Shown: one piece after another, positions 1-64,000 of the stretch
How positions within the stretch are numbered: the stretch's first letter is position 1
How the letters are laid out: each line of letters begins with the position of its first letter
DNA from: Epinephelus fuscoguttatus
Lineage: Eukaryota; Chordata; Actinopteri; Perciformes; Serranidae
NCBI RefSeq assembly: GCF_011397635.1
Contig: NC_064761.1
Span: 40,202,143 to 40,266,142, forward strand
Direction: 5' to 3'
Length of the DNA: 64,000 nucleotides
Translations under genes and position numbers: made by a program
The notes under the pieces: generated by a model
Seen by the model: only the letters and a program-made list of their open reading frames with translations
The model's database searches: none
Told to the model about the DNA's origin: nothing

Positions 1-3000
1 TAGTGTTGGTTGACATGTTGAGCACGCCATAGTGTTGCTATACTACTGAGCAGCTCCACCACACATATGGCCCTGCAGTGTTCATATGTAACACCACAGG
101 AATAATGAGCCGTCCTTCAAACACCTCATCAGCACTTTGATTACATCAAATATGACGTCAGATTGTGCCTTTTAAAAATAGCACCGCATTTACAGGCTTG
201 ACAAATCCGATGTTAGAGATGCTCTATAATGATCTGTATGTTGCTGTATAGTGACAGCTGTGTTGTGAGAGAGCAGTAAATCCTATTACTAATGAGTGAA
301 TACAAAAAGCAAGATATCAGAATTTTAGCAACTGAAGATCAGACTGAATAGATTCAGAGAACACATAAAACATGAGTCGAGGTGGTCAGTATGCATAACC
401 TATTTAAGTGTATGTGTGTGTATGTGTGTATTTAAGGGCCAGTGCAGCATGATGAGAGAGGTGGATGATGGATGTTAGGCAGGAGAGTTATGCAACTGCT
501 CCCTCTGCCCTTATGGCGCCGGGCAGATACACTCCAGCACCCAATGCTGATTTACTGCTGAGGATGACACAGCGATTCTACACTCTCACTTTTGCGCTCT
601 CTATACCCATTTTCTCTCCCTCACTCACAATGGGGACAGCTGGATCTATAGCACCATATCCTCGTTGGCTTTGTGTTGTGCTGAACAAAGCATTCTGCAG
701 CAGGCAGGCCTATTGTATAGAGTTCTGCACCAGCTACAGATGAGGGACAGACGGGCCATTGAGTGGGTGGAGCTGGGGACTCAAATATTGCACACACATA
801 CAGAGGTGGGAGAGGACTGCTGTTGGTCACATTCACACACCTGGGGCTGGGCAATAAATCGACAACAATAATTATCTCAATTTAATTTTCCTGATAGAAA
901 TGGAACAAATGTTTGATAAATGTGTCATATAATTACACCACTCATACACTGATAGTGGGTGGGGGGCGCTTATGCACCTTAAAAGCAGTGCTACATCACC
1001 ACTGAATTTGCCACATGTTAGCTATGGTAGCTGTATGGGTAGTCAACTCACCTAATGCTTAAGGTAAGTTGGCAAGTTTAAGTTATCTAACGTGACTTGC
1101 AGCAGTTTCATTAGAATGAAATGACATAGTGTAACATACATGAATAAAACGTATCAGTTTCCCTGTATGTGAACGTGATTTCTGCCTGGGTCAAGTCAGA
1201 TAGATTTTCCTCTGCAACGGTGGTTGTTTGAACGATGTTATGCTGCTTCACAGTGTCATCAAAGTCTGTGTTTTTCTATTGTTTTGACTGAGAAACACAC
1301 AATTACATGCTGTGCATTTAAATTGGCAGAAAATACTGACCACAGTTGAGATCTGTTTTTTTGTTAACACTGACGGCTGAAAAATGTTTTACACCATCTG
1401 TACAAAGGGTTTCTGTTGATGAGAATTAAGATTTCTTGTCTTGTCATTATTTAATGGATTTAAATTTTGTTGATTATAATTATTTTTGAATCTACTTTAG
1501 AAATGTTCCACTGTTTAACAAGTGTTTGTCATGAACTGACAATAAAAGTTTAAGTCACAATTAACTGTATGATTTCTTCATCTTTTACGACAACTTTCTT
1601 TACTTTTAGCTGCATGTCTATTCTGTGTATGTATGTTACAAAACATTCGCATCAAATTCCTTTAATGTGCACTAGAGCTGCAATGATTAATCGATTAATT
1701 GTTTGTCTTTCAAAAGAAGATTAATTGACAACTATTTTGATATTGGATTCATTGTTTTGGTTATTTTTCAAGAAAAAATGTCAAACATTTCCTGGTTCTA
1801 GCTTTTAAAATTTGCTTTTTATGAATGATAGTAAATGATATATGATGACGTAAACGTATACAGTCTTTGTGTTGAATTCAGTTTGGGCTCTGGGAAACTG
1901 TGATGAGCATTTTAAAGACCAATTAAAAAATGAATCATGATAATAATGGGCACATTAATCAAAACTGAAAAGTAGTTACTAGTTGCAGCCCTTATGTACA
2001 CAAAAAAACAACAGAGCCAAATCTGATTTGACATTTATTGTGATAATTGCCGATGTCGACTGATGTGAACAATTTTAACTAATAACATTTTTTGCCTTCT
2101 TACCCAGCCCTTCATACACCCACACACATTTTTACCTCCTGGTCATTACTATGATTGTACTGACCTGGTCAAATTGTGCATCTTCCCCTCTCTGGAGGGA
2201 TCGGGACAGGGGTTTCTCCTGGTAGAGAGACAGAGAGATTAAGAATAAGTGTGTTTCTAACCCAGCAGAGTTGTAACGTTGGTACTCTCACAATAGCATG
2301 TTGCTGTTGGTTTAGTAGCAGGCCTGTTGATGAGTGAGCAAATGAACACCGAAGTTTTTCTGTGAATGAGGGACTGAATGAGCGTGAGGTAAGACTTCTA
2401 TCAGCCTGAGGATGTTACCCTGGCAAGAGCCTCCATGTGAAGGAGCTGAGCTGAATAAAAGGAATTAATGGAGGAACAGGACGATGAAAGGACAGCAAAT
2501 CAGTCTGTTAATGATAAACAATTTTATCATTCCTGTAGATCATGTACATGAAGATTATGAGCCTGTCCTGCCGGTTTCCTCACACATATTTCTTTTTTTC
2601 CTGAAGTGACTAAAGGCATGGCAGTTAGTTGCAAAAGAGATGAGATTATCTCAGCAGTGTGTGTGCGCCACATCACGTGTTGTGTATTGGATTTCATTTC
2701 CTGTGTTTCTTGACACTGGTTTTCACCCCCCTGTGGACTCACCAGCGGTTCAGCCATCACCATCTCGATCTTCTTCTCAGCCAGCACAGCAAACTCAGCA
2801 AATAGACTCTTGATGACAAACTCCCCGGGCTTGAGCTCGGGGTCGATGGTGATGCTCGACATGGCGGCAACGTTGTGTTTCTCCCACGAGAGGGGAGTCA
2901 CTGAGGAGGGGGCACGGCGTCTACTCACGCTGCTGCTGACTGGTGCAGAAGCTGCAGAGAGAAAGAGAGGAGCGTAGAGGTTAGAAAATAATACAGTGGG

Positions 3001-6000
3001 AGTCAAAGCAGCAGGGTCAAACTAAGAACAACACAATCTTGTAAAGTATGCAGTGTCATGCTCTAGTTCTTATCCACACAGGAGCAATGACATTTCCTAA
3101 AGAGGCAAGTTGACTGAATTGATGAGAGAGAGCAAGAGAGAAATATTCCAGTGCTGACTAGAGCAAACATACTACTTCCATTTGAGTCTACGCCTCTAAT
3201 TATAAACTAATTTTCTAAACTCATATAGCCCATATTAGGCTCAAATCACCTTCAAAACAAACATAAGAATAATCATAACTCCCATGAGAGGAATGTGAAC
3301 ATTAATTATCAAAATCAATCAGAAAGATCGTAATATTTGTGTTTATGTCTGAATCTAGAATAACTAAATATTACAGCCAGCTCTTTCAACAGTGTTGAGC
3401 TGAAATGTACTGCTATTCTTGCAAAACTGATTTGCTCAAAAAGCAAGCAGCAAGCCTGGAAGGAAAACAGAAAGGAGTATTTTGACATTTGAGAAATATA
3501 TTCATTCACTTTCTTGTAAAGAGATTGATGAGAATATTGATACCACTCTCATGTCTGGATGCTAATACAGTATGAAGCTAGCAGCTGGTTAGCTTAGTTT
3601 AGCATTAAGACTTGGCACAGCTAACCTAACTTTGTCCAAAAGTAACAAAATCTGCATTTCACCTCTGCTACGACTTCATTTATCAAAAAGATAAGCCAGA
3701 AAGGCCCGGTTTGAAGAGCACAATGCTAGCAACTGTCAGGATATGTCCTCAAAGTTCTGGTGGTGACCCCAGCTGCCCTTTCTGGGAATGTACAAGCTGA
3801 CAAGACGGACTTTTTCTTTGCACTTTACTTCTGCATTGAGAGATCGACCAAGTTGGGCCAGATGTGAAAAAAATACTTAATTTGAAGATTTATTGTTGAT
3901 ACTTTTGTTTTGTCTGCCACAAGTACTTTATCAAACTGCCATTATACATTATTGAGCTGACAAATCAAACCCTGTGTACCAAATGTATGTTACTGATTGT
4001 GATATTCTTATTGGTTTTTAATTTTCAGATTAGCATATTTGGGAGATTAAAAAGAACCAAGCAGCATTTGAGTCCTGCTGATGCGTGCCTGTGTGTGCTG
4101 TGTCTCTAAATGTTTGAGCTGTGTACCTGACAGTTGTGTTGCTTCTCATGTATGTGTTTTTAGCATCTTATTCCTTTTGTACAGCACTTTGGTCAAAATG
4201 AGTTGTTTTTAAATGTGCTTTCTAAATAAATTTGAGTTGATTAGACAACATTAAAACTACATTTAACAAATCACAGGAAATTACATGCAGCAGTCATCTA
4301 CATAAACCGATGGTGATGGAAAAATGCTCTTACAAAATTAACTTACTATACTCAAAAATATATGATTTCTTACAGTACCAGTATCAGTAGGTTTAGGTGC
4401 ATATGATATAAACATGGTGTCCTTGGTTTAACTTTTAACCCTAACAGCCAACTGTTGAGAGTCTGCTTTGTTGTTTCTCTGGATCTAACATCTTTACCCC
4501 CCCCTTACCGAAGACTATGTTTGGTGCAAATGCAAATTATTCACAGTGGTGAAGAGGATTACATGAATCTAAGGTAAAACTGGAGGTCAACTGTGTTTTC
4601 TAAGAAATCATGCACCTTTAAAAACAATAGGTGTATTAAAAAAAGTCTTAACTATGTGAATTACAGATAACCAAAAAGGAAGGCTGGAAGTTCAGTGGTG
4701 AGGAAAGCAAAACACTGTAAAACTGAATGTCCACAGAGCTCCTTCAGCAGTATTTTAGACTGGCTTCCTGAAAAACATTCATCTAAGGTCATGAAGAGAA
4801 CCCAGAGCTCTACGCATTTGCATGTGGCACAGATCATTTGGTCATCCCATTTAAATAGTTGAAACAAATCTTTGGGGTTTTGGTGTTTAGGGAAATGGCC
4901 GAGAAGCTAGAGGGCACAGTTCTGGAAACAGATGTTAAACAACCACATGTAGGCGTTATCTTATTTTTCTTCCTTTAGCCATGAAGGGTAAATACTAATT
5001 TCAGCTCTTATGTACACCATCATACAAACAAAAATATATACAACCTTTAGTGCAAGTGAAAAACAGTGCTGTGAGTCTCTAAGATAGCAAGTCCACACAG
5101 TCAAACAATAAATAACCTTAAGAAGCACTTAAGTACCAGCTTCATACAAGTTGCTATTTACCAATAAAATGAAATGAAATGTATGAAAATTGCATTATCA
5201 TCATGACATGCTTGTCTAAGTTCATGCTTACAGAGCCAAGTTGCTATCTTTTCAAAGGAACCAGGCTTCATGACATTCAATAGTTCTCCTGAGATTTATG
5301 CTACAGCTGGGACACGACTTCCAGTCCAGTCCACAATGGTTCCAGTCCAGCCAAGTTGACAGCCAATAGTAAACTGTCCCTTCGCCTCATTCCCTCCCAG
5401 GAAAAGTCTTGTTCTGTTTCTTCCTGGCTGTCACAGAAACACTCGTGCATTCTTAATAGTCTGAATACTATTGAGGACCAGAAGTGCAGGAAAAAAATAT
5501 GTTTTTCAGCAGAAAAACACTCACACCTCGCATATGAAGCTTTTTGTACAACAACAAAATCAAATTGTAGCACACTATGTACACCAAGACACTATCTGAT
5601 ATTCAGACTACTCAGATTCTCAAAACATAATCTGGTATCCAAACAGTCAGAGATCCAGTTTCATTTCGAAAATTCATTATTAGATTGGAGTAAGTTAAAT
5701 AACAGGGTCATTCAAAAACAAAGTTAGTACTAATGACTTTATGCACAAATCTACATGGGCTGCAATAAGCAATCATTTTAATTTGAATAATCAATCATCT
5801 TGTCAATTACTTCTTCAATTAACTGATGGATTATAGAATATAAAATTTAGATTAATGTGCATCACAAGCTATCATAGGATGACAAACATGGAACTGTTAA
5901 ATTGCTTCTGTAAATAAAAAAGGGCAAAATAACCACAATTTTTTTTTTTATTTCTTTTCTAATTATAATTTAAATACTACAGTATCTCCCTTTAAAACAC

Positions 6001-9000
6001 AACACCACATCTGAAAAATGTCTCAGGCCACCATTCCCTCCAATATCTCAACACAAATGACTATTCTTCTCCCACACTAGTACCCCCTAAAACATAAAGC
6101 GAAATAAAATACCGTGGAAAAATTCTAAAGCATACACTAATTTAACAGTTATGATTAAATCAATCAGAAATCAATAGACATGCTATGTTTTATAGAGAGA
6201 ATGAAAGTGGGGAGGTGGCAGGAGCAGCGTAGTGGCAAGTGTTAGCTGTGTTGTGGTCATGTTGTCCAGCAGCACAGAGAGCCTTTCAAGCATTTCCCTC
6301 TTTGTTTACTGTGCTGCACCAACACCCCCAATGATGTCACATAGCCAGCTCCTAATAACCAATCCGTGCTGTGCATGCTCTACCCCCTCCATCCTTCTTT
6401 TCTCTCCCATCCTGGGCCAGCTAGATTGTTGACTGGTCCACACACATGAATACCCCAACACTGTACTTCTGCAGTTCACAAAAAACAACAACAAAAAAAA
6501 AAAACGCAAGACATGCCAGTCATCTGTGACATGCCAAACTACGATCCCTTCCAAAGCTGACCCCACTGCGTAAATCTTTGTAAATGATTTTAAAAAAGAT
6601 GGAAGGTTACTTACTTATAAACTTCTACCTGTTTTAAGCCAGAAACTGTGCTGACTGAAAAACAAGTGACGCACTTATGACCCTGAGGTCATGTTCCTTT
6701 TTCCATTCAAATCTTAAAAAAAAAAGTTGAAGCATGCTTTGCCAGCAAAATATAATCCAGAATTACCACCTTGTAGTTGTATGCTTCTACCAGCCAGTCA
6801 TGTTGTAGTTAACATCCATGTCTGTCCAGATTCATAAAATATCTGTGGTGAAGACTTTGAAGAAATTTAATAAAATGTATTAGGTGTATTTTTTTGGCAA
6901 AATCTAGGTTATCGCTATATTGACATCTATGACTCCAGTGAAGACTTTCCAGTGAGAAACACGCTGTCTCCATTAGGAGACTATTTTTACAGAGGAGTAC
7001 AGAGGACTGATAGAGAGCCTCATCACATGGTGCAACTACAGAGGACGTCTTTTACTGTACAGATTATGAAGCCTCTTGAGGCAAATGTTTGCTTTGTGAT
7101 ATAAGGATATAAAAATAAAACTGATTCGACATCGCTTTGTTTGTCTTGTTCTGCTGTGTCTCTATTATAGGGGTGGGCAACAGACAGACTATACTGAATG
7201 TATACTGGCTCGTCAACATGGGATGTATAAAATGACTATCACAAACATCGAGTATAGACCGTAATTTGTTTTAAGCCACTGACATGAGACTTTCAGTGCT
7301 CTCCTGTAACGGTTTCCCTCTCACATGCACGTACACTAACAGAAAGACTGTGTTTTTGTACGTCCACGGCTCTAGACTGCTACTATTTAGTCACATTTTG
7401 CGACCATGGAGCACCAGTTTGACCTGCAAATATCATTAATATAAGTTTATGTGAATAAATTATCACATTTACTGGCGCCGCTGTAACAGTTTAACTTAAT
7501 GACTATAACGATAGTGTGACCAGATGAAGCCTGTGTTTTTGTATCTGCAGGGCTCCAGACCATGACTATGTAGTCATATTTTGTGACCATGGAGCACCAG
7601 TGCATCTTGCAAATACTTTTAATATATGAACTGGAGAGCTGTTAGTTTGTTTCCAGCTTGCAGTGACTATATCCTCACGTTTAAAGGCACCACAGTAACA
7701 GTTTAACTTTCTGCTAATATCAACACTGAGATGATCTGGGTGCTTCAAAATAAAAGCACCAGTGGTTCTGCTTTGATTTATTTAATTATAACAATATTTA
7801 ATTTAACTTTATTATAACAGTATTTCATTTAATTTACCATAACAGTACTTTATTTAAATTAATTATGATAGTAGCTATTTTATTTAACTTTACTGTCACT
7901 GTACTTAATTTAAAAATTCTGTATTTTATGAATCCACAGTAGTTTAGAGGGGATTTCAAAATACAGAGATATATATTGTGTATAAAATATTGCAATATTA
8001 CTTTAAGCCATATCGCCCAACCCTAGTGGATTAGTGTGAAAGTTCATGGAGAAAATGTTTGGATAATAATGCTGATTCTGACAGAACTCAAAGCTGTAGT
8101 TATGACAGTTGACTGTGCTTCAAATATCGTTGATGCTGCGAAGAACCAACAATTTGTAAAAGTGGATACTTCATACACATCTTCAACCCAGCAGCACAGA
8201 AGATCTAAACAACCTTCTGTTGGGCACCCAAGATAAGTGCCACCGCTTCAGTACCTGACCAAATGTCACTCCTGCTGCTCCTGAGTTTATGGCATTAAAT
8301 AACAGCCAGGAAAGTGTTTTTGCAACGCATTATGATGTCACTGTGAAGCTGACTTTTGACCTTTTGGATATAAAATGGCATGACATCATCATTTTATCCT
8401 ATTAGACATTTGTGTGAAATTTTGTCATCGTTAGCGTATGAATTCCTGAGTTACAGCCCATAAAAAGTGTTTTGTGAGGTCACAATGACCTTGACCTTTG
8501 ACCGTCAAAATCTAATCAGTTCATCCTTGAAAACATAACGCCACGGGCCACGACTGTTGCCACCACAGAGGCATAAAAAGAGAGCTTATTTTTCAAGCAC
8601 AATGTTTCGTTGTGACTGCATGTACTGTCAAATGTTGTTGATGCTGTATTCACAATATTCAAAATGGGAAAAAAGCTTGGTTTAAAGAAGTGAAACATGT
8701 CTTACTTCTCAAGGCTGTGCCCTTAACTTGGAAGCAATAAAGCTGTCACTGGTTTCTGATTTACCAATTGTTCAGAGTTGTTCTTCCTCATTATATATGC
8801 TAATCAAATCACCTGCCAAAATACAGTTTCTATGGTCTGCCTTAGCCTGAAAAACACTGAGATCTGCAACTCAAGAGAACACTGGTATCGAAGAGATTCA
8901 GAACAACCTAGACCATGGACAGTACTGCAACTACAGTTCTGATAGAAAGGACTGACAAGCTGCCACTGCGGTGTAAGAAATGCTTATGTTTTGTTATGAG

Positions 9001-11147
9001 AGGCCTATAAGCCCCGCTCTGCCAGAGTTCCATGGTTGTGCTTAAGAAATGGAGCACCCTGCAGGATTACACAACTATTAGAGCAGTGACTCCACCTTGT
9101 CACAGTTAAAATAAAACCCTCCCAAACGCCTGCTCACTTCCCCTGTCAGGACAACCAGAAACAACAGCACAAACACACACATACCGTTGGAATGCAGGCC
9201 CGCAAGTGCGTCCATTTTTTTTTTTTTAAAGAGAGAGACAAAGGAATCACTGCCAATGTTTATGTGGTGTGGCAGTGCCAATTCTGCAATTGTGCCTCAA
9301 CATGCTCACTCTGACGAGTTACTACTAGTTTACTTTTCACCAATACAACATCAAAATATGAAAGATTCTAAAAGATAAAGGGCAGAAATCTGTTACCATA
9401 ACTTGACAACAGTGCAACACAGGAATAGATTGGGAAACCAATATGCATGCTCCATCACGATCAAAAAATTTATTTAGCAATAAAGGGCTTAGCTGTGAAC
9501 TCACCATATGTGTTAATTCCTCAAAATCTTACCGGGTGTTCCAACTGAACATGTCTAACATCTTTATACCGTAGGACAAGACAAAAGAACATTTAACAAC
9601 ATGTTCTGTGTTCAGAACATGGGGGGAAAAGCATCACAAAGAGAGACTAGATGGATTGAAGTTGAAGCAGGACAGCTTAGAGAGGGTTTCTGAAATTAGG
9701 CCCTCTTTGTTTGAGAGGCCCAATGAAAAACTGGCAACCAGCACAGGATGGGGGAGAGAGGAGCGAGGGGGCGGTAAATTAGAAAGAGGGACAAATGAGA
9801 GAAAGCTGTTTACTCAACAGGTGGATGCTTTACTGCCAAGCTAACAGAAAATCTTATGATGCTATGTACAGAGGCCTTTTCAATGTTTGGGATCAGATGT
9901 TCTAGGGATCCTGAGTACAAACATTTTTATATATTACTTTAATTTTTTCAATTATTTATGATCTGGAGGGAGAGAATACAGACTTACTACAATGTGCAGT
10001 TTCTCCCTGTTTTTGGGGGTACAAAGGTTGCCAAGTTCAAAACAATGTTTTTATGTCTTTATGAGAAATCTGTCTTACTACAAGATATCACAAATAAATC
10101 ACTGTAACAGTATCTGTGAATACACACTTTTTAACATAACTTATTCTGTCAACAGTCATGAGGGTGAGAAAACACTGTGTTTGGAGCAGGGTAAATCATG
10201 GCCAAATCACCAGTCAATCACATAACAAAATAAAGACAAATATGTTCAAACTCACATTCACACCTCTGGGCAAACAAGAGGTTCTTATTTTCATGACCTG
10301 CATAACTTTGGACTGTGTGAGGAAACCAGAGCACCTGGAGCAAACTGACGCAGAGACAGGGAAAACATGCAAATTCCACACAGAGAAGCACCAGACCAGA
10401 GACCTTTCTGATGTCTTTCGACACTTTTAGCCACTGAGCTACTTTTCTGCTTTACAGTATCCACAGTTAAGTACACTGCGTTTTTTAGAGCATTCCAGCA
10501 TCACCATTTAAATGTTGGCATTGGCATAACATCAGCTACTAGACCTGAGTGAGATCAGTCCAACCACTATACACCCCTGCTAGCTAAAGATATGCAAAAC
10601 AACAGTTTCTTATGCTGATGACAGTGAAATTGCTGTCTGTTGATGATGGTCCAAACTGTCAGCTCACTCCTTAAATATGTGGCTTAATATATTTCATAGA
10701 AGTGTAATAATTTCCTCTGATATTGGCAGAGGTAGCCCGGCTCTACTGCAATACAGTGTGGGGAACCCTGATAATTAACAGCTTTCCTACCTAACCAGTT
10801 TATCAAAATGTGTACGTGATTGTCTCACGATACATGTCCTCATGTTGCCAGAGCAGAGCAGGGACCAATCAAATTGAAATACTGGCATCATGTGAGTTCT
10901 GCAAGAACTGATTCTTTTAAAACCACTTCATGCATATAAATCAATGTGTGGTTAAGGTCCTAACGCAATCTTCTGTGATAAGATGTGGTCTGATGACTGT
11001 TCCAAATTAGTACCCAAACACGGTGAAGTCACTTTTAGTTACCATGCCACACATATCTAGAACAAACTTCACAACTTTCATATCTAGAACAAACTTCAAA
11101 ACTTCCATATCTAGAACAAACTTGTACAGCACGTTTCCAACTGCTAT

Positions 11148-11187
<40 letters not shown>

Positions 11188-13835
11188 GAGTGTGAAAGGG
11201 AGAGAAACAGAGGAAAAGCTATTGAAAAGTCCTCATTAAAATTTCTAATTATAATATTGCTGTCGATATTAGGACATAAAACTATGTACATCATTATAGG
11301 AGGATCCCATTCCCATTGGTCCTGTCACAATGAAAGGAATTAATTGCAAATATAAATAAATTTATTTGAGCCCTAGTCAGCCAACTCAGGTGATCCCTCG
11401 AAAACTTGCATTCCTTTTTCAAACAAGAGAAATGTTTGGTCAGAGTTTGTGTGGCTAAGGTTCTGCAGTCACAGTAAAGTCACGTGTACTGTACCACTAC
11501 CAAATACCACAACTGAAATCCATAACAATTGTCAGCCCTTATTTTTTTATACTCTAGCTTTTTTTTTTTTTTTTTTACTATATCAATAATGTGCGAGAAA
11601 AGTGCAATTTTGAGTTGCACAAGAAACATGTTTATACCTATGTGGAAGTATAGGCAGCATCAGCTGTGCAATTCACACTGCTGTTTGCCATCCACATTTG
11701 TCCATCACTAGATTTCAATGAGACTGAGGAGCCAGCGCCTTTTTGATTTCTGATGTAATATAGGCTGTATGGGAAGCTAATAATAGGAGGGAACCAGAAG
11801 ACGGATCAATAGTAGGGAAACATTAGCTGCGGCGGAGGGAAGGCAGAGGAGGGTTATAAAAGTAGGAGGAAAAAAAGGGGGGATGAAGATTGTGTGCGAG
11901 GTGGTAAGGAAGACTGAGGAGAGATATGGATGTTAATTTTTTTTTTTTTTATGTTGACAGCGATAGAAAGAGTAAGGGAAAGTTGGGAACAGCCAGCACT
12001 TCCAGATAAACAGAGAGAGTACTTCAAGTCCACCTGTGTTGTGTATCAGCAGATGCTCATCAATAGAAACATTATCTGTGGGACAACTAGGAGCCAGTAG
12101 AACGATGATGAGCAGGGGGAGGAGGGTGGACTCTGCTGAAGGAAGAGGTTAATTGCTGCCACCTGCATACACATCAAACAAGCCTGGCTAAACCCGGACT
12201 AAACATAATCAGTCATCCTGACAACTCCATTAATAACCACCTTTCTTATACAGGAAGGAGATAGGCAATCTCAAAGCAAAGATTGGAGTGCATGCACGCA
12301 TGTACAACACTGCACGGGTCTGCTGGCTGTGTGTGGTAGATAAGTCTGATGGCCAAGTGTGGTATGTAAACATGTGTGCAAGCCTGGCAAGATACTTACA
12401 GCTACTACTCCAAGACTTGAGCAGAGATTTGATGCTGATCTCAAAGAAGACCGAATCCTGCAGGCTCAGCATGGCGGCTCTTAAAAGTTAGGCTTCACCA
12501 GAAGGCACAAATATCACACAGCTCCGGTCACTTTCATTTCACAAAACCCAAACATTCCACTCTTCTTGCAAATAAACACCCCTCATACACCTCCCGATTG
12601 GAGCTGAATCCTACCCTCCACAGGTGCTAGTTAAAGGCAGCATCCCGAAAGACAATGTGAGCAGCTGCTGAGGAACGAGAGCCAAGAAGTGCTACCAGTT
12701 TGTTTCCTCTGCCACCTAGTTCACGGAAGAGTAGAACTGCGCTGGGAGAAGAGGAGAGAGAGTATAGCCTGGTTAGTTAGAGAAGTATTCCACCCCAGCG
12801 CCTGCTGCCCACTTGCCAATCCACAGAGTCTCTCATCCCCATTTCAGCGTAGAAAAATCCAGAGAGGCGAAGGACAAAACTGCGTGAGAACTTTTGCTCC
12901 AGATAGGGAAGAAACAGCAGCAAAACAGTACGCGGCAGAAGTCTTTAACAATGCACGGCAATATTCCCTCTCCTCTTCTCTTCCTGTGTGTGTATGTGTG
13001 TGCCAGTCCTAGCCCACTAGCGCTGTCAGCTACCCTCCACCTCCCCCAAAAGCTCTCTCCCTCTCCATTCGCTCATGAGCAGCCCCTCCTCTTCCCAGCC
13101 AGCTCTTGTTCTTTTACTGATGCCTGCTCTTTTCTCTCTGAGTGAGAGCGAGCTTGTTTCAACAGCAAACAGAGGGAGGCGGGAGCAGAGTGTGGGGGTG
13201 GGTGATGTCATCAAAATGCTGCGAGTGTTCCCTGGCTGTGGCTCAGCAATGCATACGCATGTCAGAGCTGCTACTGTGCTGCCTCTCCACTGGCCTATCA
13301 AAACGACACTTCCTGTAAGCTCCACAGCAATACTGATGCGTCATCCCTGACTGCAGTAGGAGGCAAAGGAAAGAATGGGAGGATGGAAGAGAGAAAGAAA
13401 AAAAAGGGAGGATACATTAAAGGAGGGGGGGCTGCACACACCAAAACTAGTAGTCCTACTTCTATTCAGTTCTCTGCTCCAAAATAATACAATTATTATG
13501 TTCCAAAAATATGTGCCATACACCCCCATCTTCAAAACAAAGTAAACTGTACTCTAGCTGCACTCAAAAAGAATAAGGGGAATGTTTTCATTTTTCACCA
13601 GGCCAAATAATGAGACATGGGCACCTGACATTGTGCTATTGGTACTTTGTACCAGTTTCCAATCATAGATCACAGCATCACAGCTAATCTATTTGTTAAA
13701 CTAACCGTTCACACCCAGTGGAGTCATAGGCATTACATCATTGCTCTGTCCAAAAGCTACCAGGCATGGTAACACACACAATGATACACAAACTCACTAC
13801 ACAGTGCATTACTGAGAAAACAGCCCACTGTGTGT

Positions 13836-13902
<67 letters not shown>

Positions 13903-16900
13903 GATTCATCTGATATTTTAATCTTGTGTTGATGACAGTTCTACCTGCTCTCGCAGAGACTTAAAAAATAGATCCACATGACATCAAGAAATTTGTAGTC
14001 AGGCGCAGGATTAAGTTTGTTAACAAAATATTCTGAGGGGAACAGCGCTGGGAAAGGCTGCAAAAGACAAATGCTCTTTGTCTTCTTTTAGTTTAGTCTT
14101 CATTTCTCTCTCGCCCTCAGTCTCTCCCTCTGTCACATGTCCTCCACTACACAAGTTATGCAAAATGAGGCAGAGCTCATTGCAAACAAACACAACACAA
14201 GCAGATGCTTTGTCAAGCCCTGGCTGGTGCTACCCTGATGCAGGCTTCCACTGTGAAACTCTGCCTTGTAATAAACAAGTGCAGATTCTTCAGGGTCGCA
14301 CTGCAAATTTGCAGCAAGTACATATCACTTAATTTCATTTGATGACATCTTGAAAGTTTTGGATACAGTTAACATCCATGGATAGAGTGGAAGAGATATT
14401 TCAAAATGACATTTTATTGGTGATCAACAGAAGTCTCATTCTTTTAGAGTTAAACAGATTTAAGACAAGTATTTCTTTGTTTGTTTTTAGATTATTTTTG
14501 GACATTTTTGCCTTTATTTTATTACAGCTGTAGGTAGACAGGAAAGGTGGGAGAGAAAGAGGGGAAGACAGACAGCAAATGGCTGCAGGTTGGAATCAAA
14601 ACTTGGGCAGCTGCAAAGGACTAAGCCTATATGTGGTGTATACTCTACCAGGTGAGCAAGAGGTCACTGCAAAGTTGTCCTTTGTTACACCATATGGCTG
14701 ACACCAGAACCACAGTTTTGGTTTGGATTGCAGGGCTCAACAATAAGGCTTGCCAGATTGCCCTGGCAAGTAAAATACAATGTCAGGCTAGTAACTCTAG
14801 CATCTCACTTGCCCAATTGAACAACCGGGTAGCTGGTAAAAAAGAATTAAACATATTGCTTTTTTTCCCAGGAGCTGATGATGGAAGTAGCTAAGGAGAG
14901 AGTCATCTCGCCTCCTTCTCACCTCTGTTCACACTTGCACATGAGCAGTACCAATCGGGCGCTGGCGAAATGGAGGCAGACAATTTCAATTATCCTGGAA
15001 ACAGGAGTTTAGTTGGGTGGCACGAGAGGATGTGGGCAAACTAAATATGAGGCATGAGAATTCACTTGAGTCTTTGTTGTTACTAAATAACTGCTCAATA
15101 AAACAATCAGTATAGGGGCAAGGACAAAAAAAAAAAAACAATAACACTGACTCGTGATAGGAACTTTTTTTTCCATTGGCATTTTGAGGGTTTTTTATAT
15201 CTACTCCGACACTGCTTTGCTTCTCCATGATTCAGCAAATACTTCTATTTTAAGTTCTGCTACCAACACAAGTTCAGTGGATCATGACAAAGCAACCAGA
15301 GAGTTGAATACAGCTTCAAACGTAAATGAACTGCACAACACTTGCATAACACTTTTCTAGTCTTCTGACCAAAGCACTTTCACACTACATATCGCATTCA
15401 CACACATTAACACACTGGTGGCCTAAGGGTACCATACAAGGTGCCACCTGCTACTGAGTAACCATTCACTTGCACTCACACCAATGGCACAGCCATCGGG
15501 AGAAATTCGGGGTTCAGTATCTTGTCCAAGGCTCCTTCAACATGCAGAACCACCAATCTTCTAATTAATGGATAACCCACTCTACCTGAGCCACAGCAGC
15601 CTCACACAGTGTGGGTCAGGTTGTTTTTCTTAAAATGTAACTTACTAAGAAATCCCCTGCCCCAGGCCTTGAGTCTCACAGAGCAACCCCAGGACTGAAG
15701 CCTTTGGCTCAAGCTCCAAGACAGGAGGCAGGCAGAAGTATTTGGCAGAAACCTAATGTGTATACATTGTGTATAAAAACAGAATTAGCGTTCGTATTGT
15801 CCGCCTTATCAGCAAACCAGTTCACACACAAACATGCAGAGACCTCTGCAGACACTGTTTTCTGTAAACCAGCTTTATTGTTTGAGGCATGAAGAAGAAT
15901 AACTGACAACATCATCTCTCTGGGAACATTGCAGCTAAGAGCTATTGTCCAACAGAGCTGACGTAAGTTGAGGACTTCAAATAAACAACATTATAACTGA
16001 CTTCCTGGAAAGAAGAGCTTACTGATTGAATAAACTCAACTAAATGCACAACCAAGGCAAGTTCTAGTAGCTCCATTCACAAAGTGGGAGCCATGGTTGA
16101 CAGCTAGCCATCCTGACTGCAAACGGTATAGGGGAGCTGTTCCTCCCAGGAGCCCACAGGGTGGAGGATGCATTTCCTGTTCTGGCCTCTCTGAAGGGCA
16201 GTGGTGGGAATAATAATCGATAGGAGCTGTAATTCAATCCCTGACCTCCCCAGTGGTGCCTGGGCTGCAGAGGACACGCCATTTAGATCCATCACAGCAG
16301 TCTGGGTATGCAGCACAAGTCTGCAACCTGCACAGCTCCTCACTTGCAAATGCTCCCTTGAGATTCAGCAATTTCATAATTCCTCATAATATTCATCAGG
16401 TCACAAACTGTGTACATTTGGACTAAGGTTTCAAACCCTTTTACACACACATTGATTGGCAAGATTTTTCCTGGCCATCTTCCATGGTAGCTCTGTAGCT
16501 GTGTGACTGTGAATAATCAAAAACATTTTTTATAAACTATTCCTTGCACAAACAACAGACACCAAACCCAATGACAGAGCCTTTCTCCTCTGCTCAATCT
16601 GAGAATGAACAAATTCATTTCTCAGATTTGCCTAGCAAATCAAGAGAGGCAACTCATTTTAACAAAGAGTCATTCTTAGGTCAGAAGCGCATCGTCTCTG
16701 TGGAATGACAGAGCAGAACACTGGGCAAATCTGAATTAAAACTCCTCTTAATACAGGTACAAAAAGGTCAGCTCATTACTCATAGCACTTCTTCAAATGA
16801 GCAGACTTCAAGTTGTTCACTATGGAGAAGGAACATTTATTGGGAAAGCTGGTTGGAGAAAGAACACTAACAATGATTCACACAGCATTCGTCTTCCCAG

Positions 16901-18158
16901 CTATGACACCATATTCCCACTAAGTGCCGAGTCTGCACAGAGCTGCACCATTATAGGGTTTGTTTCACTACAGTTGGCTAATAACTATTTAAGAAATCCG
17001 ATGAATAAGTCTGTCCAGGCTGTCTGGATACACACCCTATGGACTGTTCAGACTGTCAATACAAAAGTACAACCCACCAGTGCACACTCATGTTCAGTCA
17101 CATGCTCCAAACACTCCCAAATCACAAACAGGAAGCCTGCTGCACCCATTAACCAAATACTGTCCCAATCAAACCCTTCCCAAAAACTCAGCTGTGCGTC
17201 CTGCAACTGGGTGATGTCACTGTGTGCACAGAAAGACAAATTACAGAAAGAAAAGCGGTGCGCCACCTTAAAAGCCAACTCAGGCTATGCCAGTTCTGCA
17301 ACAAGGGAGTGGCACTTAGCTCTGATTTAAACACAGGGCAAATTATCCTGAGGTATGAATACACCAGAATACCATCTCGCTCTCCTTACCTGAACTACTG
17401 TAGTAATCACAGCACTTCTTTTTATTACATAACTCACCATCGTGACCCCTGCCACCACGAGCATGATGAAAAAAGGAGAATTTTCTAACATGATGGATGT
17501 GTCCTAGTTGGAAAGAAAGAAAGGAGAGATTTGAAACCAGTTTGCCCAATCCAGTCTGTGGAGATGTCATCTCACTGTCTGTCAAGCTAAATAATTTTCA
17601 CAGCTCACCAAGGCTCCAAACCAAAGTAAGGACATATAATAGTCAGCCTATCATTGTTATTGTGGGTTAGTGTAGCTAGCTGTCTCCTGTAGTCCTCTTC
17701 TTAGAGGCCAGGTGAGTGGAGCAGAAGGTAGAGCTCAGTTATGCTTAGCCATGAGCATAAAGGGAGCAAGCGTGCTCTGACAGGTAGCACTGCAAAAAAA
17801 GCCATACTGAGAGACCGACGACAAGTCATCACCCCACTGCTGATGCAAACTGGCTGGCCTGCACGCACACATAATTCGTATGTGTACACACACCTTCTAA
17901 ACCTTTAACTACTGTATCCAAAGACACAATAGTAGACCTATTTCAGAGGATTAAAATTGTCAGCACAACTCATACTTAACAGCCAACTCTCAAACTTTTG
18001 TTCCTAACGCCATAGCAGGCAGGACCTCAGTGTCATCTGACATCCATTTGAATTCTATTTTATTTGTTTGTTTCCTATTTAATACAGCTTACAAGGTACA
18101 TTACAAAAACATAAACTGCAACACAGCTTTGCTCTGATGGCTTCCCATAATGTTTTGT

Positions 18159-18196
<38 letters not shown>

Positions 18197-18340
18197 ATTT
18201 GTTACAGGGCACGTATGCCATGTACGGAAAAATGCTAAACAATAAAACAACAACAACAGTAAAATAATAGTGGATGTGTTACGACACTCTTCAAAGATGA
18301 TCAAAGAAGTAATCAATATGTGCATGACAAGGAATTACAA

Positions 18341-18393
<53 letters not shown>

Positions 18394-21300
18394 ATCTGCT
18401 TATTATATGGAAAAAATGTTAAAAACAAACTGGAACTGGCCAAAGGTTCCTTAATGTTGAGCTAAAGCTGCACGCATTTATTTCTTTGGCCACTTATGAC
18501 AGACAGACCACATAACAAGCTGGCAAACAAACAGCTGTGACTTCATCGTCATAGAGACTTGTTAACATGTTAGCAAACAACTGCATATTTACAGTACACG
18601 TTACACATCCGGCAGGCAGAGCAAAACTTGAGCATTCATTTTGAGTTTCTAGCCACCTGTAAATCCAAAGTCATTTTCATTTAAGTCGTTACTTTTATGA
18701 CTGCTCACTAACTTTGTCTGCCGTTTGGTGCTAAGCAGGTGGCGTAAAATCAGTTTCGTCCACCTGCTGCTGGCAGCTGGGTTAATGAGAGCAGTGACAC
18801 AGAGTTGTACAGTAAAATTGAGGGTTGTGAAACCAAAAACAATGCTCTCAAAGAGGCTAAAAGCCGTTTCGAGCTACAGAGTGTGCTTATAAATCTTTGT
18901 GGGTTCATTACTGCAGGCAATGCTTTTCACATTACTAGAAATCATTGGTTACAATTGAAAACACAGATGAGTGTGTGTGCTGCAATTTAATTATTTGGGG
19001 GACAAAACGTATTCATCAATTGGGGAAAAAAAATTGTAAACAGTCTGCTGTGGTAATCCATTAGACTAAGAACAAAAATGTAACAGGCTATAATCTAGCC
19101 TTAACTCTGCTTCCTCCAGTCAGTGTAGTGTGTCAGTACCTTCACACATCTGACGGAGCACCAGCTGCCGCTCACTTCTGTCTGGTTGCTACTGTTTAAA
19201 TACTGCTGTGATGTCACAATTTGGGAAGGGGGTTGGTTAACTAGGCTGAAAAACATCATGAAAATGACGCTTGTCAGCGCAAGCTACGCCACTGAATGAT
19301 CGGACACAAACAGACGTTGGTGACAAAAGCATCACTCTGCACTGTAAGGGAAGTTTATGTACAGACATGCAAACGTTCTGTCTAAAAAAAGTACTAAAAC
19401 TACTAATCTAACGTAGATTAACTACCTCTCAGATGTTCATTATGTTGTGTTGTTAGTATTATAAGACTGGGGCAGCAATGTACGCGAATTACAACTTCTT
19501 TTTCCTCGTGCTTTGACAAGCTGATATTGACTCTTCTTATTAGATTAGATTCTGAATCCACTGAGACTGCATTATAGTCAGTGTCCATTGCCCTGCCTAT
19601 CATGGTACAGATGCAACTTTGTCATATTCACAGTTAAGCTTTGCTAGTGCACTGAGGCCGCCAGTTAGCACAACAAAAAATAAAGGTGATTACCCAACCC
19701 TAGCATATACACGTTATACTGTATCTATAAAGTGTATGTATGTGCATGTTCGCGTGTACGTATAAAAGGGGTGAAAATGGGTTTGGGGGTAAAGCCAACC
19801 TTGGATTACATGTTAACAAAGCTTAACAAACACTAAACTAAAAACGCAGAAAAACAGCACCTTTAAATTGCCCTTGTTAATTAGCAAAGATGAGCACAAA
19901 ACCAGAACTGCTCCATCAACAGCTAAGTCAGTTGTACCTTTAAGTCGGGTTCGGTTCCTGCGGGCAGGCCTGGAGAGGCCGATCCCCGGGTCTACCTGTA
20001 TCATCGGATCTACCGGACCCTCCTCAATGGTCTGTCCCATGGATAGCAAGCCCAGTCGCCTCATACGAAGCAGCCGTGGACCAGTCTCCCTGGACAGGGC
20101 TCCGCCATGTTCAACTGGCCCCTCCCCTGAGATGGCAGCTGGAACCAAGCTCTTCAGAAACTCCATGGTCGACAAGACTTTCTCTGTCTTTCACTCTGAT
20201 GTGTAGTCCAGTAGCCTGCTCCATACCATTCTGCCATACAACTACCTGTCTGCTTTATCTACCCCATTTACAGACAAGCAAGACAGCAGTGCAGTCCCCG
20301 TCTCCAGCTGCTACCTACATGCAGCAGCTTCGCATTCACCCACTGCCAAGGCCTGTATGGGGGCCTGAGATCTGCCCTCACAGACCTGAAGAGACACTAC
20401 CTGTCAGACTCTCCAAAGTTGTCTGTCACGTTGGCTAGCTACAGTAAACAGCTTCTCTTTACCAGTTAGTTCAGATAGAGTGAGAAACTTCTTACGCTGC
20501 AACATTACCTGTCTGCTCACAGTGAACAGAGAAAGCAAACAGACATGGCACTTTTCATGGGTCGTGATGTAATTGTGAGTGGGCAGGGCTATGTTTGAGT
20601 GCCAAGCACTATCTGGGGTGGGACTAGAACATGTTCCACAGGAGATAACACAAGCCTGGGCCACCGGCCAATCACAACAGAGACGACACAAGCCACACCC
20701 TGCTGGTCTGTGTTGCTCACCAGTGAAAGAGACCAAGAGAGGAGGAAGTGGATTGACAGACATTGTAAGAAGTAGGGCTTCACCAGCCCGCCTGCATTTA
20801 CTGATAGCCCTTATCATCATCAGAACTGTGTTACTTGTTAGCATTCATAGACAAACACAAATGCTTGTTTGCCTTCTTGCTAACTTACTCAAATAACAAA
20901 AGGGCCCATCCCCTTGCTTTTACTTCTGCTCGGCTGCGCTTAGCTATTATGAAGAGAAGCAGAATGAGCAAAGTGATGGGGTCTGTGAAACGGGGTGATG
21001 ACAGACTGCTGTGCTCTGCTTGGCTGCACAGCTTGTACCTGCAGCAAACTCAAACCCTTCCAAATATCCCTCGCTGAGGAGCGAGAAGGACTATACAGTG
21101 CTGACTCTCATAAAAGCTCAGTGCCTAAAGAAATCATCAATTTGCTGTTCTTTGAGACTGAGTGCAAAAATTAATTGGCCATCCAAGCACTAACATATAG
21201 CCAGCCCTCAATAGCAATATGAAGCTTTAACACTCCACAAAAATTAAAGATGACTGTAGCACCAGTGTGCAGCAAACTGTTAAAACACCTTCAAATTAAG

Positions 21301-24300
21301 CCTTTTCTGCTAAGTCATCATTAAATATGCACCAAAATAACACAATTGGGCAATACAGAATGGCACAGTACTTATTTTATCTTGCTCTATTAAGACTCCA
21401 TTAAGCATTTTGATATTAATATTGAATTAAGTGACTCTGTGTAATGTAGAGGCGCTGGAAGTGCTATGGAACCTAAAGGGAATCAAAACTCAGCTTTGTA
21501 GCTTTTAAGGCTCCTTTATCTCTTTCTTTCTTTTGGTTCTGTGGCCATACACAGACCCTATGCTTCAGTCTCCGTAGGTCTCACCAACCCTCTCACACAC
21601 AACACCAGCCATTTGTTTGCTGCAGGACAAAGGTGTATGTTACCTGTCTTGCACAAAACAGCACAGAGCAGAAGTAAACAAGAGACTGATCAACAAAGTT
21701 AAGCCTATAGCAAGTTTAAAAGTAATACTTTTCTCCAAAGGGTGGAGGACTAAATCAGATGTAAACTCAAAATAAATGGACTTACATTTGGCCATTTTAG
21801 ACCATGAGCTGCCAATAGTTTCATGGCGGTAATTCTATTGGTTGGATTTTTTTCCCCATATGATAAAAAAATGACAGGTTTCAGGGTTCTGTATACAACA
21901 TTCATAGTATTAATATAGTAGTATCTGCCCCCGCCCTCTGAGCAGATAATGACATCACGCAACCTGCATGTGTTGCGATTTAAGCATCTCTGTGGCACAT
22001 GCATGTTAGTGCATGTGTGTATCAAACTAACTAGCTCATATCGCAGTTACCACTGATATCGGGACAACGTCATCATGGAAGCGGAGCGCCCACACTCCAT
22101 TTACCCCATGGTTAACACCATCAGTGCTGCCAGCACTGCTGCCATTGTTTACAGAGTTAGCACTGTTAGCTACTAGCCACCAGCTCAGCCACGTCCTTTT
22201 TGAGAACTGTATCCAGACAACTTACATGCTCTAACTTTAACATAGAGCCCCTTAAAAACAAAAAAACTGCCACTATCACTGTCACAAGGTGCCAACTGAT
22301 TTTGCAAATGCAAATTAAACAGCTTTTTCTTAACTTAAGCACTTTGCCATAGAGACATAATTTTATCTAAATATGCAGTCAACATACACTAGTCTACAAG
22401 TATTCTAGTGCTTTTAATGTATTTAGCTATAACAGTTGTAGTAAGCCCTGCAAAGTAAATAACATCATGTTTTTAGGTAGTTGTTAACCATGTCTGTAGC
22501 ACAGTTTGATAACATCTCCATGAATTATACTCAGTTTATTTCTGTTGCATGTCCTCATGTACAAGTAATTATCTCCTTTATAAAGGGCTAAAGATACTAA
22601 GGCAAAAATGCATTGTGTGTAAGACCAGTAAGTGTGGTCATAAATGTATTGAGGAAGTGTTTACACCCTCTACTGCAGCGTGTGAAAATTTCAGTGAGAT
22701 GATGTAACTGTTTTAGTATATAAGAGCCTGAGGGGGGGAGTAAAAGAAAAACAAAAATCACCATTCTCTCCTTTACTTTTCCTGAGTGATTTCTCAAAAT
22801 ACTACACAAAAACAGTGCTGTTATTTCTTCATTTTAACTGTGCTTTTTTATGAGATCCATCCAGCACCAAACCTTGCCTGCAGAGTAAGCACACAGTGGA
22901 AGAATGCAATGTTAAATGCAGTGCAGCAGTTTTGCGAAAACTCTGCCCTCTAGAGGCCAGCTGGGGGAAAGCACACCAAGCAGCACTAATTGCTAAAATC
23001 TACTGACAAGCCCCAAATAGCTGGGAAAAAAGGAAAACGCTCAGCAAGATTTGATGGCAAACCACCAGAAAGCTTTTTAGAGCTGGACTCTGGCTCACAA
23101 ACGCCTTTTCAAAAAGCTGGAATCTGAAAACGCTGCATTTGTCCAAAGCTGTCAAATTTTTTTGAAATGGATTGCACTTTGTTTTCTCCTCATAAAACTA
23201 CATTCATTTATTGTAATATCCATTTCAAACCTTTACAGTCCACAGAAAAAGTAGCTGATAAACAAGAAAAAACATTTAAGGCCTACCTATAAAAGCACAA
23301 TCTCAAAGGATGGCAGTCTTAGTTTAATAATTTAAACTATTCTGGTCCCACTGGGTATTGAGTGCAAGAGGACTCTTCAGTCACTGCTGGAGACCACAGA
23401 TGCCTACACAAAGGGACTGATTTGTAGTTTAGTGTCAGATTTAGCCTTTTGAATGTCCAAGCATTTGTACAACACGACTGCAAGTGGGTACGTCGTTCAT
23501 TATCATGACATCAAATCACACCAAGAGCTTGTGTGATTGACCTTTCATGTGCCTAAATGGTCTGTTCTGGTGATGACAACGCTACCAAGAATTCATCAAA
23601 GCTGGTAAGCAAAACTACTACGTCCAGCCAGGGTAAAAAAAAAAAAGAGTTGATAGAATTATTAGGACAATATTTTACAGATTATTATTTTTATTATTTT
23701 AAGACAAAAAAAACTAATCAGGCACGATAGAGTTGCAAGGAGGGACATTTGTCAGGATAGTGCAAGACTGAGGCCGAAGCAAAGATGCAGAGAGGCTGAG
23801 GCAGCAGATCCTGGTAGAATCACTAAATGAGTCAGAGAGGGAGAGAGAGGGATGACTGATGAGGCAAAGATAGCCATCACCCGGCCAGAGCACCACAATG
23901 GTCAGTGGAGGCAGCTGTGGTTTGTTGGGGCCAGGTCTGTGGTGCTGTTGAGTTAGAACAATACCCCTGCACAGGAGGCCCAGATCCCAATCAGCCCAGG
24001 AATGTGGAAGAGGAAGCTCTGGGAACAATGTGCAGCGTTCCTATGCCATACTGGGTCCCACCCGCCTCTGCCTTGTTCTGCTTTCAAGCAGGAGAAAACA
24101 GGAAAACTAGTGGGCTGGGGCCCAGAAGTCAGAGTCTGTTTTGCAGTCAGCTGGGGGGGCTGGACAGCACACAGTCAGCACAACCCTGCTACAGTCATCA
24201 CTTTGGGTGTGCATATATCTGAACTGCTACACCACCACTTGATGTCAGTAAACAGTTCGGGGTCTATGTCAAGTAAGCTGAAGATCAAAACAATGCTGCA

Positions 24301-27300
24301 CTGCCCTCTAATGGTACAAAAAGCTCCCACACCATTAAGCTTACAATCCTGCTTTCCTATGCAGGACTCTCGAGTGTAACCTGAAATGATGAAGCCATAA
24401 AATTACATTTCTGCTCATGTGTGTACATGACAGCCTTCACGCAACTTCTTATGCATAACTATTTCTTAACATCCTGCTCCAAGTTTTAGAGGTTACATAG
24501 ATCAAAAGGGCTGTTAAGGAACAAACCTTGCTCCGTAATAACTACAGTCAAAATTCAATTATTGTTTATTCAAAGTCCTGCTGTGTGAGAACACATTTTT
24601 TCTTTCTGTTCTTGCTTACAGTCTACCTTCTGCTAAACACAGCTTCAGTTTGATTTCCGTACATTGCTACTTTGTTTATGAACTTGTAGAGGAACCTACG
24701 AGCTAGGTTAGGTCTTTCATCTGCAAACAGGAACAAGAAATGCAACAATGTTCAGCATTCAGACACTCAGACAAAGAGATCAAGCAGGTTCTGACCAGTC
24801 CTGATTGACAGTTGCGAGGCAACCCACAGAGAACTTGGTTGTCACTGCTGAAGAATGTGACCTGACCAGACCCCGCATCAAAATGATCCTCCTTTCTCTC
24901 CTGACCAATTACCATTGTCAGATGATGCTTGTCTGCTGGCCCAGAGGCAAAAATAATATGCAAAAACAGTATTTAGAGGAACACACCAGTGCAATTCAAC
25001 TTCACAACCTTTACAGTTGCTTAAGCAACGTGGCTTAACCACACACCACATTTTAAGCCTTGTTTTCTTGAGGATGTTGACCAGAACTAAAGCTGCTGTG
25101 GGTTATAAACAGAATACCATAACAGAATAACATATTTTTGTAGGTTTGTTCGGTTTTCTAAAAAGGAAACTGTCAAAAATTGAAACATAAAAACAGGTAA
25201 AGTTACCAGTAGTGCTGTCATGGTTTATGCACTTCTACCAAACCATCACAGCAGGGGGGTCATGGTCCAGTGCAGGCCACCGCACACAGAATATACGCTT
25301 TGTTAACTGATAGAAGTAATGTAGAACCAAAGTAGAAACTTTTAGCTGTACACTGTTACCAACATGCTACGATTAGCACTAGAGTTATACCGATACCAAT
25401 ACCAGTATCAGAAATGCCTCCAATGCTGCCTAAAATGCGGTATCGCGAGTGCAGCCTATGACCAATCCGATACCACGTAATGCCTCACGTCATTATGCAT
25501 ACGCACGCTACAGGCAAACGAAACGGAGCTGAGTTTAAAAAGCATTCTACTGTAGCCTTAAAAAGTCTTTTTTACCAAATTGTGTGGCTGCAATTTAACC
25601 TGTGTCTTGATCTGTGTCAACACTGGATAATAATAATAAAAAACAGTTTTATGGCATTCATTCTACTATTATGTATGTATTTCTTAATATTTACATAGAG
25701 TTTTAGGAGTTGAGACATACAACAATTCATATCCCATCCGTTTTTATTTTACGCGCTGGTATCGGATTGGTACTCGGTATCGGCAGATACCTAAGGTTCA
25801 GGGATCGGAATCGTACCGGGAAGGAAAAAGTGGTATCAGTACATCTCTAGTTAGCACAACAAGCGGATTAGTGTGCACTTTAGTGGGTGCACATGAATGA
25901 CGTACCTGGAAGACCCGTCTGCAGGTTCCCGGTGCAACAACAAAGAAGAGAGTGCTGTATAAAATGAGGACTGTGTGTCAGCGTCACTTCAAAACTGTAG
26001 GGTATGCAAGTGGAAGCAAGTGCTAATGCACATGAGACGGTGTGCTCAGATGCCAATGATGATAAACGTTTGGTGCTTTGAATGTTTAAATATAGCCCAG
26101 GTGGAACTAACTATCATCCTATTGCACAAGTTTTATTTCCATTGTATGTACTTTAGGTACAGAAAAGCTGCTCTGTGTTCATACATTGTAATACAGAAGT
26201 GTTTGATGTTCCTTACTTTTATAATGAAAATAGTTTACCAAAGTTCCCAGTCGGCAAAAAGCTGCCTCGGTCCCCAGCAAGAGGATTTTGACTGTCTCTG
26301 AAACTTGTACTACTGTCTGTTCAAAATAAATGAAAAGAAACGTATCCTTATGCATTGGAGGTTTTCTGCTGTACTTGATCTGAACTCCTGAACCGCAGTA
26401 TGAACTGACCCGTGGCTTTTGTGTACTGTGACACTCCTAGTTAAAGGTACAACTGGCACAATGCTACAAGACAGTCTACCGCTGTATGACACGAGACACT
26501 AAACAGCAGCTCACCCTGTGTTGGACCATATAAGGAGACTACTGTTGTGCTACCATTTTCAAACCATTTCCTAAATACCCAGCTCTATCTGGTTGCTGCT
26601 TTTACATGGTGCACGTGGTATTTAATCTAATATAAACAAACTCAGTTTTTATTTGTGACAAACGCTTTGCTCTGTGTACTGTGAGGAAAGTTAACTACAG
26701 AATGTTGGTGTGTCGGATGTTCATCTTATCATCTGACTCTCACAATTTTTCCGTTGTTTTCAAATAAAATGAACATGGTATACAAAGAGAGCTGTAACTT
26801 TGCTGTGATAAGGTTATGAGCCAGCAGCCTCCACCTGACCACATTAATCATCTACTGTATGTCTGATAAATATACATTATATATACACAAGTAGTACCTG
26901 TAACAAAACGTACTTTAAAATGTTTGGCCTACACAGATTCTGTATAACTGCAGACAGAGCAGAATGGGGCATTTATCACCTTATGACCGCAGCACGGACA
27001 ACATTTACTGACAGAATAAAAGTGAAGTGATGCAAGCTGAGAAAGAAGCTAAATGCCAGCATGAAAAGACCAAAATTTCTACTTTCAGAATTCAGCAAGA
27101 GGAAAACAAAGAGATTAATCTAACACCCTGTTCCTTCCCACACTACTTAGCGTCAGTAAAACCTTAACCACACCGCACAGTGGAACACTGCCCACTTAAC
27201 CCGTGTGACGTACCTTAAGGCCATAGAGCAGGGGCTGAAACTGGAAAGAGAAAGGAGGGTCCACAAGTTCACTGCACAAGAATCTGAAACAGAGAGTGCA

Positions 27301-30300
27301 GAAAATCACGTCTTTAACAAAAAAAAAACAAAAAACAGCACACTGGCAAAACATCCTCTTTTAACCTGAAATTGAAGGTAAATCCAATTTGACTGGTCAC
27401 AAAACATTAATATATCATCAGCAGCCGTGAGAATAACACGTCTTTCAATAGTTATGTCTTAGAGCTTTCCTGTTGACAGATGAAATAATGGCTTTGAATG
27501 GCAATCGGTGTGCCTTATTTCAGTCACTTTGACATTCAAGGGATTTGATTATACATTTATTCAATTTAAGTTTGTTCATTGATGGTATGCTACAACACAG
27601 AGCAACATCCTGTATAACGATAGGGCTGTAAGGGCAGAGTGTTGTTTTACAGTCCAATCTTGGTCACAGCAAAGTGATAGGTCGATTGTTGGCTTCAGCC
27701 TGGTTTGCTCTGTACTGGGACAGGATTAAAACCTCCTCCTGAGCAGAGTAATAATCTGAAGATTACCCACTACATCCAAGAGGCAGTTACATAAGCGATC
27801 AGAGCCTCCAAAACTGTACTTTCCCTTCAGTTTATCATCACAGTGGCTGAAAGGGGCTCCTTTTATAGTCAGGTAATCTCACATCCAGCCAAACAACAAT
27901 TGTTACTGTCTGTTTCAGAGCAGAATGTAGCATATTCTTCACTTGAAAGATAGGTACAGTACACAAATGTTATCCATTGACATTAGACTGACTGGCTGAC
28001 ATAAATGAGTAACTTTTAACAGTTATCAAACTGAAGTCATACAAAGGAAGGAAGGAAGAAGAAGCCACTGAGTCACACAGCAGCCAGACAGAGAAGTTGA
28101 GGTGTGAGAACTTCCACCCTAGCACAGAGGACAGATGGTGAGAACGGGTCAGCGTCTGTATCAAGTCAAAACAAAACTAAACAAAACAAAAACCTTGACG
28201 GCCCAAAAGTCATGTCACAGAGACATATCATCGCACATACCTTATCCCACCCACCACAAACATGGCAGAAAAAAAGCAGTTCTCAGGCGCAATCACTCAA
28301 GTCTCACGCAGACAGACCTGTGAATAATACATCTGGCTTCCTGTTCCAACTCAGCGACTCCAAAAAACAAAAAAGTGTGACCACAGAAAAAGGGTAAGCC
28401 AAACCCTGAGCACATCCTGAATGCTGTAGCAAATAGAGCCACAGACTAAGCTCCTGCTCTAAATTTAGGCTCTCAAACACATGCATTTCTCTGGTTGTGC
28501 AAAAAAAAAAAAAAATACATCTCATATCTCTACATAGCTCGCTAATTCTTCAAACAAATCAATGCATTTCTCAGAACTTTGTAAAGTTAAGGAGTCTAAA
28601 CATTGTGCATTTTGGTGTAATTGCAACATGGGAGAAGGGCTGAAGGTCAGCAGAGCGGAACTGACCTCATCAATGGTTAACTTGACTCATCTAATATCGC
28701 CCTGCAATCTTCTGCAGCAAGGATGCTGCAAATAGGAGGCTGATAGCCCATCCAGGAAATAAGAGCCCTGACAAAGGCAAGATTGTCCCATCTCATTTCA
28801 CTCTGTTCCCTTCAGCTTTTTGCCACATATCAATTTCCACATAGCCTGCGACAGTTCAGTGCAGTTTCCTTCAAGTTCACCTTATCATTGAATCACAGTT
28901 GAACAACATTAGAAAACAAGCTCAAGAACGTCTAACGCGATGTGTTTGTTGTACTTGTCTTGAAGAAGGAAGGAAGGAAGCTTATAGTCTGAAACAGGCA
29001 GTGTGCTACAGTAAATTGGACAAAAAGGGAATAGCCTATATCTGGCTCTCTCCAAAACTAAATGACAGGCCTGGCCCTGTTGTAATCACTACCTCTCAAG
29101 CGGAAACATTACTTGCTTCTTCCGACTGGGAAGAAAAGCATATAAACAAACACCTTTTTACATGTTTCAACAGATATTCCTCTTATCTTTATTTTGCTCC
29201 TTATGACAGGTTTTGGCAGAAAATAAGGAGTATTATTGTACCGTCAATGGATCTAAACATGGAAGAAACACTGGAAACTCAGCTGAGGCCGTTTTGAGGG
29301 CAAAGACAGGGTGGTTTCTTTGGCGAGGGCAGACCCAAACATCAATTATGCTCCAAAACCTCTCTCCCAAAGCCAAGGATAATCTTCCTCAGCAGGGCTC
29401 AATTATAGGTTATTTTGAGCTAGACTCGGCCCTTATTGTGTGCTACATTACGCCAAGTCTTTCAATGGAATCAATGAAAAGAATCCCTAACCCATGTAAA
29501 TCAGAGTAAGTAATGTTGTGCTTTAATCTACATCACAATGAGAAGAGGAGGAGACTTTAGGAAGTTAGCTTTATAGAGTTCAGAGAGATGAAGACCAACT
29601 GCTGACTTCCAAAACACTACACAACCATCATTCATTACATAAAAAACTGTTTCACTCTCAAGATACAAGATACAAGATACAATTTCCATTGGGTTCAATG
29701 CTCAGTGCAGGGAAGTGTGAACGCTAGCACACAGGGGAATTGGTTAGGGACTATATATGTCTCATTTTGTAAATGGATTAGTGTACATTTATTATGTTGA
29801 TCTGTTGTACGCATGATATCTATTGCATGTCTGTCCATCCTTTTGCCCATGAAATGTTTTTTTTTTTTTTGAGGGAGTTTTTCCCTTATCTACTGTGACA
29901 GGGACAGAGGGCTGTTGTATGCTGTAAAGCCCTCTGATGCAAATTGTGATTTGTGATATTTGACTTTATAAATAAAACCGAATTAAATTACATTGAATAT
30001 TTAATTGAATGGCAAGGTTTTCAGTCAAATGTATGAGTATTTCCTTCAAGTTTTATTTGTTCAGTTGTCCAGTTAATAATTTAGCCATGTGCAAATGAAA
30101 ACACACACACCTGGATCCAACTGGTCAGTATCGGTCAAGATAAGAGGTCATCTACTGTAATCTGGCCAAATAAACTGAAGAAATGTGTCTCTCAGGAAAG
30201 AAAATTCAAATAACAAAATAAGTTGGCAGAAAAAAATCTGCGGGTATGCAAGCAGCTGGTAATATTACACCAAAAACTGTATCAGTTGATCAGTGCTGCA

Positions 30301-32140
30301 GATTTCAAACATACCACATGCCCCCCAAAAATAAGCAAGTTAGATGTTAGATGAAAAACACAAATTAAGAAATTGAGTTGCTATTTCTGTATTGCATAAT
30401 ATTTTTGTAGTCACCACTGAAATGCTGAGTTAACAGTTAATCCTTGCAGGGGGCAGCTTAGTGAGGGGCCAATGCGGGGCGTTTTTACAGAGCATGGGTT
30501 TTCATCCCCATGCTCTTCAATGCCATTAATGTCTTACCAGATTAAACCAAACACACTAATTCACTGGAATTATGCCCCAGATAATCACAAATAGAAGGCT
30601 ATCTGCAATCGAGGGGGATTCCCTCTAGTTTGTGCGTGCACAAGAGAACACACTACACATCTGTACTGCCATCAGAAGCTTATCCGGGCAGGGACGCATT
30701 GGGATCAGCCAGTTGCAAAGACTGATGATCTACTATGGCTAGCACAACATTGCAAAGTCTTGGTTATGAAATGCTTCAACTATGAGCGCCACTTAATAGT
30801 AGAGTCAACTGGCAAATGTAGTTACACCATCTCATAAGACTAAATTCACTTTTTCATGCAAATATGCAAGTTCTCACATAGTCCACCCTCGTGTTGGCCC
30901 ATGAGTGAACACAAACTGACTTTTCTTCTGTCACTGTGCCTCAGTCTGAAATAGCTCGGCCATCTCCACCTCCAGCCACACAGCAGACTGACCAGATTCC
31001 TCTCTGTCTGTACCCAAGTGCCACTTCTTGTGTCTCAACAGAAAATGAACAAATGCTTCATTGTGTGTCCGATGCACTCTGAACATGGAGAATGAAGTCC
31101 TCAGAGGAATGCTAGATGCAAAGCTGACAGTTCTCCCACTGTTGTGCCAATGCATAGGAGCCACCGTGCATGGGCATGTCATGGCTTTATACCTTCAAAC
31201 AGACCATATTTCAAAGTGTGACCTCGCACACACACAAGAGTGTTTCCCTGGATATAAGCAAAGCAAGACAGCTTTATTTGACTGTTTTATGTCCCAGGTA
31301 AATCTAGTGCATTAAAACAACACAAGGTTCACTGAGTAAACTGTGTGTGCAGGGTTATTTTGATACTGCGGGTAAATATATTGTGTTGATGGTTCTTTGT
31401 CTAACGTGAATAGTTTTTACTAACAAGACAAAACTATGTCCACAAAGAGAACTAGCCACATTATGATTTGGTCATGTATAGTAAGGTAACATACATGGTT
31501 GCTTTTAATTAGCATGTAGCCTTGTGTTGATACTGTATTGAACTGCTAATGTTGAGCAGGAGGCTAGCTAGCAGCAGCAGCAGCAGCAGCAGCAACCTGA
31601 TTTAGCCGACCAGCCAGTTGTCAACTAACGTTATAAGTTAACGTTCAACACGCTAGTATGATAGCAATGTTAGCGGCTAGCTCTTTGGCAGCGTTAAAAC
31701 TAATGACAACATAAATCTGAACGGTGATACGATTTAACTTGCGTGGTAGCTAGGCGATTAACTCACATTAGCAGAGGAGCCAAACTCCTTCTTTAGCATG
31801 CTACGGCATCCAATTTTGGTACCACAGTTGGAAAGCTAACGTTAACCTCAACGGCAAAGTTAATCGCGGAACTTGACGCGAGCCAACGTTAACTACATTC
31901 GATAGCAAACAGCCGTGTCCTCAGTTACTTCAATATTCGCGAGGCTGACGTTACTCACAACTTTTGTTTCCTCTCCCTCTAGTTGAGCTAGGTAGCTTAG
32001 CTTGCAGACGTTCTTTTCATTTGCCGAACAAGCTTCAACGTCCTGGCCCTCCTCCATTGGAAGGATTTGCGTAGTGGTGTGATTTTTTTTTCTCAGTCTG
32101 TTTCGGTGTTGGGAGAGCTCCACTGACAGAACAGAAGGCA
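1..32140 (-). CDS. fryl: fryl (furry homolog-like), 5' part of gene, partial
   Basis: Furry-family proteins are very large HEAT/armadillo-like scaffolds that act with NDR/LATS kinases in cell morphogenesis. Only the start of the gene is visible. The shared coding exons (2743-2951 and 2165-2218, complement) encode a start MSSITIDPELKPGEF followed by KSLFAEFAV, AEKKIEMVMAEPL and EKPLSRSLQRGED. This closely matches the N-terminus I know for vertebrate FRYL and is less like FRY. Upstream are a likely promoter and non-coding exon near 32 kb, a 5'UTR exon at 27.2 kb and two alternative coding first exons. The next exon, expected to begin with LISSMSS, is not found in positions 1-2164, so the gene continues to the left. 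The right-hand limit is an estimated transcription start, not an observed one. Synteny with ociad2 and dcun1d4 supports FRYL over FRY. Confidence 0.88.
842..2112. mobile_element. hAT-like non-autonomous element (outer of nested pair)
   Basis: Terminal inverted repeats are left tggggctgggcaata and right ttacccagccctt (complement aagggctgggtaa). They are flanked by 8-bp direct repeats cacacacc (834-841) and catacacc (2113-2120), 7 of 8 identical, as expected for hAT insertions. No transposase frame remains. It contains a younger insertion at 1673-1993. Confidence 0.65.
1673..1993. mobile_element. hAT-like MITE (inner of nested pair)
   Basis: Ends are tagagctgcaatgatta and agttgcagccctt, which pair as imperfect inverted repeats. 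The flanks are atgtgcac (1665-1672) and atgtacac (1994-2001), an 8-bp target duplication with one mismatch. The body carries the cgattaatcgattaatt type sequence of a common fish repeat family. Confidence 0.7.
2165..2218 (-). CDS. fryl: fryl coding exon (EKPLSRSLQRGEDAQFDQ)
   Basis: This 54-bp exon is bounded by an acceptor (ctctctaccag) and a donor (CAG|GTCAGT) on the complement strand. It encodes 18 residues, EKPLSRSLQRGEDAQFDQ, in phase 0 directly after the MAEPL end of the previous exon. The peptide is a conserved part of the Furry N-terminal region. It is the last fryl exon visible before the left edge. Confidence 0.9.
2219..2742. other. fryl: short fryl intron
   Basis: This 524-bp intron lies between two fryl coding exons, with donor GTGAGT at 2742 and acceptor at 2219 on the complement. 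I see no repeat or other feature inside it. Confidence 0.7.
2743..2951 (-). CDS. fryl: fryl first shared coding exon, contains canonical ATG
   Basis: This 209-bp exon on the complement strand has an acceptor ctttctctctgcag and a donor CTG|GTGAGT. The canonical ATG is at 2862-2860 in a strong Kozak context (GCCGCCATG) and opens a 40-codon stretch, MSSITIDPELKPGEF...MAEPL, the FRYL N-terminus. The 89 nt before the ATG are also open in this frame and encode a Ser/Arg-rich linker (SAPVSSSVSRRRAPSS...). The exon begins in phase 1. It can therefore serve as 5'UTR plus start for the upstream non-coding exons, or be read through entirely from an alternative coding first exon. Confidence 0.92.
3478..3700 (+). 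repeat. dispersed teleost repeat (Ttagcttagtttagcat type)
   Basis: The stretch with attgataccactctcatgt, gaagctagcagctggtt and agcttagtttagcatt matches a repeat I know from many percomorph genomes. A second, degraded copy is at 53215-53350 in this window, which confirms its repetitive nature. The class is unknown to me. Confidence 0.55.
4090..4250 (+). mobile_element. LINE-type 3' tail fragment
   Basis: The sequence gtacagcactttggtc, then aaatgtgctttctaaataa and gagttgatt, is the characteristic 3' end of fish non-LTR elements or their derivatives. No coding sequence precedes it. Confidence 0.5.
5758..5850 (+). mobile_element. fragment of hAT-like MITE (same family as 1673-1993)
   Basis: The sequence gggctgcaataagcaatca, then aataatcaatcatcttg and aattaactgatgg, resembles one end of the family at 1673-1993. 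The other end was not found. Confidence 0.4.
6950..7130 (+). mobile_element. degraded retroelement 3' tail (same family as 29745)
   Basis: The stretch cagaggactgatagagag... tatgaagcctcttgaggcaa ...gtgatataagg...aaaataaaactgatt matches, with decay, the tail at 29745-29995. It is probably the 3' end of a non-autonomous retroelement. Confidence 0.45.
7168..8025. mobile_element. hAT-like non-autonomous element
   Basis: Left end taggggtgggcaa and right end atcgcccaaccct(a) are inverted repeats of the tagggttgggcgat type common in fish hAT MITEs. Flanking 8-mers (ctctatta, gtggatta) share only five positions, so the target duplication is weak. Inside are two direct copies of a roughly 85-bp segment around gtcacattttgcgaccatgg (7390-7465 and 7570-7645). 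There is also an array of four to five roughly 30-bp ttatttaatttaactttac-like units at 7776-7915. Confidence 0.55.
8330..8570 (+). repeat. dispersed teleost repeat carrying tgaccttgacctttgacc
   Basis: The stretch from gatgtcactgtgaagctga through gtgaggtcacaatgacctt to aatctaatcagttcatcc matches a repeat I know to be common in percomorph genomes. Its class and origin are unknown to me. It includes overlapping nuclear-receptor-like half sites at 8485-8503. Confidence 0.5.
10240..10440 (+). repeat. degraded copy of dispersed repeat seen at 37500
   Basis: Shared landmarks are aactcacattcacacct, tttggactgtgtgaggaaac, gggaaaacatgcaaattcc and cacacagagaagcacc. They are in the same order as in the better copy at 37500-37826. 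Confidence 0.55.
11048..11125 (+). repeat. three-copy 27-28 bp tandem repeat
   Basis: Three consecutive units of (c)atatctagaacaaactt plus a short variable tail cover this interval, immediately before a GT microsatellite. Confidence 0.85.
11152..11183 (+). repeat. (GT)16 microsatellite
   Basis: An uninterrupted run of GT dinucleotides. Confidence 0.97.
12400..12472 (-). CDS. fryl: fryl alternative coding first exon (FRY-like N-terminus)
   Basis: On the complement strand an ATG at 12472-12470 in perfect Kozak context (GCCGCCATG) opens MLSLQDSVFFEISIKSLL followed by KSWSSS. The exon ends at a strong donor (AGCT|GTAAGT) in phase 1. Spliced to the acceptor at 2951 it reads on in frame through SAPVSSS into MSSITIDP. 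The peptide closely resembles the N-terminus of the paralogue FRY (QDSGFFEISIKYLLKSWS). It is therefore probably an ancestral Furry first exon kept as an alternative promoter product. Splicing is inferred from sequence and phase, not transcripts. Confidence 0.83.
12473..13350 (-). promoter_or_regulatory. region upstream of 12.4-kb fryl first exon
   Basis: This GC-richer stretch lies directly upstream (minus strand) of the ATG at 12472 and should hold the promoter of that isoform. A CRE-like tgatgtcatc occurs at about 13203. No TATA box is apparent. The role is inferred from position only. Confidence 0.3.
13837..13901 (+). repeat. (AC)n microsatellite, about 65 bp
   Basis: A perfect AC dinucleotide tract of about 32 units, likely to be length-polymorphic. 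Confidence 0.97.
14487..14665 (-). mobile_element. degraded tRNA-derived SINE copy
   Basis: On the complement it reads tcacctggtagag (box A-like), then attccaacc (decayed box B), then ccatttgctgtctgtcttcc, ending aataaaataaagg. This is the same layout as the SINE pair at 38720-39086. Confidence 0.6.
15350..15600 (+). repeat. dispersed teleost repeat (cggggttcagtatcttg type)
   Basis: Landmarks are acactggtggcctaaggg, acaaggtgccacctgct, gcacagccatcgggag, ggggttcagtatcttgtcc and tctacctgagccacagc, in order. This is a very common interspersed repeat of percomorph fish. A short piece of its start (ggtaaatggactgcac...tatagcgcttgtct) is at 43389-43425. Confidence 0.6.
18157..18195 (+). repeat. (GT)n microsatellite
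   Basis: GT tract of about 39 bp with one GTAT interruption. Confidence 0.95.
18342..18393 (+). repeat. compound (CT)n(TA)n microsatellite
   Basis: About 30 bp of CT repeats run directly into about 20 bp of TA repeats. Confidence 0.95.
19938..20166 (-). CDS. fryl: candidate second alternative coding first exon of fryl
   Basis: On the complement strand an ATG at 20166-20164 in strong context (CGACCATGG) opens 76 codons. The peptide begins MEFLKSLVPAAISGE, includes RLLRMRRLGLLSMGQ and ends near RRNRTRLK. A donor (AAAG|GTACAA) follows in phase 1, the same phase as the 12.4-kb exon, so joining to the acceptor at 2951 keeps the fryl frame. The exon is noticeably more GC-rich than its surroundings and an upstream in-frame stop lies just before the ATG. 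I do not recognise the peptide in another protein. It could instead be the first exon of an unrelated transcript or a chance open frame. Phase match, Kozak context and composition favour a fryl isoform. Confidence 0.55.
25210..26439. mobile_element. hAT-like element (outer of nested pair)
   Basis: Left end tagtgctgtcatggt and right end actgtgacactccta (complement taggagtgtcacagt) form an inverted pair of a well-known fish hAT type. The inner right arm reads acccgtggcttttgtgtac. Flanking 8-mers gttaccag and gttaaagg agree at five positions. The interior at 25970-26070 has a Cys/His-containing frame that might be a decayed BED finger, but this is speculative. A second element at 25380-25849 interrupts it. 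Confidence 0.5.
25380..25849. mobile_element. hAT-like MITE with 8-bp target duplication (inner)
   Basis: Inverted ends tagagttataccgatacc and ggtatcagtacatctcta (complement tagagatgtactgatacc). The flanking direct repeats attagcac (25372-25379) and gttagcac (25850-25857) agree at seven of eight positions. The subterminal parts are rich in gatacc/ggtatc motifs in both orientations. Confidence 0.75.
27214..27283 (-). other. fryl: candidate fryl 5'UTR exon
   Basis: This 70-bp segment on the complement strand has a good acceptor (ctgcactctctgtttcag) and a consensus donor (TTAAG|GTACGT). It has no long open frame. Its one ATG is followed, after splicing to 2951, by a stop a few codons later. This suits a non-coding exon between the 32-kb promoter and the exon carrying the canonical ATG. 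Confidence 0.55.
29745..29995 (+). mobile_element. SINE/LINE-type 3' tail
   Basis: The characteristic fish retroelement tail gggagtttttcccttatc, gctgtaaagccctctgatgc, aattgtgatttgtgatattt and ttataaataaaaccgaat is present. A weaker copy is at 6950-7130. No coding region remains upstream. Confidence 0.6.
31571..31594 (+). repeat. (CAG)8 triplet repeat near the fryl promoter
   Basis: Eight CAG-type triplets in a row (gcagcagcag...) lie about 0.5 kb inside the gene from the probable fryl promoter, read as CTG on the fryl strand. Confidence 0.9.
31959..32140 (-). other. fryl: candidate fryl first exon (5'UTR with uORF)
   Basis: On the complement strand a CpG-containing segment ends in a donor (AAGTT|GTGAGT). 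Upstream are inverted CCAAT boxes and CRE-like sites. An ATG at 32057-32055 opens 33 codons that stay open to the donor. Joined to the 27.2-kb exon it ends after four more codons, making a 37-codon upstream ORF (begins MEEGQDVEACSANEK). The 5' limit is a guess at the transcription start. Confidence 0.5.
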
Positions 32141-32300
32141 GCCTGTTTGTCCCGCCTCCTTGGTCGTGATTGGCTGTGGTGGTGTACGCCTACATAAAAT
32201 ACAGCTTTTTATTTCACCAAATACGTGGCAATCCGGAGAAAACGACCTGTTGATTGGATGACGTCTTCAGGTGACGTTCACATGGGGTCCACTTTTTATT
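32141..32300 (-). promoter_or_regulatory. likely fryl promoter: CCAAT boxes and CRE-like sites
   Basis: Inverted CCAAT boxes (attgg) lie at 32169-32173 and 32253-32257, 84 bp apart. A CRE core TGACGTC is at 32259-32265 and a second TGACGT at 32272. The area is CpG-richer than its surroundings and lacks a TATA box. The arrangement reads towards fryl on the minus strand. Confidence 0.5.
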
Positions 32301-32783
32301 CTAACCGGCGCACACCGAAACTTGAACCAGTTAGGCGGGTACTAGGAGCAGTGGCGCTGCAGGGACAGGTATGAGCCAAAAACAAAGCGACCTTTAGAGG
32401 GAAGGTACACCAGTGTGATGTGTAGACACACCACACATGACACAAATAAGGACTTCTGTTGAAGTAAACAATATTATAAACACTTCATTGTTAAAGATAC
32501 TAAAAGGGCACATTACATTACATTGGAATCTCTGTAAATGAAAGTGTATACTTCTAAACTGGGTAACAGACACAATCCCAAACTAAAACACAGTGACATA
32601 AGGTCATACATACTTGGTCATGTTTCCTTAACATGTATGCTGCCTTCTGAAGACAGTGTACTCAGGAGCCTTTTATGTGCTTTATTGGATTATCTGCACC
32701 ATTCTCACTAGTGCAGTGGTGTGCACAGACTTTTTGAAGGGCAGGGGCGAAAAGAAAAAAAAGGGCACATACAGCCACTGAAG

Positions 32784-33330
32784 AGTAGCCTGGTTCCAGA
32801 CCATAGACCCCGCCCACTTAACTGAGTAGGCTTGCATCTCTGGTCTGGTATACTTCAATGAATTTGCGATTTATCTCGTCCAAAAGATGGACGGACCAAT
32901 GAACGCCGGGGGTCTAACGATTAGCCAATCAGCACCACGCTGATGTCAAGCTGTACGCCGGTGGGTAACTGGGGAGGATAGCAACAATGGCGACCGCTAC
33001 AGATCCTACAGACCACATTAACGATGCTATTGAGGTATTTCGCCACTACTCGCGTTAATGGAGGACCAAATTAAGGAAGCTGCTAAACTGGATTTAACGG
33101 CGATGCAGCTGGGCGTGCACGACGACGGAGACATTTTAAACGGGCAATGCTCGCTTGTTTTCGGCACCCCCGAGGCATGGATACTAATGACGTCAGATTC
33201 TGGGTGAGTCGTTGATCTCTACTGATTGGTTAGGGAAAAATCAAATTCCCTCCCCCTTGTAAATCGCCTTCAATGGAAGCCATGTCAGACTGAAGGTTCT
33301 GGGAGCTTCAGTCTGACACTCAGGCTAACT
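32784..33330. mobile_element. ISL2EU-like/Harbinger-like non-autonomous element
   Basis: Left end agtagcctggttccagac and right end gtctgacactcaggctaact (complement agttagcctgagtgtcagac) form inverted ends. Its interior retains a start-like frame (MATATDPTDHINDAIEV) and then, in another frame, a RecQ-helicase fragment at 33060-33206. I know ISL2EU-type elements of fish to carry such helicase genes, so this looks like an internally deleted copy. Confidence 0.5.
33060..33206 (+). pseudogene. RecQ-helicase-like fragment inside element
   Basis: A short open piece begins MEDQIKEAAKLDL, continues with LGVHDDGD and QCSLVFGTPEAW, and stops after DSG. The MEDQ...LVFG-PEAW pattern resembles the helicase motif Ib to II region of RecQ-like proteins carried by fish transposons. 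It is flanked by frame breaks and lacks the DEAH and ATP-binding motifs, so it cannot encode a working helicase. Confidence 0.5.
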
Positions 33331-33854
33331 GAAGAGGGCACTAAGTCCCGCGGGTTTTTGAGAGCACTTTCGACATGTTTATATGTTATACAAATGGCAC
33401 ATTATATAGCCTTACAACAGACTAACTACACAGACTACTCAGGTTAGTTTGTAGTTAGAATCGGCATCCACGAGAACTGTGTAGATTCAACGTTGAAAAT
33501 TTTCAATTAAGTAGATGCCATTTCCTGTATTCTAGTGCATTTTAACACCATATTAGCACCAGATGATCCAAACTGGTTCTGTGAGATATAGTTCTGGCTC
33601 AATTTAGATCAAAAAAGGGCCCAACATAAAAGTCATTACAACAGTAATGTTTCATAGTATTTCTTGGTCCTAATAGTCTTCTGGAGTTTACTGTGTTTTT
33701 CCACCCAAGATGGCTCTGTGATAAAAACACACAGGGAACAATACACATTTAAAATATTTATTTGACACCTCAAACAAACTATGATTAAGCATGGACATAA
33801 GTGCTGCTCCATTGCTGCAGGTGGCAGGGATCAATGAATGAATGAATGAATCAA

Positions 33855-34294
33855 GTTTGCCAACCAGGAGGAGGGCACTTTAGCATGCGTTTTAACCAGC
33901 CAAGAGGGCAGTTTAGTGTGATTTTTGGCTCCAAAGAGGGCACTTTAATGTGCGCTTTGGCTCCCAGGAGGGCATTTTGGCTGCCAAGAGGGCACTTTAG
34001 CGTGCGTTTTGGCTCCCAGGAGGGCATTTTGGCTGCCAAGAGGGCACTTTAGCGTGCGTTTTGGCTCCCAGGAGGGCATTTTGGCTGCCAAGAGGGCACT
34101 TTAGCGTGCGTTTTGGCTCCAAAGAGGGCACTTTAGCGTGCGCTTTGGCTCCCAGGAGGGCATTTTGGCTCCCAGCAGGGCACTTTAGCGTGCGCTTTGG
34201 CTCCCAAGAGGTCATTTTAGCGTGCGTTTTGGCTCCCAGGAGGGCACTTTAGCATGCGCTTTGGCTCCCAAGAGGGCACTTTAGCGTGCGTTTC
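33855..34294 (+). repeat. GC-rich minisatellite
   Basis: Tandem alternation of two short modules, gcactttagcgtgcg followed by ttttggctcccaggagg, and gcattttggctgccaagagg. They give a repeating unit of about 52 bp in the centre and shorter variants at the edges. It is preceded by a (gaat)n run at 33833-33850. Confidence 0.9.
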
Positions 34295-34849
34295 TCAACA
34301 ATTGGGCCATGAGGGGGGGCGACTATTATTTTTATCAATAATAATTACAGCTCGCGTTCAAACCTCATCCGTCTCTTAAGTAGTTAGGAATCTGGTAGAG
34401 CAACCACACGAGCCTCCACCAGTGGTTATTATCTGGTCCCAATGCACAACACCTCATTTGGTCAGTCTGTTTTTTCTGTGAAGGGGGCAAAACTCTGCAA
34501 CTCTTTTCCTATTAATTTAACATTAGAGACACGTGGCAATATTTTTAACAGAGGACTCAAACTATGGCTCAAATCTAAACAACAGTGCCCACATGAATAG
34601 GTCAGGTCTGATTCTGTTCTTGGATTATGTTGTCTTTGCTTTGTAGCTCATGTTGTTTTCCCTTGTAATGTTAATGCATATTTCATTCTGTCTGTACTTT
34701 TTAAAAAGCCTCCTGTGGACAAGTATTGAGAATTAGCATGTATGCTAAAACACTGAAGCAGTGCATCTGGTTTGTCCAGTGTAATTGTGATGTCCATACC
34801 AAATAAAATCTAACAATAATAATAATAACAATAATAATAATAATAAAAA

Positions 34850-35340
34850 AACAATAATGATCCCTCTGTATAAGACATGGATTAATACAGTTCAAGGTCA
34901 TCCACCGTGACACTTTAGCTAAAATATTACCTTCTGTAAATCCTGAATGCCCCAAATGTAATCAAAGTCCTGCCACTCTGGGCCACATGTTTTGAGCATG
35001 TCCGGTACTAAAAAGCTTCTTGAACTGTATTTTTTAATCCTTCTCACGTGTGTGGTTAAAAAAAAAACTTTCACTGCCATCTTTAATGTGGCAAAATCAG
35101 AGGTGAACTTATTTGCCCATCAGAATAACGCTGTAGCATTTGCATCTCTCCTGGTCTGTCATATCATCCTACTCTACTGGAAATCAACAAAGTCTCCCTC
35201 ATTTATACAATGGACTAGAGAGATGCTGTGGCCTCTTTAATTAGGAAGAGTAAGATATTCACTAGGGGAATCTCAAAGTTTTATACAGCCTGGTCCCCTT
35301 TTATAAGAAACATAGGAACCATGTCCTTTGCTTGAGTTAA
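34850..35340 (+). pseudogene. decayed non-LTR retrotransposon (LINE) ORF2 C-terminus
   Basis: Reading with stops and shifts ignored, the plus strand gives a frame with IQFKVIHRDTLAKI, then PECPKCNQSPATLGHMF, a stop, and ACP. This is the Cys-Cys-His-Cys tail typical of the C-terminus of L1-like fish LINE reverse transcriptases. There are several in-frame stops. Nothing of the catalytic domain is present. Confidence 0.6.
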
Positions 35341-35479
35341 ACCTTAATGTTGTAACATACTGGTGCCCCTTTAACTACTAGAATCATAGTATTGAGACAT
35401 TAAAGACAGGAATTTACAACCCGACCACTCTGTACACTCGTATCTTGCACACATTTATTTATTTTTTGTTGTTTGGTAC

Positions 35480-35610
35480 ATACAAGGAGAACATACAAAC
35501 TCCGCACAGAAAGGTCCCCCACCCCCAAGTTCAACTGCCCCATTTCAAACCATGAACCCTCTTACTGTCAGGCAACAATGCTGACCACTGCACCATCATG
35601 CCACCCAAAG
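35480..35610 (+). repeat. fragment of dispersed repeat seen at 37500
   Basis: The stretch ggagaacatacaaactccgc, cagaaaggtccc, then aatgctgaccactgcacca and ccaccc, matches the terminal part of the repeat family at 37500-37826. Confidence 0.55.
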
Positions 35611-37209
35611 TACAGTGTTATCAAACTCACACAGACAGTTATTTCTGTCTGTCATCACTGACACAATGATTGATACAATTACCACTGTGGGTAAGCTGAT
35701 AACACTCTCCCTTCCTCATTTATATTTCATTTCTTATTTCAACAGCCAACAAGATAAGATTTTATATCATTTTAATTGCACTGGCATCAGATCTACTGCA
35801 GACAGTCGACAAGTCTAGTCTACCGAGTTGTCTCTCAAAGAGTTTGAAAACAGAAGTTATGACGTCTCTTTTTTTTTTAAACAGAGCAATCTAGATGCAA
35901 TTGACAATTACACACCCAATACAAAACGACTGTTTTCAAGTGTGAATTTACAAGAAAAAAAGCTTTTTAACAGCTCAGCTCTCTGCTGCCATCAAATATC
36001 AGTTCTGTTATTGTCTGGTCTTTTAACTAGGCTGCAGCACAGAGACTGCTCATGTCAAGATTTTAAGTGACACTGATTTAATTATAGACTTTGGCAAAAT
36101 CCCAGTAACAGGGTTATTGTTGTGTTTGCTGCATTCAACACAGTCACTTATATTATCTTATTACACAGGCTGGAAAACTGGGTTGGATTTTGTAGCAAAG
36201 GCCTAAATTTGCCTAGTCCTATATTTGCATGATACTGGTTGTAACATATTTTAGAGAACAATAAATATGTGGTGTTCACCCAGGGCATATGGAATAATTA
36301 TACTCCTATGGCACTACTGAACAAGTACACAGAACAAGTGAATAATGAGCCATAACTGAATTCAGCTAAACTAAGAAAACATCCTTTTGCCAAATAATAA
36401 AGTTAAGAAGTCAGCGCTTACTTTGAATCATGAATAACTAACTTGGTTCGGACATATATTTCAGACTTATTATTATCACCTTCACATAAGTTGGCATGAA
36501 GACAACCGTGTCGATGCACTTATTTATTTTTAGGGTGGGCTACTGTAATCGTGTTCCAGCAGGACTCTCCAAAAGGTCAGTCAGACAGCTACAGCCCATT
36601 CAGAGCTCTGTTCTTAATGAGACAAAAAAACCTGAGCACGCAACTCCAGTTCTCAAATCACAGATCTGCTTGTGTGCTGTGAACTCTCCAAACTTTGACT
36701 AGTTTGCTTACTGTTCAAAAAGTGGAAACAAAACAAGGTGAAGCAGCTAATAGTCTCTGTATGCACCATTATTGATGTTTGCCCTATATAGCTTCTACAT
36801 ACTCTACCTTGAAGTATTGTTAGTTGGATGATTGGGCACTTAAAGAGAAGCTGGCCCTCTATGAGGCCATTAAACATAAAAATAGAATGATCAGTCAAGT
36901 TTCCATCACTCAAATAAACACAGCAAAAACTGCAGTCATTGTGTGTACCAATGTACTGTAATGTGCACAACAAAGATGAGATTTGTGACAAATATGCTGT
37001 TGATTTTTTCCCTTTAATCAAAATCAGCAAACATGAGAATACAGAGATTTTAATTATCTAAACAAACCTGTACTGACAATGACATTTCCTAACATTTTTT
37101 AATGTACATTTAATACAGGCAACTTGTCTGATATTTAAGGCAACATTTATTTTGTTTAGTTGTTGTAAAAGTGTATTGCTGTTGATACTGAAACTAAATG
37201 ATTTGTACC

Positions 37210-37345
37210 CTTAAACTTCTTTATGAAAAAATAAGTTTGTGCTCTTTCATTTCTCTTACCCATGTCTCATATAAAGACTTCATTACATAAAGAACCTTGA
37301 GCTGCCTCTGAGGATGAAATGTGCTATACACAAGAACATGCCTTG
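37210..37345 (+). mobile_element. retroelement 3' tail fragment
   Basis: The sequence aaccttgagctgcctctg, then gaaatgtgctatacacaag, is a decayed copy of a common fish retroelement tail (ttgagctgc...aaaggtgctatataaataa type). Confidence 0.4.
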
Positions 37346-37499
37346 CCTTTATTCCAGTGGTGCACTGCCTATAAGAGACGTTGTACTGTTACAAATAAAG
37401 TGGAAATACATGACGAAGGATTCATGACTGGCTGAAAGGTTGGTGGCTCCCCCTAGTGGCACTTTTGTGTATGGTACCTCCTGAATGATTATGATGTAC

Positions 37500-37826
37500 A
37501 TTCATTCATTTATCCTCTTGAGGGTCGCGGGGGGGCTGGAGCCTATCCCAGCTGACATCGGGCGAGAGGCAGGGTACACCCTGGACAGGTCGCCAGACTA
37601 TCGGAGGGCTGACACATAGAGACAGACAACCAATCACGCTCACATTCGCACCTATGGACAATTTAGAGTTATCAATTAACCTAGTCCCCAATCTGCATGT
37701 CTTTGGACTGTGGGAGGAAGCCGGAGTGCCCGGAGAGAACCCACGCTGACACGGGGAGAACATGCAAACTCCGCACAGAAGGGCTCCCACACCCGGGATC
37801 GAACCGGCAACCCTCTTGCTGTGAGA
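37500..37826 (+). repeat. dispersed vertebrate repeat, best copy in window
   Basis: This holds landmarks of a very common teleost repeat: ggctggagcctatcccagct, cagggtacaccctggaca, cacattcgcacctatggac, ctttggactgtgggaggaag and gggagaacatgcaaactccg. It is relatively intact and followed by a (TA)n tract. Decayed copies are at 10240-10440 and 35480-35610. Confidence 0.7.
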
Positions 37827-37829
37827 GGG

Positions 37830-37852
37830 TTATATATATATATATACACACA
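37830..37852 (+). repeat. short (TA)n/(CA)n tract
   Basis: TA dinucleotides lead into a few ACAC units, directly after the dispersed repeat at 37500-37826. Confidence 0.9.
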
Positions 37853-38719
37853 TATATTTAAAACAGGAAACATTAGACAAATTATATGCAGTATTTATGA
37901 TATTAAAGAACCAGCAGAAAAGCTGCAACTGATTGATCCACGCTGACAGTCTTTCAGTGTTTTGGATGAGGCTGAAAAACAGAATGGTAAAATACATAAA
38001 CAGTGCGTTCAGGTTATTTTAACATGAGTGTGTCAATGTAAACAGTATGTAAAGGAAACAGGGAACAGCACTCATAAATACTTAAAGACAGATTTGCGTT
38101 TTCTTCATGGTTTGCTATTTTATGTTTGTGAATACTAGTTTGTTTTTATTACTCAGCACCTTGTTAATTTATCTGGACCTGGGAGGCTCAACTTAATATG
38201 CCTGGGGGCCACTTTTGCAAAAGGACAGGAGGCCAGGGACCAGTCACAGCCCCCCATGCACAGGTCAGGTGTATGCAGGAGTCCCCAAGGATTTGGGGAC
38301 ACTGGGGGCTTAGCCAGTGCCTCTGTTCAACCTGGTCTCCCTTCCATCTTGTCAGATACTGACACTTAGTCAGTTGCCTGTTTGCGTCAGACAGCGCTGC
38401 ACAGAGGCACTCTTTAGCAGCAGTATGAGACAACCCTAGCAGTGGCATTTGTTGATGCTCCAGGAAACTACAGTAGGCTGGGCTGACAGGTCATTGAGGT
38501 GGATGGGTCAAACTAACCCCAGACTTTCACCCAGACTCTCACCCACTGTTCGTGTACAGTATGAAACCAAAAGTCAGTTGTTGTTTTAATAACAACGTAG
38601 GTGCGCTAGTATGCTGATCATGCCATACCAATGACATATGTCACATGACGTTAGACAAGACAAACTGATGTTTTTTTTTCAACCTAACCACATGCTTTTT
38701 TTCAAAGATATACATTTCT

Positions 38720-38890
38720 GGGGTGTCGGTGGCTTAATTAAGTGGATAGAGCAGGCGCCCCATGTACAAGACTGTTGCCGCAGCAGCCCGGGTTTGAGTC
38801 CAGCCTGTGGCCCTTTGCTGCATGTCATTCCCCCCCTCTCTCCCCCTTTCAAACTTACCTGTCCTGTCTGTTAAAGGCAAAATGCCCTAA
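38720..38890 (+). mobile_element. tRNA-derived SINE, plus orientation
   Basis: The head has tRNA-like promoter boxes: box A-like ggcttaattaagtgg...agagcaggcg and box B-like gggtttgagtccag. These are followed by the family's fixed body ccctttgctgcatgtcattc and tail ttaaaggcaaaatgccc. A reversed copy follows at 38943. Confidence 0.75.
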
Positions 38891-38942
38891 AAAATAGATA
38901 GATATAAAGTTCTTTGCATTTAATTGATAGGTTAATATTAGC

Positions 38943-39086
38943 ATGAAAGGGGGAGAGAGAAGGAGGGGATGACATGCAGCAAAGGGCCGTGGGTCAGAAT
39001 CAAACCCCCGGCCACTGTGGAAAGGACAAGGCCTTTTATTTGTACATGGGGCGCCTGCTCTACCAGGTGAGCTACCAGGCACCCCT
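38943..39086 (-). mobile_element. tRNA-derived SINE, minus orientation
   Basis: On the complement: ggggtgcctggtagctcacc, then tagagcaggcgccccatg, then ccctttgctgcatgtcatcc and a pyrimidine-rich end. It is the same family as 38720-38890 and in the opposite orientation, so the two form a tail-to-tail inverted pair about 50 bp apart. Confidence 0.75.
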
Positions 39087-39816
39087 AGCCATGTGCTTTT
39101 GTTGCCTAAATATAACAAAGTAAACCAAGAACAACATTAAAGACTGTATTTTAATTAGCAGAAACTAGCTGTAGTCACTGTTTTTGGCTACGTGTGAAGC
39201 TACAAAGCTGTGCCTGTTTCTGGGTCTCCTGATTGGTCATATTACAAATATCAAACATAAGAAACTCTTCCAACTTTTGACTTTTGCTGCCAGGAAAAAT
39301 ATTCTGCTTTTTTGGACGAAGGATGCTGCTCAAACAAAAAAAGTCGTGACACAATCTTATAATGCAGTGTGTTCCCAATGAATATATCTCTTGTCTGCTT
39401 CACTCCTCAGCAGAGGCTTTTTATAAACTCTGGGACCCTTACTTAAAGTACACTGGACCTACACTGTCATCTTCCATATTACAGGGGTTTCCTTAATTGG
39501 CTTAGCCTGTAAATCGGTCTTCTTGTAACCTTATCTGTCAATACAGCCTATTTGTTTGTTTGTTGTTGCCCCCTTTGTCTGCTTGTAGGAGGCAATGAAG
39601 GTTGGGGATAGATGTAATGCCCACTATTTTTTTATTCATTTATATTTTTTCTCTTATTTTCTTATTTTTAACGACTCAGTTTATTTGTCATGTTGTGTCC
39701 GAGCTGCTCTGTTATGTGTTGTATGGAAAAAACGTAATAAATATATTCTTGCAGAATAGCTGCTGCTCCACTTGGCTCAGTCTTGGCAAGGTGCTGAAAA
39801 CATCAGTGAGTCCAGA

Positions 39817-40184
39817 TTGGTAGAAAAAGATTTCCGCAAACTTACATCTATGCAGTGTCTCACTTTATCGCTGAGCTTTCCGTGTATTCGACCTTCATCA
39901 GAGAATACATTAGGTCTTCCACCCTAGTTTTATATTGTGGTACTGTATGACAAGACAAATATGGCTTCCGTTTGTATGCCTTTCAGTTTGCCATCCATTA
40001 TTTAAAAAAACTACAACTCCCAGAAGGTGGAGCTCCTACCACCAGGGTTGCACACAGGTGTATTGAATACCAGCCTGTCCATTGTTGCCTAATGTATGCT
40101 CTGATGAAGGTCGAATAGACCGAAAGCTCACAATTAAGTGAGACACTGCATAGGTGTAAGTGTGCCGAAATCTTTTTCTACCAA
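39817..40184. mobile_element. 368-bp element with ~97-bp inverted repeats and hammerhead-like core
   Basis: The left arm (39817-39914) and the complement of the right arm (40088-40184) match at most positions, beginning ttggtagaaaaagatttc and running to atacattagg. Each arm contains the string ctgatgaaggtcgaata followed by a GAAA motif, resembling the core of hammerhead ribozymes in Penelope-like elements. The middle holds aactacaactcccagaagg, a near-consensus ZNF143 site. No coding sequence is present. A Penelope-derived or MITE origin are both possible. Confidence 0.65.
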
Positions 40185-40675
40185 TAAATAAATTCTTTAA
40201 AAAAAGAAACAGGCAGAAACTGTACCACTGCTGTGAAAATGGAAGTTTAAAAAAAAAAAAAGAAAAGAAATGATGCATGTTACGAGCGTAAATTGACACG
40301 TCCCTGAAAGTCCAAATCTGATGCAGCAGGGGCACCCAGTGCATCATATTTTGATGTGACGGGCCATTGACCAAGTGTCAGTATTCAACAAGTTGAGAGT
40401 GAGAATGTGTTGCTCTGTCTGGGGGCCGGGGGATCCTCCCCTTGGTACTTCTTTTTGCTAAATGAGCTATTTTGATGCATTTTAAAATGCACTCTGGAAT
40501 CTTATTTACACTGAAAGTCCAAAAGAAAAATTATCAGTGTGACTCGGTGGGGAGCCATGTGGGCCATAAGTTGAGTATCACTGATCCAGACTGTGCACGA
40601 GTGGGATTTTAAACTTCAGCTTTGCTTCACTAAATGTGTTTCTAGATGCTCTGTCAACATATGATCCATTTACCT

Positions 40676-42612
40676 CTAGCTTTTCAACTGTTCTGCAGGT
40701 GCATCTTGAGCTTTTTTCTTACACTCTTCACACACATGGTGGCAGGCTCTGTTGGGATAACATTCAGGTCAGTGATGCATATTTATAATATTTTAATTTA
40801 TTCAAGCAGAGGGTTAAAGATTAAAGTATTTGAATGCTGTGAAAGTCGGTTATCTTGTCATATGCAAACAAAATACCAACAGGAGTATCGCCTTCAGATT
40901 ACTGCCCCTGGCCTGAACAGAATCTTTGTACATTTATAACTGTTTTTACATGAACACAGCATCACATGAGGGAGATAAGCTTCAGCAGAATTTTCTAAGG
41001 ATCTTTTATTCCCACCAAAATGAGAAAGTGACATGTTTAAACTGTATTCCCTACCTGTGTCCATGGCCAGACTTATTAAAAGGTCCAAAGCCGGGCCCCT
41101 CAGACCAGGGTCCACCCTCAATGCCAATCTTTTGAAACTTGCTTCGACAAGTTCCAACATAAGATGCTTTCCCCACTGCAAAACCAAGGATCCCAGCAAC
41201 TGAAGGACAAAACATCATAGTTAGGGACCAATGATTGCTGAGAGATTCTTAAAAGCATTGCTACCTGGTGAGTCAAAAACACAGGATGGTACACACCTGC
41301 TAGTTTTGGAAAGTAACCAAGTCGCTTTGATTGTTTCCAGACGCCTGCATGGGGAAAAACACTTGAACTTAAAACAACTGGAATTGGGTTTTACATGTGT
41401 CATTGTGATGTGGCGGATCAACGGGGTTTGAATGTCAGTGCTTTACCGTTGTAGATAAGACCACCAGTCACAGCCATGCTACCCAGGGAGAGGGGCAGAG
41501 CTAAATAAAGAAAGAGAACAAAGTCAAACAATACAACGGTCAGGAGCTGATCAAACTGACTGATTAAACACTTCAAACTGCTCCTCGAGTGAGACGCTTT
41601 CACTTCCTGTCACAGATTGATCCTACTTTGCTTGACTTGACTTTAATCTGACTGATCTTTGACCTGTGAAGTAGTAAGACTCAATTCATCCAACTAATTT
41701 GAGCAAAAGGGCGCAACCTGACCCAGGAAGTACTGATTGCTGCGATTTCATGTTTATATAACCACATGGTGAGAGAACACCAGCAGCAGCTGCGTGGCTG
41801 GCAGCGAGTAAAAGGACAGGGATCGAGGATAAAGACAATAAGTGCTGACACAAAAAACATGGATCACTTTCAGTTTGTGAAATCTTACTCATGTCTGGTC
41901 AGCTAAGCTAGCTCCAGCAGCTTATGCTCACAACCCTGAGTTTCTTTCACGTTGCTGCAGTAATTCTGGTCTGACAGTGGCATTAGAGCGTGGGTGTGCA
42001 TGCCTGGCATATCCTAAACCTTTTGTTTGCTTTGCAAAACTTGTCAAAGCAGGTAATTTTTTTAAGGGATTCAGTTTGGCATATAGACATGGGTGAACTC
42101 AGGACACTCCCCGTCTAACTCCACCCATCCTAGACTTGGAACAAGACCATATCAGCCAAAGTAAAAGACCTTAAAAGATCTCTTTCTTCACTGAAAATAA
42201 GCTCAGAAAATAAGCATGAGTAAACAAACATACTGTAAGCATGATTAAGATGGTGGTTTAATTGTAACATGACAATAAAAATTAACATGTAGTCATTTTA
42301 AGGTGGCTCTGTGCCCCCATGTGGGAGTGTGTTGGGGGCCACAGATTCCACAGAGAGGAATGTAAACACAGCTTTAGTAAACAGGGTGTCGGCTAATGAG
42401 CCCTGCCCTGCTGCTTCAACTACAAAAAACATGTATTACATCTGTAAGAATATATACCCACGCAGTCTGAGTCATCACACAGATTTGTTTGCTACAGTGA
42501 TTAGTAACAAGTGTGAGAAAAGAATACCTCTATACCAGAAGCTCTCCTCTTGGCACTCTTTCCAAACCTTCCTCACATCATCTCTGTGGACATGCCGGTC
42601 ACCCATAGGGCA
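40676..42612 (-). CDS. ociad2: ociad2 (OCIA domain-containing protein 2)
   Basis: OCIAD2 is a small membrane protein of mitochondria and endosomes with an OCIA domain. Five coding exons (complement) join in frame: 42612-42528, 41500-41447, 41344-41297, 41199-41055 and 40748-40676, the last ending at TAG (40678-40676). All introns have GT donors; the last four exons have standard acceptors. Key peptides: HVHRDDVRKVWKECQEESFW, LPLSLGSMAVTGGLIYNG, LGYFPKLAVAGILGFAVGK, ASYVGTCRSKF, then a Gly/Pro-rich GPGFGPF and C-terminal HHVCEECKKKA. These follow human OCIAD2 along its length, including the CQEESFW and CEEC motifs that separate it from OCIAD1. From the ATG at 42606-42604 the protein is 132 residues. 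The CP codons before it also resemble human (CPKSKLHIHR), so a further coding exon upstream is likely. That exon's acceptor would be the unusual TCAAG at 42613; I did not find the exon itself. Confidence 0.9.
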
Positions 42613-45600
42613 CTTGAGGACACACAGGACAGGTTAGGTGTCATGTCTGTCTGTCTGATCATCCAGTGCAAATCATTTGGTGCCTCTCACCTTCCATTCC
42701 CCTCTCCCTGCAGCTGGAGCAGCAGCAGCTTCTCCTGTCTTCACTACTATAGTTTCTTTGGTTGTTTCAGAGCTCATGATGCAGGAGCTTTCTGCCTCTT
42801 CTCTGGACCAGAACTGCGCAACTTTCTCTGCCTTGTGTACTTCCTCCCTCTCAGTGCCTCTAACCTAACTGGTTACAATAGCTCCTCCCCATGTTTTTAT
42901 CCCTGCCCACCCTTAAAAAAACATACCAGAGGGCCTGTCTATTAAAGAAACAAATCTATTGAATAAAAAGCAACTCTTTAGATATAGAATTGTGCAGGAC
43001 AAATGAAATTAGATGATTTACTTATATTTTAGAGGAATAGTGAAAAACTGTGTCATTAAAAGATGTTTATCTACTTGTCACGAAATGAAACACACACACT
43101 GTGGCCGACAGTTTGGACCCACCTCTGTACAACCATCCACACCTCAAAAACACACCTTTATTTGGAGTGGCCGTTATTTCTTTTATGTATGTATACTAGT
43201 AAAATATTATTTTCCATTTGCATTTGCAAGTGAGTATGTTAGTCATACATAGATGTAGATATATCTTTTGGAAAGTCACAGCATTAGACTGAATTTAAAT
43301 GGATGCAGTAAGTATGTCTAATAGAAATGGTTTCATAATAAGCCTCTAGTTTTCTTGTTCTTGTCAGGTCTTGTTAAACATGTCTTATGGTAAATGGACT
43401 GCACTTTTATAGCGCTTGTCTGACTGGAATTTTATGTTACTTTAACATAACTTTTTGTTGTTATTTGATCATATAATTCTATGTAATATGAACATAAAAA
43501 CATTGAGTACACATTTCACAACATTTTTTTTTTATTTCATCGAGCTATAAAAATACATTGTGGCTAACTCCTCAATTGCAGGAGTAAGGCAAAGAGATTA
43601 ATTCTGAACCAGGACATGCTCTGTATTTCGCCTCAGCACAACTTTATGAGGGACGTCATGGTGCAAAATACCTTCTACCACACCATTAACTGTAGCCTGT
43701 TAGAACCATTGTGAAATAAATAAACATTAATCTCTGCATAATGGGTTGTGTGAGTGATTGAGAACACATTTAAACACAGTTTTCTTCGGCTTACGGCCTT
43801 AAACACATTGTCTTAAACTGGTAAACTCCACAAATTTATCCCCAACACGCCAACATATGTTAAGTGCATAACAATAGTGTTGTTTATTGGCCTTAAACTA
43901 ATTAGGCAAAGCTTTATAAAGTTTAGTTAAATTAACTCAAATCTCAAAAACTGACTTAAAATTAAATAAATTATGTCAAGCACACCAAGTATGACTTTCA
44001 GTGTCAAGTGAGGCTGCGTTCTGTCATTAAATATAGTGAACATATACGCCTCAGACCCCAGACAGTGATTCTACAAATACATAAATATGTCCTTACTTTA
44101 ACATGAATCTGATCTCACTGAACAGGATTCAAACTGCATATGAAAGCATGCTGTAGATATCCATCTTTAAAACCTATTTCATTCAGCTGAGGTGAAAAGA
44201 GTACTGAAGTATGTTCCTTCATTAGAGGCATACTCCGACTAGCCAAAGATCTTTTAGTTTAGTTTATTTTCGGATGTTGGACAAAGAAATAGAATACATT
44301 CAAATAGAATACATTCATTTGGAAATATAAATGAAGAGAGAAAAAAAAGAAAGACGGAAAGAAAATGCAAAAGGGAAAGAAAAAAAAGAAGAAATCCTAT
44401 CATGATGCCCTTTTTAGAAATCTCTGCAATTTTTATAATTTTAGAGTCCATATGTCCGAAAAAAGAGGATAGGGAGAAGCACTGATCTTGTCATACCCTA
44501 CCCCTAGTTTATACCCCTGACCAGTTAATATTCAAAGCTAAATAAGTAGCATACTAGGTCAGAGGCTGGTTTTATTACAGTGCCCAGTGACATTGTTATT
44601 AATGGTTTATTACTACTTATAAAAACTACAGTGATATCAGAGCCAGTTTCCCAAACACAGATTAACTGAGGGCATTTCAACAGGATTACCCTTTCTCTTG
44701 TTTCACTGTACAGAAAATCCACTATTGACTCTCAATTGAAACCTTCCTGTGTCCAAAATATTCCTCAGAAATTTTGCTTTGGTATGCAAGAAAATAAGAA
44801 GTGCCTAGCACAGTAAAAGCATTGTTTTGTACAGATAATGTTAAGTCAAATGTCAGCCTCTTTGAATCAGTATAAGCAGTCACTAGTTGCAGTGTTGCAA
44901 CCTGCAAAGAATCTCTTGTTATATTTTATACACTGGCATTAAAAAGTTTGGAATTGCTGTTATATTGATGTTTTTCTTCTCGCCTTCAAAAATAACTGTT
45001 TTAACAAAGATAAAAACAGTTTTCAACTTTCATTTAGTTGGTGTCCCCACAGTGTTACATGGTGAGAGAGAAAACTGCTGAACTTGGATTCTGAATTTGT
45101 TTTCCAGTCCAGGGAAAGTGTGAGTAACCCTCAACCATTATTGAACTACAATTGTGCAACTGGGCTTCAAATATTCAGCTAGGTCATTGTTCTTTGTGCC
45201 CTCTGCAGTCTACTCAATCATTAGATTGAAGGAAGACTTCACCCACAAAATGACATTTGTATATTAATTAGTCATGTTGTAATCCCTCACGTTTGTGGAG
45301 AAGACTTTGGTTTTCTTGCATGCCTCCACAGAAAATGGCAAACATATTGATGTATTAATTAACTTTGGACCATGATTAACAACAGCAATACTATATTAAA
45401 ACATCAAACTCTCACAAAACTTGTGCAGTATAATCATTTATCCAGCCATATGCTCAGTACTTTCCAAACACATGCTAAAACCTCACTATATAAAACTGAA
45501 CTGGAAGTGAAACATAAAGCTAGACTCCAATACTGAGGTTTTTTTATGGGGAGATGCACAAGTTTGGGACATACTGAGCATATGACTAGATACTTGGATT

Positions 45601-45736
45601 ATCCTGCACAAGTTGTGTGAACGTTTTTAAATGGATATTTTGATATGGTTTCAATATAAGTCTGAATATGCTCTATAAACACTGAATGGGAGACTGATTT
45701 TATGGACTCACAGAATGTTTACTACTTTTCCATACC

Positions 45737-46031
45737 TGTATGGGCAGAGGTCTTCTGCTTGTACCAGGGTCCAGGCTGAAGACTGAAGGGGACAGAGCTT
45801 TTGAAATCTGGGCCATGAAGCTCTGGAACAACCTGCCCGAGGTTATAAGGCTGTCTGAGTCACTGTCTTCATTTAAGTCTCTCCTAAAATCACACTTGTA
45901 TCTGAGAGCACATCCTGCTCTACATTTTAGTCAGTTTCGTTCTCCTTGTGTTTTAAATGTGTTTAGTTTTACTGTACAGCACTTTGTAACTTTGTTTTGA
46001 AGGGTGCTATATACATAAAGTTTATATACTT
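45737..46031 (+). pseudogene. LINE (L2/CR1-type) ORF2 C-terminus and 3' tail
   Basis: An open piece encodes LKTEGDRAFEIWAMKLWNNL followed by PEVIRLSESLSSFKSLLKSH, the standard C-terminal end of fish L2-like reverse transcriptase proteins. It is followed by gtacagcactttgtaac and gggtgctatatacataaag, the usual 3' tail. It is cut off at the 5' side, as is typical of LINE insertions. Confidence 0.75.
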
Positions 46032-46759
46032 CAATTAAAAGCCTAGTCCCTTTTACTAGCCCGTGCTGCTTCACATTTTGACAAATAAATGCCTGTCTCA
46101 ATTAGAGGCCTGGTCTGGTTGCCAAGCAGTTCATTTTTTTTAACAGAAGTTCTTCGAATGTATAAAACTGGGTTGTTGTCTACCTCAAATGATGTGTCCA
46201 TTCCTAGATTACCCTGTAAGTTATTCATATTCCTTTAGTCTGTAAGAGTCCTCAAACCAAAAGAATCAAAGGGGTTTAAAGTAAAACTTAATTCAAGTTG
46301 TGAGGATTGTTTTAACAGGATAAAATGGTGTTGTGTTGGAACGCTGGGTGCAGTAATTCACTCTCTGATGCTCTGTCTGACGGACCTGGATCAAATAAAT
46401 GACTCATAATTGATATGTTATCTGAAGCCTAATTTTTAAACAATATTAATACTGGTTTCAATAAACAATTTGATTGCGTTTCCCGATCTTTGCTGAGCTT
46501 TTGTGTGAGAGGAATTAAAGGTCTGTCCTGTATAGACGCCTGTCCCAAATATAGGCCTGTTGATCTGTTGTGGAGATATAATAGCTCAGGCTATTAATTG
46601 AAGTTTTACTGTATTTTATACTATTAGCTACGAATTTACTGAAAACTGGGGCATTCAGGGAACTAGTATTTTTCAGAGACTAGTGACCTCAGTCAAAGAT
46701 TTAGTAGAGTTTACTAGCGCAGTAGTGGACCAGTTAAACAGAGTCTAATCCACATTAAT

Positions 46760-47361
46760 TAGTGTTGTGACGTTCATGAACGAACCGATTCTATTGAACG
46801 GCTCGTTAACATGAACGATGGGAACCGAGTCGCAGCTGGGAACCGTTCTTTTTGCTCCTCCTTTGCTCCTCCCCTGAGCAAAATTCATTGTAGCCTGCTT
46901 TGTTTTTTAATGTTTATTTGTAAGTGTTAAGATCACGGTGTTGCATGAATAACAAGTCATGAAAGCTTTACACAATTTGTATAAAGGGTAAATCCAAAAT
47001 AGTGATGTCACTGTCAAAGCAGAGTGATATGGCGCAACCTTGTGGAATATTTACAATGAATCCAGATCAGACTTTAAAATCTAGGCCACACATGTAACAT
47101 GAGGTTATAATCAATATTTCAGAATAATTCAAACTCAGATATTGGTGGGATATCTAATTTTGTATTATTTTGTTCCAAATCTCACCCCATCATACCTCCC
47201 AGTGATTATTTCCAAGATAAAATGAGTTACCACCAGGCTGGCTTCTTAAAACTTAATAAATATAAAAATCAGTCAAATGAGCCAGTTTTTTGAACGGCTC
47301 TTTGAAAGGAACGGCTCACCAGGATCCGGCTCCCCTCAAAGAGCCATAAATCCCACCTCTA
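46760..47361. mobile_element. hAT-like MITE with perfect 8-bp target duplication
   Basis: Left end tagtgttgtgacgttc and right end tcccacctcta (complement tagaggtggga). The flanks acattaat (46752-46759) and acattaat (47362-47369) are identical. Subterminal gaacggctc / gagccgttc motifs in opposite orientation (gaacggctcgttaac; tttgaacggctctttg) are typical of this fish family. It lies only a few hundred bases upstream of the dcun1d4 promoter. Confidence 0.85.
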
Positions 47362-47639
47362 ACATTAATGTTATTGATATTAACAAGAGAACAAGGTAGC
47401 TGCAGTTCAATGTATCAGCTCGTTTTAAGTAATAACTCGGATTCTCAGTCACCTGACAAACAGTGCTCTCGGTTGCTGAACTTTACACACTAACTGGAGA
47501 ATCGTCCGGGATTTCAACCGACTTGTGACAGCACGAGGACAGAGAAATGAGCCCGTATCGTCGTGAAATGAGACATAAACGCACCATTGCCAACGTCCGC
47601 CCGGCTGAGTTGACATTAAACGAACCCAAACAGCAGCTA

Positions 47640-48003
47640 CACCGAGGGGAGGTCAACTTATGACTGGATCAACCAATCAGATTCCATCGTGGGCTGGTTT
47701 CAGGCTTGCACGAGGAAATTCTGATGATTGACGTGCTCATAAAAAACCTCTCAACCAATCAGTTACAGCGGTAGCGAAGCCTGTTTGGGAACTGTGTCCA
47801 ATCACATTTGTGCGTGGGCGGGATCTATTTCGTGTCCCGCCCCCTTGTGACACGACACCTCGATTGGCCAATGAGCAGCGGCCAAAGGCGGAGACCGAAC
47901 AGCCCCAGTTTCAATCACGGCCCGCGGGCGTGGTTTACGTTGACAAGGCCCGCCTATTGGCCGGTCTCCGGACTTCCCACAGACAGTTGTATGTTTCATA
48001 AAA
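47640..48003 (+). promoter_or_regulatory. dcun1d4 promoter: cluster of six CCAAT motifs
   Basis: CCAAT boxes lie at 47673, 47755, 47798 and 47878 on the plus strand, with inverted ones at 47873 and 47956; 47873-47882 is a palindromic attggccaat. A GC box (cccgccccc) is near 47837. The DNA is CpG-rich and lacks a TATA box. Such clusters are typical NF-Y-driven housekeeping promoters. It may be shared with ociad2 on the other strand, which is not shown. Confidence 0.7.
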
Positions 48004-51000
48004 ATGCACTCTGATGCGGCAAGTAAGTAGTAACGTTATAGAGGCTTTTCTGCATCAAATTACGAATCTTCACGGATGCTGCAGAGTGTGTCGGAGAGAC
48101 GCAAACAGACGCTTTGTGTTTCTACATCTACTTTTAGCCCGTGTTTCTGTAGGATTAGATGGGAACGTATGAATTCCGTGCTATTTGGTGGTCCCTTTGT
48201 ATTTGCCTGTGCTGTCTTGGGCGACAACAAAGGAAAGATAGCTAGTGTAATTTCAGTTGTTTGGACCTGCAGGAGGTTTGATCCGACTCGGCAGCCTCTG
48301 TGGAGTTAATTTTTTGTGTAGCGTTAGCAGTGCTCAGCTGAATGCAGCCGACGTTAGTTAAATCCAGAAGGTTTTCGATGGTAATCGGTGCGTTGTGATG
48401 TTTATATCCATCATTACTGAGGATGCACAATGGGTTTCAACTCAAACTTAGGGTGAACGTAATGCCAGTGTAAATAGGTCAATTTTCTGGTCAACTGCGG
48501 ACTATTACAGAGAATGAAAATTGTGACGCAGTTGTGTAAAACATCTTTGACTGCCTGCTGCAGCAGTGCTGTCGGGCTTTGCGGCACATACATCAGCTGC
48601 TGCAAAACGTCTGCGCAATGGTTATGTGCCAGTAGGCAAACGATGTTAGATTTTTTTTAAGACAATGTAAAACGCATTCAATCAGTAGGGGTAAATGTTG
48701 GTGGGGTAGAGGGGTCTGAGAGAAATAGTTGTTTTGTTAAGCCTTGGGAATTGTAGTTTAGTTTCCCAACCAGCGCTGAGTTGTAAATGGCCTCTTTAAA
48801 GGAAATGGACTACAACACCCATACGCCCAACTCTCTAGATACTTTGTAAACTCTGTGCAAGTTGCGCGTCTGCACTGCTATTTTAGGTATGCAGCTAATG
48901 CTATCTGGTCGGCAGTGTGTTTTTTGTCTGGTTTGGCCGATTGAAATCAATTAAAAGCAACGGGATTTGATGACAGCCTTTAAACGGAGTTGCACAGATG
49001 ACATTTGGAGACAAGGTAGCATGCATTATCAGATTTGATCGAGTTTGCATGTCTGTCGAGGAATGCAGAGAATCACTCCCTCATCCGTGTGAGATATTAT
49101 TCTGTCGTTCTCTCAAAGTTTAACCCTTAAAATAGAAATCTAACGAAAGTCAGCTGATCATTGTGGAGACTTAGTGATTACTAGCAAAAGATTACAAATC
49201 ATAGCTTCCTGTTGGTGCTACGGTGATGTCACCTTCTTGTACCCTTGTACCAAGCTAATAAGTTTAATTAGGAGCAGAAGGCTGTGTGTTATGCTTTAGT
49301 TTAATTTCTGCTGTTATCTTTATTCTCTGTGGAAATAGATTTACAGCTGAATTCCCACTTGACTACACTGGCCAGCATCCATAAGATCCACCACACCTTG
49401 CACAGGCTGGTAAATACATATTGGCAGCTTGTGCATTTTGTGTATTTTAGGTTTGTTTATGTGTGTGTATGTGTGTGTGTGTGTATGTGTGCACTGTACA
49501 AGCTTGTGGTATCTGTTTTGATAGAACCTGACAGAAGACGTTGGACAGGATAGCCACCCCTCAGGTAATAACTCAGCTGGTCCTTGTGTGTTTTGTAGAC
49601 GGCATAAAACACTGTCACGGCTGTCATGACAAGGACAGTTGTGCATTAAGCCAGTGCCAAAACAACGTGTCGTTCTGCTGGATCTTTGAGAGCTCATGCA
49701 TGTTTAGCAAGTGAAATAATCTGTGTGTTGCTTATCCGTAGCCGTCTCTCATTCTGCCCTGCACTTGCTTCCCTAGCTTGTTGCTCGAGAGCCATGCCTC
49801 CTAGGAAAAAGAGGAGACCCTCTGCTGGAGATGACATGTCAGCCAAGAAAAGTCGGCAGGACAGGTGTGACATTCATTTCTTAAATATTCCAAAAATTGG
49901 TCACTTCAGTCTGTGTCAGTTATGCAGGAGAAATTGATTATTGTGGCTTATTAAAGAGGAATGCGGCATGAAGTTTTGAGTTTGCAGCCGTAATAAGAAA
50001 AGCCTTTTTTAAATCACATTGACCACTTTTGAAATTCTCTACTTTACAAGCAGTGCGACTGCTGAGCTTGTGACCACAACTCTCTTTTCATCGGCAGTGT
50101 TTTCAGAAAACATGAAACGTCACAAATCCGCGAGGAGGAGACATTTTCCAGTAAAAGATGCCTGGAGTGGTTCTATGAATATGCAGGTGACATTTTATGG
50201 CTTAAAGCAGTGGTTCCCAACTGGTCCAGCCATGCAGTCCAGATTTCTTCTTAGTCATTAGTTCATGGTCCACACAGCTTAATTTATTCAGTGTCATACT
50301 TGCGTTTGGCCATGTCATCGAGCTGGTTTGTTGTCTCTTTTCAAGTAGCTGTCTGTTATTCGTGTCACTCATTCTACAGCAGGAAACAGCACTTTAAACT
50401 AAAATCTCTGCGCTGGAAATTCCCTGTTCTTCAAAATGAAGTGTGCTTTTTGCTAAATTGACACATTCGTGAGTCACTTGCGGTCCATTCAGGAAGGACC
50501 TGAGACCCACTTTTGGACCACAACCCACCAGTTGGGAACCGCTATTTTAAAGCATTGTGCCAGCAAATCACTCCCCTCACATCATCATGACACATTCTCA
50601 GTTTATTGGCATTTTACTACCGATCAGAACACGCAGCTTCACACTTGTCTGTCTGTCCAAAATAGGCTGTGATGACGTGGTGGGTCCAGAGGGCATGGAG
50701 AAGTTCTGTGAGGACATTGGAGTGGAGCCAGAGAACGTAAGCAGAATTCCCGCCTTTTAGTTACGTCTGTTTGGTCTCAGTTTGCTCGCTAGAGGCGGCT
50801 AGTCAAACTAAGCAAGCAATGTGGACGCGTTTTTGGCTGTGGTAACGTGATGGGCATTTCTCATAATTCTTTAAGTGATATATAAAAATGAACAGTTTGC
50901 ATAAATTAGTTAGTAACACAAAAATATGAAGACCTAGCTTCACTTCAAGGTCATTACTTATTTACGCTCATTCTTTGTTTCAGGGGTTATTGAGGTCAGT

Positions 51001-54000
51001 TGTTTTCTGTGTTTCGATGTAATAGACTTGTCATTTCAGTTAACAGATTGATAATATGCATTGACACATGTTTTGTTTAAGGACATCTGTAGCTATAAAG
51101 GTTCTTGTCTGTGCCCAGGTGGTGATGCTGGTTCTTGCTTGGAAGCTGGATGCCCAGAGTATGGGATATTTCACTCTTCAGGAGTGGCTGAGAGGCATGG
51201 GCTCGCTGCAGTACGTCAGTTACCTACTTTTTGTCTTTTCCAATGCTGTTTTCAAGATTGATTGTTGCCTTGCTGTGTTTTCTCTGTCTCTAGTCATGTC
51301 TTTATCGAGTGCCCTTGGTACCCAGTTGAGCAGGTAGTGAAGTGTAGAGTATGTCTAAGGCATTTTTCTGCTGTTGTCAGGTGCGACTCCACAGAGAGGC
51401 TGAGGAACTCGCTCGACTACCTGAGATCTGTCCTAAATGACAGCACCAGTTTTAAGCTCATTTATAGATATGCCTTTGATTTTGCTCGGGTGAGTAAAGC
51501 AAAGTCTTTCTTTCTGAAACAAACTGAATTCAGTTCATTTGAATGATAAAATCCCCGTCGGAAACAGTTGTTTTTTAAACGCACCTGATTAAAATTCTTA
51601 TGAGGTCTTACTCAAGCCAATGTTCAGAACAACCTCAATGTTTTAAGGAGGTCAAGATAATTTTCCAGTTTGACTTTGAGTGGGAAAGCACTTATCAAGT
51701 GTGATGCCTGTTTACATAGCCTGACTTTTCTCTCACGTAGACATTAAACAATGACTTAAGCAAAGCAACCCACTCTGTTGCAGTGAATGAAAACGTGACT
51801 CAGCTACAGTGTTCAGCGACAGGTCAAAGAATTCAGCCTGTTCTGTGTTTTGGGCTAATACTGATGATAATAACATTACCAGTCTGACCCTCTGTTTAAA
51901 GTGTGGTTGACATTTTGCATTGATTTCATGAAGCTTTGGGTTGTTTTGACTGGACAGGAAAAGGATCAGAGGAGTTTGGACTTGAACACAGCCAAGTGTA
52001 TGCTGGGGCTTCTTCTGGGAAAGACGTGGCCGCTGTTTCCTGTGTTTAATCAGTTTCTAGAGGTAAGCGTCATGCTCACATATGTCCTCTACAACATTTT
52101 ACCAAATCGGAGGTGTCTCATACTGTAGTTAAATATATGACTGTTTGAATTCCTGTTTGACTTGACTAAAAGCCCAGACACACAATTGACATTAAGAAAC
52201 TAGTGGTGACGAAGGCTGTGTCGCCTTTGTGACTTTTTTGTCCACAAAGTTGCACCTGAACACACCGCAAATGACTGTCCATAGCAGGTGGTGACAGTAG
52301 TCTGTATTCATCATTAAAAAAGAGGCACCAACAGGTCAGATTCAAGACGCTAGTTAGCCAGTTAGCTTTTAAGAACCACAACCTGTTGGTGAAAGAACAA
52401 ATAATATATACCCGAGGAGGTCAAAAAAGGGAGAAGGCACAGCGTCATATCACACATCATATCAATGGGGTACAACGCATGGTCATTGAAATCTGGTCTG
52501 CAGTTGCTGAAAGGCTCAATAGCTGGCACACTGTCATAGAACATGGGGGTGATTGATTGGTTTCACTGAGGCGCCTGCAGTCGGACTTGAATCGTAATAT
52601 TTTTGTATGAAAAATAAGGATTTGGGTTAGAATCAAGTTCTGCAGCCATTGAAAAACTCTGTGATAAAAGACCATAAACAAATGCTTTCTATGTGAAAAC
52701 CTTCTGTTGTACATCAGCTGTCATCCATTAGTTGTACCCAAAAGCATGTAGCTACCAAAGACTGCGGTCAGAGACTACAGTATGTTCCATCCTTCTTTCA
52801 ATAGCCTTGTATTTACTGTGCGCTAGCCAACAGTAGCAAACAGTTCCAAACCATTGCTGCTAAAGAGCTGAACGGCCGAAAATGCTAAGCTAGAGGCTTC
52901 AAAATGGGAGTCCACAAACCAAGGGGTGATGTCACGGTAGCTAAGTCCATTATTTTTACAGTCTATTGCTAAAACAGAACATCTCAGACAGAGGATGAAT
53001 ACGGATGTACCAGCTCAGACAGTATGAAGTAAAGAAAATGTTTTTTGAACATTAAAGCATGAAAAAATGTTCTAGTAGAAACCAGAAATATAAGTATGAA
53101 CCTAAAAGCATGCATAATATGCCCCTGTAACTTACTGTAACTAGAGAACATACTCCTTTACTAAATATTATCATTCACGTGATGACATGTAGCTGATTAA
53201 TTCAGACTGTTTACAGGACTTCTTTAACATTTTGAGGAAAACACTTTGCTTCCGTGCTTATAGGAGACGCAGATTGATACCTTTCACATGTCTGTACATT
53301 AAATATGAAGCTAGAGCCAGCAACTGGTTAACGTGAAAGCTGAAACCATGTGCGGAAAATAAAACTCTACCATCTTAAAATGGGATTACTCCAGCCATGA
53401 TAGAGCAATCCATAATTTAAGGCCCAGACGCACCAAGCCAACACCAAACTATTGGCGACGAAGGGCAATTGTTGTGTTGCCTAATGTCGCCTATGTCTCA
53501 GCCAAAAAGGAGCACATGAACACACCTTAAAGTCTACAGCCAACGGCCAACCAGCATGTACGTTCTGCACCTACATGCAAGGAAATAACTTTCTATACCA
53601 GTGGATGCAGTAGTCTGTATTCATCATTAAAAAAGAGAAACCAGAACTGGTCAGGTAGGATTCAAGATGCTAGTTAGCCAGTTAGCACCTTAACAACACA
53701 ACCAGATGCTGAGAGAACAGAGGAAATGTACTGTAAGCTAGCGAAAAATTAACACAGTTATGAACTGTTTCTGCTGAAGATCTCAGTGGCTAAAAACATA
53801 ATCGTACCTAATATGACACAATTGTTTCGAATTGAGGCCCTTTTGATTTTAGCCATTTGTTTACTTTCCTCACTTCCGTTTCTCTTCTCGTGTACTGAGC
53901 TAAACTGCCAATCAGAGTGATTTCATTCACCGGCGGACCACGCTGTCTCCAACACTGATTCAACATGCTGAATCGGCTGATAAAAAGCCGACTGGTGCCA

Positions 54001-54395
54001 GTGGTGCTGAACACACAGCAAAAACTAGGGCAACAGATGCTCACCGTTTGAGCTAAGGCTGACCGCTGGTTTGGTGTGTTAGGGCCCTAAATGTTGCTGC
54101 ACTGTATTAATTGAATGTATTTGTTTATTCTTCCTCAGCAATCCAAGTACAAAGTCATCAACAAAGACCAATGGTGCAATGTTTTAGAGTTCAGCAGGAC
54201 AATCAACCTGGACCTCAGTAACTACGACGAGGATGGTGCCTGTGAGTGAACACATATCAACGTGACAGTGACATTCATGTGAGTGTTACGTAAATTGTTT
54301 TTCTAATCTCTTCTACTCTGTCTTTTCTTTTTTTTTCAGGGCCAGTTTTGTTGGACGAGTTTGTGGAATGGTACAAGGAAAGACAGATGTCATAG
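48004..54395 (+). CDS. dcun1d4: dcun1d4 (DCN1-like protein 4)
   Basis: DCUN1D4 is a nuclear DCN1-family co-E3 that binds cullins and the acetylated N-terminus of UBE2M/UBE2F to promote neddylation. Eleven exons join to 843 nt: 48004-48022, 49339-49409, 49525-49564, 49777-49864, 50098-50186, 50666-50736, 51119-51210, 51381-51489, 51958-52062, 54139-54241 and 54340-54395. All boundaries are GT-AG. The 280-residue product starts MHSDAANLQLNSHL and has a basic nuclear signal PPRKKRR at residues 51-57. The DCUN1 domain runs from about residue 90 to the end and includes [28 protein letters not shown] and [18 protein letters not shown]. The Ala and Asp of the DAD cullin-binding patch are present in the last motif. 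It matches human DCUN1D4 rather than DCUN1D5 through the N-terminal QLNSHL...IHKIHHTL and MPPRKKRRP segments. It is about 12 residues shorter than human, mainly before the PPRKK motif. Confidence 0.96.
48746..48822 (+). promoter_or_regulatory. ZNF143-like motifs in dcun1d4 intron 1
   Basis: The sequence gggaattgtagt (48746-48757, complement actacaattccc) is an exact match to the ACTACAATTCCC core bound by ZNF143. About 50 bp on, actacaacacccat is a weaker version in the other orientation. They lie about 0.75 kb downstream of the start codon. Function is inferred from motif only. Confidence 0.45.
49455..49492 (+). repeat. interrupted (GT)n tract in dcun1d4 intron 2
   Basis: GT dinucleotides with several GTAT interruptions lie about 30 bp upstream of the acceptor of exon 3. 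Confidence 0.85.
50208..50544. mobile_element. hAT-like MITE in dcun1d4 intron 5
   Basis: Left end cagtggttcccaactggt and right end accagttgggaaccgcta (complement tagcggttcccaactggt) are near-perfect inverted repeats. Flanks gcttaaag and ttttaaag agree at six of eight positions. The insertion starts 21 bp after the exon 5 donor. Confidence 0.8.
52168..52395 (+). mobile_element. truncated copy related to 53417-54090
   Basis: It shares gcccagacacac, gtctgtattcatcattaaaa, and ctagttagccagttagc with the element at 53417-54090, in the same orientation. No matching right end was found. Confidence 0.55.
53215..53350 (+). repeat. second copy of dispersed repeat seen at 3478
   Basis: The stretch gcagattgatacctttcaca, tgtctgtacattaaatatg, aagctagagccagcaactgg matches the repeat at 3478-3700, with decay. 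Confidence 0.55.
53417..54090. mobile_element. MITE with ttaaggccc inverted ends
   Basis: Left ttaaggcccagacgcacca and right tggtgtgttagggccctaa (complement ttagggccctaacacacca) are inverted ends. The TTAA at the left and CTAA at the right edge would fit a decayed piggyBac-type target duplication, but this is uncertain. Confidence 0.6.
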
Positions 54396-54521
54396 GCGCA
54401 GAGCAGAAAGGAAAATGGAAAAAATACAACTGTGACAACAACGACTATGAGAATCAACAACCAATAAGTAAACAATACAAAAATGGTAAAGCAGTGACTG
54501 TGGGTGCTTCCTGGTAGAGGA

Positions 54522-54562
54522 GGGGTTCGGGCTGTGGGTGGGCTAGGGTGGGGGCGCTGGGT
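54522..54562 (+). promoter_or_regulatory. potential G-quadruplex in dcun1d4 3'UTR
   Basis: Seven G tracts of three or more (gggg, ggg, ggg, ggg, ggg, ggggg, ggg) are separated by loops of one to six bases on the mRNA strand, about 130 nt after the stop codon. Confidence 0.5.
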
Positions 54563-56454
54563 TTGCAGCCTGGGTGCATGCTGCCCAGAGCGAGGAGGCG
54601 GAGGGCTGCCATTGTGGAGTTATGTTCCCGACCGAAGTTGCATAGTGGGCAAGCTTGCAGCAATCCCCGGTGGCATTGCTCTCTCTCACTGTGACATGTC
54701 ATATTGCTGTCTGTGTTAGGATAACATGGTATCATACGTGGACGATGGAAGCAAAATGGTATTGTGTGGGAGAACCACTCCTCACCCCCTGTCTTCAGCA
54801 CAGAGAAACCAACAGTGACCATTCATGCATTGTGTCTGAGTCTTAAACAGGGTCACTCTGACCTGGGCACATCTAAATATTATATATCTGTGCAATGAAC
54901 TTGAACTTGAGCTTTTCTGGACAGATGGCACTAACTATTGTTTGTCATATTTTGAGTTAGGTAGGAGTTCCTCAAGAAGCACACTGTGTCAAATGGTTGA
55001 TCGCAGGTCTCTGGTACCTGTGCTGTTTACTATTGATTTGTGCCAGTGATTTTTTTCCCCCCTTTCTTTTTCCCCTCCAGTTTTTGTTCCCTCCTGCTGT
55101 TTTGCTCCAGCTAATGCTAACAGTTTGCTCACTCCCTGCAAAGGCTTCAGACCTCATAGCACCAAACAAATCAGCATTGCTGCTTACTAACTCTTATTAC
55201 AGTACAGCGGTGAGCCACTAGTGCTCTGATCAGCATTTATTGGTCCAACGACCGATTTATGTATCTACGTTCTGTAGGTAAGAGTATTATTGTGCCTCAA
55301 AACATGGAAGTCACTTTGTGTGTCCCACACACATACCAACAAACCCAAATGTATATACACGTGTGAGAACACATACAACACATGCACACGCAGACACACT
55401 GAGTGGTCAGGGATTACTTCAGGATGAATTCAGACTGTTTGGGCTGTGTTATAAGTTGACATAGAGCTTGTTGGTGTCCATTTTGTCTTGATGTGTGGCA
55501 TCTGTTTTGTCCTCCTTAGTCCACTGATAGTTTCAGGTCTCCTCTTACTAGTAGCATCTCTCCCAACACTGACAGTGTTAATATAACTACAGTGGAAGAC
55601 CAGTGACCCTCTCAGGACGAGGTCCTTAAGGCTTGAGTAGAAAGGTAGGTTTGCTGAAAGCATTGCTTTGTACCACCCGTAGGATCTAATCAAAACAGTG
55701 GACACTGACAGTTTGGAACTGTGTGATGATGCTATGCTGTTCTTTTTGCCTAGTATAATGTTCTTGTAACACATGTATAAATTTTTGTCTTTGGCTGTGG
55801 TGTGACGCTGAATCGTCAGATTTAATATTTGCATGCATGCTCCAACAGAGCCTTTTGTGAATGGATGAGATTTTTTGAAAACATTTTTCAAACACGTTTT
55901 TGTTTTGTACAGAAATTTGTGCAAGTGTTTTGTGCTTAATTTGATATTCACGATCATGTTATCTTAATTCTGATAAACAACATGATTGTGTCTATTAAGA
56001 CCTGGAACACACCTGTAACCTCACGGTGGAGCAGGAGTTCCCTCCTGCATTAACCCCATCTTAGACATCCTTACACGTGCTGTAAGCTCCGCAGAGCTGC
56101 AGCCAGTATACAGGATGGAGTTTTATTTATTTACACTGTCATGATACCCAGGAAACACACATTGAAATTTGTTGTGAAGATAAAATACATCAGCTCTCAT
56201 GTCATTGAAATCCACCACAGCTGAAACTATATGAAAGCCTCTAATGTCATTATAATGCATCCACCATCAGCATAACATCTAAGATTGAGGTAGTTGTTGG
56301 ATTGCTTACCAAATACTGTGTAGAGATCAATGTTTTAGTATTCTCCCATGACAATGCAGGAGGATGAACACCCTTGTCCCAACTGTATATATGTATGTAA
56401 ACTATGTAAGTGTCTATATGTCTGTTTTCACTATAACCTATGTCTATATACATA

Positions 56455-56460
56455 AATAAA
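56455..56460 (+). terminator. polyadenylation signal AATAAA of dcun1d4
   Basis: AATAAA within cataaataaaagg, followed by T/G-containing sequence. It is the likely 3' end of the plus-strand transcript. Confidence 0.6.
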
Positions 56461-56589
56461 AGGGTTTATTAACTTACTGGCTTATTTTTGGGCTCTTAAG
56501 TTAACAGTTTGTCCTTAAAAAAACTGTAAAACAGTAATACTGTCACGCTGTTGTCATTATTTAGATCTATCTACAAATGAAAGTTCAGT

Positions 56590-56620
56590 CTTATATTGTT
56601 CATCGATAAGATTTTATTAA
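56590..56620 (-). terminator. probable polyadenylation signal of the minus-strand repeat-protein gene
   Basis: On the complement, AATAAA within ccttaataaaatc (about 56611-56618) is the first such signal downstream of the stop codon at 56936. It lies about 150 bp from the dcun1d4 signal, so the two genes converge tail to tail. Confidence 0.5.
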
Positions 56621-56935
56621 GGTCTCTTTATATGTGTATTAATTATACATGACAAGATGATATGGATTCTTGTTGCAAAATGAATTACAGACAAACGTCT
56701 TTGTTATGGATGATTTACAGGAATAGGGCAAATCTGAAAGACAAATATAGTGCCCTCTACTCCTCTCTACAACAGTTACACACAATAAATTATTAGTATT
56801 TACATTTCATTTCAAGCTTAATACTTTAAAATATAATTTACAACATCTTATTCACTGGCCGCCTAAGATCAACGCAGTGCCAATCATTTGTTTGTTTTGT
56901 CAGTGTTAAGGATGCAGGGACTCTTTAAAAAAAAA

Positions 56936-59900
56936 TCAGACTTCACTAATGTTCACGTTAGAGGAGTCGAAATAGACCGCCAGGTTTTGTGACGTAAGTG
57001 AAGAACTTGTTGATTCCTCTGTCTGTCTGCTCTGTTGCAGATAAGATCTGGTGCCTTCCAACCCTTGTGTCTTACTGCTCTGTGGAAACCTCCGTGACAG
57101 CCCTACTGCCTCATATGGTGGTGGTGGTGTTGCTGGAACAGGAGGTGGAGCCCTCTGTGGTGGTTCAGTATCTCCCATGTCATGCCTTCTGTAGCGAGGA
57201 ATGTCGTACAGCAGATCTTTAGCTCCTCTCTCATCTACTGAAGTAGAGGAGAGACGTAATTGTGGTAGTGGCTGTTTGGCCAGGGGCTTGACATCCTCCT
57301 CAGACCTGCGATAGTTAAAACTGGTGTCATCAAATGCAGGAGATGCTCCCTTATCTAAATTTCTCTCTACTGTGTCCCACTTTTGTCTCTCCGTTGACAT
57401 GGCTTTTAGGGCACTGAGGCCTTTCCTTTTATTTGTGTCCTCAGATAAAGCCCTCAGAAGCTCACTTGTGCTGCTGGGTGGGCTGTCAAACTTGTCAAGA
57501 GCTCTGCTGGATGCAAGAGAAACGCCACTGGCACTAAGAGATGAGTGTTTATGCGTCAGTGTCACATATGCCTTCCCTTTGTCTTGTTTTATGTTATCAT
57601 CACTTTCACTGCTGGAGGAGTCAGGTGGGGGACATTCTGGCTTTGCAGGTGGAGGCTGCTGTGGAGATGATACGCCTACATCCGGATGTCTCCTTGGACC
57701 AGGAAGGGAATGGTCAGGAAGCTGACGGCCAACACCAGTCCACCTTATCTCAGGTGGAACGTCTAAATCTGTGGTGCTTCTGGACTGCTCAAGCCTTTTC
57801 TTTACTACATCATCAAAGCTCATACTGGGAACTCTCTTTGGGGAAAGAGACGCATCTCTGTCTCCCACACTGTGAAATGGACCTCCTTGTGTAACAGTTA
57901 CTATTTCAGTCCCTGTATATCTTTGTTTTGTGTGGTCTATAGTTTGATCCATGCCACTGGGGGTGAAAGAATTACCCAGAGGCGTTGACGGTTTCATAAT
58001 TAAACGCTTATATGTGATTAGATGGTCGTTGTCTATCATTCCTGACATATTGGATGGATATCTGCTTTGGTTTGCAGTGGTTTGTGTCACCTCATTTTCA
58101 CTCTCACTGCTGGAGGAATTACTTGGCTCTGGTGATGGCGCCTTGATATCCAGACGCCTCTTTACACGTGGGACTCCGAGACTTAGGTCAGGAACACTAT
58201 GGGCTATCGTCTCATCCTCACTACTGCTGCTGGAGGATGATTCCCTTTGTAACGGTGCTCTGATATCCAAAGTCCTCTTGACATGGGGGATATTGGTGAG
58301 ACTCAAATGGGGGTGGACTGAAGGAGACTCCTCTGATGTTTGGCCTCTGAGCTCTGTCCCAGCCTTCCTCTGCACTTTGTTTTTGGTGGTTACAGATGAT
58401 TCTGTGTGTATGATTCCTTGAATTCCAACTCCCTCTCTCTTTTGTCTTGTTTTGCTGCTTTTGCTCCCAGTCCCACTTTCACTGCTGGAAGACGAGGGGG
58501 AGTCAGGTGGAGGTGATGAGGGCAGATTTGGTGGTTCACGTGTTTGCGATGTGATTTCAAGACGCTTTCTGAATCGGGAGATGCCAAGATCCATTGTTGC
58601 CCATCGTGACTGGAGTTCTGGGTTTATCTCTGGCGGTCTGCTGATGTTGTCACCTGTTTTTACCCCCACATCATCTGTAACAACTGTATACTTTTCTAAT
58701 TTGATATTGTGGTCTGCCTTTGGGCGGTGAGAATTGTTTATCAGTGGGGTCTTTGGTGTTGTAATGAACTCCTTTTCCATGGTCTTTAATGGGGCAGATA
58801 CTCCCAGTCCTGCTTTAGCTTGGTCTCTGAGCTCATCCTCACTGTTGCTTCTGGAAGAGTATGATTCAGATTGTCGAGAGCTTGGAGACACACTACTAAG
58901 AACCAGATCTGGTTGTGCTGATGGTGCTTTGATATTCAAACGCCTCTTGACAGGAGGGACGTTCACTTTCAAGTCCGGCATCTTTCCTTCTGGTCTATGA
59001 CTTGTAATCCCCACATCTGTTTTAGGTGGGTTTGTAGTCCCACTTTCACTCTCATCACTGCTGGAAGATGACTCAGATGGAGGTGAACGTGCCCTGATAT
59101 CCAGGCGCCTTTTGACATGGAGGTCACTGTTGAGATCCAGTGTAGGCCATCTTGAATCTGGTTTTACTGTTGGTGGGGGGTATCTTAAATTTTCAATACT
59201 CTTCTCTTGCTCATCTGAGCTGCCTGATGAGTGACCTGGACTAATTTTGATAGCTTCCTCTCTCTTTCCTTCCATTGTATGATTTGTACTTCCACCACTT
59301 AATAATGAATCAGGAGGTGGTGATGGGGCTTTAATGTCTAAACGCCTCTTGATGCGAGTAATATTACCGAGATCTACGGTTGGCCACTGTGTTTCTGGAT
59401 CACGACTCACTGTTTGAGATTCTTGAAATGGAGGCCCTACAACTCCCACCACCCCTGGCCTCGCTGTCTTTGTGGAGAGTGTTGTTTCATCCTCGCTGTC
59501 ACTACTAGAAGATGAATCAGAGACTGGTGATGGTGCTTTGATATCTAGACGCCTCTTGATGCGCAAATTATGCTCGAGATCAAGAGCAGGCCACTGTGAT
59601 TCTGGATCCTGATTTATTGTTTGAGATTTTTGTAATGGAAGCTCAGCAAAGGTTATCTTCCCTGGCCTCTCTGTGTGGTGTGTTGTTTCATCCTCACTGT
59701 CACTACTTGAAGATGAGTCAGTGTCAGGTGATGGTGCTTTGACATCTAGACGCCTCTTGACATGTTTCGTATGCTCAAGATCTAGGAGAGGCCATTGTGT
59801 TTGTGGGTCATAACGTACAGTTTGAGATATTTCAGTTGGAGACCTTGCCATGTGTGTCTCTCCTTGCTCCCCTTTCTTAACTTGGTATGTTGTTTCATCC

Positions 59901-62900
59901 TCACTGTCACTACTTGAAGATGAATCAGAACTTGGTGGGGGTGCTTTGATATCTAGGCGCCTTTTGACACGCATAGTATGCTCAAGATCTACGACAGGCC
60001 ACTGTGTGTCTGGATCACGACTTTCTGCTTGAGATCCTTGAGATGGATGTCTTGAAATGTGTACCTTCCTTTGTTCACATTTTTCCACTATCTCACAACT
60101 AGAGGGTGGCTCAAAAGGGGGTGATGGTGCTTTGATATCTAGACGCCTCTTAATACGAGGAATATGCTCAAGATCTATGGAAGGAAACATTGTGCCAGGG
60201 TCATGACTTCCTGTTTGAGATTTCTCAAATGAAGGCACTGCAAAGTCCACCCCTGTTGGTGTCTGCTTTTTATTATGGCCTGATGTTTCATCCTCACTGT
60301 CACTACTGGAAGATGAGTCAGAGTCAGGTGATGATGCTTTGATATCTAGACGTCTCTTGATGTGTTTAGTGTGCTGAAGATCAAGGAGAGGCCACTGGGT
60401 TTGTGGGTTATAATGTGCAGTTTCAGGTACTTTACTTGGTATCCATGCCATGTTCATCTGCCCTTGTTCCTGCATGTTTATATGGTTGATTGTTTCCTCC
60501 TCACTGTCACTACTAGAAGATGCGTTAGTTGGCGGTGGTGGTGCTTTGATATCCAGACGCCTCTTGATGTGCATTGTCTGCTCAAGATCAAGGGCAGGCC
60601 ACCTTGTGTCTGGATCATGACTCTCTGTTCGAGATTCTTGAAATGGAAGTCCTGTAATCTCCACCTTTCCAGTCCTCTGTATGTGGTGTGTTGTTTCATC
60701 CTCACTGTCACTACTAGAAGACGAATCAGGTGGTGGTGATGGTGCTTTGATATCTAGACGCCTCCTAATGTGAGGAATACGCTCAAGATCTATGGAAGGA
60801 AACATCAAGCCTGGATCATGACTTTCTGTTTGAGATTCTTGCAATGGAAGTCCTGCAATCTCCACCTTTCCTGGCATCTCTGTGTGGTGTGTCGTTTCAT
60901 CCTCACTGTCAGTACTAGAAGATGAATTAGGTGGTGGTGATGGTGCTTTGATATCTAGACGCCTCTTGATGTGAGGAATATGTTCAAGATCAAGGGCAGG
61001 CCACCTTGTGTCTGGATCACGACTCTCTGTTTGAGATTCTTTAAATGAAAGTCCTGTGATCCCCACCTTTCCAGGCCTCTGTATGTGGTGTGTTGTTTCA
61101 TCCTCACTGTCACTACTAGAAGATGAGTCAGAGTCAGGTGATGGTACTTTGACATCTAGACGCCTCTTGATGTGTTTAGTATGCTGAAGATCAAGGAGAG
61201 GCCATTGTGTTTGTGGGTTATTACGTCCTGTGTCAGATACTTTACTTGGAGGACTTGCCATGTTCATCTGTCCTTGCTTGTGCTTGTTCATATGGTTGAT
61301 TGTTTCATTCTCACTGTCGCTACTAGAAGATGAATCAGGTGGTGGTGATGATGCTTTGATATCTAGACGCCTCTTAATGCGAGGAATATGCTCAAGATCA
61401 AGGGCAGGCCACCTTGTGTCTGGATCATGATTTCCTGTTTGAGATTCTTGCAATGGAAGTCCTGCAATCTCCACCTTTCCTGGCATCTCTGTGTGGTGCG
61501 TCATTTCATCCTCACTGTCAGTACTAGAAGATGAATCAGGTGGTGGTGATGGTGCTTTGATATCTAGACGCCTCTTGATGCGAGGAATATGTTCAAGATC
61601 AAGGGCAGGCCACCTTGTGTCTGGATCACGACTCTCTGTTTGAGATTCTTTAAATGAAAGTCCTGTGATCCCCACCTTTCCAGGCCTCTGTATGTGGTGT
61701 GTTGTTTCATCCTCATGGTCACTACTAGAAGATGAGTCAGAGTCAGGTGATGGTACTTTGACATCTAGACGCCTCTTGATGTGTTTAGTATGCTGAAGAT
61801 CAAGGAGAGGCCATTGTGTTTGTGGGTTATAACGTGCTGTGTCAGGTACTTTACTTGGAAGCCTTGCCATGTTCATCTGTACTTGCTCCTGCTTGGTGAT
61901 ATGGTTTACCGTTTCACCCTCACTGTCACTACTAGAAGATGAATCAGGTGGTGGTGGTGGTGCTTTGATATCTAGATGCCTCTTGATGTGCATTGTCTGC
62001 TGAAGATCAAGGGCAGGCCACTTTGTGTCTGGATTATGACTTTTTGTTTGAGATTCTTGAAATGGAAGTCCTGTGATCTCCACCTTCCCAGGCCTCTGTG
62101 TGTGGTGTGTTGTTTCATCTTCACTGTCACTACTGGAAGACGAATCAGGTGGTGGTGATGGTGCTTTGATATCTAGACGTCTCTTAATGTGGGGAATGTG
62201 CTCAAGATCTATGGAAGGAAACAATGTGCTTGGATCATGACTTCCTGTTTGAGATTCTTGCAATGGAAGTCCTGCAATCTCCACCTTCCCTGGCATCTCT
62301 GTGTGGTGTGTTGTTTCATCCTCACTGTCAGTACTAGAAGATGAGTCAGAGTCAGGGGACGGTGCTTTGATATCTAGACGCCTCTTGATGTGTTTAGTAT
62401 GCTGAAGATCAAGGAGAGGCCATTGTGTTTGTGGGTTATAACGTGCTGTGTCAGATACTTTACTTGGAGGCCTTGCCATGTTCATCTGCTCTTGCTCCTG
62501 CCTCTTAATATGTTTCGTTGTTTCATCCTCACTGTTGCTACTAGAAGATGAATCAGGTGATGGTGTTTTGATATCTAGACGCCTCTTGATGTGAGGAATA
62601 TGCTCCAGATCTAGGGCAGGCCATTGTGTATCTGAATCACAACTTGCTGTTTGAGATACTTTAATAGGAAGCCTTATCATTTGCATCTCTCCTTGCTTCT
62701 GCTTCTGCTCCATTGTTTTATTTGCACTCTCATCACTAGAAGAATCAATAGGTGGCAATGGGGCCCGCCTCTTAATGGTAGTAGCAGGGGCAGGATCTAG
62801 AGCAGGACATTGTGGCTTCATGGCATCATGGGTTACAGATTGCCCTGCTATGTTCACCTCTCCTTGTTCCTGCTTCTTTGTGTGATTTGTTGTTTCATCC

Positions 62901-64000
62901 GTACTCTCATCACTAGAGGATGAATCAGAAGCTGGTAACGGGGTTTTGATATCTACATGTCTCTTAATTTGGGGGATACATATGCGATCCCGGTCAGTTG
63001 ACAGTCTTTCTGCCTTCTTGATTTTGATGCCCTCATTCAATCTGCCAATACTGTGTTCCACCTTTAGGTCTTTGATTTCTGCTTCACTCTCACTGCTTGA
63101 AGAGGATGGATAAGCAGCAGAGGGTGAAGGTGCTCCAGTGTCCAGACTCTTACTGTGACTGGTAACAACCAAACTGGGTACTTGCCCTTTTTTAACTGTG
63201 TAGTCCTCCACATCACTGTCACTGGAATGAAAGGAAAAGGAATCCTCTGGTCTCACTACAGGCCTTTGCTTGTCGTAACTGTAATCAACCTGATTAAATC
63301 GCACTGTAGGCCTGATAGAGTCTACACTGTGGATCTGCTGTTCAAAACTAACACCCTGTTTAAGGCTAGCGTTAGTGACCTCAGGGTTATTGTGCTTCCT
63401 TTCTTTATCCTCCTCCTCCTCCTCCTCTTGGTCTGAGTTCACAGTGTACTGTGTGGGCTCATCCTCACTGACATGTGAGCTAGAGCTGGACGAATAATCT
63501 GTCCTCTGTTTATCAGAAATGGGCACCAAAATCAGTTTTGAATCATTAAAAGAACCGCGCACACTGCTGGACCTTGCAGACGAACTATGAAGAGAATCAC
63601 TAAACTCAAATTGTTCTTCATTCTCCTGCCACAGTTCAGGGTCTGTAATGTTGGTGTTGTTTGTATGTGGTGACCAATCTGCAAAGGGCTCTGAAGAAAA
63701 TCCAGGAAGTTTACTTGTGCCCTCTACAGAAATTTGTGACACCTCTACTCTGACATCTGTTGAGGAGTCCTCTGCCAGCTGATGAGACTTTGTTGCTGCT
63801 TTCTGAGTCATTTGGTCCTCATTGAATACTTTGTCAGATCGTGAAGAATCTGAGCAAGAAGACAAGCTTCTCCTCTTCTCCTGCTCAACAGGGTCTGGGA
63901 TGTGTTCAAACTCTATGCTGTGTGTGTGGCCTCCTGAGAGTACTGTGCCATCTCTCTGGTTATCCTCTGTTATACTCAGTCGTACGCTGTTTTCACTTCC
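56936..64000 (-). CDS. large Ser/Asp-rich tandem-repeat protein, partial; lrrc66 position
   Basis: One exon is open without a stop for 2,354 codons from the right edge to TGA at 56938-56936, so the start lies outside the window. No methionine is needed at 63865 because the frame continues upstream (VRLSITEDNQRDG, EFEHIPDPVEQEKRRS). The core is about 24 copies of a unit, W-P-x-[LV]-D-L-x4-[HR]-[IV]-K-R-R-L-D-[IV]-K-[AV]-P-S-P, then an SSSSSDSEDE acidic block and a variable linker. Seventeen units spaced about 190-208 bp apart fill 59.3-62.6 kb. The C-terminus is proline-rich with a PPPPY motif. There is no membrane segment or known enzymatic domain in the visible part, which looks disordered. 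The acidic Ser blocks fit casein-kinase-2 sites. LRRC66 is the next gene after DCUN1D4 in human, and a Ser-rich cytoplasmic tail would suit it. I do not see leucine-rich repeats here, so the assignment rests on position. Confidence 0.85.
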   Translation of the reverse strand, partial: GSENSVRLSITEDNQRDGTVLSGGHTHSIEFEHIPDPVEQEKRRSLSSCSDSSRSDKVFNEDQMTQKAATKSHQLAEDSSTDVRVEVSQISVEGTSKLPGFSSEPFADWSPHTNNTNITDPELWQENEEQFEFSDSLHSSSARSSSVRGSFNDSKLILVPISDKQRTDYSSSSSSHVSEDEPTQYTVNSDQEEEEEEDKERKHNNPEVTNASLKQGVSFEQQIHSVDSIRPTVRFNQVDYSYDKQRPVVRPEDSFSFHSSDSDVEDYTVKKGQVPSLVVTSHSKSLDTGAPSPSAAYPSSSSSESEAEIKDLKVEHSIGRLNEGIKIKKAERLSTDRDRICIPQIKRHVDIKTPLPASDSSSSDESTDETTNHTKKQEQGEVNIAGQSVTHDAMKPQCPALDPAPATTIKRRAPLPPIDSSSDESANKTMEQKQKQGEMQMIRLPIKVSQTASCDSDTQWPALDLEHIPHIKRRLDIKTPSPDSSSSSNSEDETTKHIKRQEQEQMNMARPPSKVSDTARYNPQTQWPLLDLQHTKHIKRRLDIKAPSPDSDSSSSTDSEDETTHHTEMPGKVEIAGLPLQESQTGSHDPSTLFPSIDLEHIPHIKRRLDIKAPSPPPDSSSSSDSEDETTHHTQRPGKVEITGLPFQESQTKSHNPDTKWPALDLQQTMHIKRHLDIKAPPPPPDSSSSSDSEGETVNHITKQEQVQMNMARLPSKVPDTARYNPQTQWPLLDLQHTKHIKRRLDVKVPSPDSDSSSSSDHEDETTHHIQRPGKVGITGLSFKESQTESRDPDTRWPALDLEHIPRIKRRLDIKAPSPPPDSSSSTDSEDEMTHHTEMPGKVEIAGLPLQESQTGNHDPDTRWPALDLEHIPRIKRRLDIKASSPPPDSSSSSDSENETINHMNKHKQGQMNMASPPSKVSDTGRNNPQTQWPLLDLQHTKHIKRRLDVKVPSPDSDSSSSSDSEDETTHHIQRPGKVGITGLSFKESQTESRDPDTRWPALDLEHIPHIKRRLDIKAPSPPPNSSSSTDSEDETTHHTEMPGKVEIAGLPLQESQTESHDPGLMFPSIDLERIPHIRRRLDIKAPSPPPDSSSSSDSEDETTHHIQRTGKVEITGLPFQESRTESHDPDTRWPALDLEQTMHIKRRLDIKAPPPPTNASSSSDSEEETINHINMQEQGQMNMAWIPSKVPETAHYNPQTQWPLLDLQHTKHIKRRLDIKASSPDSDSSSSSDSEDETSGHNKKQTPTGVDFAVPSFEKSQTGSHDPGTMFPSIDLEHIPRIKRRLDIKAPSPPFEPPSSCEIVEKCEQRKVHISRHPSQGSQAESRDPDTQWPVVDLEHTMRVKRRLDIKAPPPSSDSSSSSDSEDETTYQVKKGEQGETHMARSPTEISQTVRYDPQTQWPLLDLEHTKHVKRRLDVKAPSPDTDSSSSSDSEDETTHHTERPGKITFAELPLQKSQTINQDPESQWPALDLEHNLRIKRRLDIKAPSPVSDSSSSSDSEDETTLSTKTARPGVVGVVGPPFQESQTVSRDPETQWPTVDLGNITRIKRRLDIKAPSPPPDSLLSGGSTNHTMEGKREEAIKISPGHSSGSSDEQEKSIENLRYPPPTVKPDSRWPTLDLNSDLHVKRRLDIRARSPPSESSSSSDESESGTTNPPKTDVGITSHRPEGKMPDLKVNVPPVKRRLNIKAPSAQPDLVLSSVSPSSRQSESYSSRSNSEDELRDQAKAGLGVSAPLKTMEKEFITTPKTPLINNSHRPKADHNIKLEKYTVVTDDVGVKTGDNISRPPEINPELQSRWATMDLGISRFRKRLEITSQTREPPNLPSSPPPDSPSSSSSESGTGSKSSKTRQKREGVGIQGIIHTESSVTTKNKVQRKAGTELRGQTSEESPSVHPHLSLTNIPHVKRTLDIRAPLQRESSSSSSSEDETIAHSVPDLSLGVPRVKRRLDIKAPSPEPSNSSSSESENEVTQTTANQSRYPSNMSGMIDNDHLITYKRLIMKPSTPLGNSFTPSGMDQTIDHTKQRYTGTEIVTVTQGGPFHSVGDRDASLSPKRVPSMSFDDVVKKRLEQSRSTTDLDVPPEIRWTGVGRQLPDHSLPGPRRHPDVGVSSPQQPPPAKPECPPPDSSSSESDDNIKQDKGKAYVTLTHKHSSLSASGVSLASSRALDKFDSPPSSTSELLRALSEDTNKRKGLSALKAMSTERQKWDTVERNLDKGASPAFDDTSFNYRRSEEDVKPLAKQPLPQLRLSSTSVDERGAKDLLYDIPRYRRHDMGDTEPPQRAPPPVPATPPPPYEAVGLSRRFPQSSKTQGLEGTRSYLQQSRQTEESTSSSLTSQNLAVYFDSSNVNISEV
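58100..63000 (-). repeat. coding tandem array, ~67-residue unit within a ~609-bp higher-order unit
   Basis: Basic KRRLDIK-type motifs recur near 58143, 58262, 58560, 58930, 59097, 59333 and then roughly every 200 bp to 62571, with decayed ones near 62765 and 62948. Unit types alternate. Those with QMNMARLPSKV...NPQTQWPLLDLQHTK recur every third unit, giving near-identical DNA 609 bp apart (for example atggtactttgacatctaga at 61141 and 61750). Outer units are diverged, central ones homogenised. Confidence 0.9.

Follow-up and report, generated by a model that had tools for sequence, protein, structure and literature searches.

A tandem array of apparently selected modules in the probable last coding exon of lrrc66 of Epinephelus fuscoguttatus

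The minus strand of a 64,000-nucleotide stretch of Epinephelus fuscoguttatus DNA (assembly GCF_011397635.1, contig NC_064761.1, positions 40,202,143 to 40,266,142; the window) carries at 56936..64000 an open reading frame of 2354 codons plus stop, about half of which is a tandem array of a short module. This frame is a real coding sequence, both by its openness and by the constraint acting on it. We consider it reasonably probable that it is the last coding exon of fish lrrc66 and that it encodes a disordered, membrane-anchored, multivalent docking tail, a reading in which the gene identity, the membrane placement, the phosphorylation and the partner are all deduced. According to this proposal, the tail would be cytoplasmic and at least 2,354 residues long, and three parts would make up the repeated docking module: the hydrophobic [WF]Px[LIV]DL segment, the basic, RxL-type IKRRLD[IV]KAPSP core, and an acidic serine cluster of the CK2 type. 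Partners of a single class would be collected by many weak copies of one short motif, phosphorylation of the acidic clusters would adjust the binding, and a PPxY motif together with a PDZ-type C-terminus could tie the tail to WW- or PDZ-domain proteins. Disordered multivalent repeat tails are a known kind, and the present one is most likely the expanded motif array of an LRR protein that has a name but no characterised function. Since the core is constrained amid freely evolving linkers, it offers a defined short peptide as bait for its partner, and the dependence of binding on motif number could be studied with the natural array.

The frame is open from position 64000, the window edge, to a stop codon at 56936-56938, and the two remaining minus frames contain 100 and 270 stops in the same stretch. 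An earlier description of this DNA, made by a model from the letters and a list of open reading frames (the sequence-only reading), had reported a frame kept over 2,354 codons, which we confirmed, and had called the product a single-exon protein; the single open frame stands, but it continues beyond the window edge. A noncoding reading was set aside on two grounds: over 7 kb, one of the three frames of the minus strand has no stop, and variation peaks at third codon positions in two parts of the module, the core (0.167) and the acidic block (0.215), against 0.068-0.121 at the other positions. In the linkers, variation at the three codon positions was 0.336, 0.250 and 0.270, so that the third was not the highest. 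The first of six AATAAA/ATTAAA sequences found up to 3 kb past the stop, a possible poly(A) signal, lies on the minus strand at 56613..56618, 317 nt downstream of the stop. The encoded part is rich in Ser (15%), with Pro, Asp, Thr and Glu also abundant, and the charge-hydropathy line, the measure by which a disorder-like protein is indicated, put 2079 of 2304 windows of 51 aa on its disordered side. No transmembrane-like stretch was detected within the 2,354 residues (maximum 19-residue hydropathy, KD19, 0.42).

Tandem Repeats Finder, which is blind to periods above 500, reported a 201-bp period at 59305-62661 (score 2675) and an overlapping row of 408 bp, that is, two units (score 2515); with these scores, a chance origin of the repeat is excluded. 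Using the repeat finder, alignment and profile, we delimited a tandem block at 58949..62623 on the minus strand (aa 460-1684), which represents 3.7 kb out of the 7.1 kb of the reading frame. It contains 18 modules, most of them 67 or 69 aa long within a range of 62-79 aa. Units were counted from the W/F-P segment, and the end of the last one was placed by us; the alignment (A1) has 19 rows, the first being unit 2 repeated with its flanks and the others the 18 units. The unit consensus is WPxLDLEHxxHIKRRLDIKAPSPPxDSSSSSDSEDETT, followed by a variable linker. Residues P2, D5, L6, R14, L16, D17, P23, S30 and one linker Pro are invariant in all 18 units. Charge alternates along each unit, averaging close to −1 for the W segment, +3.0 for the core, −4.6 for the acidic block and about 0 for the linker. 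The first segment conforms to [WF]Px[LIV]DL in every block unit, KRRLD[IV] is present in 16 of 18, and an SP directly past the core in 15 of 18; 12 of the units have a run of SDSE, SNSE or SDHE. Minimal CK2-type sites, [ST]xx[DE], number 46 in the acidic blocks of the 18 units, from 0 to 3 per unit. The module had been described as a strictly kept W-P-x-[LV]-D-L segment with KRRLDIK and SSDSEDE. The pairing of core and acidic block does recur, but the exact strings occur only 13 and 7 times, respectively, in the whole protein, and the first segment is less strict than claimed, since WPx[LV]DL is found in 15 of the 18 block units, FPSIDL in the other 3, and the W in one of the six copies outside the block.

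The order of the modules suggests a higher-order repeat of three units, a feature that had passed unnoticed in the sequence-only reading. From the identity matrix we assigned units to classes A (units 1, 4, 7, 11 and 14), B (2, 5, 8, 12 and 15) and C (3, 6, 9, 10, 13 and 16), so that units 1-16 (59387..62623, minus strand) run in the order A-B-C five times, plus one extra C (unit 10). Mean DNA identity was 0.82, 0.84 and 0.81 within classes A, B and C and 0.70, 0.71 and 0.78 between classes, with overlapping ranges (between-class values reached 0.876, for B-C, and within-class values fell to 0.704, in C). Identity is 99% between units 5 and 8 and 95% between units 6 and 9, and therefore units were probably duplicated in blocks; units 3 and 10 share 92% identity. 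Copy number in 59387-62623 may differ among individuals, given the apparently recent block duplication (units 5 and 8).

To look for copies outside the block, we made a profile of 37 columns out of the 18 block units, which gave 29 rows against the protein. The block units scored 61-78 bits, and three clear extra copies, all decayed and, like every copy described here, on the minus strand, scored 30.6-41.2 bits: aa 342-370 (IPQIKRHVDIKTP..., 62891..62977, 30.6 bits), aa 1897-1931 (IPHVKRTLDIRAP...SSEDET, 58208..58312, 31.6 bits) and aa 1943-1970 (VPRVKRRLDIKAPSP..., 58091..58174, 41.2 bits). Two weak decayed modules were found at aa 399-422 (62735..62806, 5.4 bits) and aa 1681-1703 (VPPVKRRLNIKAPS, 58892..58960, 9.5 bits), and inspection of the sequence added a core-only decayed copy at aa 1811-1817 (58550..58570), where RKRLEIT comes after WATMDL. 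Six further rows (aa 171, 286, 495, 1589, 1828 and 2123; −6.5 to 8.8 bits), which mostly cover the acidic part alone, were left out of the count. The earlier figure of about 24 units is thus fair if the decayed copies are included (18 + 3 + 2 + 1), but full tandem modules number 18. Of the six outside copies, five lack the Trp and one retains it, in WATMDL. The core remains recognisable in all six of these dispersed copies, with L lost in one (KRHVDIK) and LDI in another (KRRAPLPP).

To compare the parts of the module, we computed pN/pS by Nei-Gojobori counts over all unit pairs, with bootstrap intervals, for two sets, the 18 units and units 1-16. The core, IKRRLDIKAPSP, gave 0.23 (0.10-0.47) for the 18 units and 0.30 (0.11-0.81) for units 1-16; the acidic block gave 0.47 (0.30-0.71) and 0.33 (0.19-0.56), and the linkers 0.95 (0.74-1.23) and 1.03 (0.73-1.51). 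WPx[LV]DL alone gave 0.58 (0.12-1.59) and 0.83 (0.16-3.78), intervals wide enough to fit either constraint or neutrality, and the five-residue spacer 0.56 and 0.49, although its sequence is unconserved. When the core, including WPxLDL, was joined with the acidic block, pN/pS was 0.41 in both sets. The contrast between this joint region and the linkers was matched in 0 of 5000 column-label permutations for the 18 units and 4 of 5000 for units 1-16; the corresponding counts were 0 and 61 for the core with WPx[LV]DL alone, and 12 and 3 for the acidic block alone, but unit pairs are non-independent and these counts are not exact probabilities. Within classes, the contrast of core and acidic block with the linker was present but weaker. 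In class A, pS/pN was 0.269/0.075 in the core, 0.272/0.080 in the acidic block and 0.255/0.196 in the linker; in class B, the core of which shows little synonymous change, it was 0.114/0.050, 0.103/0.041 and 0.338/0.257, and in class C 0.185/0.068, 0.361/0.179 and 0.206/0.215. The modules look selected because pN/pS is 0.41 in core plus acidic block versus 0.95-1.03 in the linkers, in line with the earlier claim of selection on a repeated element whose core is held while the linkers drift. The comparison of dN/dS between units that had been proposed as a check was thus carried out as pN/pS among paralogous units, and its value for core plus acidic block is not near 1. The evidence for selection is good but not final, since unit pairs are non-independent and synonymous change is itself somewhat reduced in the core (pS 0.30 vs. 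0.42 in the linkers and 0.21 vs. 0.32, values as low arising in 224 and 426 of 5000 permutations).

The same data bear on the alternative that the array is a coding minisatellite in a permissive tail, multiplied by unequal exchange within a disordered region, with a unit number and content that serve no specific function. The linker pN/pS of about 1, the turnover by block duplication with the three highly identical unit pairs, and the drift in length to units of 62 and 79 aa are what such a process would leave. Against it are the pN/pS of 0.23-0.47 in core and acidic block, the rarity of permutations that reproduce the joint contrast with the linkers, and the core still visible in the dispersed copies. 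We regard this explanation as rather unlikely, and the docking array as the reading to be preferred.

No named domain had been known for this consensus, and our searches agree, as they returned no convincing match in Pfam, NCBIfam or PDB. With the whole protein, the Pfam family PH_SLA1 (PF24081) obtained 59.5 bits with 0 stretches above the curated cut-off, and on single unit rows it matched 1 of 19 (E 0.18, 12.6 bits vs. a cut-off of 27); it was rejected as a score summed over repeats, in which no single stretch passes. F5_F8_type_C_2 was also rejected (whole protein, E 0.5). The 19 unit rows matched four Pfam families, one row each, with a best E of 0.032. The whole protein matched 0 NCBIfam families at E up to 0.1 and 0 PDB sequences at E up to 1, and the unit profile gave one PDB match, with E 2.4. 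Among viral contigs, the whole protein gave 8 pattern matches and among bacterial and archaeal contigs the unit alignment gave 5, of which 0 were confirmed in either case. A literature search for KRRLDIK-type strings at the start of a word matched a zyxin paper.

The gene was named from its neighbourhood. Three plus-strand pieces at 51065-52128 matched PDB 5v89, DCN1-like protein 4 (E 1.3e-12, 1.1e-16 and 2.8e-17), which was the sole PDB match for each of them at the cut-offs used, and further pieces located with short patterns, from 49347 to a stop at 54393-54395, are presumably also DCUN1D4. From its first piece that could be recognised to its stop, this plus-strand gene covers about 5 kb (49347-54395); it is convergent with the repeat frame, whose own stop lies at 56936 on the minus strand, so that the two adjoin. 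The sequence-only reading had not noticed this neighbour. In Pfam searches on eight neighbouring reading frames, Cullin_binding was matched with E 0.00084 and 20.2 bits against a cut-off of 27.9, and Srg with E 0.071 and 13.2 bits against one of 22. Minus-strand pieces at 2844 and 12448 (SSITIDPELKPGEFVIKSLFAEFAV; DSVFFEISIKSLLKSWS) we take to be 5' exon pieces of a FRYL-like gene; the one at 2844 had no match in PDB. OCIAD genes are expected between FRYL and DCUN1D4; short patterns found neither OCIAD nor SGCB in the 64-kb window, which weighs against the lrrc66 reading, although SGCB, on the far side of LRRC66, would fall past the window edge. LRRC66 (leucine rich repeat containing 66) has leucine-rich repeats and one transmembrane segment. 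The window holds neither feature for the gene of the repeat frame, and therefore the name lrrc66 rests on position.

A human marker map gives the order DCUN1D4-LRRC66-SGCB-SPATA18 (PMC10497502), and a table places DCUN1D4, LRRC66 and SGCB all on human chromosome 4 and zebrafish chromosome 20 (PMC3757083). In a long list of salmon genes reported to be under selection, FRYL, OCIAD1, OCIAD2, DCUN1D4, LRRC66 and SGCB appear interleaved with others, an arrangement that does not imply adjacency (PMC6786245). Zebrafish lrrc66 (ENSDARG00000093370) is described as functionally uncharacterised and induced by pneumococcus infection (PMC9858863). Because the frame adjoins DCUN1D4 and LRRC66 stands beside DCUN1D4 in human, we identify the frame, with fairly high confidence, as the last coding exon of lrrc66. 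The likeness to the known gene lies in this map position and, in zebrafish, in the chromosome shared with DCUN1D4 and SGCB; the difference is that the LRR part lies outside the analysed window. The exon would then encode the cytoplasmic tail of the LRRC66 topology given above. Among the LRRC66 literature matches listed, none was by its title a study of molecular function, and a search for papers linking LRRC66 to the brush border found none.

A scan with 19 regular-expression patterns, counted against shuffled sequences, detected three single sites near the C-terminus, all on the minus strand: YDIP at aa 2265-2268 (57197..57208; 1 vs. 0.3 in shuffles), PPPY at aa 2293-2296 (57113..57124; 1 vs. 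0.1) and a C-terminal SEV at aa 2352-2354 (56939..56947; 1 vs. 0.1). YDIP would be a possible phosphotyrosine (SH2) site; PPxY is a WW-domain ligand type, and a C-terminal SEV a class I PDZ-ligand type. The constrained pieces of the module have the size of short linear motifs, and together with PPxY and SEV they would suit a membrane-anchored multivalent scaffold. Other patterns of the same scan were not retained: the clathrin box, with 1 match (0.8 in shuffles), PP1 RVxF 1 (0.6), dileucine 1 (2.3), YxxPhi 4 (4.2), YxxP 2 (2.2), 14-3-3 type 1 (3.0), PxxP 23 (21.7), PPPPP type 1 (0.0), FP4 0, and the loose MAPK D-type pattern 9 (3.7).

The acidic blocks invite comparison with two kinds of protein. 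Furin-type CK2 acidic clusters are SDSE(D)E-like and occur in the tails of membrane proteins. The likeness lies in such a cluster in a cytoplasmic tail, which is here a probable one; the difference is in number, one in furin and, here, an SDSE/SNSE/SDHE run in two thirds of the units. A literature search on the furin acidic cluster found no paper. CK2-type phosphorylation may tune the charge, and thereby the binding, of the putative scaffold. In a study on protein pyrophosphorylation, the modified sites are mostly CK2-primed acidic serine stretches in disordered regions, for example in NOLC1 and TCOF1, and the proteins are mostly nuclear or nucleolar (PMC11427299). By analogy, the acidic blocks are candidate pyrophosphorylation sites. 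This resemblance also raises the alternative that the frame belongs not to lrrc66 but to another protein, located in the nucleus or nucleolus and of the NOLC1 (Nopp140)/TCOF1 (treacle) type, in which basic segments alternate with CK2-phosphorylated acidic serine clusters. The charge alternation is present in each unit, in agreement with such a protein. The module differs from those proteins in its defined W/F-P segment and fixed RxL core. However, the only nuclear-signal pattern tried, K[KR]x[KR], had 0 matches in the 2,354 residues, the PPxY and PDZ-type ends would fit a membrane tail, and the genomic position fits lrrc66. We therefore find this identity quite improbable.

Another possibility is that each core works as a cyclin-docking RxL (Cy) motif, so that as many as about 20 cyclin-CDK complexes would dock on the tail, or the tail would be their substrate at its SP sites. 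The Cy pattern, [RK]xLx(0,1)[FYLIVMP], is present in all 18 block units, and the SP sequences past the core would agree with the second option. The core KRRLD[IV] resembles the cyclin-binding peptide of E2F1, PVKRRLDL (PMC4381256), and this similarity, which had also escaped the sequence-only reading, may be taken as a lead. The present case differs from E2F1 in its approximately 20 repeats, its probable membrane tail and its single full CDK site. RxL had 8 matches outside the block, where shuffles gave 4.2; since four of these matches are decayed module cores, there is no further excess. SP/TP sites (37) were fewer than in shuffles (50.9), and the one full [ST]Px[KR] CDK site against 6.3 in shuffles also weighs weakly against the idea. 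In addition, RxL is short, the copies in an array are not independent matches, and a membrane tail would be an improbable site for cyclin A or E. Cyclin docking is thus very improbable in our view. Combining these resemblances, one could picture a receptor tail whose approximately 20 E2F1-like cores and CK2/pyrophosphorylation-type clusters would form a surface-tethered sink or switch, counting cyclin-CDK or 5PP-InsP5 signals by valence, but we hold this to be highly speculative and scarcely probable.

The first segment could also be an LC3-interacting (LIR, WxxL) or a calcineurin PxIxIT-like docking site, which would make the tail an autophagy or phosphatase scaffold; its presence in all block units and the 37 LIR and 23 loose PxIxIT matches (13.6 and 3.5 in shuffles) point that way, but a Pro in second place is unusual for LIR, a Leu in fifth place deviates from PxIxI[TV], the matches are copies of one event and one site may count repeatedly in the LIR pattern, and the Trp is missing from most dispersed copies, so that we judge this highly improbable. 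LxVP-like sites numbered 3 in the protein.

Elsewhere in the window, a tRNA scan returned 0 genes, and a composite minisatellite was found at 33902-34293. It consists of nested 20-, 32-, 52-, 64- and 84-bp units around TTTTGGCTCCCAAGAGGGCA, and contains an 83-codon open stretch on each strand.
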